A DNA stretch of 56,951 nucleotides from Bacteroidota bacterium (GCA_017303975.1 JAFLBG010000020.1:1-56951), one strand, 5' to 3'. Counted from the first letter of the stretch, positions 1 through 56,951 are shown. Program-made: numbers and translations. The notes: generated by a model from the sequence alone, not told the origin.

Positions 1-1
1 G

Positions 2-310
2 TTTAAATATCCACCATTTTATAGACTAATAGACATTACATTGCGTCACAAAGATTTGGATATGGTAAACGAGGCCGCGGATTATTTTACAACTCTCTTA
101 AAACATAAATTAGGAAATAGGGTATTAGGACCTGAATTCCCGGTAGTGTCGAGAGTGAAAAATTATTATCTAAAAGGTTTATTGATTAAGGTAGAAAAAG
201 AAAGCTCCATAAGTAAAGTAAAGCTAATGCTTCGCAGTTATATAGATGAACTTAATCAATCAAAAGATTTTAAAGCTGTTCAGGTAGTTGTGGATGTTGA
301 TCCATATTAA
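2..310 (+). CDS. priA: Primosomal protein N' (PriA helicase), C-terminal end only
   Basis: This is the last ~102 codons of a gene that begins before the window; the frame is open from base 2 to the TAA at 308-310. The protein is recognised by the C-terminal PriA signature: a YPPFYRLI segment at the very start of the window, then a VLGPEFPVVSR stretch, a YYLKGLLIK strand, and a terminal VVVDVDPY. In PriA this is the C-terminal domain that follows the helicase core and helps bind branched DNA when stalled replication forks restart. Helicase motifs and zinc-binding cysteines lie outside the window and cannot be checked. The gene converges on the amidase gene, with only five bases between their stops. 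Confidence 0.88.
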   Translation, partial: FKYPPFYRLIDITLRHKDLDMVNEAADYFTTLLKHKLGNRVLGPEFPVVSRVKNYYLKGLLIKVEKESSISKVKLMLRSYIDELNQSKDFKAVQVVVDVDPY

Positions 311-315
311 ATTAC

Positions 316-1566
316 TTACTTTACTTGCAAATACTCTAAAATGCCATCTACATAAGCATTTGCAATCTGTTTTACTCTAGACTCGGGTGTTCTATTTTTA
401 GATTCTATTAATAATTTAAATTCTGTAGCATTGTCTTGATACATTGTTTCTCCATAACAAACAGTGCCTTGTATTAAACGTGTTAATGTTAAATTTCGAT
501 GAAAAACCCCTGCGGTATTACTTTCTAAGCAGTATTTGCTCAAATATTCGGCATCTGTATCCTTTGCCAGAGGAATTTTTGTTTTTTGCTCCATTTTTTG
601 AGCTATACTTCCGGAAAAAGCAACAGATTTATCTAAATCATCTGTAATTAATAATCGTATAAGGTTTAGCTTTGTTTCTATGTTGTCAAGCTCTTCCGGC
701 ATAAAAGAACCGGGCACAAAGAACATATTGTAGTTTTTTTCAGAGGGAGTTCTCCAGTTTAAATTTTTTTCATCCACATTATAGTGTATTATTAATGTTA
801 AATCGGGTTTAAAGGCATTTATTTTTCTCGCTCTTTCTTTTAATTCGTAATTCAAGAAAAATTTTCTAAAAGCTATTTTTTTTGAAGTTGTGCCAAGAAG
901 TAAATCTTTTTCTTCTGCTGTAATTTCTTTATTTGCAAAGGCATTGGTGACATCCGTTTTTCTTTTTTTATTATACCATTCGTCAAATGTAATACCAAAT
1001 GCAGTTTGGTCCGGTTTGGTTCGAGTAAGCAATACATTGGCGCCAAAACGTTCTAGTTTTTCTTTTATTAATTGAGCCGTTAGCAGGGTTAATTCTCCTT
1101 CTATCAAGGTGTCAGAGTAAGGAGGGAGGGTTAAGTATTTTTCTTCAATAGCAGCAGTTCTCGAGTTCCCCGCAAAATGTCCAGGATCTATTGCAATTTT
1201 AACACCCTCAAGAGTATTTTTACTTAGATTTTGATTGACATTAATGAGCGGTGTTGAGTTGATAATGGCAGAAAGCCTTACACTGTCTTTGATGTAGGTA
1301 CCAATTGTGTCGTAGGAGATAGTTTTTAGGGCAATTTTCCATTTATCTAAATCTTGCCATTGTACAATAAGTTTTTGACGTTTATTGGTATCTACAATTC
1401 CAATTCCTTTCGAGCTAATATATACTAAAGAGTCGAGCCTGTTTTTTTTATCGAGCGACTTGCTTAGTTTTTTTGAATAAACATAAAATAAACTATCTCC
1501 GTTTATTTGAGCCGAATACTTGTTGGTAAATAAAAAAGTAAACAGAATAATGCTAAAAATTCTCAT
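316..1566 (-). CDS. Secreted N-acetylmuramoyl-L-alanine amidase (Amidase_3 family)
   Basis: The 416-residue protein opens with a signal peptide (basic start, hydrophobic residues 4-14, likely cleavage after YSAQ at residue 20), so it acts outside the inner membrane. The Amidase_3 core starts near residue 121 with IAIDPGHFAG. His130, a Glu around 157-159 and His261 (in IIHYNVDE) fit the three zinc ligands of AmiC-type amidases, which cut the bond between muramic acid and the stem peptide during cell separation and wall turnover. There is an insertion of about 70 residues between the second and third ligands. Residues 21-120 form an N-terminal region I do not recognise. It is divergent from arfB, with 29 bases between the start codons. 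Confidence 0.85.
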   Translation of the reverse strand: MRIFSIILFTFLFTNKYSAQINGDSLFYVYSKKLSKSLDKKNRLDSLVYISSKGIGIVDTNKRQKLIVQWQDLDKWKIALKTISYDTIGTYIKDSVRLSAIINSTPLINVNQNLSKNTLEGVKIAIDPGHFAGNSRTAAIEEKYLTLPPYSDTLIEGELTLLTAQLIKEKLERFGANVLLTRTKPDQTAFGITFDEWYNKKRKTDVTNAFANKEITAEEKDLLLGTTSKKIAFRKFFLNYELKERARKINAFKPDLTLIIHYNVDEKNLNWRTPSEKNYNMFFVPGSFMPEELDNIETKLNLIRLLITDDLDKSVAFSGSIAQKMEQKTKIPLAKDTDAEYLSKYCLESNTAGVFHRNLTLTRLIQGTVCYGETMYQDNATEFKLLIESKNRTPESRVKQIANAYVDGILEYLQVK

Positions 1567-1581
1567 TTGAAATTACAGTTG

Positions 1582-1593
1582 TGTAAATTTACA
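1582..1593. promoter_or_regulatory. 12-bp perfect palindrome between divergent amidase and arfB starts
   Basis: TGTAAATTTACA is its own reverse complement and ends two bases before the arfB ATG, inside the 29-base divergent intergenic region. It could be a dimeric regulator site or part of an overlapping promoter; AT-rich palindromes also arise by chance. No regulator can be named from the sequence. Confidence 0.25.
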
Positions 1594-1595
1594 AC

Positions 1596-2006
1596 ATGAA
1601 TTTTACATTTTTAGAACAATTAGTAAAAGAAGTTTCTTTTAAAACTAGCCGAAGTGAGGGAAAAGGTGGTCAAAATGTGAATAAAGTGGCTACTAAAGTT
1701 GAATTGTTGTTTAATATTAAGGCTTCAAAGGTATTGTCTGCAGAGCAAAAACAAACAATAGCAGAGAAACTAAAGAATAGAATTGATATTGATGGCGTTT
1801 TGCATCTAATAGCTCAAACAGAACGTTCTCAGTTGGCAAATAAAGAAATTGTAGTTAAGAAATTCGTTGAGCTATTGAAAAAGGCACTAACAAAGCCTAT
1901 TCTGCGTAAACCCACAAAGCCTTCTAAAGCCGCAAAAGCAAAACGGTTGGATGTTAAAAAACATAGGTCCGAAATAAAGAAGGGGCGAAGGGGTGGATTT
2001 ATTTAG
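1596..2006 (+). CDS. arfB: Alternative ribosome-rescue factor ArfB (YaeJ-type peptidyl-tRNA hydrolase)
   Basis: ArfB frees ribosomes stalled on mRNAs without a stop codon by hydrolysing the peptidyl-tRNA. The 136-residue protein has the release-factor GGQ motif at residues 24-26 in the context SEGKGGQNVNKV, near the N-terminus as expected for ArfB and unlike full-length release factors, which carry long preceding domains. The C-terminus is a strongly basic tail (KAAKAKRLDVKKHRSEIKKG), matching the tail that threads into the empty mRNA channel. The length is normal for the family (about 135-140 residues). The ATG at 1596 puts the GGQ at the right depth. Confidence 0.93.
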   Translation: MNFTFLEQLVKEVSFKTSRSEGKGGQNVNKVATKVELLFNIKASKVLSAEQKQTIAEKLKNRIDIDGVLHLIAQTERSQLANKEIVVKKFVELLKKALTKPILRKPTKPSKAAKAKRLDVKKHRSEIKKGRRGGFI

Positions 2007-2060
2007 TAAGTGGCAAGGTTTGTTACAATATAATTGACAATTAGTTATAGTTTTACTGCA

Positions 2061-2068
2061 TAATTTTG
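2061..2068 (+). promoter_or_regulatory. Candidate Bacteroidota -7 promoter element
   Basis: TAATTTTG matches the Bacteroidota -7 consensus TAnnTTTG and lies 14 bases before the ATG of the acyltransferase at 2083. A TTG occurs at 2034-2036, but the spacer (24 bases) is longer than the usual 19-21, so only the -7 box is convincing. It would start transcription of the polysaccharide locus just after arfB. Confidence 0.42.
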
Positions 2069-2082
2069 ATTTTTAGGTTCAC

Positions 2083-3177
2083 ATGGATTTCTTTTTGGAT
2101 TATTTGAGAAAACTAAAAATTGCTGATGTCTTAAATGCAAAAGATAGAATTTCAAGTATCGATTTTTTTAGAGGTATTGCAATAATAACTGTGGTTATTT
2201 ACCATTTTGAAAGAATTCTTCCTTATGGTTATCTTGGAGTTGATTTGTTTTTTGTTATTTCAGGTTTTTTAGTTGGAGGTATTTTAATAAAGGATGTTTT
2301 ATTAGAAAGGAGGATTAACTATTTTAAGTTTATACTTCAAAGGGGATTTAAAATTTGGCCATCTTATTATTTTTTTATTTTTTTAGGATTGGGAGTAGCA
2401 TATTTACTCTATAGAAATAGTGAACCTAGTCAAATTATTCCTTGGTGGGATTTAAAAAGATATCTCCTTTTTTATCAAAATTATACAGGAGCTCCATTCC
2501 ACAATATTTTTGATCATGTTTGGTCTTTGTGTGTGGAAGAACATTTTTATTTAGTATTTCCCTTTCTATTCATTTTTATACAGAAATTTATTAAAGCAGA
2601 ATTGCGAAAAAAATATCTATTTATTTTTATGGGTTTGGTAATTATATGTGGAGTACTATTTAAGTTATTATCCTTACACTATACAAATAGTAAAGATACA
2701 TATTCAGGAACCCATAATAGGATAGACGCATTGGCTTGGGGAGCAATGCTTAGTTTGATTATATTCAATTACGGAAATAGGCTAAAAGAAATTAAGAATA
2801 TATACTTTGTTTCATTGTTAGGAGTGGTGATTTTTGTTCTTTCTATTTTTATTAAAGTAAAGTGTAATTCTTTTTATTTTGATAAGATTATTTTTCATTC
2901 GCTTGTTCCTTTTAGTTTTTTTTTACTTGTTTTGGGATTATATCATTATGATTTTTCCAGATTTAAAGTGATAAGAGTAATGGCATACTACAGCTATAAT
3001 TGGTATTTATGGCATACCATATTTACAATTGTATGTTCCCAATATATAGGTGTCAATGTTGTTGGTTTGATTACTTACCTTATTATTACATTTACAGTAG
3101 CTGTTTTTGCTACTGTAATAGTAGAGGAGCCTACCTTGGCAATTAGAGGAAAGATTTTAAAAAAAATATTCGATTAG
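2083..3177 (+). CDS. Acyltransferase 3 family membrane O-acyltransferase
   Basis: This 364-residue polytopic membrane protein belongs to the Acyltransferase_3 (OafA/NodX) family. The family signature begins after about 25 residues: an SIDFFRGIAI segment, the catalytic-type His41 in VVIYHFER, then YLGVDLFFVISGFL. Hydrophobic helices follow to the end, and an SLCVEEHFYL segment near residues 150-160 is typical of the family. Such enzymes carry acetyl or other acyl groups across the inner membrane onto sugar hydroxyls of surface polysaccharides. It is the first gene of the polysaccharide locus and stands alone, with about 100 bases before the next gene. The exact acyl group and sugar cannot be inferred. 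Confidence 0.82.
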   Translation: MDFFLDYLRKLKIADVLNAKDRISSIDFFRGIAIITVVIYHFERILPYGYLGVDLFFVISGFLVGGILIKDVLLERRINYFKFILQRGFKIWPSYYFFIFLGLGVAYLLYRNSEPSQIIPWWDLKRYLLFYQNYTGAPFHNIFDHVWSLCVEEHFYLVFPFLFIFIQKFIKAELRKKYLFIFMGLVIICGVLFKLLSLHYTNSKDTYSGTHNRIDALAWGAMLSLIIFNYGNRLKEIKNIYFVSLLGVVIFVLSIFIKVKCNSFYFDKIIFHSLVPFSFFLLVLGLYHYDFSRFKVIRVMAYYSYNWYLWHTIFTIVCSQYIGVNVVGLITYLIITFTVAVFATVIVEEPTLAIRGKILKKIFD

Positions 3178-3235
3178 TTTTGGTATAAGGAGGATTCCAA
3201 TCGTTTACTTTAACATGTAATTTAGTATTAAATCA

Positions 3236-3243
3236 TAGTTTTG
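3236..3243 (+). promoter_or_regulatory. Candidate Bacteroidota -7 promoter element
   Basis: TAGTTTTG fits TAnnTTTG and lies 39 bases before the ATG at 3283. No good TTG-type -33 box is visible at the expected distance, so this is a moderate call resting on one element. Confidence 0.38.
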
Positions 3244-3282
3244 TATTATTTTAAGCACAGATGGTAATTAATAATAATAGTA

Positions 3283-4656
3283 ATGTATAACGATTATAAC
3301 GAATATGGTTATATGAGTTCGTATTTAACAATATGGGACTTATACATTACGCCCTTTTTTTTGATTATAATTTATTTTATTGGTAAGGTAATTAAGGAAA
3401 GGAATATTAGAACTAAGCCGTATTATAAATATTATCAAAGAGCCCTTTTTTTTAAAATATTTGGTTCAATTGTATTTTGTTTGATTTATACACTTTATTA
3501 TGGAGGTGGTGATACCACCAACTATTATGAGTCTGGGGTTGCAATTGCCAATCTTTTAGATGTTGATTATCATAAGTTTTTTGACATACTTTATAATGGG
3601 GAGATCGATAAAAGAATACATTATTTTACAAATGAAACAGGTTTTCCTGTTTATAAGCGAGATGTTCACTCTGCTTTTGTATCAAGGATTATAGCTGTAT
3701 TTACACTAGTTGGTTTTAAAGCTTATATTCCAACCACTATTCTTCTTAGTTTTGTTTGTTTTATTGGAAATTGGAAGTTATATGTTTTGTTTATTGAGTA
3801 TTTTCCTAAAATTCAAAAAGAATTATTCATTGCTTTGCTAGCTATTCCATCAATTTTATTTTGGGGGGCAGGTATTTCAAAAGACACCATAACTCTTTCT
3901 GCATTGGGTTGGTATGTATATGGGTTCAATAAATTTTTTATTCTGAAAAAAGATAGAATAATCTCCGGTATTTATTTGGGAATAGCCTCCTATCTTTTAA
4001 TTGTTATTAAGCCTTATATCTTTTTTGCTACGTTACCTGGTTCTGTTATTTGGTTTTTTAGCGATTTTACTCATAGGATTGGAAGTAAGTTGATTAAATT
4101 TCTAATAGGTCCTATCTTCTTATCTGTAGCCGTTCTATTCTCATATTATATTCTACTTAATTTTGGAGAGAATCTGGGACAATATAGCTTAGATAACGTA
4201 TTTAATAAAGCATCTACCACCCAGAAAGATTTTAAAAACAACGAAGCCTATAGTAAAAACTCATTTGATATCGGTGATTTTGAGCCAACGTTAGCCGGAT
4301 CACTTAAAAAAGCTCATTTGGCAATTGCAGCAGGATTGTTTAGGCCATATTTATGGGATGCTCGAAATGCGGTAATGTTGCTATCTGCCTTAGAGAATAC
4401 ATATATAGCCTTACTTACCTTTTTTCTTTTGTTGAGACTAAAATTTTTTGGATTCTTTTTTTTAATCAACAAACATCCATTACTTCTGTTTTCTTTTTTG
4501 TTTGCTCTTTTTTTTGCATTCGCTGTAGGTCTATCTACAGCTAATTTTGGTGCACTTGTTAGATTGAAAATTCCATGCATTCCCTTTTTCGTTGCTAGTT
4601 TATTTATACTAAAGCATTTATATCAAGTAAAAAGCGGAAGGAAGCTTGGTATTTAG
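3283..4656 (+). CDS. Polytopic membrane protein of the polysaccharide locus, possibly a Wzy-like polymerase
   Basis: I do not recognise this 457-residue protein with certainty. It has roughly ten hydrophobic segments separated by short loops, with a large non-membrane loop at about residues 60-130 containing YYGGGDTTNYYESG. A second soluble loop around residues 305-345 is rich in charged and polar residues. This layout (many helices plus one or two sizeable periplasmic loops) resembles O-antigen or capsule polymerases of the Wzy type, and no other polymerase candidate is obvious in the locus. GT-C glycosyltransferases have a similar layout, so polymerase is an inference from topology and location. 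It converges on the frameshifted acyltransferase gene, with about 105 bases between them. Confidence 0.55.
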   Translation: MYNDYNEYGYMSSYLTIWDLYITPFFLIIIYFIGKVIKERNIRTKPYYKYYQRALFFKIFGSIVFCLIYTLYYGGGDTTNYYESGVAIANLLDVDYHKFFDILYNGEIDKRIHYFTNETGFPVYKRDVHSAFVSRIIAVFTLVGFKAYIPTTILLSFVCFIGNWKLYVLFIEYFPKIQKELFIALLAIPSILFWGAGISKDTITLSALGWYVYGFNKFFILKKDRIISGIYLGIASYLLIVIKPYIFFATLPGSVIWFFSDFTHRIGSKLIKFLIGPIFLSVAVLFSYYILLNFGENLGQYSLDNVFNKASTTQKDFKNNEAYSKNSFDIGDFEPTLAGSLKKAHLAIAAGLFRPYLWDARNAVMLLSALENTYIALLTFFLLLRLKFFGFFFLINKHPLLLFSFLFALFFAFAVGLSTANFGALVRLKIPCIPFFVASLFILKHLYQVKSGRKLGI

Positions 4657-4761
4657 TTCGAAAAATTATTTGTGTGTTTTTGAAAATTCTATTAGCACAT
4701 CTATTTAAACTATTTACTTGTTATAAATGAAAATTTTTCTTTTAGGCCGAGTAAGTAACTC

Positions 4762-5834
4762 TCAATACTTATAACTTATTTTGCTTATGAAGATTGTTAT
4801 TAGTAATGAAATGGATGTCTCAATCATAAATATTTGCCACAAGTGAGTGTTGAAGGCAAGCTTTCGAGTGATTGTTGTGGTAATTAAAATTCCGATAAAG
4901 TGAAAGCAGTATAATCCAAATGTAGTTAGACCTAATTTCGAAATCATTGTGAAATTAGATAGTTTAAAAAGACTGTTTTTAGAAAATGTCTGTTCTAATA
5001 TTAAAAAAGTATAATACTCGCAATTAGTATTCGCTCAAAGATACGTATTCCATAAATTGGTAAAAGTAATTCATCTCTGAAAAAAAAGATTAACACAAAA
5101 ATAATATAAATGAAGGATATAGTTTTTTTAGAAAACGACTCAACGAATGTTTTGAATTTAGGCAACATATTTATTAGCCAAGCACCTAGAGCTCCAACTG
5201 TCATATCGCCCATGCAAGAAAGAGTATGATGCTCTAGAATAATTGGACTGTCGTTTAAAGCTCTAAAGAGTATACTTACGAGAATAATTAATATAAATGG
5301 AATCCAAAGTTTTTTTATCGAAAAAAAATAGATTATTAAAGGCCAAACAAAATAAAATTGCTCTTCTATAGCTATACTCCAGAGTACACCTAATACAGAA
5401 CAGTCAGGAAGCCCAAGTTTAATTAAATCAAAATTATTTGTAAAGGTAAGGTAGTTAATGTAGTTTGCCGTTTCATTTGGTGTTTGTCCTAAAAGATGTT
5501 TTAAAAAAGGAAATATAATAAATCCGAAGAATACACAGAAGTAAAATAATGGCCAAATCCTAAGAATTCTGCGTAACCAAAATTTGTTAATAGATATTTG
5601 ACCATTTAGCTTTTTTTCTTCAATTAGTAAGAATGTAATTAGAAAACCACTTATGACAAAGAAAAAATTGACACCAATATTCCCATTTCCAAATATGTCT
5701 TTCTTAATAAAAGAATAAATTGGGCTGTTTTTTAAAATTATAAATTCGGTATGGAAGCTGTGAAAAAAGAAAACTGACAAGAAGCATAGAAATTTTAATC
5801 CGTCTAAATTTTCAAAATATAATTTCTTTTGCAT
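4762..5834 (-). pseudogene. Acyltransferase 3 family protein split by a -1-type frameshift
   Basis: The N-terminal part (5834 to 5001, 277 residues) is a clear Acyltransferase_3: LDGLKFLCFLSVFFFHSF carries the family histidine, then INFFFVISGFLITF-like helices and an SIAIEEQFYFVWP segment. Translation stops after ASIILF at a run of six T (minus strand) around 5004-5009. In the alternative frame the protein continues without a stop through ILEQTFSKNSLF and then MISKLGLTTFGLYCFHF, the usual last helices of the family, ending at the TGA at 4762-4764. One extra T in the run would restore a protein of about 357 residues, normal for the family. So the gene is either inactivated, phase-variable, or hit by a homopolymer sequencing error. 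It is the last gene of the minus-strand operon after asnB. Confidence 0.78.
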
Positions 5835-5876
5835 TCTTTATAAAATTCTAGGCTATACTATTGCGTTTTTTTTAAT

Positions 5877-7745
5877 TTAAGTTATTGTATAGTTGTTTTC
5901 ATTTTTTTCAAGCCACATATGCAAAACTATTAATAGCCATAGTTTATTATATAATTCAGGCTTCCCATTTCTAAAAAAATGAATTAACTCTGACACCCAT
6001 TTATAGGAAACAATATTGTATTTAGTTATAATCTTATTGCTTAAATATTTTTCAATAAGAAAGCTTAACTCATTTTTAAGCCATATTTCTAATGGTATTG
6101 CGAATCCTTGTTTTGGTCTGTTGAAAAATTCTTTTGGAATATATTGATACAAAATTTCTTTTAAAATGTATTTTGTAACACCATTTCTATATTTTAAATC
6201 AGGATGTATATTTAGTGAGTATTCAATTAATCTATGATCAAGCAGCGGCACTCTAGTTTCCAATCCAAAACACATGCTAGCTCTATCAACCTTACAAAGC
6301 AAATCATCTTGTAAGTAGTAGTTTAAATCAAATAAAACCTGTCGTTCATTACTAGTAAGTGTCCGATTTATTTTCTTATAAATATTTTTATCAAAATAGT
6401 ATCTATCTGAAAAGTCTGGGTGTATATGTTCCAATAAATCCTTTTGTAAGAAGTACTGTTGTTCTTGAGAAAGTATATTATTGGGAATATCTTCATTGTC
6501 TATGAATCGCAATAAATCAAATGCTTTAGGGTTCTTTACTATATATTTTATAAATGGTTTAAGCTGATGTCTAAACTTATTTATAAATGGATTATTTAAC
6601 CTTTTTGCCCAAATGTAAGATCCATATCCCATAAATAATTCGTCTCCTCCTTCTCCGGAGAGTGTTACTGTAACATGTTCTTTAGAAAGTTTTGATACAA
6701 GCATTGTTGGTATAAAAGAAGAGTCTGCAAAAGGCTCGTCATAAATTGCGGTAACTTCTTCAACAAGTTCTAAGGCGTCTTTATATGAAACAATGAATTC
6801 ATGATGGTTTGTATTTAGGTGTGTTGCAATTTTCTTTGCATAGTTAGATTCGTTGTATTTAGATTCAGTAAAGCCAATTGAAAATGTATTTATTTTCGAT
6901 CCTGATAAAGCAACAGCCATAGATGTAACTAAGCTAGAATCAATGCCTCCGCTTAAAAAAACACCGTAAGGGACATCGCTTTTTAAGTGATATTGAACAG
7001 AACTCATTAGTAAATCACTTAATTGAACCAATGCTTTTTTTTCGTCTTTGATTGCAATTGGTTTAATTATAGTATTTAAATTCCAATAAGGTGATATTTC
7101 TAGTTGTTGCTTGTTTATTTTTAATGAATGTCCGGCTTTTAGTTTTTTAATTTTTTGATAAATGCTATCTGGATTCGGAATGAAACCTAAATGGAGAAAA
7201 TTATATACCGCACTTTTATTTATCGTAAGTTTTTTATTTAAAACCTTTACAATTGCCTTTATTTCGGATGCGAAAATAAAATCATAGCCATCCCAATAGT
7301 AGAAAAGAGGTTTTATGCCAACTCTATCTCTACATATAAATAATGTTTCTTCTTTTCTATCATAAATAGCAAATGCAAACATGCCATTAAGCTTATCAAT
7401 AAACTTAACTCCTTCGTGCACGTATCCTTCAAGAATAACTTCGGTGTCCGAGTGGGTTTTTAGATTAATTGAATAATTCGATTTTAATTCAGCTCCTAGT
7501 TCTCGATGATTATAAACCTCTCCATTAAAAACTATAACATATCTTTCGTCTTGAGAGTACATTGGTTGATTTGCGTTAGCAGATAAGTCAATTATACTTA
7601 ATCTTGTGTGCACTAAACCAACTTTGTTTTCCTTGAAATGACCATTTGAATTTGGTCCCCTGTGACTTAATAAATCAATTTGTTGTGCTAAATTTATATT
7701 ATTTTGCAATACCCCATTTGTGTAATAACCAGCAATTCCACACAT
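5877..7745 (-). CDS. asnB: Asparagine synthase (glutamine-hydrolysing), polysaccharide-locus type
   Basis: The 622-residue protein has the two-domain layout of AsnB. The start at 7745 is chosen because it makes MCGIAGYY the N-terminus, exposing the Cys2 nucleophile of class II glutaminase domains; a longer frame opening at 7787 would bury it. The C-terminal synthetase domain has the PP-loop SGGIDSS near residue 265 and the downstream LSGEGGDELFMGYG segment. The enzyme uses glutamine-derived ammonia and ATP to amidate a carboxylate. Inside polysaccharide loci such paralogues are often thought to amidate uronic acids or other sugar acids rather than aspartate; that role is inferred from context. 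It follows the GT2 gene with one base between them. Confidence 0.88.
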   Translation of the reverse strand: MCGIAGYYTNGVLQNNINLAQQIDLLSHRGPNSNGHFKENKVGLVHTRLSIIDLSANANQPMYSQDERYVIVFNGEVYNHRELGAELKSNYSINLKTHSDTEVILEGYVHEGVKFIDKLNGMFAFAIYDRKEETLFICRDRVGIKPLFYYWDGYDFIFASEIKAIVKVLNKKLTINKSAVYNFLHLGFIPNPDSIYQKIKKLKAGHSLKINKQQLEISPYWNLNTIIKPIAIKDEKKALVQLSDLLMSSVQYHLKSDVPYGVFLSGGIDSSLVTSMAVALSGSKINTFSIGFTESKYNESNYAKKIATHLNTNHHEFIVSYKDALELVEEVTAIYDEPFADSSFIPTMLVSKLSKEHVTVTLSGEGGDELFMGYGSYIWAKRLNNPFINKFRHQLKPFIKYIVKNPKAFDLLRFIDNEDIPNNILSQEQQYFLQKDLLEHIHPDFSDRYYFDKNIYKKINRTLTSNERQVLFDLNYYLQDDLLCKVDRASMCFGLETRVPLLDHRLIEYSLNIHPDLKYRNGVTKYILKEILYQYIPKEFFNRPKQGFAIPLEIWLKNELSFLIEKYLSNKIITKYNIVSYKWVSELIHFFRNGKPELYNKLWLLIVLHMWLEKNENNYTIT

Positions 7746-7746
7746 A

Positions 7747-8625
7747 CTAAAAGAAATTTTTAATAAATAAATAGGGGTTGATAACAAGGGCGAAGAAACT
7801 ATATTTTATAGCTTTAGGAATGTTATTTAATCTATAATAGCTTCCTCCAATAATGAAGTAAGATCTAAATAAAAAAATGTTAAAGTGTATAAAGTTCTTT
7901 GAGGAAATTCTTTTTTTGACTTCTTTAATAAATTTTAATGTATCTATAATTAATGAATCAGTAAGAAAGTTAGACATGCTTTTGGGATGCACTCTGTAAT
8001 ATAATTTACCTAAAGAATCTATTGTCCCAAATGTTGCATGTTTACTTAAATCAATCAGGAATAATCTATCTGCACTACTAAACAAATGGAGAGAAAATTT
8101 AATATTATGGGTAATTAGCTTTTTCTTGCGAATTAAATAATTAGATGGACATGTTATAATTTCTTGATTGTACAAGAGAATGTTTTGGGTAACATTCATA
8201 GTAGCTCCCACAAGTTTAATCGGGCTAGAAATCATGTTGTCTTTTTCATCGATTTTTATAATCTCACTAGAACACACATCTATATTAGGGTTTTCTTCGA
8301 AATAGATAATTCGGTGTGATATAAAATCTTTGTCAAGGATGTCATCAGAATCAAGAAATAAAATAAAATCTCCATTTGATAACTCAAGCCCTTGGTTTCT
8401 GGAATCAGATACTCCTGAATTGGGTTTGGAGTATAACACAATTCTTGGGTCATTTATTTTTTTTGCTTCATTTATTGAGCTATCGGTTGCACCATCTATT
8501 ATAACAATAACTTCGATGTTTCGATAACTTTGATTTATAGCAGATGCTAACGTTTGGTAAATGTATTTTTCCGAATTATAGCAAGGAATAATAATTGATA
8601 CTAAAGGAGATGAAAGTGTTTGCAT
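7747..8625 (-). CDS. Family 2 glycosyltransferase
   Basis: The 292-residue cytoplasmic protein has the GT-A fold signature of family GT2: SIIIPCYNSEKYI at residues 10-22, IIDGATDSS at 42-50, and the metal/nucleotide-binding DSDD at 92-95 in LFLDSDDILDKD. It should transfer one sugar from an NDP-sugar to the growing lipid-linked oligosaccharide. It is the second gene of a minus-strand operon, seven bases after the methyltransferase gene and directly before asnB. Donor and acceptor cannot be told from the sequence. Confidence 0.88.
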   Translation of the reverse strand: MQTLSSPLVSIIIPCYNSEKYIYQTLASAINQSYRNIEVIVIIDGATDSSINEAKKINDPRIVLYSKPNSGVSDSRNQGLELSNGDFILFLDSDDILDKDFISHRIIYFEENPNIDVCSSEIIKIDEKDNMISSPIKLVGATMNVTQNILLYNQEIITCPSNYLIRKKKLITHNIKFSLHLFSSADRLFLIDLSKHATFGTIDSLGKLYYRVHPKSMSNFLTDSLIIDTLKFIKEVKKRISSKNFIHFNIFLFRSYFIIGGSYYRLNNIPKAIKYSFFALVINPYLFIKNFF

Positions 8626-8632
8626 TCTTACT

Positions 8633-9379
8633 TTATGATTTCATGCACTTAATGAAAAATGTTTTACAATTTTCTACTTCCATTCTATTTGAATAAACTA
8701 TTTCGAAATCTGTAATTTCAGGATAAAAAGTTTTTCCTATTAACTTATTCATAATCCAATCAAGTAATTTGATTGGCGTTTTTCTGAAGCCCCTTAGGTA
8801 AAAGATTTTTTCAAAAATACTGGCTATTATATTTTGTTTTTTATATCTAGTATATTTTTGCCCCCCAAAGGAAAAGTTTGAAAATTCTTTTTCTATAATT
8901 TCTTGCACTTCTTGATATGTAAATTCTTGAGTGTGATAAGGGTTGGTAACAATTCCTGTGGGACTATTTACTTTGATATTTGGAGTTGATAAAAACAAAA
9001 CGCCTCCTTTTTTTAGAATTCGATTAAATTCAGAAAGTATTTTAGAGTACTCCGTTGAATGTTCTATAGTTTCAAATGATGTAATATAGTCAAAGTGTTC
9101 ATTTTCAAAAGGAAGCTTAGTTGCATCTCCCACTTTAAAATGGAGATTACTGTTTTTATATAAATTAGAACATTCTGTAATAGCTTCCTCAGATAAATCT
9201 ATACCATAAACTCTGCTGCCTTTTATTTTTGACAAGTGAAAAGCTCCAAAGCCAGTACCACAGGCAATATCCAATATGGTCGAGTTTTCTTTAATTTCTT
9301 CAGATGCGATAATGTATCTATGAACATGCTCACCCCACCACGGACTAATTTCAGTATTTTCTTGTCGTTCTTGTGCCAA
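8633..9379 (-). CDS. Class I SAM-dependent methyltransferase
   Basis: The 248-residue protein carries the SAM-binding motif I ILDIACGTGFGA at residues 35-46, the acidic end of strand beta-2 (VYGIDLSEEAI), and the motif II-like FDYITSFETIEH followed by ILKKGGVLFLSTPN. These are the hallmarks of the Methyltransf_11/25 group. It is the first gene of the four-gene minus-strand operon, so it probably methylates a sugar of the repeat unit. The N-terminal motif EISPWWGEHVHRY is typical of polysaccharide-locus methyltransferases. The 245 bases upstream, up to the divergent epimerase gene, show no CAAAnnTA (minus-strand -7) box that I could find. Confidence 0.85.
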   Translation of the reverse strand: MAQERQENTEISPWWGEHVHRYIIASEEIKENSTILDIACGTGFGAFHLSKIKGSRVYGIDLSEEAITECSNLYKNSNLHFKVGDATKLPFENEHFDYITSFETIEHSTEYSKILSEFNRILKKGGVLFLSTPNIKVNSPTGIVTNPYHTQEFTYQEVQEIIEKEFSNFSFGGQKYTRYKKQNIIASIFEKIFYLRGFRKTPIKLLDWIMNKLIGKTFYPEITDFEIVYSNRMEVENCKTFFIKCMKS

Positions 9380-9624
9380 TGATATTTTACTAATTTTGGT
9401 TAAATATATAAAAAGTCTTGCTATCGCAATCTGATATAAGCTAATTTTTACTTTTTCCTTTGATGATTTAAGTCCCGCTAATGTGACTTAAGTAATTCTT
9501 ATTGATATGCGGATATTTTGATTTTTGTTATTCCTGTTGTGATTATTTCAATTTGTAAACTGTTATTTATTTTAGCATTTGATAATTTATAAATACTTTT
9601 ACTATTCAAACAATGAAATAATAA

Positions 9625-10602
9625 ATGAAAGTTCTAATTACAGGCGTAGCGGGTTTTGTTGGATCTAACTTGTTAAAATTGCTTCTTACAAATGGTTGTG
9701 AGGTGGTTGGGGTCGATAACTTTAGCTTTGGTTTTAGGCGCAATATCGAACCATTTTTAACTAATAAGAAATTTACTTTTTATGAAAAAGATTTAAGAGA
9801 TATTGAATCACTAACAAAAATAAAATGCGATGTAATAGTTCATCTTGCATCTCAAAAAATACCTAGATATAGTACAGCCCTTTGTACTCTAGAAGATAAT
9901 GCTTCTATGTTAAAGAACGTTATAAATAAGTGTAAAAAAGATAAAATAAAATTAGTATTTGCCTCTACTTCCGATGTTTATGGAAAGAATCCAATTTTAC
10001 CATATCATGAAGAGTCTGATTTATTATTGGGACCTACTACGGTTAAAAGATGGGCGTATGCACTCTCTAAAATATATGCTGAACAGCTTATAATTGCCAA
10101 TAATCAAGAATTTGATTTGGAGTTTACCATAATGCGTTTTTTTGGTTCTTACGGAGTTAATCAAAATACTACTTGGTGGGGAGGCCCTCAGTCGGTGTTT
10201 ATTCAAAATATTCTGGAAGATAAACCTATTGAAATTCATGGAGATGGTTCTCAAACAAGAACATTTACATATGTAGCAGATACAGTTCAAGGGGTAGAGA
10301 AATGTATTTTCCACCAAAATTCTAAAAATGAGATATTTAATATTGCTAGCGAGCCAACACAAGAAATAACTATACTTAATTTAGCCAAACTTATTTGGAA
10401 ATTAATGAAAGACGATTCAAGTGCTCCAAATATTAAAATGATTCCTTATTCAACATTTGGAAAATATGAAGATGTAATGAGAAGGGTTCCTTCAATTGAT
10501 AAAATAAAACAAAAATTGGACTATGAACCTAAATTTAATTTAGAACAAGGCTTGACTGAGGCCATTAAATGGCAGTCTAACTTGCTAGCTCAACCAATTT
10601 AA
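9625..10602 (+). CDS. NAD-dependent nucleotide-sugar epimerase/dehydratase
   Basis: This 325-residue protein is an extended short-chain dehydrogenase. The Rossmann glycine motif is GVAGFVGS at residues 7-14, a DNFSFG acidic/nucleotide contact follows strand 2, and the catalytic pair is Tyr145-x3-Lys149 (WAYALSK) with the serine in the preceding ASTSDVYG. The C-terminal half has the IHGDGSQTRTFTYVAD motif that contacts the nucleotide-sugar. It would epimerise or dehydrate an NDP-hexose for the polysaccharide; the family includes UDP-glucose 4-epimerases and dTDP/GDP-sugar enzymes, and the substrate cannot be fixed. It is followed by the DPM1-like GT2 ten bases later. Confidence 0.86.
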   Translation: MKVLITGVAGFVGSNLLKLLLTNGCEVVGVDNFSFGFRRNIEPFLTNKKFTFYEKDLRDIESLTKIKCDVIVHLASQKIPRYSTALCTLEDNASMLKNVINKCKKDKIKLVFASTSDVYGKNPILPYHEESDLLLGPTTVKRWAYALSKIYAEQLIIANNQEFDLEFTIMRFFGSYGVNQNTTWWGGPQSVFIQNILEDKPIEIHGDGSQTRTFTYVADTVQGVEKCIFHQNSKNEIFNIASEPTQEITILNLAKLIWKLMKDDSSAPNIKMIPYSTFGKYEDVMRRVPSIDKIKQKLDYEPKFNLEQGLTEAIKWQSNLLAQPI

Positions 10603-10612
10603 TTTATTTAGG

Positions 10613-11347
10613 ATGACTAATTATTTTTTGATACCCGTTTTTAATGAAGAACTTAATTTACCTACTCTTTGTTCAAACCTTAAGAGCACACTTGTTGGTG
10701 AAAGTAATTTTTATGTATTTGTAGATGATGGATCGTCCGATAATTCAGTCCAAATAATTAGAAGAGAGCTTGCAGATAAGGAATTTATTATTCTTGGAGA
10801 CGGAACAAATAATGGACCGGGCTTTTCCTTTAATATTGGTTTTGAGTGGATTATAGCAAACTCTAAATCTCAAGATGATATTGTTATAACGCTAGAGGCA
10901 GATAATACCTCTGATATAAAATTGTTGCCCAAAATGGTTGTTATTTCAAAACTTGGATTCGACCTGGTTCTAGCTTCAGTTTATGCTCAAGGAGGCGGAT
11001 TTGAAAAAACTTCCTTTTTTCGAAAAATATTATCGATGATTGCCAATTTTTTCTTTAGATCAATATTTGATGTAAAGGTTTTGACCCTTAGCTCTTTTTA
11101 TAGAGTTTATAGTTCAGATATTTTAAGGACCATAAAGCAGTCGAATGGTGTAATTATAAACGAGAAAGGATTTATTTGTATGTTAGAAATTTTGTTGAAA
11201 TCTGTAGCGTGTAATGCTTCAATCATTGAAGTTCCAATGAAATTACACTCTTCCAAGCGTCAAGGTAAGTCTAAAATGAAGATACTTAAAACTAGCATGT
11301 CTTATTTAAAGTTTCTTCTTAAGCATAAATTTGTAGGTAATAAATAA
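10613..11347 (+). CDS. DPM1-like family 2 glycosyltransferase (polyprenyl-phosphate sugar synthase type)
   Basis: The 244-residue soluble protein is a GT2 enzyme: FLIPVFNEELNLPTL at the start, VDDGSSDNS at residues 38-45, and ITLEADNTSD at 91-100 providing the acidic metal site. The NGPGFSFNIGFEW segment and the short length without C-terminal membrane helices resemble dolichol-phosphate-mannose synthase and bacterial relatives that load a sugar onto polyprenyl phosphate. The next gene is a GT-C-like membrane protein of the kind that uses such lipid-linked donors, which supports this reading. The alternative is an ordinary GT2 that extends the repeat unit. Confidence 0.78.
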   Translation: MTNYFLIPVFNEELNLPTLCSNLKSTLVGESNFYVFVDDGSSDNSVQIIRRELADKEFIILGDGTNNGPGFSFNIGFEWIIANSKSQDDIVITLEADNTSDIKLLPKMVVISKLGFDLVLASVYAQGGGFEKTSFFRKILSMIANFFFRSIFDVKVLTLSSFYRVYSSDILRTIKQSNGVIINEKGFICMLEILLKSVACNASIIEVPMKLHSSKRQGKSKMKILKTSMSYLKFLLKHKFVGNK

Positions 11348-11373
11348 TCGTTGTAATAATTAATTTTTTTTCA

Positions 11374-13107
11374 TTGAATAGATCTATTAAAGCTTTATCT
11401 AGAACTTTTTTTTTAAATGCATTGGATTTTCGTTCATTGGAACGCAGACTTTTGCTTTTTGTTTTATGTTGTTCTGTTTTTATGAAATGGATTTTGATTA
11501 ACTATGGAATTCCCTACAAAATTCATGTTGATGAGATGGCGATATTAACAGATCCTTTTAAGATTCTTTTGATGTATGCTGAAGGTAATTTTTCTACTCC
11601 AACGAATATTCTAAACTGGCTTTATTTAATCTGGTATGCTATAGTTTTTGCAATCGGACTTATTTTTAATCAATGGGATAACTTTGCTGAATTTAAGTTG
11701 TTCATGATTTCAGAGAATTCATCATTTTTATTGAGTGGAAGAATGTTTTCTCTATTGATAAGTACATTTGGTTCTTTAGTTTTAACGAAGCTTATTTTTA
11801 AAATAACGCCAGCTGCTATTTTTCGAATAATATTCTCGCTTATAGTAGTATTTAATCCAATTGAAATAAATGCAAATAATTGGGTTAAATTCGACCCTTT
11901 GGCATATTTATCATATGCCCTTATATTACATACCGCCCATAGATATTTTATAGAGAATAACCACGAAAAGCGCAAACTCTTATATACATTTTTAATTTTG
12001 GCATTGGCTGTAAGAATAGAGACAATAGGGTTTTTAATCGGATGTTTTCTTTTTGATATTTTTTGTTTTAGGGGTGAAATCTCTAAATTAGAAAAATTAA
12101 AACATGCGTTACCAACTATCATAAAATCATTTTTATTTTATGCAATACTTACGCTTCTTCCTTTTGTATTATTATATAAATATTTGCATCCAGTTGCTTT
12201 GGGTTTAACAAATTCAGAAACTTTTGAGCAAGCAATTGTTTCAAAATTAATAAAGCAGTCAGGCTCTGTTATTACTAACATATTAAACTCTTCCTATTAT
12301 TTACAAGCATTATTTGCATTGTTAGGTCCAGTATTGATTATTGTTTTTTTTATCAATGCCAGAAAAAAAAAATTAGGTTTTGTTTATTTCTCTTTTTTTG
12401 TACTAGCGCTTGTCTTAACACTTTTTTTTGTGAAGCACACTCATTATTTATTAGGGGTTTCGGTTTTGATTATCTATTCTGCGCTAATATTTATTTCAGG
12501 TATAAGGTCATATAGGGTTAGATATTTATGTTCTATGTTTACTTTAATTTGGATGGTAAGTTACGATGCTTCATTACTATATCAGGTATTGTCTGTCGGA
12601 GATGTAAGAGTTCAGGTTAAGGATTATCTAATGAAAAATACAACTTCAAATGATTATATTTTTGTGGAAGGAGTGTTTTCTCAAATAAAGGACTCTCCGG
12701 AAAGGTATGGTTTGCGAAGTATTGCATCTAAGGAATTGGGAGGAGGGACTGGTTTATCTACCGAATTGTTAAGCAAAACGCTTAAAAAGGAAGATACAAG
12801 AAATATTATTGAAGTATCCGATTATGATTATTATAAAGGAAGTAAGTATGAAGGAGTTTTTACAAATAAACATGATACAAATCAATTTAAGTTGTTGAAG
12901 CCAAAGTATTTTTTGTTTGAAGGTGGGGATTATTGGGATTATAAAATGGAAAAGAAGCTAAATAATAATATTCACCAAGACTTCTATAAGTTTATACTAA
13001 GTTATTATGTCTTAGATAAATCATTTTTGTATGACATAAATGACCCAAGATTAAAATATAAGAACCACTATTATTTTATTCCTTTTTTGGTTTATAAATT
13101 AAAGTAA
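11374..13107 (+). CDS. GT-C-like membrane glycosyltransferase (GT39/ArnT-related)
   Basis: The 577-residue protein has about ten membrane helices in its first 420 residues and a soluble C-terminal domain of about 150 residues. The first periplasmic loop contains HVDEMAIL, an acidic motif in the position where GT39/ArnT/Pmt enzymes have their catalytic aspartate and glutamate. Such enzymes use polyprenyl-phosphate sugars to glycosylate a periplasmic acceptor. The upstream DPM1-like gene could make the donor. The first in-frame start is a TTG at 11374; a later ATG near residue 38 would remove residues before the first helix, so the exact start is uncertain. Family assignment rests on topology and the loop motif. 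Confidence 0.68.
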   Translation: MNRSIKALSRTFFLNALDFRSLERRLLLFVLCCSVFMKWILINYGIPYKIHVDEMAILTDPFKILLMYAEGNFSTPTNILNWLYLIWYAIVFAIGLIFNQWDNFAEFKLFMISENSSFLLSGRMFSLLISTFGSLVLTKLIFKITPAAIFRIIFSLIVVFNPIEINANNWVKFDPLAYLSYALILHTAHRYFIENNHEKRKLLYTFLILALAVRIETIGFLIGCFLFDIFCFRGEISKLEKLKHALPTIIKSFLFYAILTLLPFVLLYKYLHPVALGLTNSETFEQAIVSKLIKQSGSVITNILNSSYYLQALFALLGPVLIIVFFINARKKKLGFVYFSFFVLALVLTLFFVKHTHYLLGVSVLIIYSALIFISGIRSYRVRYLCSMFTLIWMVSYDASLLYQVLSVGDVRVQVKDYLMKNTTSNDYIFVEGVFSQIKDSPERYGLRSIASKELGGGTGLSTELLSKTLKKEDTRNIIEVSDYDYYKGSKYEGVFTNKHDTNQFKLLKPKYFLFEGGDYWDYKMEKKLNNNIHQDFYKFILSYYVLDKSFLYDINDPRLKYKNHYYFIPFLVYKLK

Positions 13108-13147
13108 CTTCGTTTTTAACTAACTTGTACTAAATTTTATACAGATT

Positions 13148-14152
13148 ATGTTTACTAATAAATCTATATTAATAACAGGTGGCACGGGCTCGCTTGGAAG
13201 AGAACTAGTTAGTTTGATACTGGATAAATGGCCAGCTGTAAAACGACTGGTAATTTACTCTAGAGATGAGCAAAAGCAATATCAAATGGCTCAAGATTTC
13301 CCTGAGTCTAAATTCCCCGCAATTCGTTATTTTATTGGTGACGTAAGAGACTTTGTTAGATTAAAACGTGCATTTGAAGGTATCGATTATGTTATCCATG
13401 CCGCTGCCATGAAACATGTTCATATTGCAGAGTATAATCCTGATGAGTGTGTTAAAACAAATATTGGAGGAGCTGAAAATGTAATTAGGGCAGCGCTAGA
13501 GTCAAATGTATCTAGAGTTGTAGCCCTTTCTACAGACAAGGCGTGTGCACCAATTAATTTGTATGGAGCCACTAAACTGGCATCGGATAAGCTTTTTATA
13601 GCTGCAAATAATATTAGAGGAAATAGGGACCTAAAGTTCTCTGTTGTTAGATATGGTAATGTTATGGGTTCTAATGGTTCTGTTATGCCTTTTTTTATAA
13701 AGAAAAGAGAAAGTGGTATTTTACCAATAACAGACCCTAATATGACAAGATTTAATATTTCTCTAGAAGATGGAGCTAATATGGTTTTATTCGCTTTGGA
13801 CAATGCTTGGGGTGGAGAGTTATACGTTCCTAAAATTCCATCTTATAAAATAACAGATGTTGCGAAGGCTATAGGGCCAGATTGTAAATTAGAAATAGTT
13901 GGTATACGCCCAGGAGAGAAGGTTCATGAGGAAATGATTACTGCTTCAGATTCATTTACAACTTACGATTTAGGCAAGTACTACACCATTCTACCCCAAC
14001 AACCAACATGGGATTTATCCGACTTTATAAAACACTTTAGTGCAAAAAAAGTTGTCGAAGGTTTTACATATAATTCTGGTGCTAATTCAGAATGGCTTGA
14101 TGTGAATGCGTTGTCAAGTCTAATAAAGCATCACGTTGAAAAAAAAATGTAG
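13148..14152 (+). CDS. pseB: UDP-N-acetylglucosamine 4,6-dehydratase (inverting), pseudaminic acid pathway step 1
   Basis: PseB converts UDP-GlcNAc to UDP-2-acetamido-2,6-dideoxy-beta-L-arabino-hexos-4-ulose. The 334-residue protein matches PseB in length and motifs: GGTGSLGR at residues 11-18 for NADP binding, HAAAMKHVHIAEYNP at about 84-98, and the catalytic Asp130-Lys131 with Tyr139-x3-Lys143 in STDKACAPINLYGATK. The DK pair is typical of the soluble inverting dehydratases (FlaA1/PseB) and distinguishes it from the membrane-bound WbpM type. The gene opens a run of 17 closely spaced genes; pseC begins two bases after its stop. Confidence 0.94.
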   Translation: MFTNKSILITGGTGSLGRELVSLILDKWPAVKRLVIYSRDEQKQYQMAQDFPESKFPAIRYFIGDVRDFVRLKRAFEGIDYVIHAAAMKHVHIAEYNPDECVKTNIGGAENVIRAALESNVSRVVALSTDKACAPINLYGATKLASDKLFIAANNIRGNRDLKFSVVRYGNVMGSNGSVMPFFIKKRESGILPITDPNMTRFNISLEDGANMVLFALDNAWGGELYVPKIPSYKITDVAKAIGPDCKLEIVGIRPGEKVHEEMITASDSFTTYDLGKYYTILPQQPTWDLSDFIKHFSAKKVVEGFTYNSGANSEWLDVNALSSLIKHHVEKKM

Positions 14153-14154
14153 TT

Positions 14155-15309
14155 ATGAAACCAATTCCTTATGGTAGACAGAACATTTCTCAAGAAGATA
14201 TACAAGCTGTCGTTGATATACTTCAGTCTGATTATTTAACTCAAGGACCTGCTGTTATAGAATTTGAAAAGAAGTTTGCAGAATATATTGGTTCGCAATA
14301 TGCCGTTGCTGTTTCAAACGGTACTGCTGCATTACATTTATGTACTTTGGCTCTAAATGTTTCAGTTGGAGATAAAGTGATAACTACCCCAATAACTTTT
14401 GCTGCTTCCGCAAATTGCATTAGATATTGCGGTGGAGATGTATTGTTTGCAGATATTGACCCTAATACATTTTTGATTGATATAAATGAGGTTGAAAAGC
14501 TTTTTAAAAAGCATCCTAAAGGATCTATTAAAGGTATTATTCCTGTTGATTTTTCTGGTGCCCCGGTAGATTTAGAACAATTAAGAAAATTAGCTGAATA
14601 TTATGGTTGTTGGATTATTGAAGATGCCTGCCATGCTCCTGGAGGATTTATTAGAGATTCAAAAGGCATTAAACAAAATTGTGGCAATGGCGTTTATGCT
14701 GATTTTGCTATTTTCTCATTTCATCCCGTAAAGCACATTGCTACTGGAGAAGGAGGGATGATTACAACAAATAATAAAGATTTGTATGAGAAGCTTTTAA
14801 TTTTAAGAACTCATGGAATTACAAAGGATGTTGGCTTATTAACTGAAAATCATGGTTCTTGGTATTATGAAATGCAGCAATTGGGTTATAATTATCGTAT
14901 GCCAGATATTCTTTGCGCCTTAGGCATTTCTCAATTGAAAAGAGCAGAAGATGGTCTAATCCAAAGAAAGAAAATCGCTGATGTATATAGAAATGCTTTT
15001 AAGAATAATCCTAATATTCAGCTTCAGACTGAAGTTGAAGGGCACGCCTATCATTTGTTTGTGATACAAGTTCAAAATAGGTTAGGGTTGTATAATTATT
15101 TAAGAGAGAAGAATATTTTTGCTCAGATTCATTATATCCCAGTTCATACGATGCCTTATTATAAGCAACTGGGCTGGAAAAATGGCGACTTCTTAAAAGC
15201 TGAAAATTATTATCAACACTGTATTAGCTTACCTATTTATCCAACTTTAACAGATTTGGAGCAGAAATATGTCATCAATTGTGTAAACGATTTTTTTAGC
15301 CAGAATTAG
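14155..15309 (+). CDS. pseC: UDP-4-keto sugar 4-aminotransferase, pseudaminic acid pathway step 2
   Basis: PseC transfers an amino group from glutamate to C-4 of the PseB product. The 384-residue protein is a DegT/DnrJ/EryC1 aminotransferase that starts IPYGRQNISQEDI as PseC proteins do. The PLP-binding lysine is Lys193 in FSFHPVKHIATGEGG; EDACHAPGG at 156-164 supplies the aspartate that contacts the pyridine nitrogen. Its place directly after pseB makes the assignment secure. Family length is about 375-390. Confidence 0.94.
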   Translation: MKPIPYGRQNISQEDIQAVVDILQSDYLTQGPAVIEFEKKFAEYIGSQYAVAVSNGTAALHLCTLALNVSVGDKVITTPITFAASANCIRYCGGDVLFADIDPNTFLIDINEVEKLFKKHPKGSIKGIIPVDFSGAPVDLEQLRKLAEYYGCWIIEDACHAPGGFIRDSKGIKQNCGNGVYADFAIFSFHPVKHIATGEGGMITTNNKDLYEKLLILRTHGITKDVGLLTENHGSWYYEMQQLGYNYRMPDILCALGISQLKRAEDGLIQRKKIADVYRNAFKNNPNIQLQTEVEGHAYHLFVIQVQNRLGLYNYLREKNIFAQIHYIPVHTMPYYKQLGWKNGDFLKAENYYQHCISLPIYPTLTDLEQKYVINCVNDFFSQN

Positions 15310-15344
15310 TTTTTTTATTGAGAATTTAAGTCTTCCATATAAAG

Positions 15345-15911
15345 ATGCGTAAGTATAAATGTTTAGGTCAAAATTCTTGGCATATAGGAGAATATAAGCT
15401 TACTCCTATTCGAGACGAGGACAAATATTTGATAATGAATTGGCGAAATGATCAAATTGATATTCTACGACAAAAACATTTGTTGACCAGGAATCAACAA
15501 GATACTTATTTTAAGAATGTAGTTTCGGGATTGTTTGATGTATTTAAGCCAGGTCAATTGCTATTTAGTTATTTTTTCAGAGATATTCTTATTGGATATG
15601 GAGGTTTGGTGCATATTGATTGGGAAAGCGAAAATGCTGAAGTTTCATTTCTATTAGAAACTAAAAGAAATAGCATTTCGAATTTATTTTTTGAGGATTT
15701 CGATAATTACCTCAAACTACTATCAAAAATAGCTTTTGGAGAATTAAAATTTAATAAGCTTCACACAACATTCTATGTTATCGACCAAAGAAAAGACTAT
15801 AAGTCTGTTTTGGAACTAAACGGGTTTGTTCAAGAGGCAAGATTACATAAACATATTCTTATTAATCACAGTTTACAGGATGTTCTTATTTATTCATTAT
15901 TTAAAAAGTAA
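15345..15911 (+). CDS. pseH: GNAT N-acetyltransferase, pseudaminic acid pathway (PseH type)
   Basis: PseH acetylates the 4-amino group made by PseC using acetyl-CoA. The 188-residue protein is the right length for PseH (about 180). It opens with the beta-strand YKLTPIRDEDKYLIMNWRN common to sugar GNATs of this type, has an IGYGGLVHIDWES strand at about residues 84-96 and ends with the typical KSVLELNGFVQEA segment. Its position after pseB-pseC supports the specific name. The conserved acetyl-CoA loop is degenerate, as in many PseH proteins, so substrate identity rests partly on context. A second GNAT lies at 21726. Confidence 0.82.
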   Translation: MRKYKCLGQNSWHIGEYKLTPIRDEDKYLIMNWRNDQIDILRQKHLLTRNQQDTYFKNVVSGLFDVFKPGQLLFSYFFRDILIGYGGLVHIDWESENAEVSFLLETKRNSISNLFFEDFDNYLKLLSKIAFGELKFNKLHTTFYVIDQRKDYKSVLELNGFVQEARLHKHILINHSLQDVLIYSLFKK

Positions 15912-15913
15912 AA

Positions 15914-16813
15914 ATGACTTTAGGCTTGCTGGTTAGTGGTTCATTAGGCTTAATAGTATTAAAGAGCCTCTTGGTAAATAAGAAGTCGATTAGTTTTGTT
16001 CTAACAGATAAAAATTCATTAGGTATTATTGAGATATGTAGAGATAATAATATTTTTTGTTTTGCAGGTAATCCTAGAAATGGTAGAGCATTAACTGTAA
16101 TTAAAGACAAAAAATGCGATATTTTGCTATCAATAAATTATCTTTTTTTGATAGAAGATGATTTAATTAATTTGCCATCTAAAAAAGTAGCAATTAATTT
16201 TCATGGATCTTTATTGCCTAAATATAGGGGGCGTACGCCCCATGTTTGGGCTATTATAAACAACGAGACTGAAACTGGAGTTACTGCACATCTTATTGAT
16301 TCGAAATGTGATACAGGCGACATTATTTCTCAAAGAAAAATTTCGATTGATAGAAATGATACAGGAGCAGATATTCTAGTAAAATTTAATTCTATTTATC
16401 CTTCTTTTGTACTAGAAATCCTAGGTCAAGTGGAAAAGGATATTGTCATTAATTCTTGCAAACAAGACGAGCAAAAGGCCACTTATTATGGTAAAAGAAC
16501 TGAATTTGACGGAGAAATAAGTTGGGATTGGCAAAAAGAACGTATTTTTAACTGGGTTCGTGCTCAGGCAAAACCTTACCCGGGAGCATTTACTTTTAAC
16601 AATGGGCAGAAAGTTATAATTCATAAAGTTGAATTCTCTGACATCGGTTTTGATTACAATGTTGTAAATGGAACAGTTGTTCTTATTGATTTGGATGGAT
16701 TTGCTCATGTTAAAACACCAAACGGATGTTTAAAGTTAGTTGATATAGAGTTTTTAGGTAAATTTGAATTAAATCAAATACTTGGAAAAGATGGAGAAGG
16801 CGTCACAGCTTAA
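15914..16813 (+). CDS. Formyltransferase-family enzyme (probable sugar N-formyltransferase)
   Basis: The 299-residue protein has a Formyl_trans_N domain with the catalytic triad Asn95-x-His97 and Asp133 (INFHGSLLPKYRG and CDTGDIIS) and a C-terminal Formyl_trans_C-like domain beginning about residue 195 (WDWQKERIFNWVRAQAKPYPG). These enzymes move a formyl group from N10-formyl-tetrahydrofolate to an amine. It is not Fmt: it sits between pseH and pseI and overlaps the pseI start, so an amino sugar or nonulosonate intermediate is the likely acceptor. N-formylated pseudaminic acid is known from bacterial glycans. Which nitrogen is formylated is not shown by the sequence. No PseG hydrolase is found in this position, where it might be expected. 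Confidence 0.85.
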   Translation: MTLGLLVSGSLGLIVLKSLLVNKKSISFVLTDKNSLGIIEICRDNNIFCFAGNPRNGRALTVIKDKKCDILLSINYLFLIEDDLINLPSKKVAINFHGSLLPKYRGRTPHVWAIINNETETGVTAHLIDSKCDTGDIISQRKISIDRNDTGADILVKFNSIYPSFVLEILGQVEKDIVINSCKQDEQKATYYGKRTEFDGEISWDWQKERIFNWVRAQAKPYPGAFTFNNGQKVIIHKVEFSDIGFDYNVVNGTVVLIDLDGFAHVKTPNGCLKLVDIEFLGKFELNQILGKDGEGVTA

Positions 16814-17828
16814 TATAAGTTCTACTAGCAGGCCTTTTATAATTGCTGAAATGAGTGGTAATCACAACCAATCATTGGACCGTGCAATGGAAATTATTAA
16901 GGCTGCTGCAGAGTCCGGAGTCAATGCAATAAAACTACAAACGTATACAGCAGATACTTTGACAATAAACCATAAAGGTGGTTTTTTTGATATAACAGAT
17001 GAAAAATCTTTGTGGGCCGGAAGAAACCTTTACGATCTTTATACACCTTGGGAATGGCATAAGCCTTTATTTGAGTATGCCAATAAATTAGGTTTAGTAG
17101 CTTTTAGCAGTCCTTTTGATGAAACTGCCGTAGATTTTTTGGAGTCTTTAAATGTACCACTTTATAAAGTAGCATCTTTTGAAAACAATCATCATCCTTT
17201 ATTAAAAAAAATAGCTAGAACTGGTAAGCCTATAATTATGAGTACAGGAATATCTTCTATTCAAGATATTTCAGAATCTGTAGAAGTTTTGATGGAGAAT
17301 GGGTGCGAAAAATTGATTTTATTAAAATGTACGAGTACATATCCCTCAACTTCAGAAAATACTAATTTGGCAACTATTCCATATCTAAAGGAGAAATTTC
17401 CCAATTGTTTGATTGGGTTAAGCGATCATACTATGGGAGTAGGTGTATCTATTGCTGCTATTGGTATGGGCGCTTGCGTAATTGAAAAACACTTTACTTT
17501 AAGAAGATCAGATGGAGGGGTTGATAGTGCATTTAGTATGGAACCAGAAGAAATGAAAGTATTGGTAGATGAGTCAGAGAAGGCTTGGCTTGCTATTGGT
17601 AAGGTTCAGTTAGAGGTTCAGCAAGTTGAGCAGAAAAGCTTACTTTTTAAGCGTTCAATATATGTAGTTAAGGATATTAATGAAGGAGAATTGCTTACGG
17701 AAGAAAATATTAGAGTTATTCGCCCTGGTAATGGAGAGCATCCAAGATATTTTGAATCACTAATAGGTAAAAAAGTAAAAAAGAAATTAGAAAAGGGCAC
17801 TCCTTTTTCAATTAAATATATTCAGTAA
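16791..17828 (+). CDS. pseI: Pseudaminic acid synthase
   Basis: PseI condenses the free 2,4-diamino-altrose derivative with phosphoenolpyruvate to form pseudaminic acid. The 345-residue protein has the NeuB-type TIM barrel with FIIAEMSGNHNQSL near the start, the IKLQTYTADTLT strand characteristic of PseI/NeuB, the LIGLSDHTMG segment, and a C-terminal SAF (antifreeze-like) domain from about residue 285 (KRSIYVVKDINEGE, then IRVIRPGNG). I place the start at the ATG 16791; a TTG at 16782 is in frame but less likely. Either way it overlaps the formyltransferase gene by 23 bases or more, implying coupled translation. Confidence 0.94.
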   Translation: MEKASQLNISSTSRPFIIAEMSGNHNQSLDRAMEIIKAAAESGVNAIKLQTYTADTLTINHKGGFFDITDEKSLWAGRNLYDLYTPWEWHKPLFEYANKLGLVAFSSPFDETAVDFLESLNVPLYKVASFENNHHPLLKKIARTGKPIIMSTGISSIQDISESVEVLMENGCEKLILLKCTSTYPSTSENTNLATIPYLKEKFPNCLIGLSDHTMGVGVSIAAIGMGACVIEKHFTLRRSDGGVDSAFSMEPEEMKVLVDESEKAWLAIGKVQLEVQQVEQKSLLFKRSIYVVKDINEGELLTEENIRVIRPGNGEHPRYFESLIGKKVKKKLEKGTPFSIKYIQ

Positions 17829-18530
17829 ATGCGCACAATAGCTATAATTACGGCAAGGGGAGGTAGCAAAAGAATACCAAGAAAGAATATTAAGCCTTTC
17901 TTAGGGAAGCCAATAATTCAATATTCAATTGAAGCTGCTATTAATTCTGAGTGCTTTGATGAGGTGATGGTATCTACAGAAGACCAGGAGATAGCTGAGT
18001 TTGCACAAAAAAATGGCGCAAATGTGCCTTTTTTTCGATCTGCTGAAAATTCAGATGACTTTTCTACTACTGCAGATGTTTTATTGGAAGTATTGTCTGA
18101 ATATAAATCAAAAGGAATTGAGTTTGATTATGCTTGTTGTATTTATCCCACAGCTCCATTCGTTTCAGCACAAAAATTGAAGCATGCTTTCGATCGGTTA
18201 GTTTCAGAAAATGCGTTGTCCGTTATTCCTATAGTAAAGTTTGGGTTTCCAATTTTGCGATCTCTTAAGCAAGAAAACGGATTTGTTGCTTTTAATTGGC
18301 CTGAATATTTAAATTCTCGATCCCAAGATTTACCTAATTCTTTTCATGATGCAGGACAGTTTTATTTTTTCAGAACTCATGATTTTTTTCGAGATAAAAA
18401 ATTATTTACATCGAAAACAATTGGTTTAGAAATGCCTGAATCAGAAGTTCAAGATATTGATAATGAGGAAGATTGGAAATTGGCGGAAATTAAATACACG
18501 TTTTTGCAAGAACGGAATAAAAAACAGTAA
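17829..18530 (+). CDS. pseF: CMP-pseudaminic acid cytidylyltransferase
   Basis: PseF activates pseudaminic acid with CTP. The 233-residue protein begins TIAIITARGGSKRIPRKN, the nucleotide-binding loop of the NeuA/KdsB family in its PseF form, followed by FLGKPIIQYSIEAA. The YPTAPF segment near residue 100 and FHDAGQFYFF near residue 175 are typical of PseF. It begins directly after the pseI stop codon with no spacer, giving the order pseI-pseF seen in many pseudaminate loci. Confidence 0.94.
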   Translation: MRTIAIITARGGSKRIPRKNIKPFLGKPIIQYSIEAAINSECFDEVMVSTEDQEIAEFAQKNGANVPFFRSAENSDDFSTTADVLLEVLSEYKSKGIEFDYACCIYPTAPFVSAQKLKHAFDRLVSENALSVIPIVKFGFPILRSLKQENGFVAFNWPEYLNSRSQDLPNSFHDAGQFYFFRTHDFFRDKKLFTSKTIGLEMPESEVQDIDNEEDWKLAEIKYTFLQERNKKQ

Positions 18531-19463
18531 ATGTATAAAGCTTTATTAATTGGATGTGGAAATATTGGAGCTTTATATGATATTGATAAGGATAGTGTAT
18601 TAACTCATGCAAAGGCGTATCATTTATCTGAAAATTTTAAACTATTTATTTACGATACTAACATTGAAGCTGCAAATAGAGTAGCTGCCAAATATAACGC
18701 AACTGTAGTTCAAGATATTTTTAATGAAAAATTTTATAAATACGATTGTATTAGCATTGCATCGCCTACCGTAACTCATTTCGATATTTTAAAAAAGGCA
18801 ATTACTGAAAGAGTGAAGGTAGTGCTCTGCGAAAAACCTATAACTTATAAAAGTTCAGAACTACTAGATCTTGAAAACTTATACAAGTTATCATCTACAA
18901 AAATTATCGTAAATTATATAAGAAGATTTCAGGAAAAGTACTCTATTCTAAAATCAACTATAGATAAGTGCTTTCCAAATACATTACCAAATGAAATTGT
19001 AATTAGGTATACTCGTGGTTTTGCAAATAATTGTAGCCACGCATTAGACACTTTGTCATTCCTGCTTAATAAAGACACCAATTTAGATGTGCAAGTAGAA
19101 TCAAGCCCCGTTTTTGATGCTTTTGAGAAAGACCCAACAGTTTCATTAAAAGGATTTTGGAATGAAATTCCTATTTATTGTCAAGGATTAATTAATGTTG
19201 AATATCCGCTTTTTGAAATCGAACTAATTTATACTGCAGGTTATGTTTCCATTAGAAATTCTGGAAACACAATCGAGGTTTTTGAGCGAAGAAAAACAGA
19301 TTCTTATTTGTTACCTTTGATTCAAATGGAAAATTGTATCAAAGATTATATGATTCCTGTTGTAGATAATGTTTTTAGAATTTTGGATGGAGAAATAGAA
19401 AGAGACAATTTTATAGAATCTATAAATATGAATAAAGAAGTACTAAGAGTAATCAATTTATAA
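18531..19463 (+). CDS. Gfo/Idh/MocA family oxidoreductase
   Basis: The 310-residue protein has an N-terminal Rossmann motif (LLIGCGNIGALYD, residues 5-17), an ASPTVTH segment at about residues 77-83 and the family's CEKPITYK at 99-106, containing the conserved Glu-Lys-Pro. These enzymes oxidise or reduce a sugar ring carbon with NAD(P). The next gene is an aminotransferase, so the pair may make a keto sugar and aminate it, or alter a nonulosonate. It starts immediately after the pseF stop. The substrate is unknown. Confidence 0.82.
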   Translation: MYKALLIGCGNIGALYDIDKDSVLTHAKAYHLSENFKLFIYDTNIEAANRVAAKYNATVVQDIFNEKFYKYDCISIASPTVTHFDILKKAITERVKVVLCEKPITYKSSELLDLENLYKLSSTKIIVNYIRRFQEKYSILKSTIDKCFPNTLPNEIVIRYTRGFANNCSHALDTLSFLLNKDTNLDVQVESSPVFDAFEKDPTVSLKGFWNEIPIYCQGLINVEYPLFEIELIYTAGYVSIRNSGNTIEVFERRKTDSYLLPLIQMENCIKDYMIPVVDNVFRILDGEIERDNFIESINMNKEVLRVINL

Positions 19464-19469
19464 TAAAGT

Positions 19470-20768
19470 ATGGCAAAACTGGCTATTAACGGAGGTGTTC
19501 CGATTAGGAAAAAATTATTTCCTGCCTATAATACAATAGGAGAGGAAGAGAAGAAGGCTGTAATGAGCGTTTTAAATAGTGGCAACTTATCGCAGTTTTT
19601 AGGAGCATGGCACAAAGATTTTTATGGAGGACCTACAGTCCAACAATTTGAAAAAAACTGGAGTGCTGTATTTCAATCCAAGTACGCTATTTCCCTTAAT
19701 TCAAATACTTCAGGATTATTTACTGCAATTGGAGCCTGTGGAATTAAACCTGGAGATGAAGTAATTGTTTCTCCTTATACTATGAGTGCAAGCGCATTGG
19801 CTCCAATTATATATGGCGCTGTTCCGGTTTTTGCAGATGTCGATTACGATAATTTTGGGCTAAGTCCAGAAAGTATTGAAAAAAATATTACTCCAAGAAC
19901 CAAGGCAATAATAGTAGTACATATTTTTGGCAACCCTGCTAAAATGGATGAAATAATGGCAATTGCCCAAAAATATAATCTTTTTATTATAGAAGATTGT
20001 GCGCAAGCGCCCATGGCTAAGTATAAGAATAAATATGTTGGCACAATTGGTCATATTGGCGTATTTAGTTTGAACTATCATAAACATATACATACAGGTG
20101 AAGGAGGAGTTATTATAACTAATAGTGATAATTTGGCTGAGCGATGTTATTTAATTCGGAATCATGGAGAAAATATTGTGGAGCCTAAAGGTGTTAAAGA
20201 CGCGTTTAATACCTATGGATTTAACTATAGAATGACAGAAATGGAGGCTGCTGTTGGGATTGAACAATTAAAAAAACTTCCTAAATTAATCGATGAGCGA
20301 CTGAAAAATGCAGCTTATTTTGCTAGTAAATTAGGTGCTATCGATGGCATAGAGGCCCCGTTAATTGATGATAATGCGTTAGCTGTTTATTATTTGCAAG
20401 CTTTTAAGTTTAAAAAGGATAAAATAGGAGTTGATAGAAATATTTTTATTAATGCAATTAAAGCTGAAATTCCTTCTGCAGAATTAAGAGAGGATACACC
20501 TCTAATTGGATCCGGTTATGTAAAACCTCTTTATTTGCAACCCTTGTATCAGCAAAGAGCCACACATTGTTCATTCAACTGTGAAAAATATAAGGGGCAG
20601 GTAAATTATAGTAAAGGAATTTGTCCAAATGCAGAGAAGTTACATTTTGAAGAATTATTTACACATGAGTATATGAGACCCGGTATGACAAAGCAAGATA
20701 TAGATGATGTAATTTCTGCTTTTTATAAAGTAAATGATAATATCAGTGAGTTAGTTGTAAATGTATAA
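19470..20768 (+). CDS. DegT/DnrJ/EryC1 PLP-dependent sugar aminotransferase
   Basis: The 432-residue protein starts LAINGGVPIRKKLFP, the entry typical of the AHBA synthase/StsC branch of DegT aminotransferases. Lys205 in SLNYHKHIHTGEGG is the PLP-linked lysine, and IIEDCAQAP at 173-181 gives the pyridine-contact aspartate. It is longer than PseC because of a C-terminal region (about 340-410) with three cysteines (THCSFNCEKY and GICPNAE), which I do not assign. It should aminate a keto sugar or keto-cyclitol, perhaps the product of the preceding oxidoreductase. Its gene overlaps the next by eight bases. Confidence 0.88.
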   Translation: MAKLAINGGVPIRKKLFPAYNTIGEEEKKAVMSVLNSGNLSQFLGAWHKDFYGGPTVQQFEKNWSAVFQSKYAISLNSNTSGLFTAIGACGIKPGDEVIVSPYTMSASALAPIIYGAVPVFADVDYDNFGLSPESIEKNITPRTKAIIVVHIFGNPAKMDEIMAIAQKYNLFIIEDCAQAPMAKYKNKYVGTIGHIGVFSLNYHKHIHTGEGGVIITNSDNLAERCYLIRNHGENIVEPKGVKDAFNTYGFNYRMTEMEAAVGIEQLKKLPKLIDERLKNAAYFASKLGAIDGIEAPLIDDNALAVYYLQAFKFKKDKIGVDRNIFINAIKAEIPSAELREDTPLIGSGYVKPLYLQPLYQQRATHCSFNCEKYKGQVNYSKGICPNAEKLHFEELFTHEYMRPGMTKQDIDDVISAFYKVNDNISELVVNV

Positions 20769-21738
20769 TTTGTCAGGAAAAGGGTTATTTGTTTTTAGTG
20801 ATCCTGGTGGAGCTAAGCCTATACTAGCCTATATAACACTATTTAATTTAAATAATTCTTGTATTGTAATTTCTGATAGGGAGTATGTTTTTTTTTCAGA
20901 CTATTTAGTACCTGTCCAAAAATACAAAGGAGAGTTACCTATTGATTACATTAAAAAAAATAGACCCGACTTCATATTTACAGGAACTTCGTATACATCA
21001 AAAATTGAGTTGTCGTTTATTGAAGCCGCAAATAAACTAAATATACCTACATATACTTTTGTTGATCATTACACACGCTTTTTGGATAGATTTGAAATTA
21101 GATCCAATGAATTTATTTTCCCACGATTTATTTTGGTTGGTGATGAAAAGCTCTATTCCATAGCTAAACAAAGTGTATTTAATTCAGAAGTATTAGTAAG
21201 TGGAAATTTCCACCATCAATTTTTAAGAAAATGGAAACCCTCCGCTTCCAAGTACAACTTTTTTAAAGAAAATGAAATACCTACAGAAGGTAAGATAATT
21301 GTATTTGCTCCAGACCCCTTAACAAATGTTGGAGGAGCTGCTGTTTATGGATTGGATGAGATAAGTGTGTTTAAAGAATTGGCAAATGTATTTAGACGTT
21401 TTAATTGTGATGAATATACTTTTATTATTAAAACACATCCAAACCAAAATGTTGAATTGTTAAAAGCTGAAGCTGCATTAATTGATGATGTTAATATCCT
21501 TTTTACCCCAAATGCAAACACCAACAGTTTGTTATACTATTCTGATTTGGTAATTGGTATATTCTCTAATATCTTAGTAGAGGCAAACATAATGGGAGTA
21601 AAAGTTGTAAGGTATTTAAATAAACTAACAGCAATTGATCCATTTAAAGATTTAAACTTGGGAATAGCCATTAATAGTCAAGATGAGTTATATGATTATT
21701 TATCAAAAGATTTAAAAGTAAAAGCATGCAAGAAGTAA
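20761..21738 (+). CDS. GT-B-like protein of unknown function; candidate stand-in for PseG or a glycosyltransferase
   Basis: I do not recognise this 325-residue protein to family level. The N-terminal half begins with a glycine-rich loop (GLFVFSDPGGAKPILAY) and alternating strands and helices; the C-terminal half has IIKTHPNQN (His226-Pro227) and LVIGIFSNILVEAN, like the second Rossmann domain of GT-B enzymes such as CDP-glycerol transferases and bacterial sialyltransferases. PseG, the UDP-sugar hydrolase missing from this pathway, is also a GT-B-fold protein, but its GxGHxxR N-terminal motif is absent here. Alternatives are a glycosyltransferase or a UDP-sugar hydrolase of new type. It overlaps both neighbours, so it is part of the operon. 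Confidence 0.6.
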   Translation: MYNLSGKGLFVFSDPGGAKPILAYITLFNLNNSCIVISDREYVFFSDYLVPVQKYKGELPIDYIKKNRPDFIFTGTSYTSKIELSFIEAANKLNIPTYTFVDHYTRFLDRFEIRSNEFIFPRFILVGDEKLYSIAKQSVFNSEVLVSGNFHHQFLRKWKPSASKYNFFKENEIPTEGKIIVFAPDPLTNVGGAAVYGLDEISVFKELANVFRRFNCDEYTFIIKTHPNQNVELLKAEAALIDDVNILFTPNANTNSLLYYSDLVIGIFSNILVEANIMGVKVVRYLNKLTAIDPFKDLNLGIAINSQDELYDYLSKDLKVKACKK

Positions 21739-22298
21739 TCGATCCACGCGATATTTTTATTAAGGGAAAAAGTGTTGTTTTAAAAGCGCTAACTAAGAGT
21801 GACGTTGAAAATAGCAACTGGTATGGGTGGTTTAATGACGAGGAATTAAGTAAAACACTTCAGAAACATTATTTTCCTAATTCCTTAGAATCTCAACTAG
21901 ATTTTTGGGAGAAAAATATACTAAACTCGAGGGATAAACTTCAACTAGGTATTTGTAGGACAGATAGTTCTAATTTGTTAGGCGTAGTAAGTTTAAATAA
22001 TATTGATTTTATAAATAGAAAGTGTGAATATGCTATTGTAGTTGGTGAGAAGTCTGGTCAAAATATTAATATTTTTTTAGAAACTACCAATCTGATATTT
22101 AACCACGCATTTAATACATTGAATATGAATAGAATATATGGTGGGGGTATTTCAAAGGAACTGGTAAGTTTAATGTGTAGGTCTCTTGGTTGCAAGGAAG
22201 AAGGAGTTTCTAGGCAAGAAATTTTTAAAAATGGAGAGTACCATGATGCTTACAGATATGGCATTCTAAAAAGTGAATTTGTTTTTAAGTTAAGATAA
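21726..22298 (+). CDS. GNAT family N-acyltransferase (second of the locus)
   Basis: The 190-residue protein resembles RimJ/PseH-like sugar GNATs: a VVLKALTKSDVENSNWYGW opening, a GVVSLNNIDFINRKCEYAI pair of strands at about residues 84-102, and LMCRSLGCKEEGVSRQEIF near 150-168. It starts inside the previous gene (13-base overlap) and is eight bases before the FkbH gene. It could acetylate the amino sugar from the upstream aminotransferase, or transfer the acyl group carried by the downstream ACP; the sequence does not decide between these. Confidence 0.75.
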   Translation: MQEVIDPRDIFIKGKSVVLKALTKSDVENSNWYGWFNDEELSKTLQKHYFPNSLESQLDFWEKNILNSRDKLQLGICRTDSSNLLGVVSLNNIDFINRKCEYAIVVGEKSGQNINIFLETTNLIFNHAFNTLNMNRIYGGGISKELVSLMCRSLGCKEEGVSRQEIFKNGEYHDAYRYGILKSEFVFKLR

Positions 22299-22306
22299 GG
22301 AATAGA

Positions 22307-24034
22307 ATGAAATTCTCTGAGATTCTGCGTTTAAATAAGGAATTTAGATTTTCTCTTGAAAAAACTCCAGTTTATCCTATTTCCGTGATATCTAATGTTG
22401 TTGTAAATCAATTGCAACCAATATTGGAGTATGAGTTAAGAGTTAATTTCGTTAATGCTGAAGTAGCTATTGGGGATTACGATGCTATAATTCAAGATAG
22501 TGTAAAATCTTCAGAAAAAAGTATGGTGGTTTTGTTTTGGGAAATTGCCAATCTTATCGATGGTTTTCAATATAAAGCCCCTTTATTGTCATTAAAAGAG
22601 ACGGAAGAGCTTGTTGAAAGATTTAAGTCGGAAATAGACTTTGCGCTAAAAAACTTAGAAAAACTTCCTTTGGTTCTTTTTAATAAGTTCAGTACACTAG
22701 CATTCAACCATCCCTATATAAAAAAAAATAATTTTGATTTTATTTGCGATCAACTTAATAATTACATTGAGTCAAAACAATCTCATAATGTTATAATAAT
22801 TGACATTGATAAATTAATAGCTAAATGTTCAATAGAAAAATCTTTTGATTTTAGAAATTATTATTCTTCTAAAGCCCTTTATTCGGTAGACTTTTTTAGG
22901 GAATACGCTTCGTTTATTAAGCCAATAGTTTTATCTGCAACAGGTAAGTCAAAAAAAGCATTGATATTTGATTGCGATAATACACTTTGGAATGGGATAG
23001 TTGGAGAGGATGGGTTAGATGGAATTCAAATGTCTTCTAAAACAGCAAAAGGTGTAGTCTTTGAAGAGGTGCAACATTTGGCTAAAGACTTAGCACGTAA
23101 GGGAATTGTTATTGGATTAAATAGTAAGAATAATGCCTCAGATGTTAACGAGGTATTTAGCAATAATAAAGCAATTACTATTAAGGATGAAGATATTGTA
23201 ATTAAGAAGGTTAACTGGAATGATAAAGTGTCAAATCTAAAGGAAATTGCAAAAGATTTGAATATTGGGATTGATAGCCTATTATTTGTAGATGATTCTG
23301 ATTTTGAAATAAACCTAGTAAGAGAAACCCTACCTCAAGTTGTTACGATGCAAGTTCCAAAACAGCTTTATTTGTATCCACAAGAATTTCGTAAAAGGCA
23401 AGAATGTTTTTTTACGTTATCTAATTCCAATGAAGACTCTAATCGTATTAAAATGTACAAAGATGAGCAAAAGAGAGAAACAGAAAAAGCATCTTTTGTC
23501 AATATAGGTGAGTATTTAAAGTCGCTCGACTTGAGTATTGTGGTTTATATTGATAATAAAGCTCAAATTGCACGTATTGCACAGCTTACTCAAAAGACAA
23601 ATCAGTTTAACTTTACAACCAAAAGATATACTGAAACAGAAATTACTAGCTTTATTGAAAGCAAATCACATAAAGTATTTACAATTGAAGTAAGAGATAA
23701 ATTTGGAGATTTTGGATTAACAGGGGTAATTATTGTTGAAATTAAAGACGATTCAGCTCTAATTGATACTTTTTTAATGAGTTGTAGGGTTTTAGGGAGG
23801 AACTTAGAACTTAAATTTTTAGATTTGGTAATCGAAGAGCTTAGACTTATTGGAATTAAAAAAATTGTGGCATCTTATTATAAAACAATAAAAAATAATC
23901 AGGTTCAAGTTTTTTATGAGAATAATGGTTTTTTAGTAATGAAACAAAATGAGATTGAAAAGTTTTATGAACTCAATATTGCCAATTATAAATTACATCA
24001 ATTAGATTACATTAGCTCAAAATATGATAGATAA
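22307..24034 (+). CDS. FkbH-like HAD-IIIC protein (glyceryl-ACP synthase type)
   Basis: The 575-residue protein matches FkbH-like fusions. Residues 1-205 form an N-terminal domain, the HAD domain begins at about 217 with LIFDCDNTLWNG (Asp222-x-Asp224), LLFVDDSDFEI near 325 is HAD motif III, and the C-terminal part (about 400-575) has a GNAT-like fold with FGDFGLTGVI and ending NNQVQVFYENNGF. FkbH enzymes take 1,3-bisphosphoglycerate and load a glyceryl group on an acyl carrier protein. The next gene is an ACP overlapping by 11 bases, as expected. Similar HAD/ACP pairs occur in flagellin glycosylation loci of Campylobacter. The product here is inferred. Confidence 0.88.
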   Translation: MKFSEILRLNKEFRFSLEKTPVYPISVISNVVVNQLQPILEYELRVNFVNAEVAIGDYDAIIQDSVKSSEKSMVVLFWEIANLIDGFQYKAPLLSLKETEELVERFKSEIDFALKNLEKLPLVLFNKFSTLAFNHPYIKKNNFDFICDQLNNYIESKQSHNVIIIDIDKLIAKCSIEKSFDFRNYYSSKALYSVDFFREYASFIKPIVLSATGKSKKALIFDCDNTLWNGIVGEDGLDGIQMSSKTAKGVVFEEVQHLAKDLARKGIVIGLNSKNNASDVNEVFSNNKAITIKDEDIVIKKVNWNDKVSNLKEIAKDLNIGIDSLLFVDDSDFEINLVRETLPQVVTMQVPKQLYLYPQEFRKRQECFFTLSNSNEDSNRIKMYKDEQKRETEKASFVNIGEYLKSLDLSIVVYIDNKAQIARIAQLTQKTNQFNFTTKRYTETEITSFIESKSHKVFTIEVRDKFGDFGLTGVIIVEIKDDSALIDTFLMSCRVLGRNLELKFLDLVIEELRLIGIKKIVASYYKTIKNNQVQVFYENNGFLVMKQNEIEKFYELNIANYKLHQLDYISSKYDR

Positions 24035-24254
24035 AATAAAATTAATAATGGCTACAGTTTTTGATGTAGAGTCATCTTCTATAGCTCAAGAAACATCTTC
24101 TGAAACTATTGAAAAGTGGGATTCAATTAACCATATGAATTTGATTACGTCATTAGAAGATGAATTTGATATTCGTTTTGATGATGCTGAAATTGCAGAA
24201 ATGCTTAATTTTAAAGCTATTTTTGAAAGTGTTACTAAAAAAATTAACAAGTAA
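24024..24254 (+). CDS. Acyl carrier protein
   Basis: This small acidic protein of 76 residues has the ACP phosphopantetheine site Ser34 in EKWDSINHMNL and the helix III region IRFDDAEIAEML. It is too far from fatty-acid genes to be the housekeeping AcpP, and it overlaps the FkbH-like gene by 11 bases. It is the probable carrier of the glyceryl (or other acyl) group. A phosphopantetheinyl transferase is not in the window. Confidence 0.9.
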   Translation: MIDKIKLIMATVFDVESSSIAQETSSETIEKWDSINHMNLITSLEDEFDIRFDDAEIAEMLNFKAIFESVTKKINK

Positions 24255-24259
24255 ATAAA

Positions 24260-25030
24260 ATGACAAAGGATTTAAACGAATTGCAACAGGTCTATGATTA
24301 TGCTTCATATTTACCTGAACAATATAGAAATGAAATAGAAGAGTACTATACCAATAGTATTGGAACAAACGCCTGGAAACTACAAAATTTTCCTAAATAT
24401 GTTCCTCGTCAGTCTCTCACTAGATTTTTGGTTAGATACGAAATATTCAAAAAAATATTAAATATTCAAGGTTCTATAGTTGAGATTGGCGTTTTAGATG
24501 GTGCTAGTTTAATGTCTTGGGCTCAGTTTAGTGCAATATTTGAACATTTAAATCATCAACGGAAGATTTTTGGTTTTGATATGTTTGGTGATAAGCCTTC
24601 AATTGGAGAACATGATAAAACAGGTATTGCATTGAAGCAGTATGAGGATGGGAAAATGGGATTGGATTCGTTTGAAGATATTTCAAAAGCGATAAAAGTA
24701 TTTGATAAAAATAGATTTCTAAATTCTATTGAGAAGGTTGTTTTGGTAAAAGGCGATGTTAAAAAAACAGCTCCTGAGTTTATTCAAAAAAATCCGGAAA
24801 CAATTGTTAGTTTGCTTTATCTGGATGTAAATCTTTACGAGCCTACCAAAGCTGCTTTAGATGCCTTTTTGCCTAGAATGCCAAAAGGCGCTGTAATTGT
24901 TTTCGATGAATTAAATGATAGAGGTTTACCAGGTGAGACTCTAGCGGTTTTGGATTCTATCGATATTAAAAAATTAAGGATAGAACGTTTCCCATTTGAT
25001 ACAAAAATTTCTTTTGCTGTAATTGACTAA
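24260..25030 (+). CDS. TylF/MycF-type SAM-dependent O-methyltransferase
   Basis: The 256-residue protein looks like the TylF (macrocin O-methyltransferase) family: IVEIGVLDGASLMSWAQ at residues 73-89 is the SAM motif, IFGFDMFGDKPSIGEHD at about 103-119 is the family's second block, and LLYLDVNLYEPTKAALD near 190 contains the metal-binding aspartate region, followed by KGAVIVFDELND. TylF-type enzymes methylate sugar hydroxyls in a Mg-dependent way. Being five bases after the ACP gene, it may methylate the ACP-bound glyceryl group or the modified sugar; both are inference. Confidence 0.82.
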   Translation: MTKDLNELQQVYDYASYLPEQYRNEIEEYYTNSIGTNAWKLQNFPKYVPRQSLTRFLVRYEIFKKILNIQGSIVEIGVLDGASLMSWAQFSAIFEHLNHQRKIFGFDMFGDKPSIGEHDKTGIALKQYEDGKMGLDSFEDISKAIKVFDKNRFLNSIEKVVLVKGDVKKTAPEFIQKNPETIVSLLYLDVNLYEPTKAALDAFLPRMPKGAVIVFDELNDRGLPGETLAVLDSIDIKKLRIERFPFDTKISFAVID

Positions 25031-25041
25031 TTAATTCAATT

Positions 25042-26175
25042 GTGAAGTACTGTAAAGAATGTCTTCAAACGGATAGCAGACCTGGTATAGCTTTTAATAA
25101 AGAGGGAGTATGTCCGGCATGTACCTATCATAAAAGTTTAAGTCTTGTTGACTGGGATGAGCGTAGAGCAGAATTAGATACTATTGTATCCTTTGGTAAA
25201 GCGAATAATAGTTCCGGATATGACTGTATTATTGGTGTAAGTGGTGGTAAAGATAGTACTCGTCAGGCATTTTTTGTAAAAGATGTATTGAAAATGAATC
25301 CTTTGTTAGTTTGTTTGAGTTATCCTCCAGAACAAATTACACAAAGAGGAGTTGATAATGTGTCAAATATGATTAAACATGGATTTGATTGTATTGTAAT
25401 AAATCCTGCACCCCAAACTTGGCGAACTCTTATGAGAAGAGGGTTTCTAGAATTTGGAAATTGGGGTAAATCTACCGAATTAGCTTTGTTTAGTAGTGTT
25501 CCAAGATTAGCTATTGCGTATCAAATTCCATTAATTTGGTGGGGTGAAAATGCCGCATTACAATTAGGAGATTTAAATGTTATGGGCAAAAATGGAAGTG
25601 ATGGAAATAATTTACGTAAAATGAATACTTTAGGTGGCGGGGATTATACTTGGATATTGAAAGATAATGAGATAAAAAAAAATGAAATTCTTCAATATTG
25701 TTATCCTTCAGAAAAAGATATGGAGGATGCCAATTTAAGAATTACATTTTTAGGCTATTTTTGGAAAGATTGGTCACTAAGAGATAATGGTAATTTTTCT
25801 GCACTAAGAGGTTTAGAAATTAGAAATGAAAACCCTGTTGATATTGGAGATTATTTGGGTGTTACAGGTTTAGATGAGGATTGGGTAGGATTGAACCAAA
25901 TGATAAAGTATCTTAAATATGGATTTGGTCGCGTAACAGACTATGTAAATGAAGATATTCGAAATGGTCGTTTAACTAGAGATGAAGCTATACAGTTGGT
26001 AGAGAAATACGATGGAAAATGTTCAGGTAGTTATATAAAGAGTTTTTCGGATTATATCGGAATTACAGTCGATGATTTTTGGGGTCAAATAGATTCTTAT
26101 GTAAACAAAAGTTTGTTTGAAAAGGATAATAATCTCAGGTGGAAACCTAAATTTAAAGTTGGGTTTAATTCGTGA
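25042..26175 (+). CDS. pseA: N-acetyl sugar amidotransferase (PseA/WbpG family), canonical copy
   Basis: PseA/WbpG enzymes turn an N-acetyl group of a sugar or nonulosonate into an N-acetimidoyl (acetamidino) group using ATP and ammonia. The 377-residue protein has a zinc-ribbon-like start (Cys4, Cys7, Cys24, Cys27) and the ATP pyrophosphatase PP-loop SGGKDS at residues 67-72. A GTG start at 25042 is used because KYCKEC must be at the N-terminus. The HisH-like glutaminase gene follows with a GTGA start-stop overlap, giving the ammonia source. Confidence 0.9.
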   Translation: MKYCKECLQTDSRPGIAFNKEGVCPACTYHKSLSLVDWDERRAELDTIVSFGKANNSSGYDCIIGVSGGKDSTRQAFFVKDVLKMNPLLVCLSYPPEQITQRGVDNVSNMIKHGFDCIVINPAPQTWRTLMRRGFLEFGNWGKSTELALFSSVPRLAIAYQIPLIWWGENAALQLGDLNVMGKNGSDGNNLRKMNTLGGGDYTWILKDNEIKKNEILQYCYPSEKDMEDANLRITFLGYFWKDWSLRDNGNFSALRGLEIRNENPVDIGDYLGVTGLDEDWVGLNQMIKYLKYGFGRVTDYVNEDIRNGRLTRDEAIQLVEKYDGKCSGSYIKSFSDYIGITVDDFWGQIDSYVNKSLFEKDNNLRWKPKFKVGFNS

Positions 26176-26798
26176 GTAAGAAACAAAAAATAGTAATTAT
26201 TGATTATGGTGTTGGAAATGTGCATTCCGTTGCAAACGCTATTTCTTTTCTTGGTTATAGTAAATTAAAAATATCAGATAAGGAGATTGATATTAATGGA
26301 GCTGACACTTTGATTTTGCCAGGGGTTGGAGCTTTTGATGAGGCAATGAGAAATTTAAATAAAAGGAATTTACATTTAATTTTGGGGGAAAATGTTTTAG
26401 TGAAAAAGAAGAAAATTTTAGGAATTTGTGTAGGTATGCAAATGTTGGCTTCGTATTCTGAAGAGAATGGGATACATAAAGGATTGGATTGGATTAAAGG
26501 AAGTGTTAAAAAACTTGAAGTTTCTAGCCCTTTTTCTGTTCCTCATGTTGGATGGAATGATATTCTTATTAAGAAATCTGCCCCTCTTTTTGATAATTGT
26601 ATTAATATGGCGCATTTCTATTTTGACCATAGTTATCATTTTGAAACAGAGTTGTCTAATATTGCCGCAGAATGCGACTATGGAATTAAATTAACTGCAG
26701 CGGTTCAATTAGAAAATATTTTTGGGGTTCAATTTCATCCGGAAAAAAGTCAATTAAATGGACTAAGGATGTTTCGTTCTTTTTTCAATTCTATATAA
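26172..26798 (+). CDS. HisH-like glutamine amidotransferase subunit for acetamidino synthesis
   Basis: The 208-residue protein is a class I glutamine amidotransferase of the HisH type. The nucleophile is Cys86 in LGICVGMQML, and His189 with Glu191 in VQFHPEKSQ complete the triad; the LILPGVGAFDEAM loop is also as in HisH. It would release ammonia from glutamine and pass it to the HisF-like partner encoded two bases downstream. It lies between two sugar amidotransferase genes and no histidine genes are present, so a role in acetamidino-sugar formation is far more likely than histidine synthesis. It starts with GTG overlapping the previous stop. Confidence 0.9.
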   Translation: MSKKQKIVIIDYGVGNVHSVANAISFLGYSKLKISDKEIDINGADTLILPGVGAFDEAMRNLNKRNLHLILGENVLVKKKKILGICVGMQMLASYSEENGIHKGLDWIKGSVKKLEVSSPFSVPHVGWNDILIKKSAPLFDNCINMAHFYFDHSYHFETELSNIAAECDYGIKLTAAVQLENIFGVQFHPEKSQLNGLRMFRSFFNSI

Positions 26799-26800
26799 AT

Positions 26801-27667
26801 ATGCTAAAGAAACGTATTGTAGCTACATTAGTTGTAAAGAACAATATTGTTGTTCAAAGTATAGGTTTTTCAAAATTTCTGCCCGTAGGTAAGCCAGATA
26901 TTGCAGTTGAGTTTTTGAATCAATGGGGGGTAGATGAAATAATTTTTTTAGATATTGATGCTACAAAATACAAACGATTACCTAATTATTCGTTAATTAA
27001 AAAAATTTCTCGTAAGTGTCAGGTTCCGTTAACAGTTGGTGGTGGAATAAAAGATATTAACCATATTAAAGAATTAATGCACTGTGGAGCAGATAAGGTT
27101 TCGTTGAATAATAGTGCAATAAATAATTCAGAATTAATTTCTGAAGCAGCTACCGTATTTGGGAATCAATGTGTCGTGGCGTCAATCGATGCTACGTACA
27201 TTAACAACCAATATAAAGTTTATGATTATACTTCGAAAAAAATAATTGATAGATTACCTGCTGATTTTGCAGTTGATATGGAGAGGGCAGGTGCAGGTGA
27301 AATTTTAATTAATTCTGTTGACAGAGATGGTTGCTACACAGGATTTGATTTGAATCTCATTAATTCTGTTTGCAATGCTGTAAGAGTTCCTGTTATATGT
27401 AGTGGAGGAGCAAAGAATGCAATCGATTTTGTTGAAGTGTTTCAAAAAACGAATGTTTCTGCAGCAGCAGCGGCTAATTTTTTTCATTTTTCAGAACATA
27501 GTGTTATTACCTCTAAGGCATTTGTATCAAATAGATTACCTATCAGAATTGAAACGCAGGCTACATATCATTCATCTTCTTTTGATTTAGACCTTAGACT
27601 TCAAAAAAAAAATGATGATGCTCTTGAGAAATTGTTATTTACTAAAATTGAAAAAGAGTTAATATAA
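26801..27667 (+). CDS. HisF-like ammonia-channel subunit lacking the cyclase Asp11
   Basis: The 288-residue TIM-barrel protein aligns without gaps to the start of HisF. The ammonia-gate residues Arg5, Glu46, Lys99 and Glu167 are all present, and Asp130 in VVASIDATY is kept, but the second catalytic Asp, residue 11, is Val (LVVKNN instead of the usual LDVKxG). In histidine-pathway HisF, Asp11 is essential for imidazole-glycerol-phosphate formation. So this subunit probably guides ammonia to a sugar amidotransferase and no longer performs the cyclase reaction. The C-terminus is about 30 residues longer than usual (from about 255), a possible partner-binding tail. It overlaps the next gene by one base. 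Confidence 0.9.
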   Translation: MLKKRIVATLVVKNNIVVQSIGFSKFLPVGKPDIAVEFLNQWGVDEIIFLDIDATKYKRLPNYSLIKKISRKCQVPLTVGGGIKDINHIKELMHCGADKVSLNNSAINNSELISEAATVFGNQCVVASIDATYINNQYKVYDYTSKKIIDRLPADFAVDMERAGAGEILINSVDRDGCYTGFDLNLINSVCNAVRVPVICSGGAKNAIDFVEVFQKTNVSAAAAANFFHFSEHSVITSKAFVSNRLPIRIETQATYHSSSFDLDLRLQKKNDDALEKLLFTKIEKELI

Positions 27668-28920
27668 TGATTTGTAGTAGGTGCTTATATACAGATAATC
27701 ATCCATTGAATATAACCTTTGATGATGATGGGGTTTGCAGTGGATGTAGGGTGCATGAAGAGAAAGATACTTTAGATTGGAATCTTAGGTCAGAGAAACT
27801 TGAATCTATACTAAACGAATATAGAAATAAGTCAGGAAATAATTATGATTGTATAATTCCTGTAAGTGGTGCTAGGGATTCATATTTTATTGTACATACA
27901 ATAAAGAATATATATAAAATGAACCCTTTGCTTGTTACATACAACAAGCAGTATAATACAGATTTGGGTATCAGAAATCTTGCGAATCTAAGAATAAAGT
28001 TTAACTGCGATATAATGACTCTTACTGTTAATCCAGAAACAGTAAAAAGAATAACAAGAGCCTCTCTGAGAAAACTTGGAAGTATTTATTGGCATTGTAT
28101 TGCAGGACAAACTGTTTATCCCGTGCAGGTTGCTGTTAAGTTCAAAATACCATTAATTGTATGGGGTGCTCATCAAGGTCTTGATCAAGTAGGAATGTTT
28201 TCTCATTTGGACGAAGTGGAGATGACTCGAAAATATAGAAAGGAGCATGATTTAATGGGGTATGAAGCAGAAGATTTTGTGGATGAGTTTGATGGAATTA
28301 GTATAGATGATATTACACAATTTAAGTATCCTGAAGATATAGAACTAGAACAAGTAGGTGTTCGCGGCATATATCTTAATAATTATATTCGTTGGGATTC
28401 AATGGATCAGCATAGGAAAATGATTGAGATGTATGATTACGAATCCTATCCACAAACTAGAACATTTGACCCCTATAATGATGTTGATTGTTTTAATTAT
28501 TCTGACGTACACGACTATATTAAATTTTTGAAACATGGATACTCTAAAGTTACTGACCATGCTTGTAGGGAAATTCGACTAAGAAAAATTACAAGAGAAG
28601 AAGGAGAACGGTTGGTGCAAAAGTATTCTCATATTTATCCTAAAAATTTGTCACTTTTTTTAGATTGGATAGGAATGACAGAAAATGCCTTTAATTATAT
28701 AATTGATGCCCATCGAAATAAAGAAAAATGGAATAGAGATGAGAATTGGCAATGGCAACTGCAAAACGCAATTAATTATACTGTTGATAAGTCCTTAATC
28801 GAAAAATCAAGATTACCTCTTTTAAAAAGTAGTTTTAACATTAGAAATACACCTTTAAAAAGAAAAAATTATAAAGAAAATAAATATATATTAGTTGGCA
28901 GAGGATTTGGAGAGAGTTAG
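27667..28920 (+). CDS. Second N-acetyl sugar amidotransferase, with altered PP-loop
   Basis: The 417-residue protein is a relative of the PseA/WbpG enzyme at 25042, with the same architecture: Cys3, Cys6, Cys24 and Cys27, then the PP-loop at residues 67-72. Here the loop reads SGARDS where the first copy has SGGKDS, a Gly to Ala and a Lys to Arg change, so ATP handling may differ. The rest is collinear but divergent, with conserved blocks such as FLKHGYSKVTDHACREIR near residue 290. It ends with about 50 extra basic residues. It may be the amidotransferase for a second position, or a regulatory partner of the first copy. Confidence 0.84.
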   Translation: MICSRCLYTDNHPLNITFDDDGVCSGCRVHEEKDTLDWNLRSEKLESILNEYRNKSGNNYDCIIPVSGARDSYFIVHTIKNIYKMNPLLVTYNKQYNTDLGIRNLANLRIKFNCDIMTLTVNPETVKRITRASLRKLGSIYWHCIAGQTVYPVQVAVKFKIPLIVWGAHQGLDQVGMFSHLDEVEMTRKYRKEHDLMGYEAEDFVDEFDGISIDDITQFKYPEDIELEQVGVRGIYLNNYIRWDSMDQHRKMIEMYDYESYPQTRTFDPYNDVDCFNYSDVHDYIKFLKHGYSKVTDHACREIRLRKITREEGERLVQKYSHIYPKNLSLFLDWIGMTENAFNYIIDAHRNKEKWNRDENWQWQLQNAINYTVDKSLIEKSRLPLLKSSFNIRNTPLKRKNYKENKYILVGRGFGES

Positions 28921-29020
28921 AATGAGTAGTATTTTTTTCGTGACAAGAGTTAATCGATTTGTAATGTTTTATTGTTGATTTGTGTCATGTTTTTTTTCGA
29001 TTTACAAAGCTCATCTTTTA

Positions 29021-29028
29021 TATATTTG
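29021..29028 (+). promoter_or_regulatory. Candidate internal Bacteroidota -7 promoter element
   Basis: TATATTTG is an exact TAnnTTTG match, 14 bases before the ATG of the gene at 29043, in the only large gap (122 bases) between pseB and the end of the plus-strand genes. A clear -33 TTTG is not present; TTTA at 29001 has a spacer of 16. It suggests that the transferase/flippase block can be transcribed separately. Confidence 0.45.
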
Positions 29029-29042
29029 ACAAACATTTTTAA

Positions 29043-30272
29043 ATGTCTCCCAAAAAAATACTATTAGTTACAGGTCCTGACAGAAAAGATAATTATGATT
29101 TTTTGTCGAAAGATACCTATAACGACTATTATATTTTATGGCACGAAACTAATAATCAATTGAATGTTTGTGCGGATTTTATTAAGGAAAATTATTTTTG
29201 GAAGGATTATAAAACACCATTTGAGTTTATTGATAGTGTTAACCCCGATGTTATAGTTTTTTTTGAGATTTACGACATTAAGCAGATTGCTCTTTGTATA
29301 GCTGCAAAAAAAAGGGGTATTAAAACTTTCTATCTAAATCATGGTGCTGCAAGTAATATTCAGTTTGCTATTAGTATAAATAGCGAATTGAGAAAAAGGA
29401 ATTTTTTTGAGAAAGTAAAAAAAATATTCTCTAAGCCAATTGGAATAATTATCAATTTGTTTTTTTATTACAGTACATTGTTTTCTATAAAGAAGGGAAA
29501 TCGGTTTAAGTTTTGTGTTTTACCGTTTCATATTTTTTGGTCTCAAAGTTTTCATGCACTCCATCGCATTTATTTTGAGGAACGCATCCCTCAAACATTT
29601 ATAATTTTTTGTAGAAATAGTTATCTCGAAGCCCAATATCAATACCACTGCACTCAAGAAAATGTAATTTACACGGGGGTTCCTAATTTTGACTCTTATT
29701 TTGTAATGATGAACGACAAAAAAGCCTTAACTCAATCAAAAGTCTGTATTACTTTCGTTGATCATCCTTATTTGGAGGTTGGATGGAGAAATTGGACTCC
29801 TGAGTTTCATAAAAAAATGGCTTTTAGCTTAAATGCATTTGCCATTAAGAATAATTTGAGTTTATTTATAAAGCTTCATCCTAGGTCAGACAAAAGAAGG
29901 TGGGAGAGTTACGGGCTTAGCAAGGATAATATAACACTATTGCAATTTGAAGATTGTTTAGAATATTACCATAAATCGGCATTAATTATAGGATATTCAT
30001 CTTCTATTATGACAGGCTTTTTATCTGCCAGAAAGAATGTTGTGTTGGTTGGATGGAATCCCCAGCCTGAAATTATCGGCTTTGATTTTTCGCAACATTC
30101 AATATGTCATTCTTCATTAGATATAAATGATTTAGATACAAAATTTGAATTTTGGATAAGAAATAATTTAGCAGAAAAAAATGAAAATGAATATGCAAAC
30201 TTCATAGAGCAGAACAATTTTCCTTTTGATGGAAAAGCAACACAGCGCATTATAAATTGTATTAATCAATGA
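29043..30272 (+). CDS. GT-B-like protein; candidate nonulosonate (pseudaminic acid) transferase
   Basis: I do not recognise a precise family for this 409-residue protein. Its second half has the features shared by bacterial sialyl- and polysialyltransferases and related GT-B enzymes: FIKLHPRSDK with His279-Pro280, and LIIGYSSSIMTGF with the Ser-Ser pair near 319-321. In sialyltransferase families the HP and serine motifs contact the CMP part of the donor. Coming directly after the CMP-pseudaminate operon, it is the best candidate for the transferase that uses CMP-Pse. CDP-glycerol-type transferases share some of these motifs, so the call is provisional. The flippase gene follows ten bases later. 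Confidence 0.62.
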   Translation: MSPKKILLVTGPDRKDNYDFLSKDTYNDYYILWHETNNQLNVCADFIKENYFWKDYKTPFEFIDSVNPDVIVFFEIYDIKQIALCIAAKKRGIKTFYLNHGAASNIQFAISINSELRKRNFFEKVKKIFSKPIGIIINLFFYYSTLFSIKKGNRFKFCVLPFHIFWSQSFHALHRIYFEERIPQTFIIFCRNSYLEAQYQYHCTQENVIYTGVPNFDSYFVMMNDKKALTQSKVCITFVDHPYLEVGWRNWTPEFHKKMAFSLNAFAIKNNLSLFIKLHPRSDKRRWESYGLSKDNITLLQFEDCLEYYHKSALIIGYSSSIMTGFLSARKNVVLVGWNPQPEIIGFDFSQHSICHSSLDINDLDTKFEFWIRNNLAEKNENEYANFIEQNNFPFDGKATQRIINCINQ

Positions 30273-30282
30273 TTTTTAGGTA

Positions 30283-31548
30283 ATGTTCAAAAAATTATTT
30301 AAGTCATTTTCTATTTATTCGCTTAGTTCTGTAATATCTGCTATTTTAGGTCTTTTAATACTCCCAATATTAACCAAACATTTGTCTCAAAAAGACTATG
30401 GGATTACTGCCTTGTTTAATGCATATGTACTTGTACTATCTCCTTTCTTAAACTTAAGTTCTGGAGGCTATTTTTGGATTCAGTTTTTTAAAAAAGAAAA
30501 CTCTAAATCCGACTTAAATAAATTGTTTTCGACCTATTTTTGGTTTGTACTTTTTTCTCTTGTTGCAATTACAATAGTTATTGCATTTGTGTTTCCATTT
30601 TTTCAAGACTATTCGATTTTTTCTTTTGTTTTTATTTTACTGCTTCCTCTAACCTCTTTCTTATCAATTCTTAGCGATGAACCTAAGAATTTTTTTATTA
30701 ATTCGAAATTTACCATTTCCTATTTCGTTTATTCTGTATTTATAACAATTGTAGAATTAGGTTTGACGTACTATTTTGTAGTATATGTTTTTCGAAGTTG
30801 GGAGGGACGAATATTAGCATGGATTTGTTCGCTTATTATGCAGTTTTTATTTAGTATTTGGCTCTTTGGAATAAAGGTTAAATTAATCTCATTTAGCTTT
30901 GATAAAAATGTGCTATATAAAATATTAAATTTTGGTTACCCTCTTATATTTCATCAATTAGGAAAGTTTGTAGTTAATCAAAGTGATAGACTATTTATAA
31001 CAAAAATGGTTTCGATTGATGAGGCGGGTGTTTACAGTATTGGATATCAAATAGGAGCTACAATATTGTTGCCAATTATAGCTTTTGGTAATTATTATAG
31101 CCCATTCGTAATGGAACGTCTGGTAGCTATTGATAATTTCAAGAAGCTTGAGATTACAAAAATGTCTTATACTTTCCTTGGGTTTATGCTCCTTTTCTTT
31201 TTTTTGCAAATACTAATTGCTCCTTTCTTTTTTGATGTTTTTATTGATAAAAAGTTTGAACAGGGATTGGAGTACGTTTTTTGGACAGGGTTAGCTTATG
31301 TATTTTGGGGAGCTTACTTAATGTTTTCTTCTGTTCTTTTTTATTATGGTAAAACAAAATTTTTAGGTTGGATATCCATATTTAATATTTTATTGAATTG
31401 CGTTTTAAATTATTTTTTTATACTTCATTTTGGTGCAATTGGGGCAGCATATGCCACTCTTGTCAGTTTTATTTGTATATTTTTTATTTCTGCTTGGTAT
31501 AGTAATAGACTCTTTCCGATGCCATGGTTGTTTTTCGTTAATAAATAA
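30283..31548 (+). CDS. wzx: Wzx-type lipid-linked oligosaccharide flippase (MOP superfamily)
   Basis: This 421-residue membrane protein starts with LFKSFSIYSLSSVISAILG, typical of the polysaccharide_synt (Wzx) family, and has about twelve hydrophobic helices across its length. Charged residues within helices (for example the NQSDRLFITK segment near residue 230, a family hallmark) support the MOP assignment. It should flip the undecaprenyl-linked repeat unit from cytoplasm to periplasm. It is the only flippase in the window, consistent with a single Wzx/Wzy-dependent pathway together with Wza/Wzc at 40133-43452. Confidence 0.86.
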   Translation: MFKKLFKSFSIYSLSSVISAILGLLILPILTKHLSQKDYGITALFNAYVLVLSPFLNLSSGGYFWIQFFKKENSKSDLNKLFSTYFWFVLFSLVAITIVIAFVFPFFQDYSIFSFVFILLLPLTSFLSILSDEPKNFFINSKFTISYFVYSVFITIVELGLTYYFVVYVFRSWEGRILAWICSLIMQFLFSIWLFGIKVKLISFSFDKNVLYKILNFGYPLIFHQLGKFVVNQSDRLFITKMVSIDEAGVYSIGYQIGATILLPIIAFGNYYSPFVMERLVAIDNFKKLEITKMSYTFLGFMLLFFFLQILIAPFFFDVFIDKKFEQGLEYVFWTGLAYVFWGAYLMFSSVLFYYGKTKFLGWISIFNILLNCVLNYFFILHFGAIGAAYATLVSFICIFFISAWYSNRLFPMPWLFFVNK

Positions 31549-31583
31549 CTAAATTGTGCGCTTTTATAAGTGAAAAGTGAAAA

Positions 31584-32459
31584 ATGAAAAAAATATTAAA
31601 AGAAATCTACCGTTTAATTCCATTTAAAAAACAATTTTTTTTGTTTATTAAATTTTTTTGGACACCACCACACTCTATTTATAAACACCTCCATTTTAAT
31701 GATGAAATATTAATTAGTGTAGATAATAGTCATAAGTTTAAAATGATGCATTATGGTTTTCAGGTAGAGAATGATTTGTTTTGGGAAGGAATTCATAGTG
31801 GTTATGAGGGAATGTCCATGAATCTATGGATAAAATTAGCTAGAAAATCTAATGTTGTTTTTGATATTGGAGCCAATACAGGTACGTATTCTATGGTTAC
31901 TAAATGTATCAATCCCAATGCTAGAGTATTTGCAATTGAACCAGTTAAAAGAGTTTTTGAAAAGCTAAAGGCAAATGCTCATATAAATAATTTTGATATA
32001 GTATGTATTGAAGCCGCTGCATCTAATAATGTAGGGGTAGCAACCATTTACGACACATTTGAAGCACATACTTATTCTGTTACAGTTAATAAAAACAGAA
32101 ACTTGGCGGAGACGAAAGTATTTACCACGGAGATAAATACAACTACCCTTGATAGTATTATTGAAAAATATGCCATACCAAAGATTGACTTGATGAAGAT
32201 TGATGTTGAAACACATGAACCAGAAGTATTGGAGGGGTATAGAAAGTATTTTGCTTTGCATAAACCAACTTTATTAATTGAGATATTGAATGATGAAGTT
32301 GGTAAAAGAGTTGAAGATTTTGTTAAACCGCTTGGCTATTTGTTTTTTAGTTTAGAAGAGGGCGATTCGATTAAAAAAGTAGATAAGATAATTCAACGCG
32401 GTTTCCTTAATTATCTTCTTTGTAGTAGTGAAACTGCTAAAGAATTAGAATTAGTTTAA
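31584..32459 (+). CDS. FkbM family methyltransferase
   Basis: The 291-residue protein has the FkbM SAM motif VVFDIGANTGTYS at residues 91-103, the VFAIEPVKRVFEKLKAN block, and the later KIDLMKIDVETHEPEVLEG segment diagnostic of the family. These enzymes O-methylate sugars and polyketides. The first about 60 residues are a basic N-terminal extension. It lies 35 bases after wzx, so it may modify the finished repeat unit; the target is unknown. Confidence 0.88.
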   Translation: MKKILKEIYRLIPFKKQFFLFIKFFWTPPHSIYKHLHFNDEILISVDNSHKFKMMHYGFQVENDLFWEGIHSGYEGMSMNLWIKLARKSNVVFDIGANTGTYSMVTKCINPNARVFAIEPVKRVFEKLKANAHINNFDIVCIEAAASNNVGVATIYDTFEAHTYSVTVNKNRNLAETKVFTTEINTTTLDSIIEKYAIPKIDLMKIDVETHEPEVLEGYRKYFALHKPTLLIEILNDEVGKRVEDFVKPLGYLFFSLEEGDSIKKVDKIIQRGFLNYLLCSSETAKELELV

Positions 32460-32481
32460 CTTTTAGATCTTTGTTTTAAAT

Positions 32482-33486
32482 ATGGAAAGAAAGGGTATTC
32501 AATTTTATATTGATACATTTTTTAAAATTTGTACAGAAGAGCGTAAAAATAGATATGAGGCTCATACAATAGCTCATCCATATCTTTATCGGCTTGCAAA
32601 AGAAGGTAGTGAGACTATTTTTGAAGTTTTGAAAATGGCAATGTTAGAACCAGACTTCTTTCATCGCAAGGAGGCTAGTCATGCTTTTCAAATTAATCTT
32701 ACAGGACATTTTGAGCACGAATTTAACTGTAGTTTTTTTGTTCCCATTGCTAGTAGAGAGATTACACACTCGTATTCTCCAATGCATACCCATGGTCCCT
32801 ATATGATTTCAACTATTAATGCTTATGGAGAAGGTTATAATTCTTTAATTTTTCAAAAAGGATTTAATGTAGTTGATCCTCAAACTGGGCAAGTAGAGAT
32901 GAAGTTGCAAAAATATCTACGACACAAGCCTCTTAATATTGAGTTTATGGATGAAGATACAGCACATACTGTATTTTATCCTAGAGAAATATGTGTTACT
33001 TACGCTTTTTGGACTCATTCTAGGCCCACAAGTAAAATTAATAAGCTGCGTAATCTAAATCTTGTGAGAAAGAATAAAGAGTTAATTAAAAAAATCATCA
33101 AACGTCTTATCCCTTCCCCATCAGCAGTTGGTATTGCAGTACACAATGAAGATTATTTTTACCCTAAAGATGGAAAACTATTTAAGGGTTCTGGCAGAGA
33201 GATTCAACCAACAATAAATTCATTCCCTCAGAATTTTTTCGCTGTTATTCAAGAAATTGGATTTAACGATTTAAGCTTTTTAGAGGAACTAAAAAGAAAA
33301 CTTCCTCCTTCTGATTTAAATTTGGCTGGAGAATGGATCGATAAATTTATTAAAGGAGAAAAGATTCAGCTTAATTATGACGGATATAATACACTTCACC
33401 CAAGGAGAAATGTTCACATTGATGAGTATAGAAAGGTTTACGAATTCTCTTTGGAAGAGGAATATATTAATTCGTTTTCCAAATAA
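32482..33486 (+). CDS. Unrecognised protein with a possible cupin-like core
   Basis: I cannot assign a family to this 334-residue protein. It is soluble, without a signal peptide. Residues about 90-165 contain SPMHTHGPYMIST, a glycine-rich turn (NAYGEGYNS) and MDEDTAHTVFYPRE, a spacing of histidines that suggests a cupin metal site (HxHG first, a later His). The rest is charged, with an RRLIPSP-like basic stretch near 205. It lies 22 bases after the FkbM gene in the same orientation and converges on a GT4 gene with five bases between stops. If it is a cupin, a sugar-isomerase, dioxygenase-like or binding role is possible. Confidence 0.5.
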   Translation: MERKGIQFYIDTFFKICTEERKNRYEAHTIAHPYLYRLAKEGSETIFEVLKMAMLEPDFFHRKEASHAFQINLTGHFEHEFNCSFFVPIASREITHSYSPMHTHGPYMISTINAYGEGYNSLIFQKGFNVVDPQTGQVEMKLQKYLRHKPLNIEFMDEDTAHTVFYPREICVTYAFWTHSRPTSKINKLRNLNLVRKNKELIKKIIKRLIPSPSAVGIAVHNEDYFYPKDGKLFKGSGREIQPTINSFPQNFFAVIQEIGFNDLSFLEELKRKLPPSDLNLAGEWIDKFIKGEKIQLNYDGYNTLHPRRNVHIDEYRKVYEFSLEEEYINSFSK

Positions 33487-33491
33487 TTTGT

Positions 33492-34619
33492 TTATAGTGA
33501 AATGTAGTATGCCTCAAGCTCTTTTATCTTTTCGTTAATGTTGAATTTTCTTCTTACATCTTGCTCTCCATTTTGGACTAATGTGCATACTAGATTATTG
33601 TTTGTAAGTAGTTCCTTAATTGCATTATAAATGTTTTCGGAATTTTTGTAATCTACTACCAAGGCATTTCGTTTGTTTTCAATAAAATCATTGGCAATTC
33701 CTGATAGTGTAAATATTGAAGGTGTTTTAGTTACTAATGCCTCAATGTATGTTTGTCCAAATGCCTCACATCTAGAATCGATTGGAGTATGTATATAAAT
33801 GTCAAATATTTTATAAAGTGCATATAAATCTTCTTCAAATTCTACTTCCAAGTAATTTGAAGAAGGTAATTTTTTTAGTTTTTCCTTTATAATAGGTGAA
33901 TAGTTGCCCTTACAGTTAAATAGAAGTAGTCGTGCACTAGGATATGATAAAAGTAGTCTGCTAAACGCATCAATAACATATTCTAACCCTTTTAGTTTGA
34001 TGTATCTAGAAATTACCCCAATTACTGGTTTCTGGTTTTGGGAGTTGTATTTTAATTTTAATTTCTCAATTCGAGTTTCTGAAATTGAATCAACTTCTTC
34101 AAGGTCTATGCCATGTTCAATAATTTTAATTTTTTCTGGACTAACCTGTTCAAGTGTGATTAATATGTTTTTTACATTTTCACTTATTGCAATAATGGAA
34201 GTACTCATTTTGTTTATAAACTTGTCGTATTTAACAGCATTGGGAGCGTAGGAAATATTAGAGTCAGAATGATGTCTCGTATAAACCCTTTTTTTTATAC
34301 CAGCAAATTTTGCAGCTGTTAGACCTATTAATGATGCTTCAAATAAGTGAGTGTGAATTATATGGGGTTTTATTTTTTTTAAAATAAGATAGCATTTGAA
34401 AAATGAGTAAATAATATTTTTTTTGGAAGTATAGTTTATTCTAATAACTGGAATTTTTTTTTCAATTAAAAAAGATTCAAATGGAGATATTTTACTATTT
34501 AATAGAATGAAAAAAATATCAAATTTAGTTTTATCTATTTTTTCCGCTTGCCATTCAAATTGAAAAACTCTATTTTGAATATTAGAGATGATATATACTA
34601 CTTTTATTTTTTTGTTCAC
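33492..34619 (-). CDS. Family 4 glycosyltransferase
   Basis: The 375-residue protein is a GT-B enzyme of GT4. The N-terminal domain has IHTHLFEASLIGLTAAKFAG near 95-115 with the acceptor-side histidines, and the C-terminal domain has ISRYIKLKGLEYVIDAF and the EX7E motif EAFGQTYIE. These are the nucleotide-sugar contacts. The enzyme would add one sugar (often GlcNAc, mannose or rhamnose in the family) to the lipid-linked oligosaccharide. It stands alone on the minus strand, next to the DUF6056-like membrane gene upstream. Confidence 0.86.
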   Translation of the reverse strand: MNKKIKVVYIISNIQNRVFQFEWQAEKIDKTKFDIFFILLNSKISPFESFLIEKKIPVIRINYTSKKNIIYSFFKCYLILKKIKPHIIHTHLFEASLIGLTAAKFAGIKKRVYTRHHSDSNISYAPNAVKYDKFINKMSTSIIAISENVKNILITLEQVSPEKIKIIEHGIDLEEVDSISETRIEKLKLKYNSQNQKPVIGVISRYIKLKGLEYVIDAFSRLLLSYPSARLLLFNCKGNYSPIIKEKLKKLPSSNYLEVEFEEDLYALYKIFDIYIHTPIDSRCEAFGQTYIEALVTKTPSIFTLSGIANDFIENKRNALVVDYKNSENIYNAIKELLTNNNLVCTLVQNGEQDVRRKFNINEKIKELEAYYISL

Positions 34620-34668
34620 GTTTTTTTTGTTGTGTTATTATACTAGATTTTTATTTTATAAAATGATT

Positions 34669-35994
34669 TTACTTTCGTTTTAAATTTAAATCAATTTGAT
34701 AAGTCATCTTCAATTGCCTATTTGTGAAGTGGGTGCTGTCGGTATTAATTTCAGCTGAGTATAACATTCCTGCCGGTGGTAGAGGTTCTAAAAGTAATGT
34801 CTTGGTGTTTTTAGATTCCATTAGTATGTAATTCATTCTACTATCATACGCTGCCGAATATTTTTTTACAATAACAAATTGGGTAATAATGTTATAACAA
34901 ACAAATAACACAAAAAATATTGCCGCTGTTAATCTAACAATTTTATTTTGCTTTTTTATTGATATAGAAAATAGAACGAGGGAAATTGCTAATGAAATGT
35001 AAATACATCCCCATATTCGCATCGGGGGCACATCCGAAAGTAAGTAAGCCGCAGGAAATGTTACAAGAAATATTAGAATAAGTAAAAAAGCGAACAGGTA
35101 ATTACTCTTAAAATACACAGGAGTTAAATTATTTTTGATTGGAGATATAGATTGCCATCCTATAAGCGTACAGAATAAACCAATTATTCCAATTTGCCAA
35201 TATGCTTTTGTAATTTGAAGAGCGTGTATAGTAAGCATTTTTACAGCAATAACAATCGATGGGGAAGGTAACATTTGCTGCCTCTTTCCGGAGCCTTCAC
35301 CTAAAATGGTTATCGCTACTGAAATTGAAAATAATACTAAACTCAATCCTATTTTAGTGATGGATATTTTATTTTTATAGAAAAGCAGTAATAATCCCAT
35401 CAAGAAGCAATAAAAAATAAATACTGGTACTGCAGAACCTCCAATTATTATTGAAAGAAGCGCAATCACTGCTAACCTCCATGCACTATTTTTTGCTTCT
35501 ATTAAAAATGTGAATAAAAGAACAACTATAATTGCGCTCCAAGTATATTCTGTTGAGCAAAATATCCAAAACCACGACTGTCCTTTATCTAAACTAATCC
35601 AGAAGAAACTAGCTGTCAAAAATATAGCAGAATGAATTTTTTTTGCTTTAGATAATTCAAAATTTAACTCACTTTCTAAGACTATGAATAACCTATAGAA
35701 TGTAATTACGGTTGTTGCTACTAATAGAATAGAATAGGGGAGAAGATTGTTTACATAAATCAACAGTTTTACAAATGGAAGTATTATTAAATAGAAAGCC
35801 CAATACGTTGACCAGTTATGGTACATAGCTAACATTCCATCCCATACCCCATAATTATTTAGCAGGTATAATAATGTGAAATCGTCTGACGCAAAGCGAT
35901 TAAAATAACCAAGTACTAGAATCAGAAATATTGTTAAATATCCCGATACAATAAATAGAATACGAGCGATTGTGTCTGCTATACTTCGATTCAA
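34669..35994 (-). CDS. Polytopic membrane protein, DUF6056-like
   Basis: This 441-residue protein has around eleven hydrophobic segments. The start, including FNRFASDDFTLLYLL in the first extracytoplasmic loop, then WSTYWAFYL, resembles proteins annotated DUF6056, distantly related to GT-C glycosyltransferases; the Asp-Asp in the first loop is in a place where GT-C enzymes keep catalytic acids. It overlaps the preceding small membrane gene by four bases, so the two are probably cotranscribed. A role in glycan assembly is inferred from location only. C-terminal soluble tail of about 60 residues. Confidence 0.6.
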   Translation of the reverse strand: MNRSIADTIARILFIVSGYLTIFLILVLGYFNRFASDDFTLLYLLNNYGVWDGMLAMYHNWSTYWAFYLIILPFVKLLIYVNNLLPYSILLVATTVITFYRLFIVLESELNFELSKAKKIHSAIFLTASFFWISLDKGQSWFWIFCSTEYTWSAIIVVLLFTFLIEAKNSAWRLAVIALLSIIIGGSAVPVFIFYCFLMGLLLLFYKNKISITKIGLSLVLFSISVAITILGEGSGKRQQMLPSPSIVIAVKMLTIHALQITKAYWQIGIIGLFCTLIGWQSISPIKNNLTPVYFKSNYLFAFLLILIFLVTFPAAYLLSDVPPMRIWGCIYISLAISLVLFSISIKKQNKIVRLTAAIFFVLFVCYNIITQFVIVKKYSAAYDSRMNYILMESKNTKTLLLEPLPPAGMLYSAEINTDSTHFTNRQLKMTYQIDLNLKRK

Positions 35995-36443
35995 TGTTGT
36001 GTTTTCTTTATATAAATCAACATGTTTGATTTTGTAGAAATTCCAATTTCAACCATATCATTTACCCGAATTGATTTAAGCTCAATGGGACTAACTTTTA
36101 TTTTTTCGGAACCAATTGCAATTTGGTTTTTATTTATGGATAAGATGGAAGCTCTGATTACTTTTTTTTGCCAAGCGCTTCTTTCTTTTATATACATTAA
36201 AGTGTGTCCAATAAAAAGCCTTACCAACAAAACTCCCACAATGGCAAGTATTACATTGGCTATAGAGCGCATTGTTTCATTAGTGCCAAGTAAGTGGTGA
36301 TAATTAATTTGGATAAGCAGTATAAAACAAATCAAGGCTGTAGGTATATATAATAGTCCTTGTTGCAATAGTTTTTTGCGAAGTTTATCTAGAAGTATTT
36401 TTTTTTCCGATTCGTTAATATTTTCTAATCTAGCGTAGTACAT
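35991..36443 (-). CDS. Small two-helix membrane protein, unknown
   Basis: This 150-residue protein has two hydrophobic helices (about residues 34-50 and 65-85), with charged N- and C-terminal regions predicted on the same side of the membrane. The C-terminal part (KVSPIELKSIRVNDMVEIG) looks like a small beta domain. I do not recognise a family. It overlaps the DUF6056-like gene by four bases (ATG against TGA) and is divergent from the PhnP-like gene. Confidence 0.5.
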   Translation of the reverse strand: MYYARLENINESEKKILLDKLRKKLLQQGLLYIPTALICFILLIQINYHHLLGTNETMRSIANVILAIVGVLLVRLFIGHTLMYIKERSAWQKKVIRASILSINKNQIAIGSEKIKVSPIELKSIRVNDMVEIGISTKSNMLIYIKKTQH

Positions 36444-36450
36444 TTATATG

Positions 36451-36488
36451 TTTAGGTATAAAATTATAATGTAAATTTAGGTATAAAA
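36451..36488. repeat. Direct repeat of a 13-base element in a divergent intergenic region
   Basis: TTTAGGTATAAAA occurs at 36451-36463 and again at 36476-36488, 25 bases apart centre to centre, between the divergent genes at 35991 (minus) and 36498 (plus). The spacing of about two and a half helical turns could suit a regulator, or the repeats could be overlapping promoter parts. No known regulator site is recognised. Confidence 0.3.
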
Positions 36489-36497
36489 ACACACGTA

Positions 36498-37259
36498 TTG
36501 AAAGTTACATTTTTAGGGACAGGAACATCTCAAGGAGTTCCAATTATTGGTTGTAGTTGTGAAGTCTGCACGTCTTCTAATTCTAAGGACAACCGTTTAC
36601 GAACATCTATTCATCTTCAAAGTCAATCAACCTCTTTGGTCATAGATACCGGCCCTGATTTTAGGCAACAAATGCTTCGCTACAATATCAAAAGCCTTGA
36701 TGGTGTTGTTTTTACACATGAACACAAAGACCATACTTCAGGGTTGGATGATATTAGAGCTTTTAATTTTTTGCAAAAGAAAAAAATTCCGTTGTATTTA
36801 ACACAGCGAGTTCAAGAAGCAATAAAAATGGAGTTTTCATACATTTTTGCTACCGAGAAATACCCTGGAATACCAGAGGTAGATTTGGTAAATATTGATA
36901 CCCAGCCTTTTTTTGTTGGGGATATAGAACTTATTCCAATTAAAGTAAAACACATGAAATTGCCCGTATTAGGGTTTCGCATAAACGATTTTACATACAT
37001 TACAGATGCAAATAGTATTGACGATTCTGAAAAAGAAAAAATAAAAGGAACAAAAATATTGGTATTAAACGCGCTCCGACACGAAAAACATCCATCACAT
37101 TATACCTTACAAGAGGCTTTAGAGTTGGTTGCTGAGTTAAAACCTGAAATAGCCTATTTTACTCATATAAGTCACCAACTAGGTTTGCACAATAATGTGC
37201 AACGTACGTTACCTAAAAATATACAGTTAGCGTACGATGGCTTATGTATAGATATATAG
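36498..37259 (+). CDS. PhnP-like metallo-beta-lactamase-fold hydrolase
   Basis: The 253-residue protein has the metallo-beta-lactamase fold with the metal motif His74-x-His76-x-Asp78-His79 (THEHKDHTSGLDD), preceded by VIDTGPDFR. The start VTFLGTGTSQGVPIIGCSC with a nearby CEVC matches the PhnP branch, whose members cleave cyclic phosphodiesters and carry an extra zinc site. The related cyclic-phosphate or nucleic-acid substrate is not known here. Translation begins with TTG at 36498, since no ATG precedes the conserved first strand. It is convergent with ppsA. Confidence 0.82.
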   Translation: MKVTFLGTGTSQGVPIIGCSCEVCTSSNSKDNRLRTSIHLQSQSTSLVIDTGPDFRQQMLRYNIKSLDGVVFTHEHKDHTSGLDDIRAFNFLQKKKIPLYLTQRVQEAIKMEFSYIFATEKYPGIPEVDLVNIDTQPFFVGDIELIPIKVKHMKLPVLGFRINDFTYITDANSIDDSEKEKIKGTKILVLNALRHEKHPSHYTLQEALELVAELKPEIAYFTHISHQLGLHNNVQRTLPKNIQLAYDGLCIDI

Positions 37260-37282
37260 TTTTGATTGAGAGCTTCCTTATA

Positions 37283-37324
37283 TTTCGAAGGGCTGATGAT
37301 ACTTCTATTAACAGCCCTTCGAAA
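37283..37324. terminator. Bidirectional hairpin between convergent genes
   Basis: A perfect 13-bp inverted repeat, TTTCGAAGGGCTG and its complement, encloses a 16-base loop between the PhnP-like gene stop and the ppsA stop. It is followed by A-rich sequence on the plus strand rather than a clean T run, so it may work as a transcript-end stabiliser or as a terminator for either gene. Confidence 0.55.
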
Positions 37325-37346
37325 AAGGTAATTGTGTAGTATGAAA

Positions 37347-39809
37347 TTAGTTGACTACGCTTTCGGCTTTCAATATTTCTTTTGATAAAACCTTTAGTGT
37401 TTTTAATACAGAATCTGGTGTAACAGAAATACTATCTATACCTTCCTCTACCAAAAATTTCGCAAAATCAGGGAAGTCTGACGGGCCTTGGCCGCATATA
37501 CCTACTTTAACACCAGCTTTTTTCGCTGTTCTGATAAGCATACTTAACATTGTTTTTACAGCAGGGTTACGTTCGTTATACAAATGCGCAATTAACGATG
37601 AATCTCTGTCAATTCCCAAAACTAACTGTGTAAGGTCGTTCGAGCCAATTGAAAAACCGTCAATGTGTTTTGCAAATTCTTCAGCCAAAATTATATTAGA
37701 AGGAACTTCTGCCATTAAATAAATTTCCAAATTTTCTTTTCCTCTCTCTAGGCCGTATTCAGACATTACTTCCTGCACTTTAATAAGTTCCTCAACCGTT
37801 CTACAAAATGGAACCATTACAACAACATTTGTTAATCCCATTTTTTCGCGCACTCTGCGTATGGCTTTACACTCCATACCAAAAGCTTCCTTGTAATCTT
37901 TTGAATAGTAACGCGATGCTCCTCTCCATCCAATCATTGGATTTTCTTCTAGCGGCTCAAAATATTTTCCTCCTAACAGATTTCTGTATTCGTTGCTTTT
38001 AAAATCAGAAAAACGCACAATTACTTTATTTGGATAAAATGCGGCAGCAATTTTTGCAATTCCGTACGAAAGTTTTTTTATGAAAAAAGTCTCCTCGTCT
38101 TCATATCCAGTAATTAGGTGTTGAATTTTAGCTGTCAAATCTTTATCTCCAAGTTTACTATGTTGCATTAATGCAAGAGGATGAGCTTGAATGTAGTTGT
38201 TTATAATGAACTCCTCTCGAGCTAAGCCTACACCAGCATTTGGAATATGTGAAAATTGAAATGCCATATCCGGAGAAGCAACATTTAACATTACAGGTGT
38301 TTTTACTTTTGGGAAATCACTTACAGCTGTTTCTTGTTTTTGATATTCTATCGCACCATTGTAAATTATTCCTGTATCTCCTTCTGCGCACGAAACAGTA
38401 ATATGTTGATCGTCCGCTAAAACTTCAGTAGCATTAATACAACCAACAATAGCAGGTACTCCCATCTCACGTGCAACAATTGCTGCATGACAAGTTCTTC
38501 CTCCTTTATTGGTAACAATAGCAGCTGCTTTTTTCATGATGGGTTCCCAATCAGGATCGGTCATATCCGTTACAAGTATGTCTCCTGCTTGAAAATCATT
38601 TCCATCCAAATGCCCCGTTCTGCCATCTAAAGAATACATTATTTTCACCTTACCACTAGCAATCTTATCTCCAACTGCTATTCCCTTTAATACTATCTTT
38701 TCGCTGCGAGTGCTATCTTCAATTTTGTATTCGGTAATTTTTTTTCCGTCTTTTCTAGAATGAATTGTTTCTGGACGCGCTTGAACAATAAATAATTCAT
38801 TCGAAAGTCCATCTACCGCCCACTCCACATCCATAGGGCACCATTTGTTTTTTAATTTAGAATAATATTCTTCAATTTGTGTAACCCATTTTGCCAGTTG
38901 CAACGCTCGCTCATCAGAAATACAAAAGCGGTTTTGCGAATGCTTTTCAACAGGAATAATTTTTACACGCTCATCCGGATTATCTCCATACACCATTTTT
39001 TTGTCTTTTATCCCCATTTTTTTTTCAATGATAGAAGTAAAGCCATCTTTGAGTGTAGGTTTAAAAACAATATATTCATCAGGCGAAATAGCACCTTGTA
39101 CAATCATTTCGCCTAAGCCGTAAGATGCGTTTATTACAACAACATCTTTAAATCCGCTTTCCGTATCTAATGAGAATGCAACTCCCGATTCCGCTAAATC
39201 AGACCTCACCATTTTTTGAACACCTACCGATAAGCCAATTTGAAAATGATCGTATCCTAAATTTTCGCGATAGCTAATAGCTCTATCGGTAAAAAGTGAG
39301 GCAAAGCAATTTCTAACTGAATTAATTAACGATTCAGGTCCACGCACATTCAAATACGTTTCTTGTTGTCCAGCAAAAGAAGCTTCCGGCAAATCTTCTG
39401 CAGTTGCCGAAGAACGAACGGCAACATCTGTAATTTCTTGCTTGTATTGTTGAGATAGTTTTGTGTAACGCTCTACAATTTGCTTTTCAATATCCACAGG
39501 GAATTTACCGTTTTTTATGAGTTGTCTAATTTGTAAGCCGGATCTTCGTAACGATTCTATATTGTTCAAATCAATTTTAGCAACAATGTCTTTAATGATT
39601 TTATCTAGGTTATTATATTCAATAAATCGTTTATAGGCAGAAACCGTTATAACAAAACCGTCTGGGATATTAATGCCTAGCCTCGTTAAATGTTGCAGCA
39701 TTTCGCCTAAGGAAGAGTTTTTACCTCCAACAATATCAATGTGAGAAAGGTCAACTTCATTAAGATTTAAAATATAGCTTGTTTTGATGGCTTGCTTTTT
39801 CTTTTCCAT
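37347..39809 (-). CDS. ppsA: Phosphoenolpyruvate synthase (pyruvate, water dikinase)
   Basis: PpsA makes phosphoenolpyruvate from pyruvate and ATP, feeding gluconeogenesis; PEP is also a substrate of PseI. The 820-residue protein has the full three-domain layout. The N-terminal ATP-binding domain has AVRSSATAEDLPEASFAG near residue 130. The swivelling phosphohistidine domain has GGRTCHAAIVAREMG with His around 441. The C-terminal PEP-binding barrel has IGSNDLTQLVLGIDRDS and GICGQGPSDFPDF. Length is in the usual range (about 790-820). It lies downstream of tRNA-Asp on the same strand, separated by a terminator. Confidence 0.95.
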   Translation of the reverse strand: MEKKKQAIKTSYILNLNEVDLSHIDIVGGKNSSLGEMLQHLTRLGINIPDGFVITVSAYKRFIEYNNLDKIIKDIVAKIDLNNIESLRRSGLQIRQLIKNGKFPVDIEKQIVERYTKLSQQYKQEITDVAVRSSATAEDLPEASFAGQQETYLNVRGPESLINSVRNCFASLFTDRAISYRENLGYDHFQIGLSVGVQKMVRSDLAESGVAFSLDTESGFKDVVVINASYGLGEMIVQGAISPDEYIVFKPTLKDGFTSIIEKKMGIKDKKMVYGDNPDERVKIIPVEKHSQNRFCISDERALQLAKWVTQIEEYYSKLKNKWCPMDVEWAVDGLSNELFIVQARPETIHSRKDGKKITEYKIEDSTRSEKIVLKGIAVGDKIASGKVKIMYSLDGRTGHLDGNDFQAGDILVTDMTDPDWEPIMKKAAAIVTNKGGRTCHAAIVAREMGVPAIVGCINATEVLADDQHITVSCAEGDTGIIYNGAIEYQKQETAVSDFPKVKTPVMLNVASPDMAFQFSHIPNAGVGLAREEFIINNYIQAHPLALMQHSKLGDKDLTAKIQHLITGYEDEETFFIKKLSYGIAKIAAAFYPNKVIVRFSDFKSNEYRNLLGGKYFEPLEENPMIGWRGASRYYSKDYKEAFGMECKAIRRVREKMGLTNVVVMVPFCRTVEELIKVQEVMSEYGLERGKENLEIYLMAEVPSNIILAEEFAKHIDGFSIGSNDLTQLVLGIDRDSSLIAHLYNERNPAVKTMLSMLIRTAKKAGVKVGICGQGPSDFPDFAKFLVEEGIDSISVTPDSVLKTLKVLSKEILKAESVVN

Positions 39810-39903
39810 TTTTATGCGATTAAGTTAAGATTAGGTAGGTATAGGTTAAATTAGTTAAGTAGTGAAAATTGAGAGTGTAAAAATACTAAGATATTATTAA
39901 ACA

Positions 39904-39929
39904 AAAAAGCCTCCAGAAGGAGGCTTTTT
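39904..39929 (-). terminator. Intrinsic terminator after tRNA-Asp
   Basis: An 11-bp stem (AAAAAGCCTCC with GGAGGCTTTTT) around an AGAA loop lies just past the 3' end of the minus-strand tRNA and ends in T runs on both strands. It is a textbook intrinsic terminator for the tRNA transcript. Confidence 0.85.
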
Positions 39930-39930
39930 G

Positions 39931-40004
39931 CGGTCGGGACGGGACTCGAACCCGCGACCCCGTGCGTGACAGGCACGTATTCTAACCAACTGAACTACCC
40001 GACC
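39931..40004 (-). tRNA. tRNA-Asp (anticodon GTC)
   Basis: The minus strand folds as a 74-base cloverleaf: acceptor GGTCGGG pairs with CCCGACC, the D arm contains AGTTGGTTAGA, the anticodon stem-loop TGCCTGTCACGCA carries GTC, and the T arm is GCGGGTTCGAGTCCCGT. The discriminator base is G, as usual for tRNA-Asp. The CCA end is not encoded (the next bases read CAA). Confidence 0.96.
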
Positions 40005-40114
40005 AAATAGAATTCAAGCTGCAAATATATAAAAATGAACAATAACTACAATGTTTTTTGTTTTTATTTTCTAAATCTATTCCGCTAAATAATATTTTAA
40101 AGGGTATTTTTTCT

Positions 40115-40122
40115 TACTTTTG
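40115..40122 (+). promoter_or_regulatory. Candidate Bacteroidota -7 promoter element for the export operon
   Basis: TACTTTTG matches TAnnTTTG exactly and lies 10 bases before the chosen ATG of the Wza-like gene, implying a very short leader. No convincing -33 TTTG is seen. Its position also argues that translation starts at 40133 rather than at the upstream ATG 40058. Confidence 0.48.
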
Positions 40123-40132
40123 TAGTCCAAAT

Positions 40133-40924
40133 ATGAAAAAAACAGCTTTATATATTTTTGCATTTTATTTTGCATTATTACTGACCGGATGCTCTCTTAT
40201 AAATCCGAGTATTATGCTTAAAACGCCAAAGGATTTTACCTATACTCAATTTAGCGATTCTTTGTATGCATCGAAGGAGTATAAAATATCGGCAAATGAT
40301 ATTATTGAGTTTAGGATTTATTCGAATGATGGTTTTAAATTGATTGACTTAACTTCTAATTCTAGCTCAAGTAGTACCTACGTTGGAAGTAATTTGAATT
40401 CTTGGTTTTATACCATAGATTATGATGGCTTTACAAAGCTTCCGGTTTTGGGGAAGACTAAATTGGCAGGGTTAACAATCAGGGAAGCAGAGTTATTCCT
40501 AGAAGAAAAATATTCTAACTATTACGTAAAACCTTTTGTTATTATAAAAATAAATAATAGGCGTGTTATTATTTATCCCGGAGATGCAGGTAATGCAAGG
40601 GTAATTCCGCTTTTAAATAATAATACCAAACTAATTGAGGCTATTGCTTATGCAGGAGGGTTGACTGATGGTGGTAAAGCATGGAAAATTAAGCTAATTC
40701 GTGGCGACCTTCAAAAGCCTGAAGTCTATTTGATAGATTTGTCTATGATTGATGGAATAAGGCAAGCAGATATGGTTTTACAAGCCAATGATATTATTTA
40801 TGTAGAGCCAAGAAAATATGTTTTGCGTAAAATCTCCACAGAGGTTACACCTATCGTTTCTTTGCTAACAACAATTGTTTTCTTTACCGCTTTTTATTTC
40901 ACTACACTTAAGAATAATCAATAG
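40133..40924 (+). CDS. wza: Wza-like polysaccharide export outer-membrane lipoprotein
   Basis: The 263-residue protein forms the outer-membrane exit for capsule or exopolysaccharide. From the ATG at 40133 it has a lipoprotein signal peptide with lipobox LLTGC (Cys20). An open frame extends upstream to 40058 but would bury this signal. The Poly_export domain follows (SANDIIEFRI near 60, GFTKLPVLGKTKLAGLTI near 110), then an SLBB-like region (YPGDAGNARVIPL and AYAGGLTDGGKAW). A C-terminal hydrophobic segment (VSLLTTIVFFTAFYF) is common in Bacteroidota homologues. The kinase gene follows 20 bases downstream. Confidence 0.92.
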   Translation: MKKTALYIFAFYFALLLTGCSLINPSIMLKTPKDFTYTQFSDSLYASKEYKISANDIIEFRIYSNDGFKLIDLTSNSSSSSTYVGSNLNSWFYTIDYDGFTKLPVLGKTKLAGLTIREAELFLEEKYSNYYVKPFVIIKINNRRVIIYPGDAGNARVIPLLNNNTKLIEAIAYAGGLTDGGKAWKIKLIRGDLQKPEVYLIDLSMIDGIRQADMVLQANDIIYVEPRKYVLRKISTEVTPIVSLLTTIVFFTAFYFTTLKNNQ

Positions 40925-40944
40925 TATTTTTATAATTTCTCAGC

Positions 40945-43452
40945 ATGTATAAAGAAGAAATATCGCAAACGAACGATAGTTTTGAAAGGTATAAGGAGCG
41001 TATTTCTAACCTTACTGGCGAATTTGAGTTAGGTTTATTTATTTACATTGCTCGAAGGTCTTTTTGGGTGGTCTTGTCTTTGTTTGCGTTGGCTTTACTA
41101 ACAAGTTTTTTGTATTTAAGGTACGCCCAACCTAAATTTGAATCATCTACTGTAGTACAAATACAAAATACGAATACAGCAGTTAAAATTTTTAAAGTTG
41201 CCGGAGATGATGGTGGTGGCGAATTAGCTCAAACATTAGAGCAACTGCGTTCGAAAATTTTCTTTAAACGTGCATTATCTACATTGCCTCTTGAAATTAG
41301 TTATTTTGCAGAAGGTACATTTAAAAACAATGAGCATTATAACAATACGCCCTACCGTATAGAGGTAAAGGTAAAAGAGAAACTTATAAAAGGGACAAAA
41401 ATTTATATCGATTTTGTTAATCCCAAAATTGCTGAAATTTCTTTTGATTATGCGGGTAAAAAATATAAGGAAAAATGTATTGTTGATGCATGGAAGAGTC
41501 ATAGCTTGTTTGATATAAAAGTTTCTATTCAAGACGCTTCACAAATTCAAAGTTTAAGAAAGAAACAGGATATTAAGAAAAACGATTATTACTTCGTAAT
41601 TAATGATCTGGATGTTCTTGCAGCAGAATATTTTCCCAATTTAGAGGTTAAAATATTAAATCAAGATGCGAAAACAGTAAAAATAACATACAAAGACAAT
41701 GACCCCAAAAAGGCCTCTGATGTGGTAACTGCAATGTCGCAAGAGTTTATCACTTTTGATGTGGAAAAGAAAAGCGAAAGCTCAAAAAGTATCATCAATT
41801 TTATTGATGAGCAGTTGAAGTTTGTGTACGAAAGCTTAAAGAGCTCCGAAGTTTTGATACAAGATTTTTTAAAAGAAAACGATGTTAATACAAATGAAGA
41901 TGTTTACTCTGTTAATTTGGGTAGATATAATCAATTAGAAGATCAGATTATTACTCTTGAAATAGAAGAGCGTGTACTAGAAAACATAGAAAAAAAGATT
42001 AAAAAACAAGACAAAATTGATACCTATACATTGTTGTCTATGCTTGCCGGTTCGGAATTTGAAAGCAGTTCTATTACAACTCAAATTAATGCATTGCAAG
42101 AGGTAATAATTAAAAAAGAAGAGCTTTTTTACGATTTAACTACTAATGCTGAGTCTATTAAATCAATAGAGTATCAAATTGAAACTAAAAAGAGGTTCTT
42201 ATTAGAAAGTATTAATTCATTTAAGGAAAAAGTTAAATCAAAAAAGGAAGAATTAAATAGTAAGGCAAGCGAGTTTCAAAATAAGTTTACCAAAGCTCCT
42301 GAAAAGGAAATAGAGTATGCAAGACTGCAACGCTTATTTTCCATAAATGAAAAGTACTATACTCTATTATTAGAGAAAAAAACAGAGTACTCTATTTCAA
42401 AGGCAGGCTTTGTATCAAACTACTTGGTTTTAGATAAAGCATTCGTTCCTAAAAGTCCTGTTTCGCCATCAAAACGAACAACGTTATCCTTAGCTTTATC
42501 TACAGCGGCTTTTTTATCGTTACTTATTATCCTTTTTGGCTATGTTTCTCATGATAAAATAAATTCGCTAACAGAAATTACTAAACAAACTAACGCATCA
42601 ATAAGTGTATTGGGAATTGTACCTAAATACCACAAGGAAATTCCGGTATCACAATTACTAATTGATAAAAACCCTAAGTCCCTTATTGCAGAAGCCTTTA
42701 GGTCGATACGTTCTAATTTACAATTTATAGCTAATTCGCCAGAGGCTAAAATAGTGGCTGTAACCTCTACTATTTCTGGTGAGGGTAAAACTTTTGTTGC
42801 TATTAACTTAGCAGGTATAATTGCATTTTCCGGGAAAAAAGTGATTGTTATCGATTTGGATATGCGTAAACCTAAAATTCACAAAGGTTTTCAGGCAGAA
42901 AATTTTAGAGGAATGAGTACCATTCTTATAGGAAAAGATACTGTTGAAAATTGTGTTCAACACAGTGCACTTCCTAATTTGGATTATATTACTGCTGGTC
43001 CAATTCCTCCTAATCCATCAGAGCTTATTATTAGTAAGCAAATGGACGAAACCTTAGAGAGGCTAAAGTCTCTTTACGATGTAGTTATTATTGATAACCC
43101 ACCTGTGGGATTGGTTACAGATGGTATAAGTATTATTCAGAGAGCAGATTTTCCAATCTATATTTTTAGAGCAGATTATTCAAAGAGGAACTTTATTCAG
43201 AATGTAGACAGACTATATAATGAAAATGGAATTAAGCGATTGTCAGTTATTTTGAATGGCGTTGATGTAAATAGAAAAACATACGGCTATAACTATGGTT
43301 ACGGTTACGGCTACGGCTATGGCTATGGCTATGGCTATGGTTATTATGAAGAAGGTCGTCCACATAAAGCAAAGAATACCGGTTCTGCACTAAAAAATTT
43401 CTTTTCAAAAGACAAGAAAAAAGGATCCGGTAACAAAGGTTATTTAGGCTAA
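40945..43452 (+). CDS. wzc: Wzc-type polysaccharide co-polymerase and BY-kinase
   Basis: The 835-residue protein has the Wzz domain between two membrane helices (about residues 32-55 and 510-535), with a long coiled-coil-rich periplasmic region. The cytoplasmic bacterial tyrosine kinase follows: Walker A SGEGKTF at about 611-617, Walker A' VIDLDMRKP near 633, and Walker B VVIIDNPPVG near 715. The C-terminal tail holds 12 tyrosines in an (GY)n run. Autophosphorylation of such tails controls assembly and chain length of the polymer. It pairs with the Wza gene upstream and abuts rfbC (one base shared). Confidence 0.94.
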   Translation: MYKEEISQTNDSFERYKERISNLTGEFELGLFIYIARRSFWVVLSLFALALLTSFLYLRYAQPKFESSTVVQIQNTNTAVKIFKVAGDDGGGELAQTLEQLRSKIFFKRALSTLPLEISYFAEGTFKNNEHYNNTPYRIEVKVKEKLIKGTKIYIDFVNPKIAEISFDYAGKKYKEKCIVDAWKSHSLFDIKVSIQDASQIQSLRKKQDIKKNDYYFVINDLDVLAAEYFPNLEVKILNQDAKTVKITYKDNDPKKASDVVTAMSQEFITFDVEKKSESSKSIINFIDEQLKFVYESLKSSEVLIQDFLKENDVNTNEDVYSVNLGRYNQLEDQIITLEIEERVLENIEKKIKKQDKIDTYTLLSMLAGSEFESSSITTQINALQEVIIKKEELFYDLTTNAESIKSIEYQIETKKRFLLESINSFKEKVKSKKEELNSKASEFQNKFTKAPEKEIEYARLQRLFSINEKYYTLLLEKKTEYSISKAGFVSNYLVLDKAFVPKSPVSPSKRTTLSLALSTAAFLSLLIILFGYVSHDKINSLTEITKQTNASISVLGIVPKYHKEIPVSQLLIDKNPKSLIAEAFRSIRSNLQFIANSPEAKIVAVTSTISGEGKTFVAINLAGIIAFSGKKVIVIDLDMRKPKIHKGFQAENFRGMSTILIGKDTVENCVQHSALPNLDYITAGPIPPNPSELIISKQMDETLERLKSLYDVVIIDNPPVGLVTDGISIIQRADFPIYIFRADYSKRNFIQNVDRLYNENGIKRLSVILNGVDVNRKTYGYNYGYGYGYGYGYGYGYGYYEEGRPHKAKNTGSALKNFFSKDKKKGSGNKGYLG
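43285..43347 (+). repeat. Hexanucleotide tandem repeat encoding the Gly-Tyr tail of Wzc
   Basis: GGYTAY units (ggctat, ggttac, ggctac) follow each other for 63 bases and encode alternating Gly-Tyr with 11 of the tail's 12 tyrosines. The last five units are nearly identical (ggctat repeated four times, then ggttat). The repeat unit is a multiple of three, so copy-number change would alter tail length without a frameshift. Confidence 0.85.
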
Positions 43453-43994
43453 TGCAGTTAATTGATACTCCTATAAGTGGTTTATTTGTTGTGCAACCAC
43501 GTGTTATTGAAGATGCACGTGGTTATTTTTTCGAGTCTTTTAGCGCTTCTGTCTTTAAGAATATCGGTATAGAAGCAAATTTTGTACAGGACAATCAATC
43601 TCTTTCCAATAAAGGTGTACTGAGAGGATTGCATTTTCAAAATCCACCGCATGCTCAGGGTAAGTTGGTTAGAGTAATAAAAGGAGCTGTATTAGATTTG
43701 GCTGTGGATATAAGAAAAGATTCCGCAACCTATGGCAAGCACTATGCAATTGAGCTAAATGAGCAAAATAAAACGATGTTATGGATTCCGGAGGGTTTTG
43801 CGCATGGTTTTTTAACTTTAACCGATAATACAATTTTCTTTTACAAATGCACCAATTTTTACAATAAAGCATCCGAAGATTGCATAAAGTGGGACGATTC
43901 TACCTTAAATATTAATTGGGGGCTCTCAAACCCTATTATTTCTGAAAAAGACCAACAAGGCAAGCCATTTAATACCTTCCAAACCTTGTTTTAA
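43452..43994 (+). CDS. rfbC: dTDP-4-dehydrorhamnose 3,5-epimerase
   Basis: RfbC epimerises C-3 and C-5 of dTDP-4-keto-6-deoxyglucose on the way to dTDP-L-rhamnose. The 180-residue protein has the cupin-fold signature: ARGYFFESF at 22-30, LRGLHFQNPPHAQGKLVRV with the catalytic His61, WIPEGFAHGF near 110, and a YKC tyrosine near 130. Length is typical. The partner genes rfbA, rfbB and rfbD are not in this window, so they must be elsewhere, or the enzyme acts on another dTDP-sugar. It shares a base with the wzc stop. Confidence 0.93.
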   Translation: MQLIDTPISGLFVVQPRVIEDARGYFFESFSASVFKNIGIEANFVQDNQSLSNKGVLRGLHFQNPPHAQGKLVRVIKGAVLDLAVDIRKDSATYGKHYAIELNEQNKTMLWIPEGFAHGFLTLTDNTIFFYKCTNFYNKASEDCIKWDDSTLNINWGLSNPIISEKDQQGKPFNTFQTLF

Positions 43995-44016
43995 AGCCTA
44001 ATATTGGGTAACTTTG
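43986..44016 (+). promoter_or_regulatory. Candidate Bacteroidota promoter (-33 TTG, -7 TAACTTTG)
   Basis: A TTG at 43986-43988 and TAACTTTG at 44009-44016 are 20 bases apart, the spacing known for Bacteroidota sigma-ABfr promoters. It overlaps the end of rfbC and lies 17 bases before the ATG of the WecA-like gene, which may therefore have its own transcript. Confidence 0.58.
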
Positions 44017-44032
44017 CGGCTTAATTTCAGTT

Positions 44033-45091
44033 ATGATTATAAAATTACTATTCGCATTGTTGCTTTTGGGATTTTCTATTGTACTAAACAATGTTTTGCT
44101 ACGCTTTTCAAAAACTTTAGGAATAAGAAATCACGATTTAAGTATTGTTAGATGGAGCGCATCTTCCAAGCCTGCTCTTGGTGGAATATCTTTTTTTGTA
44201 ATATTTTTAATTTCTATTGCTTCCGCTGGCTTTTTAGTTCAAACGCACTTATACAATGCCCGCTTATTGGGTGTTATTGGTGCATGCTGCCTTGGTTTTA
44301 TAATGGGATTGGCAGACGATGCTTATAATACACGTCCTTTATTAAAATTTTTAGTTCAGGTATCGTGTGCGTTAATATTAATTTTTACTGGAACAATGAT
44401 TTCATTTTTTGATACAGCGTGGCTTAATTACCTTATTACTATAGTTTGGGTAGTAGGAATTATGAATTCTGTGAATATGCTTGATAATATGGATGCCGTA
44501 ACAACCAGTGTGTCTATAGCCATATTATTGGGTATTGTGGTGCTTCTCATTTTTAATAATAATACAGACTCTGTTTTGTTTTATGTTTTACTAGGAAATT
44601 TAGCGGCATTAGTAGGATTTTTATTTTTTAATTGGTATCCATCTAAAATGTTTATGGGAGATACCGGAAGTCAATATCTTGGGGCATTACTTGCTGCTGT
44701 AGGTATTATTTTTTATTGGAATGCGAATGATAATACGGTTGCAATTAATAATCAATGGATAAGATTGGTAGTTCCTTTATTGGCTTTTGCCGTACCTATA
44801 ATAGATACAACTACAGTAGTTGTAAATAGACTATTAAAAAAACAGTCGCCATTTGTTGGTGGGAAGGACCACACTACTCATCACCTTTTTTATATTGGAT
44901 TAACAGAGCGAAGAATAGCAATCTTGTTGTTTAGTATCTCGTTAGCTTCTGTGGCAATGATAGTTTGGTTTTTAAATAATTATGAGCTAACAATAAATAC
45001 GTTTAAATACTTGGCGTATATAAGTTTTATATTCTTTTTTTTGCTATTGTACGTGCCTACAGTTATTGTAAAGAGGAACAACAATAAATAG
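44033..45091 (+). CDS. Undecaprenyl-phosphate sugar-1-phosphate transferase (WecA/MraY family)
   Basis: The 352-residue polytopic protein has the motifs of the polyprenyl-phosphate N-acetylhexosamine-1-phosphate transferase family: Asp95-Asp96 in GLADDAYNTRP, NMLDNMD at 148-154, FMGDTGSQ near 212, and the His-rich loop KDHTTHHLFYIGL near 280, which in WecA-type enzymes recognises the UDP-sugar. About eleven helices span the membrane. It would start the lipid-linked repeat unit with GlcNAc-1-phosphate or a similar sugar. It shares a base with the following frame's GTG. Confidence 0.9.
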   Translation: MIIKLLFALLLLGFSIVLNNVLLRFSKTLGIRNHDLSIVRWSASSKPALGGISFFVIFLISIASAGFLVQTHLYNARLLGVIGACCLGFIMGLADDAYNTRPLLKFLVQVSCALILIFTGTMISFFDTAWLNYLITIVWVVGIMNSVNMLDNMDAVTTSVSIAILLGIVVLLIFNNNTDSVLFYVLLGNLAALVGFLFFNWYPSKMFMGDTGSQYLGALLAAVGIIFYWNANDNTVAINNQWIRLVVPLLAFAVPIIDTTTVVVNRLLKKQSPFVGGKDHTTHHLFYIGLTERRIAILLFSISLASVAMIVWFLNNYELTINTFKYLAYISFIFFFLLLYVPTVIVKRNNNK

Positions 45092-45123
45092 TGCGTTGCA
45101 ATAAAAACAAAAATGAACTACAA

Positions 45124-46329
45124 ATGAAAGCGATAACAGAGATTACAAAGTATAAAAAACATATAATAGCTTCTTTAGTATTAGTAGGCTTGTTTTTGGC
45201 TATAAAATTATTTATTTATGCGTTTAGTGAATCTAAAGATGATAATAGCTACCAACAGTATTTTAACAGTCACTACAAAGTATTTAGTTTAGGATTACCC
45301 AAGGATTTAAATTTTGCTGGAGAATATGTGCCAATAAATGATTTTTCAGTTAGAGAGGCTTTGGATAGAGAGTTATTGGTTAATACGTATTGGCAATCAC
45401 AAACACTTTTACTGCAAAAAAGAGCAAATAGATGGTTGCCAATTATTGAGCCTATTCTAAAAAAGAATGGTATTCCTGATGATTTTAAATACATAGCTAT
45501 TGTAGAAAGTGGATTAACAAATATTGTATCGCCCCAAAAAGCCACAGGATACTGGCAAATAATTGAAAGCACCGCTAAAGTATATGGGTTAGAAATAAAC
45601 GAAGAGGTAGATGAGCGTTACAATGTTATTAAATCTACCGAAGCTGCTTGCAAATATTTTAAAGAAGCATATAGCAAATTTAAAAATTGGACACTAGTAG
45701 CCGCATCATACAATATGGGAATGGGTGGGGTAGAAAGGCAGTTGGAAAAACAGAAAGTTTCAAGCTATTACGACTTACTTTTAAATGACGAAACATCTCG
45801 ATATGTATTTAGAATAGTATCTGTAAAAGAAATATTTACTAGACCGGAGGCATATGGTTTTATTGTTCGAAAAAAACACCTGTATTCTGCAATCCCAACT
45901 AATGAGATTGTAGTTGATTCATCTATATCAGATTTGACGGCCTTTGCATTAACTAACGGCCTTACGTATAAAGTATTTAAAATATTTAATCCTTGGCTAA
46001 GAAAAAACTCGCTAACTAATAAGGAACGAAAGCCGTACAAAATATTACTACCTAAAAATGAGTTTTTAACTGCCGATATTGATTGGGAGTATGGAGAATC
46101 TGATGGTTCTAGTCATATTGCGGCTGCAGTAGATTCTGCACAATATACTGTTTTGTCGGATACAATTAATAGAGTTATTCATGTTGTTAGAGAAGGGGAA
46201 ACCGTATCTTCACTAGCAAATAAGTATCAAGTAGATGAACAACAAATTAAAATGTGGAATATTTTGTCTGAGAATAATTCTTTAGTGCCTAATCAGGAAA
46301 TAATTATTTTCAAAAATAGAAAGAACTAA
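45124..46329 (+). CDS. Membrane-anchored lytic transglycosylase with LysM domain (MltD-like)
   Basis: The 401-residue protein (ATG at 45124; a GTG at 45091 opens the same frame and would overlap the previous stop) has one N-terminal membrane helix. A family 1 SLT domain follows, with catalytic Glu128 in YIAIVESGL and the motifs ATGYWQI and AASYNMGMGG. A LysM domain ends the protein (IHVVREGETVSSLA). It cleaves the MurNAc-GlcNAc bond in peptidoglycan. It is adjacent to the polysaccharide module but is likely a general wall enzyme. Confidence 0.88.
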   Translation: MKAITEITKYKKHIIASLVLVGLFLAIKLFIYAFSESKDDNSYQQYFNSHYKVFSLGLPKDLNFAGEYVPINDFSVREALDRELLVNTYWQSQTLLLQKRANRWLPIIEPILKKNGIPDDFKYIAIVESGLTNIVSPQKATGYWQIIESTAKVYGLEINEEVDERYNVIKSTEAACKYFKEAYSKFKNWTLVAASYNMGMGGVERQLEKQKVSSYYDLLLNDETSRYVFRIVSVKEIFTRPEAYGFIVRKKHLYSAIPTNEIVVDSSISDLTAFALTNGLTYKVFKIFNPWLRKNSLTNKERKPYKILLPKNEFLTADIDWEYGESDGSSHIAAAVDSAQYTVLSDTINRVIHVVREGETVSSLANKYQVDEQQIKMWNILSENNSLVPNQEIIIFKNRKN

Positions 46330-46334
46330 GCTAT

Positions 46335-49172
46335 ATGCAAGATTTTGTAGCTCCGGAAACTGAAGAGTTAGAAGTAATTGGAGCGCGTGTCCATAATTTA
46401 AAGAACGTATCATTAAAAATTCCAAGAAATAAACTTGTTGTTTTTACCGGACTAAGTGGGAGCGGAAAATCGTCATTAGCATTTGATACGATATATGCAG
46501 AAGGGCAGAGGCGTTATATAGAAAGTTTTTCGGCATATGCCAGGCAGTTTTTGGGTAGTTTAGAACGACCCGATGTAGACAAAATAACAGGGCTTAGCCC
46601 TGTTATTTCTATTGAGCAAAAAACTGTAAATAGAAATCCTAGATCTACAGTAGGTACCATTACCGAGATTTATGATTTTATGCGTCTGCTTTTTGCACGT
46701 GCCTCTGACGCATATTCATACGTTACCGGAGAAAAAATGGTGCGGTATTCGGATGCTCAAATAATTGAGTTGCTAATCCAAAAATTTGATAAAAAGGAAA
46801 TAATTTTACTTGCCCCACTCGTAAAAGGAAGAAAAGGGCATTATCGAGAATTGTTCGAACAGCTTGCCAAACAAGGCTTTTTGCGTGCACGTGTAGATGG
46901 GAAAATAATCGAACTACATAAACGAACACAGCTTGACAGGTATAAAATACATGATATTGAAGCTGTAATTGACAGAATAGTAATTAGTGAAGCTAACAAG
47001 CAACGTATTATAGATTCACTTCAAGTTGCCATGAAACAAGCCAAAGGAACTGTGATGGTTATAGAGGCGGATGGAGACCAAGTACAGCATTTTAGTAGGT
47101 ACTTAATGTGTCCTACTTCCGGTGTTTCTTATGACGAGCCACAACCCAACTTGTTTTCGTTCAATTCGCCATACGGGGCTTGTACTAAGTGTAATGGGTT
47201 GGGTGAAGTTTCTGAAATTGATATAAAAAAAATTATTCCTAATTCTAAGTTATCTATTAAGAAAGGCGCTATAATTCCACTCGGAGAGTACAAGAATAAC
47301 TGGGTATTTAGACAAATAGAAGCTATTGCAGAAAAATACAAATTTACACTAGATACACCTGTTGAAGATATTAGCGAGAATGCAATTAATGTTATTTTGT
47401 TTGGTTCAGAGGAGGTATTTAAAGTAAAAGAGCAAGCCGATAGTCAGGCAACCTCTTATTCTATGAATTTTGAAGGTATTGTGAATTTTATTATTCGTCA
47501 GCAGCAGGAGTTAGGCAGCGAAAGCATTGATAAGTGGGCGCAAGGCTTTATGAATAAGGTTGTTTGTGCTACATGTAATGGTGCACGTTTGAAAAAAGAA
47601 GCACTGTATTTTAAAATTGGGCAAAAAAATATTGCCGAATTAGCAGCACTTGATATTAATGATTTGAAGGTTTGGTTTGCTGATTTAGAACTGAAACTAG
47701 ATAAAAAGCAAAATGTAATAGCTAAAGATGTTTTAAAAGAAATTCGTTCTCGAATAGATTTTTTAATCGATGTTGGATTAGATTATATAAAATTGGATCG
47801 AAGCTCCAAAACCCTTTCTGGGGGAGAAGCTCAACGGATTCGATTAGCCACGCAAATTGGTTCGCAGCTAGTTGGTGTGTTGTATATTTTAGATGAACCA
47901 AGTATTGGGCTTCATCAGCGTGATAATACACGATTGATAGAGGCGCTAAAAAATCTGCGAGATATTGGCAATTCTGTATTGGTTGTAGAGCATGATAAAG
48001 AGATGATTCTTGCGGCTGATTATGTAGTAGATATTGGTCCTTATGCCGGAGTGCATGGTGGACATATTGTTGCAGAAGGAACTCCAAAACAATTAAAGAA
48101 AAGCAACACCCTCACAACAGATTATTTATCCGGTAAAAAAAATATTCTTGTACCAAAGCAAAGACGCAAAGGGAATGGAGAGGAGCTTGTATTAACTGGA
48201 GCCAAAGGAAATAATTTAAAAAACCTTACCGTTAAATTTCCATTGGGTAAGTTTATTTGTATTACGGGTGTTTCCGGAAGTGGAAAATCTACTCTGGTTA
48301 ACGAGACACTGTACCCAATTCTTAGCGCGTATTTGTATAATTCGCTTAAGAAACCAATGCCGCATACTTCTATAACAGGGCTTAAACATATTGATAAAGT
48401 AATTGATATAGATCAATCTCCAATTGGTCGAACACCACGTTCTAATCCTGCTACCTATACGAATGTGTTTTCCGATATACGAGCATTGTATGCCGAATTG
48501 CCTGAAGCAAAAATTAGAGGGTATAAGCCCGGCAGATTCTCTTTTAATACAAAAGGTGGTAGATGCGAAACATGTCAAGGTGCTGGAGTTAAGACTATAG
48601 AAATGAATTTTTTGCCAGACGTATATGTTTCGTGCGAAGCATGTAACGGCAAAAGATACAATAGAGAAACTTTAGAAATTAGATATAAAGGCAAATCCAT
48701 AAACGATGTGCTGAATATGACCATTGAGCATGCTGTTGATTTTTTTGAAAATATTCCTGCAATCGTTTCTAAAATAAGGGCGTTAAAAGAAGTTGGACTT
48801 GGATATATCACATTAGGGCAGCAATCTACAACACTTTCGGGAGGAGAAGCGCAACGAGTAAAGTTAGCTACGGAGCTTTCTAAAAAAGAAACCGGTCGTA
48901 CGTTTTATATTTTAGATGAACCAACAACCGGTTTACATTTCGAGGATATTCGAATTTTATTAGAGGTGCTAAATAGATTGGTGGATGCCGGTAATACCGT
49001 ATTAGTTATAGAACACAACATGGATATTATTAAAGTTGCGGATCATGTAATTGATATTGGTCCAGAGGGGGGAGATAAAGGGGGCCATCTTTTATGCGAA
49101 GGCACTCCGGAGGAAATAGTAAAAAACAAGAATAGTATTACTGCAAAATACTTATTGGAAGAATTAAAATAG
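46335..49172 (+). CDS. uvrA: Excinuclease ABC subunit A
   Basis: UvrA recognises helix-distorting DNA damage together with UvrB. The 945-residue protein has two ABC modules: Walker [10 protein letters not shown] near residue 39 and GVSGSGKST near 645; signature [14 protein letters not shown] near 495 and [14 protein letters not shown] near 835. The C-terminal zinc finger [14 protein letters not shown] is complete. The first zinc module has CPTSG where gamma-proteobacterial UvrA has CPxCG; I recall this variation as common in Bacteroidota. Length is normal. It lies five bases downstream of the transglycosylase. Confidence 0.97.
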
Positions 49173-49228
49173 ATTTTTTAATTCCTTTAAATTAGTGGTA
49201 AAATTGTACATACTTAATTGATAAAAAT

Positions 49229-50563
49229 ATGTTTGAAAGTTTAAGTGATAAGTTAGAAAGAGCGTTTAAGGTTCTTAAAGGTCAAGGGAAAATTACAGAA
49301 GTAAACGTTTCAGAAACGTTAAAGGAAATTAGAAAAGCCTTGCTGGATGCGGATGTTAACTACAAAGTAGCTAAAACATTTACAGATACTGTAAAAGAAA
49401 AAGCATTAGGACAAAACGTGCTTACGGCAATATCTCCAGGTCAATTATTAACAAAACTAACCCACGATGAGCTTACCCAACTAATGGGTGGACAAAAAGC
49501 TGAAATATCTTTAGCCGGAAATCCTACGGTAATCCTAATGAGTGGATTGCAAGGTTCTGGTAAAACAACTTTTTCTGGCAAGTTGGCTAACTTTTTAAAA
49601 ACAAAAAAAGGAAAAAGTCCATTATTGGTAGCTTGCGATATTTACCGTCCAGCTGCAATTGACCAATTGCATGTATTGGGTGAGCAGATTGGTGTTCCGG
49701 TGTTTTCGGATAAAGAAAGTAAAGATGCTATTTCTATCGCTAAACGTGGTATTGAACAAGCTCGATTAAATGGTAATTCTGTTGTAATTATAGATACCGC
49801 AGGTCGTTTAGCGGTTGATGAACAAATGATGAATGAAATTGAAGCTATTAAAAAAGCAATATCTCCTCAAGAGATTTTGTTTGTTGTAGATTCAATGACA
49901 GGTCAAGATGCAGTAAATACAGCAAAAACCTTTAACGAGCGATTGGATTTTGATGGTGTGGTACTTACCAAACTTGATGGAGATACCCGCGGTGGTGCTG
50001 CATTGTCAATTAAATCGGTGGTAAATAAACCTATCAAGTTTATTGGTACTGGTGAAAAAATGGAAGCTATTGATATATTTTATCCGGAACGTATGTCGGA
50101 TAGAATATTGGGAATGGGGGATGTTGTAACTCTTGTGGAACGTGCTCAAGAGCAATTTGATGCAGAAGAAGCCAGAAAAATACAAAAGAAAATTGCTAAG
50201 AATCAGTTTACATTTTCCGATTTTTTAAATCAAATTCAGCAGATTAAAAAAATGGGAAATATTAAGGATTTGATGGGCATGATTCCGGGTGTGGGCAAAG
50301 CAATTAAAGATATTGATATAGATGACGATGCTTTTAGAAGCATTGAAGCTATCATCCATTCTATGACTCCAAAAGAACGAGAAACTCCTGATATTATTAA
50401 TGGTAGCCGCAGACAACGAATTGCGAAAGGGAGCGGAACTACTATTCAGGATGTGAATAAGCTGTTAAAGCAGTTTGAAGATATGCGCAAGATGATGAAA
50501 ACCATGAACAACAAAGATCAAATGATGAAGATGATGCGCAATATGCCAAAGATGGGGCGATAG
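49229..50563 (+). CDS. ffh: Signal recognition particle GTPase Ffh
   Basis: Ffh delivers membrane proteins to the translocon with 4.5S RNA. The 444-residue protein has the N domain (residues 1-90), the G domain with MSGLQGSGKTTF (about 108-119), IIDTAGRLAVDE and TKLDGDTRGGAALS, and a methionine-rich M domain ending MMKMMRNMPK. It is complete and of the expected length. The 4.5S RNA gene is not seen in the window. Confidence 0.97.
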   Translation: MFESLSDKLERAFKVLKGQGKITEVNVSETLKEIRKALLDADVNYKVAKTFTDTVKEKALGQNVLTAISPGQLLTKLTHDELTQLMGGQKAEISLAGNPTVILMSGLQGSGKTTFSGKLANFLKTKKGKSPLLVACDIYRPAAIDQLHVLGEQIGVPVFSDKESKDAISIAKRGIEQARLNGNSVVIIDTAGRLAVDEQMMNEIEAIKKAISPQEILFVVDSMTGQDAVNTAKTFNERLDFDGVVLTKLDGDTRGGAALSIKSVVNKPIKFIGTGEKMEAIDIFYPERMSDRILGMGDVVTLVERAQEQFDAEEARKIQKKIAKNQFTFSDFLNQIQQIKKMGNIKDLMGMIPGVGKAIKDIDIDDDAFRSIEAIIHSMTPKERETPDIINGSRRQRIAKGSGTTIQDVNKLLKQFEDMRKMMKTMNNKDQMMKMMRNMPKMGR

Positions 50564-50629
50564 CATTCTTTGAATTATTTTTTGTATATTCAATAATCTT
50601 AAATTCCCCCTCTATTTTTAATTAGTTAT

Positions 50630-51505
50630 ATGCTATTACTTGACGGTAAAAAGGTTTCGGATTACGAATTGTCTAAGCTTGAAATAGAGATTAATAAAAT
50701 CAAACAATCCGGAGGTCGAGTTCCGCATTTAGCTGCTGTTCTTGTTGGTAATAATCCCGCTAGCGTAGCATATGTAAATTCAAAAATTAAAGCATGTGCT
50801 AGGATTGGGCTTACATCTAGTTTAGTTTCTTTGCCCGAAACAATTTCCGAAATAGAACTTACCCAAAAAATTAATGAACTAAATGATGATGCATCGTTAG
50901 ATGGTTATATTGTTCAATTACCTTTGCCAAAGCATATCAACGAGCAATTTATTTTAGATAAAATTGCTCCCGAGAAAGATGTAGATGGCTTTCATCCGGT
51001 AAATATTGGCAGAATGACACTTTCCTTGCCGTGTTATTTGCCTGCAACTCCCATGGGTATTATTAAAATATTGGAGTATTATAAAATTGAAACAGAAGGT
51101 AAGCATTGCGTAGTTGTTGGGCGCAGTCACATTGTTGGCACACCAATTAGTATTTTACTTTCTAGAAATGAATATCCTGGAAACTGCACCGTTACAATTG
51201 CACATAGCAAAACAACCGATTTGAAGAGCATTTGTAGACAAGCAGATATTTTAATTGTTGCACTTGGAAGGCCTGAATTTATTGACGATTCATATATAAA
51301 AGAAGGCTGTGTTGTAATTGATGTAGGTATAAATAGGGTAGAGGATACAAGTACCAAAGGATATAAAATTGTGGGCGATGTAAATTTTACCAGTGTTAAA
51401 AATAAGTGTAGTGCAATTACACCTGTGCCCGGAGGAGTGGGTCCAATGACAATTATTTCATTGTTGGAAAATACATTAAGGGCCAATTTAAAACAGATTT
51501 ATTAA
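50630..51505 (+). CDS. folD: Methylenetetrahydrofolate dehydrogenase/cyclohydrolase
   Basis: FolD interconverts 5,10-methylene- and 10-formyl-tetrahydrofolate, the latter being the formyl donor for formyltransferases such as the one at 15914. The 291-residue protein has Tyr48-x3-Lys52 (YVNSK) of the cyclohydrolase site, the PLPKHI motif near 103, the NADP-binding GRSHIVGTPIS near 164, and the C-terminal PGGVGPMT signature. Length and motifs are standard. Confidence 0.96.
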   Translation: MLLLDGKKVSDYELSKLEIEINKIKQSGGRVPHLAAVLVGNNPASVAYVNSKIKACARIGLTSSLVSLPETISEIELTQKINELNDDASLDGYIVQLPLPKHINEQFILDKIAPEKDVDGFHPVNIGRMTLSLPCYLPATPMGIIKILEYYKIETEGKHCVVVGRSHIVGTPISILLSRNEYPGNCTVTIAHSKTTDLKSICRQADILIVALGRPEFIDDSYIKEGCVVIDVGINRVEDTSTKGYKIVGDVNFTSVKNKCSAITPVPGGVGPMTIISLLENTLRANLKQIY

Positions 51506-51513
51506 AATAAACT

Positions 51514-52506
51514 ATGAGCGTTTTTAAAAAATATTTAGTTGGATTATTGCTAACTACCATTTTCGTTTCGTGTAAAAATGATATTGATGTTTTGGCCGAC
51601 TGGAAGCAAAATACGGTTGTTTATGGATTGTTAGACCAATCAGAGACTACTCATTATATAAAAGTGGGAAAAGTATATTTGGGAGAAGGAAGTGCAATAG
51701 ATATGGCACAGATACAAGATTCGTTGTATTACAAAAACAATGTCTCTGTTGTGGTAGAAAGATGGAAAGGAAGTACATTAGTTACGAGTTATCAATTAAA
51801 TAGAGATTCTTCTATAGCTAAAAATCCGGGAGATTTTCTTAATCCTAAACAAATACTGTACACTTTTACGGCTCCGTTGTTTGATGATAGCCAATATCGA
51901 TTGAGTATTAAAGATGCAGCTACAGGGCATACTGTTACAGGTCAAACATCACTTATTAAAAGTAGTTTAAGTATTGCACGACCAACTACCAATCAAGTAA
52001 TGGATTTTGCGAATTACAATCGTACTTTTGACATTCAATGGAATGCTGCTGCAGGAGCTAGAATTTACCAGGTTTTTGCAGTGTTTCATTACAAAGAGTA
52101 TGGTCTTACAGATACAGTTGTTAAATCGATTACTTGGCCGGTTTCGGAAGTTAGGGTGCCAACTTTAAACGGGGGAGATCCTTTTACACTTAACATCGAC
52201 AAAAAAGCGTTTTATAAATATATAGCGGGAGCAGTTTCTAATGGCAGCAATGTGTTTGGCAGAGAGCCTCTTTATTTAGATGTTTTATTTACAGCAGCCG
52301 CGGACGATTTAGCTACATTTATTGAAGTTGGCAAGCCTTCAACCGGCATTGTTCAAGAAAGACCAGAATATACCAATTTAACAGGGGGATATGGAATATT
52401 CTCTGCCAGATATACTACCGGAGTTTACTCTCGACCATTTAATGCTAGAACGCTCGATTCTTTGTGTAGTGGTCAGTATACAAAAAATCTTAATTTTTGT
52501 TATTAG
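51514..52506 (+). CDS. Lipoprotein, DUF4249-like
   Basis: The 330-residue protein has a lipoprotein signal peptide (helix at 7-18, lipobox FVSC with Cys at about 20). The rest is beta-rich, with VYGLLDQSETTHYIKV near the start and fibronectin-like strands in the middle. This resembles the DUF4249 family, lipoproteins of Bacteroidota often encoded near TonB-dependent receptors; none is present here. Function unknown. It follows folD by eight bases and converges on recF. Confidence 0.62.
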   Translation: MSVFKKYLVGLLLTTIFVSCKNDIDVLADWKQNTVVYGLLDQSETTHYIKVGKVYLGEGSAIDMAQIQDSLYYKNNVSVVVERWKGSTLVTSYQLNRDSSIAKNPGDFLNPKQILYTFTAPLFDDSQYRLSIKDAATGHTVTGQTSLIKSSLSIARPTTNQVMDFANYNRTFDIQWNAAAGARIYQVFAVFHYKEYGLTDTVVKSITWPVSEVRVPTLNGGDPFTLNIDKKAFYKYIAGAVSNGSNVFGREPLYLDVLFTAAADDLATFIEVGKPSTGIVQERPEYTNLTGGYGIFSARYTTGVYSRPFNARTLDSLCSGQYTKNLNFCY

Positions 52507-52515
52507 ATATAGTAA

Positions 52516-53619
52516 TTAGTTGGTAGTAATTGCTCCTTGCTCCACTTTAAAAATGGAATAATCAACATGCAGTTTAGCAAATAGATTGTTCATTCTTTCG
52601 TAGTTTGTATCCGTTATAAAAACCTGCCCAAAATCTTTATGACTAATGGTTTGTATAAGCTGTGTCATACGTGTTTCATCTAATTTGTCGTAAATGTCAT
52701 CCATCAATAGAATTGGTGTAATCCCCAAAGTTTCAAAAATGAAATAATATTGAGCAAGCTTTAGTGCCAATAGATAGGATTTCTGTTGTCCTTGTGATGC
52801 AAATCGTTTTATAGGAAAGTTATTTAGGGTAAATTCTAGATCGTCTTTATGTATGCCCGAAGTAGTGTATTCTGCATACCTATCTCTAGGTAGAGCAGCT
52901 TCCAAAATGTTTTCGAAAGCCCCCTCGTTTAATGATGAAATATAGGTTAACCCCACCTTTTCTTTCCCTCCTGAAATTTTCTGGTAGTTTTCTTGAAATA
53001 GAGGCTCGAATTGTGATATGAACTTTTTTCTCTTTTTATTTATTCTTTCACCAAGCGGAATAAGCTGTCCATCCCAAACTTCTAGTTGCGAATAGTCGAA
53101 CGAATTTGTTTTAGAAAAATTTTTTAAAAGAGCATTTCTTTGTGTTAATACTTTGTTGTATGAAATTAAATCTTCCAAATATTCTTTATCAAACTGAAAA
53201 ATTACATTGTCAATAAATTTCCTTCTAAATTCACTTCCTTCTGATATTAACTCACTATCCGATGGAGATATCATTACCAAAGGAATTAAGCCAATGTGGT
53301 CGGATAATCGTTGGTATTCTTTCTTGTTTTTTTTGAATGATTTTTTTGCTCCTCGTTTTTGTCCACAATGTATTTCGTATTCATTTCCATCGTTCAAAAA
53401 CGCACCTTGAATTACAAAGAATGGCGCATCATGCAGTATATTTTGACTATCTATTGGATTGAAAAAACTTTTGCAAAATGATAGGTAATAAATTGCATCT
53501 AATAAATTAGTTTTTCCCTCGCCATTGTTACCTGTAAAGCAATTTAGTTTTTTTGATAAATTAATATCTGCTTGCGCACAATTTTTAAAATTTATAATTG
53601 ATAGGTGCTTTAAGTGCAT
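52516..53619 (-). CDS. recF: DNA replication and repair protein RecF
   Basis: RecF loads RecA at gaps in DNA through RecOR. The 367-residue protein is an SMC-like ATPase: Walker A GNNGEGKT at 30-37, then NLLDAIYYLSFCKSF, the signature-type FASQGQQKSYLLALKLAQ near 280, and Walker B ILLMDDIYDKLDETR near 315. Length is typical (about 360-370). It is followed on the same strand by no close gene; the upstream GT4 gene is eight bases away on the same strand and probably cotranscribed. Confidence 0.95.
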   Translation of the reverse strand: MHLKHLSIINFKNCAQADINLSKKLNCFTGNNGEGKTNLLDAIYYLSFCKSFFNPIDSQNILHDAPFFVIQGAFLNDGNEYEIHCGQKRGAKKSFKKNKKEYQRLSDHIGLIPLVMISPSDSELISEGSEFRRKFIDNVIFQFDKEYLEDLISYNKVLTQRNALLKNFSKTNSFDYSQLEVWDGQLIPLGERINKKRKKFISQFEPLFQENYQKISGGKEKVGLTYISSLNEGAFENILEAALPRDRYAEYTTSGIHKDDLEFTLNNFPIKRFASQGQQKSYLLALKLAQYYFIFETLGITPILLMDDIYDKLDETRMTQLIQTISHKDFGQVFITDTNYERMNNLFAKLHVDYSIFKVEQGAITTN

Positions 53620-53627
53620 TTTGAATA

Positions 53628-54815
53628 CTATTGTTTAAGTAAGCTTTTGTAAAGCCTATCAACATTGCTTGATAGCGCATGGTAAGAAAATTTGTTTTTT
53701 ACAAAATCCCATCCCTTTTCCGACATTTTTTTTCTAACTGTATCATTTGATATTAGTTCTGTCAGCTTTTCTGAGAAAGCTTCAGGAGTAAAATTATTTA
53801 CTAAAAATGCCGTTTCGTTTGGAAGCACAATGTTTTCAATGCCGCCTACATTTGTTGTGATTATTGGTTTGTTGGCAGCTTGGGCTTCTATTAAACTTAC
53901 GGGAGTGCCCTCGTTAAATGAAGTTAGTGCAATTATTTCTACGCCATTGCATACCCAATCTACATTTTTTATCCATGAGGTAAATGTGATGGTTGCTTTT
54001 CTTTTTTCCTTTAGAAAATCTACGGTGTCAATACCCAAAGAAGCAGCAATAGCTTCTATGTTTTGTCTTTCTTCGCCATCGCCTACAATAAACGCCCTCA
54101 CTTTTTTATCCGTTGATTTTAGAGTGATACTAAGCGCATCTAAAAAGAGCTTGTGATTCTTAATTGGCACTAAACGGCCAACAATAGCAATAGCAATTTC
54201 ATCATCATCAACTAAATAGTGCTCTCTAAATGACTTTCTTTTTTCTGCGGCACCATTTTGAAATCTTTCTAAATCAAAACCCAGATTAACTACATGTGTT
54301 TTATTGGGATTGCAGATTTTAAATTTTTCGGTAAGTTCTTTTTTTTGTATTTCGCTAATTGCGATAATTGCATTTGTTTTAGACGCTAAAAAACGTTCTA
54401 TCATTTTATATATTGCCGTTTTCCAAGAAGCAAAGTACGAGTGAAAAACATGACCATGGAATGTATGCACAATAATTGGCACTCCGCACGTTATTGCAGC
54501 CAATCTGCCCAATGTGCCTGCTTTTGATGCATGTGTATGCACAATGTCCGGTTTGTGCTCCTTAATCAATTTGCGTATCCTTAAAAACGATTTTAAATCG
54601 TTCAATGGATTAATTGATCTTCGCATTTCAGCAATTATAATGGGTTCTATACCTAAATTGCGTACTATAAACTCCGAACTCTCTTCTGTATCATCTTTTT
54701 GCCCACCTACAAGAATAGTTTCGTACTCAGCAGGTAGATATTTTGTCAAATAAGCTACATTGTAGGTAGGACCACCTAAATTAAACCTATTGATGATGCG
54801 AATTATCTTTGGCAT
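53628..54815 (-). CDS. Family 4 glycosyltransferase
   Basis: The 395-residue GT-B protein has the GT4 features: IIRIINRFNLGGPTYNVAYL at the start (a glycine loop close to nucleotide-sugar contacts), HTHASKAGTLGRLAA near 95-109, IVGRLVPIKNHKLFLDAL near 215, and the EX7E motif EGTPVSLIE near 305. This resembles polysaccharide-locus GT4 enzymes that transfer N-acetyl sugars to lipid carriers. It is separated from the main locus by housekeeping genes and precedes recF by eight bases. Confidence 0.86.
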   Translation of the reverse strand: MPKIIRIINRFNLGGPTYNVAYLTKYLPAEYETILVGGQKDDTEESSEFIVRNLGIEPIIIAEMRRSINPLNDLKSFLRIRKLIKEHKPDIVHTHASKAGTLGRLAAITCGVPIIVHTFHGHVFHSYFASWKTAIYKMIERFLASKTNAIIAISEIQKKELTEKFKICNPNKTHVVNLGFDLERFQNGAAEKRKSFREHYLVDDDEIAIAIVGRLVPIKNHKLFLDALSITLKSTDKKVRAFIVGDGEERQNIEAIAASLGIDTVDFLKEKRKATITFTSWIKNVDWVCNGVEIIALTSFNEGTPVSLIEAQAANKPIITTNVGGIENIVLPNETAFLVNNFTPEAFSEKLTELISNDTVRKKMSEKGWDFVKNKFSYHALSSNVDRLYKSLLKQ

Positions 54816-54847
54816 ATAAAAGCCGTAAAGGCTGTTAGAAAACTAAT

Positions 54848-55447
54848 TTATCTTGTAAGACGATAACCAATACTGCCATTAATTGTCCAATCAAATTCCA
54901 TAGTGGTTGAGTATTTGTCAAAAGGGTCGTTATTCGTAAAGAATTTAAGCATTCCTAAGCCAACTGCCGCATTCAAGTTTAACCCATTCAATAATTGAAG
55001 ACTAACGCCTCCCATACCTTTTACGGAAGTTCCCCAATCTTTAACTAAATGTACAAAACTAACATTCGGTCCCGCATAAAAGCGGTGATGTCCATCTCCC
55101 AATACAAATTCACCGACTCTGCGCTCATAATTATATACTTCACCAATGTAATAGCGCCCCTCTATCCCAAATTCTTGATATGTTTTACCCACTCCAATTG
55201 TCACAGGAATTCTTATCCCAATGTTTAATGAGTCCATTACATACTCATAACCAACGGTAAATTGGTTAAAAGCGAATTGAACCGGATCACAAAAGAATAA
55301 ATGAGGCGTTAGTCCTCCATTTTCTTTAGTTGGAAATGATTTGAGTTCGTTTAGTCGATTTATTTTTGTTGGATTAAAGGATGCTTGACCGAAAATAAGG
55401 CTTCCAATTGCAACAAATACGATAAAAAGGGAGATTTTTCTGTTCAT
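54848..55447 (-). CDS. Secreted, outer-membrane beta-barrel-like protein of unknown function
   Basis: The 199-residue protein starts with a signal peptide (hydrophobic residues 5-17, likely cut after IFGQ at residue 20). The rest alternates hydrophobic and polar residues in strands such as FTVGYEYVMDSLNIGIRIPV and ends RLTR after an aromatic-rich stretch (FDWTINGSIGYRL). This fits a small outer-membrane beta-barrel (opacity-like). I do not recognise a family. It lies alone between a GT4 gene and rpmH. Confidence 0.5.
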   Translation of the reverse strand: MNRKISLFIVFVAIGSLIFGQASFNPTKINRLNELKSFPTKENGGLTPHLFFCDPVQFAFNQFTVGYEYVMDSLNIGIRIPVTIGVGKTYQEFGIEGRYYIGEVYNYERRVGEFVLGDGHHRFYAGPNVSFVHLVKDWGTSVKGMGGVSLQLLNGLNLNAAVGLGMLKFFTNNDPFDKYSTTMEFDWTINGSIGYRLTR

Positions 55448-55482
55448 TTGTGGTTGTTATTTTTGTTTCAATATAAAAACTT

Positions 55483-55513
55483 TTTGTCAATACGAAAAGC
55501 ATTTATATATTTG
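55483..55513 (+). promoter_or_regulatory. Bacteroidota housekeeping promoter of rpmH (-33 TTTG, -7 TATATTTG)
   Basis: TTTG at 55483-55486 and TATATTTG at 55506-55513 are separated by exactly 19 bases, the classical arrangement of the Bacteroidota primary sigma factor. The leader to the ATG at 55549 is about 30 bases. This is the best-formed promoter in the window. Confidence 0.8.
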
Positions 55514-55548
55514 CAAACGATTTTTAGGTAATTTAATATAAAAGAAAG

Positions 55549-55704
55549 ATGAAACGTACATTTCAACCATCAAGAAAAAAGAGAACTAATAAACATGGTT
55601 TTCGCGAAAGAATGTCTACTGCAAATGGTAGAAGGGTGTTGGCTGCTAGAAGAAAAAGAGGTAGAAAAAAATTAACTGTATCGAGCGAAAAAACACACAA
55701 ATAA
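55549..55704 (+). CDS. rpmH: Ribosomal protein bL34
   Basis: The 51-residue, strongly basic protein begins [20 protein letters not shown] and has the diagnostic [20 protein letters not shown], the bL34 signature. Length fits Bacteroidota L34 (about 50-53). It is preceded by a strong promoter and followed by a terminator, so it is a single-gene transcript. In many bacteria rpmH lies near dnaA and the replication origin, but here it lies near recF and carB. Confidence 0.97.
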
Positions 55705-55741
55705 TCCTTGAATATTTGGAAGTTTACCAATTAAACAAAAG

Positions 55742-55771
55742 AAAAGCTGCTCCACAAGAGCGGCTTTTTTT
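55742..55771 (+). terminator. Intrinsic terminator after rpmH
   Basis: AAAAGCTGCTC pairs with GAGCGGCTTTT (one G-U pair) around a five-base loop and runs into a T tract, 37 bases after the rpmH stop and 48 bases before the carB start. Confidence 0.8.
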
Positions 55772-55819
55772 GTGTTTAACCTATTTTATTTGCCTAATTT
55801 ACTTACTTAAACCTATTAT

Positions 55820-56951
55820 ATGCCAAAGGATAGTTCAATAAAATCAGTGCTAATTATCGGTAGTGGTCCAATTGTTATTGGGCAAGCTTGCGAGTTTGAT
55901 TATTCAGGCTCACAAGCAGCACGTTCGCTAAAGGAAGAAGGTATTGAAGTTACCTTAATAAACTCGAATCCGGCTACTATAATGACGGATAAGGTTACCG
56001 CAGAACATGTTTATCTGTTGCCTTTAACAACGCAATCTATTGTTAAAATTTTAGAAGAGCGAAAAATAGATGCCGTATTGCCTACTATGGGCGGACAAAC
56101 AGCACTAAACTTGGCAATGAAGTGCGATGAGATGGGGATTTGGAAGAAATATGGTGTGCGAATGATTGGAGTTGATGTTCAAGCCATTCAAATAACGGAG
56201 GATAGGGAAAAATTTAGAAATAAAATGATCGAGATAGGTGTTGGCATGGCTCCATCACGTATTGCTCGTTCTTTTTTAGAAGGAAAAGAAATTGCACAAG
56301 AATTTGGATTTCCGTTGGTAATAAGACCGTCTTTTACCCTTGGTGGCAGCGGAGGAGCTGTTGTATATAAAAAAGAAAATTTTGATTCGGATTTAAATAG
56401 AGGGTTGCATACATCCCCGATTCATGAGGTGTTGATAGATAAAGCTGTTTTAGGATGGAAAGAATTTGAATTGGAATTGTTGCGTGATGCGAATGACAAT
56501 GTGTGTATTATTTGCTCAATCGAAAATTTTGATCCGATGGGAATTCACACAGGAGATTCGATAACAGTTGCTCCTGCAATGACATTAAGCGATAGCACAT
56601 TTCAGCGTATGCGTACGTTAGCTATCAAAATGATGCGTTCTATCGGCAATTTTGCAGGTGGCTGTAACGTACAGTTTGCGGTAAGTCCGGATGAAAAAGA
56701 AGATATTATTGCAATTGAGATAAATCCTCGTGTTTCCCGTTCATCTGCACTGGCAAGTAAAGCTACAGGGTATCCTATTGCCAAAATAGCTTCTAAACTG
56801 GCTATTGGTTACAATTTAGATGAAGTAGAAAATCAAATTACTAAAAGTACTTCGGCCTATTTTGAACCAACATTAGATTATGTTATTGTAAAAATTCCGC
56901 GATGGAATTTTGATAAATTTAAAGGCGCTAAGCGAGAATTAGGCTTTCAAA
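55820..56951 (+). CDS. carB: Carbamoyl-phosphate synthase large subunit, N-terminal part
   Basis: CarB makes carbamoyl phosphate for arginine and pyrimidine synthesis. The frame is open from the ATG at 55820 to the end of the window, 377 codons of an expected ~1,070. Recognisable blocks are GSGPIVIGQACEFDYSGSQA near residue 13, the LPTMGGQTALNLA segment near 89, the ATP-grasp loop FTLGGSGGAV near 174, and ELLRDANDNVCIICSIENFDPMG near 215, then INPRVSRSSALASKATGYP near 300. The last codons (FDKFKGAKRELGFQ) match the family's carboxy-phosphate domain border. No frameshift is seen in this part. Confidence 0.95.
   Translation, partial: MPKDSSIKSVLIIGSGPIVIGQACEFDYSGSQAARSLKEEGIEVTLINSNPATIMTDKVTAEHVYLLPLTTQSIVKILEERKIDAVLPTMGGQTALNLAMKCDEMGIWKKYGVRMIGVDVQAIQITEDREKFRNKMIEIGVGMAPSRIARSFLEGKEIAQEFGFPLVIRPSFTLGGSGGAVVYKKENFDSDLNRGLHTSPIHEVLIDKAVLGWKEFELELLRDANDNVCIICSIENFDPMGIHTGDSITVAPAMTLSDSTFQRMRTLAIKMMRSIGNFAGGCNVQFAVSPDEKEDIIAIEINPRVSRSSALASKATGYPIAKIASKLAIGYNLDEVENQITKSTSAYFEPTLDYVIVKIPRWNFDKFKGAKRELGFQ

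Follow-up and report, generated by a model that had tools for sequence, protein, structure and literature searches.

A pseudaminic acid-type operon in a Bacteroidota bacterium with a possible ACP-dependent N-acylation module

Gene content and layout of the operon

The operon occupies positions 13148-28920 of the window (the whole stretch of DNA analyzed, 56,951 nucleotides), with its genes on one strand (+) and joined by small gaps or overlaps (Table 1). PseB, PseC, PseI, and PseF each scored above their equivalog cut-off, which supports the link to nonulosonate (NulO) synthesis made in an earlier sequence-only reading of this DNA. That reading described a GNAT gene directly 5' of the gene for FkbH, with FkbH overlapping an acyl carrier protein (ACP) and followed by a TylF-type methyltransferase. 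The coordinates of all four genes proved exact, and family profiles confirmed the arrangement within an uninterrupted pseudaminic acid operon, in which FkbH and ACP overlap by 11 bases. The Gfo-DegT2 pair and the acetamidino genes directly downstream of the cassette had not been mentioned.

The identities of these genes and their synteny can be read directly from the sequence. In the cultured bacterium Sediminibacterium roseum (L036), the order is PseC-x-FMT-PseI-PseF-Gfo-DegT2-GTB-GNAT2-(MaoC-SDR)-FkbH-ACP-WbuX-HisH-HisF-WbuX, with 39-77% identity to the window genes. Because the same gene order is kept in S. roseum, the arrangement is not due to chance. The S. roseum operon has no TylF, and a gene for a MaoC-SDR fusion separates GNAT2 from FkbH.

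Table 1 Predicted genes of the operon with their positions in the window
Gene	Predicted role	Position	Strand	Evidence
PseB	UDP-GlcNAc 4,6-dehydratase (inverting)	13148..14152	+	TIGR03589 498.6 bits, above cut-off
PseC	UDP-4-keto-6-deoxy-AltNAc transaminase	14155..15309	+	TIGR03588 475.7 bits, above cut-off
GNAT1	GNAT-fold protein without CoA loop, in PseG slot; candidate PseG substitute	15345..15911	+	PF13420
Formyltransferase	Probable N-formylation of 4-amino sugar (N7 of NulO)	15914..16813	+	PF00551 and PF02911; 54% identical to L036 homolog
PseI	Pseudaminic acid synthase	16791..17828	+	TIGR03586 483 bits, cut-off 340
PseF	CMP-pseudaminic acid synthetase	17829..18530	+	TIGR03584 289.5 bits, cut-off 205.7
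Gfo	Gfo/Idh/MocA dehydrogenase, proposed oxidation of NulO hydroxyl (C8 or C4)	18531..19463	+	PF01408; homologous loci also have it between CMP-NulO synthetase and DegT2
DegT2	Aminotransferase, proposed to aminate oxidized NulO	19470..20768	+	PF01041 283.8 bits; invariant K205
GTB	GT-B-fold protein, probable NulO glycosyltransferase	20761..21738	+	Weak NF046086 match; model (pLDDT 86) matches UDP-GlcNAc 2-epimerase/GT-B fold
GNAT2	Proposed N-acyltransferase using acyl-ACP; has lost CoA pyrophosphate loop	21726..22298	+	PF13302; loop comparison
FkbH	FkbH-type HAD enzyme, predicted glyceryl-ACP synthase	22307..24034	+	TIGR01686 281 bits, cut-off 147
ACP	Acyl carrier protein	24024..24254	+	Weak but consistent matches to ACP models
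TylF	TylF/CalS11-type O-methyltransferase, accessory, sugar or acyl as substrate	24260..25030	+	PF05711 34.4 bits (cut-off 23); PF13578 above cut-off
WbuX 1	WbuX-type N-acetyl-sugar amidotransferase	25042..26175	+	TIGR03573 290.3 bits
HisH	HisH-type glutaminase for amidination	26172..26798	+	TIGR01855 214.2 bits
HisF	HisF/WbuZ-type ammonia-channel partner	26801..27667	+	TIGR03572 259 bits
WbuX 2	WbuX-type amidotransferase	27667..28920	+	TIGR03573 332.1 bits

Pseudaminic acid synthesis and amidination

A PseG hydrolase was not found in the genome of the window at E<=1. GNAT1, which occupies the position of PseG, is a candidate for a putative non-orthologous replacement of this hydrolase. In 25 PseI loci, GNAT1 alone was present in 18, PseG alone in six, both in none, and neither in one, a pattern of exclusivity that is biased in that direction because GNAT1 itself was used to gather the GNAT1 loci. 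The best profile match of GNAT1 is PseH, and its assignment as an ordinary PseH was considered and rejected. In L163, a true PseH (155.7 bits) is encoded beside GNAT1, and therefore GNAT1 is not the PseH there. Clusters L168 and L169 have the order PseB-PseC-PseF-GNAT1-GNAT-PseI, and fusions of GNAT1 to another, PseH-like GNAT are frequent (330-346 aa). The GT-B-fold protein was another candidate for the PseG function. In a structure search it matched no more than the general UDP-GlcNAc 2-epimerase/GT-B fold, and its orthologs coexist with PseG in L036 and L124; on these grounds the candidate was rejected.

GNAT1 is also found in a set of Pse clusters (L112:6886-11700, L114, L122, and L166) that encode, ahead of PseI, a HAD phosphatase and a fusion of SDR and ATP-grasp domains (~640 aa). 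Three of these clusters also have TylF. The ATP-grasp protein in them may be the N-acylating enzyme.

WbuX, HisH, and HisF make up the known acetamidino machinery, and homologs of all three are encoded in this one operon, as expected of an acetamidino-sugar system. The presence of a formyltransferase together with two WbuX genes and a single HisH/HisF pair (25042-28920) suggests acetamidino and formamidino groups on one sugar.

FkbH, its carrier protein, and the acyl unit

The catalytic residues of FkbH are intact. Asp222 and Asp224 of the HAD DxDxT motif, Asp330, and Cys493 (SCR) are invariant in 72 of 72 aligned FkbH proteins, and all are present in the window FkbH. The phosphopantetheine attachment serine, located in a WDS motif, is invariant in 60/60 FkbH-linked ACPs and is kept in the window ACP, which gives FkbH a stand-alone carrier partner. 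These residues support the proposal that FkbH and ACP load a glycerate-type acyl unit. A PF00550 search of the genome misses the window ACP, and its only match is encoded elsewhere in the genome.

FkbH is also known from polyketide methoxymalonyl-/glyceryl-ACP pathways (FkbH, Mad14, BafAIV), where BafAIV is 367 aa long compared to 575 aa for the window FkbH. Glycan-type FkbH has approximately 215 extra N-terminal residues (22307-22950, +) relative to the 367-aa polyketide type. Methoxymalonyl-type dehydrogenases (FkbI-, FkbK-like) beside FkbH/ACP were not found in Pfam/NCBIfam scans of the operon genes. Unlike the polyketide pathways, the operon thus lacks the dehydrogenases leading to the malonyl level, and the acyl group would end up on a sugar amine.

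When genome contigs were scanned with FkbH, 45 relatives were returned, most of which are full length and 39-55% identical. They come from Bacteroidota, Omnitrophota, Nitrospirae, Verrucomicrobia, Campylobacterales, and other groups. Among 40 loci, the genes upstream of FkbH encoded a MaoC-SDR fusion (24 loci), a SAM-dependent methyltransferase of a family other than TylF (18), or a VOC protein (5), and six had none of these. The fusion is ~395 aa long and lies directly 5' of FkbH (L033:8799-9995, L036:8805-9998, and 22 other loci). With a MaoC-SDR, distinct methyltransferase, or VOC gene upstream of FkbH in most relatives and across many phyla, the FkbH-ACP acyl cassettes of glycan loci make up a widespread family that has apparently not been described. 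A search for papers on FkbH and ACP with O-antigen found nothing in the openly accessible literature, which is not proof of absence.

The window locus is of the bare type, with no upstream tailoring gene, and a genome search found the MaoC-SDR fusion neither in the operon nor in the rest of the genome. The acyl unit would therefore most simply be the direct product of FkbH, and it probably stays glyceryl. It is very improbable that FkbH loads a related acyl group (e.g., lactyl) or that the ACP serves another pathway: relatives of FkbH usually occur with a MaoC-SDR that would change the acyl, but this genome is missing the fusion, and it is the ACP overlapping FkbH, not the one detected by PF00550, that belongs to the cassette.

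Some of the other FkbH-ACP cassettes (L056, L058, L059, and L061) include an AMP ligase and a GNAT beside amino-sugar transaminases, and those of L058 and L059 encode FabG and FabH homologs as well. This content suggests that other amino sugars carry longer N-acyl chains built on ACP.

Loss of the CoA loop in GNAT2

GNAT proteins bind the pyrophosphate of CoA through a loop with the motif R/Q-x-x-G-x-G/A. GNAT2 is closest to SpeG-type acetyltransferases, and its structure model has the SpeG-like GNAT fold, but the loop position reads SGQNIN (EKSGQNINIFLE) where solved relatives have SGKGYA, and the motif is absent. Within the GNAT2 clade, the loop is lost in 6/6 FkbH-linked orthologs, whereas GKG[IYFV][GA] or a close form is kept in 12 of the 13 unlinked relatives. 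The key comparison is L126, which has the PseI/CMP-synthetase/Gfo/DegT2/GTB/GNAT order of the window but no FkbH-ACP, and in this case the loop is intact. When several GNAT families were pooled, the loop was missing in 15/16 FkbH-linked and 4/22 unlinked proteins (Fisher p=6.7e-6, a value that ignores relatedness and overstates independence because the GNATs within FkbH-linked groups are related). There are exceptions: the GNAT of L109 is FkbH-linked yet keeps its loop, and the GNAT1 family lacks the loop without FkbH, so loop loss is an imperfect marker of ACP use.

Since GNAT2 belongs to a group without the CoA loop that is always found beside FkbH-ACP, the most likely source of its acyl group is ACP, and its donor most likely switched from CoA to ACP. 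The sequence-only suggestion of an ACP-dependent acyltransferase is thus supported by comparison across the clade, where the loop is lost only in the presence of FkbH-ACP.

A possible third amine made by Gfo and DegT2

In the KdnA/KdnB pathway, oxidation and subsequent transamination of an ulosonic acid yield 8-amino-Kdo. A profile search of the PDB with DegT2 gave KdnA, the 8-amino-Kdo transaminase (5k8b), as the second-best match, and Gfo and DegT2 would follow the same scheme of oxidation and transamination. They differ in that the window dehydrogenase is of the Gfo/Idh type and the substrate would be a nine-carbon NulO. DegT2 was the only query in our search of 390 genomes of the class, so that FkbH played no part in the sampling. 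All five of the close DegT2 homologs were located in NulO clusters, where a NulO synthase, a CMP-NulO synthetase-type gene, or both were present, and each directly followed Gfo and CMP-NulO synthetase-type genes. As the only free hydroxyls of a Pse-type sugar are at C4 and C8, an oxidation/transamination pair acting there would aminate one of them. Gfo and DegT2 probably make a new NulO amine at C8 or C4 for the acyl group. The KdnA match and the NulO context (5/5) support, without proving, a third amino group acylated by GNAT2. A search for triamino or 8-amino NulO found nothing in openly accessible papers, although this does not prove that none has been described.

In other pathways, 3-amino sugars are the products of Gfo/DegT pairs, and Gfo, DegT2, GNAT2, FkbH, and ACP could likewise build a separate N-acylated amino sugar neighboring the NulO in the glycan. 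The DegT2 module of L037 and L034 lies outside any NulO cluster seen, and other FkbH-ACP cassettes are found beside ordinary amino-sugar transaminases (L059). However, L034, L035, and L037, with no NulO synthase in their FkbH loci, each have one elsewhere in the genome, of the NeuB family in L034 and L037, and the DegT2 homologs from the unbiased sample are beside CMP-NulO synthetase-type genes in every case. We consider a separate sugar quite improbable.

The TylF-type methyltransferase

The nearest solved relative of TylF is CalS11, a TDP-rhamnose 3'-O-methyltransferase (121 bits). The window protein shares its fold and family with the CalS11/TylF sugar O-methyltransferases but differs in having D-x-N for D-x-D. 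This motif, which precedes LYEPT, is D-V-N in the window and L033 proteins and D-x-D in the other 14 aligned homologs. TylF is 82% identical between the window and L033, compared to 51-64% for FkbH, PseI, and DegT2, and therefore has its own history or is under stronger constraint. In an unbiased class sample of 33 TylF homologs, 11 were located <=8.5 kb from a NulO synthase (five are its immediate neighbors), and only two were near FkbH.

TylF had been thought to methylate the glyceryl group, and this part of the sequence-only reading is not established. Methylation on the ACP or after transfer would give a methylglyceryl group, as in the dimethylglyceric acid of Campylobacter, whose locus for dimethylglyceryl-Pse includes an FkbH gene. 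The order FkbH-ACP-TylF is found again in L033 and the distant L117, with FkbH-ACP-MaoC-SDR-TylF in L109, and the D-to-N change common to the window and L033 could mark a different substrate. On the other hand, TylF homologs are more common near NulO synthases without FkbH than near FkbH, the otherwise matching S. roseum operon has no TylF, and where FkbH loci have a methyltransferase upstream (18/40) it is of a different family. Given these observations and the activity of CalS11 on a sugar, we regard methylation of the acyl group as somewhat unlikely. TylF is more likely an accessory enzyme that methylates a sugar hydroxyl.

Relation to known glyceroyl nonulosonates

The S-layer glycan of Tannerella forsythia, also of the Bacteroidota, carries Pse5Am7Gra, a pseudaminic acid with acetamidino and N-glyceroyl groups (PMC6120980, PMC6388019). 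This sugar is thought to aid immune evasion by the periodontal bacterium (PMC6120980), and the gene for the glyceroyl group was described by the authors as elusive (PMC6120980, PMC6388019). The earlier claim that such chemistry would be new in Bacteroidota is thus too strong, and it is the gene candidates that are new. The two systems are alike in having a Pse operon and, as predicted here, a Pse-type NulO bearing both acetamidino and N-glyceroyl groups (PMC6120980, PMC6388019). They differ in that an AsnB protein was proposed for amidination in T. forsythia, whereas WbuX, HisH, and HisF are explicit in the window, as are FkbH, ACP, and GNAT, with the formyltransferase and Gfo-DegT2 in addition.

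The T. forsythia sugar has exactly the combination of acetamidino and glyceroyl, and the window has acetamidino genes near FkbH-ACP, which would fit transfer of glyceryl to the PseC-derived amine to give an N7-glyceroyl NulO, with Gfo and DegT2 doing something else. We think this unlikely, as the formyltransferase occupies the N7-acylation position in the window, L036, and L124, and GNAT2 adjoins DegT2-GTB rather than PseC in the nearest homologs.

In Campylobacter jejuni 11168, flagellin carries dimethylglyceryl-Pse (PMC3958885). The gene cj1302 encodes an FkbH domain, and strain 12664, in which cj1302 is a pseudogene, lacks sugars with dimethylglyceric acid (PMC7099621). This is correlative support for FkbH as the source of the dimethylglyceryl group, and it bears out the parallel to Campylobacter drawn before. 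A glycerate-derived group on Pse and an FkbH-domain gene in the locus are shared, but in C. jejuni the group is dimethylated, is on a Pse with both amines already substituted, and needs cj1295 (PMC3958885, PMC7099621). Overall, the sequence-only interpretation is supported for the FkbH-ACP loader, the ACP-dependent GNAT, the nonulosonate link, and the Campylobacter parallel, is not established for TylF acting on glyceryl, and went too far on novelty in Bacteroidota.

Proposed pathway and significance

Taken together, the gene content points, at a chance we would put just short of even, to a pseudaminic-type NulO operon carrying an ACP-dependent N-acylation module made up of FkbH, ACP, GNAT2, and the amine from Gfo-DegT2. 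We infer every substrate and the order of the steps as follows. PseB, PseC, the formyltransferase, GNAT1 (in the role of PseG), PseI, and PseF would produce a CMP-activated NulO. Gfo would oxidize a hydroxyl of this NulO at C8, or less likely at C4, and DegT2 would turn the ketone into an amine. FkbH would load the phosphopantetheine of ACP with the glyceryl from 1,3-bisphosphoglycerate, and GNAT2, lacking the CoA loop, would transfer this group from ACP to the new amine. WbuX, HisH, and HisF would then convert N-acyl groups to amidines, TylF would add a methyl, more likely on a sugar hydroxyl than on the acyl, and the GT-B protein would transfer the finished NulO.

It is possible, though somewhat doubtful, that the product is a triamino NulO in which Gfo and DegT2 aminate the CMP-NulO (C8 or C4) and an ACP-dependent GNAT adds the FkbH-loaded glyceryl, with the GNAT donor changing from CoA to ACP wherever FkbH-ACP has been recruited. 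Glyceroyl on sialic-acid-like sugars is known chemistry in Bacteroidota for which the genes have been elusive (PMC6120980), and this operon offers candidates. Along with its sister in the cultured S. roseum, it represents a complete, testable candidate pathway for a glyceroyl-NulO. The comparison also suggests a general rule, in which the arrival of FkbH-ACP in a glycan locus goes along with loss of the CoA site from the GNAT. By this rule, ACP-borne N-acyl groups on surface sugars would be predictable from sequence.
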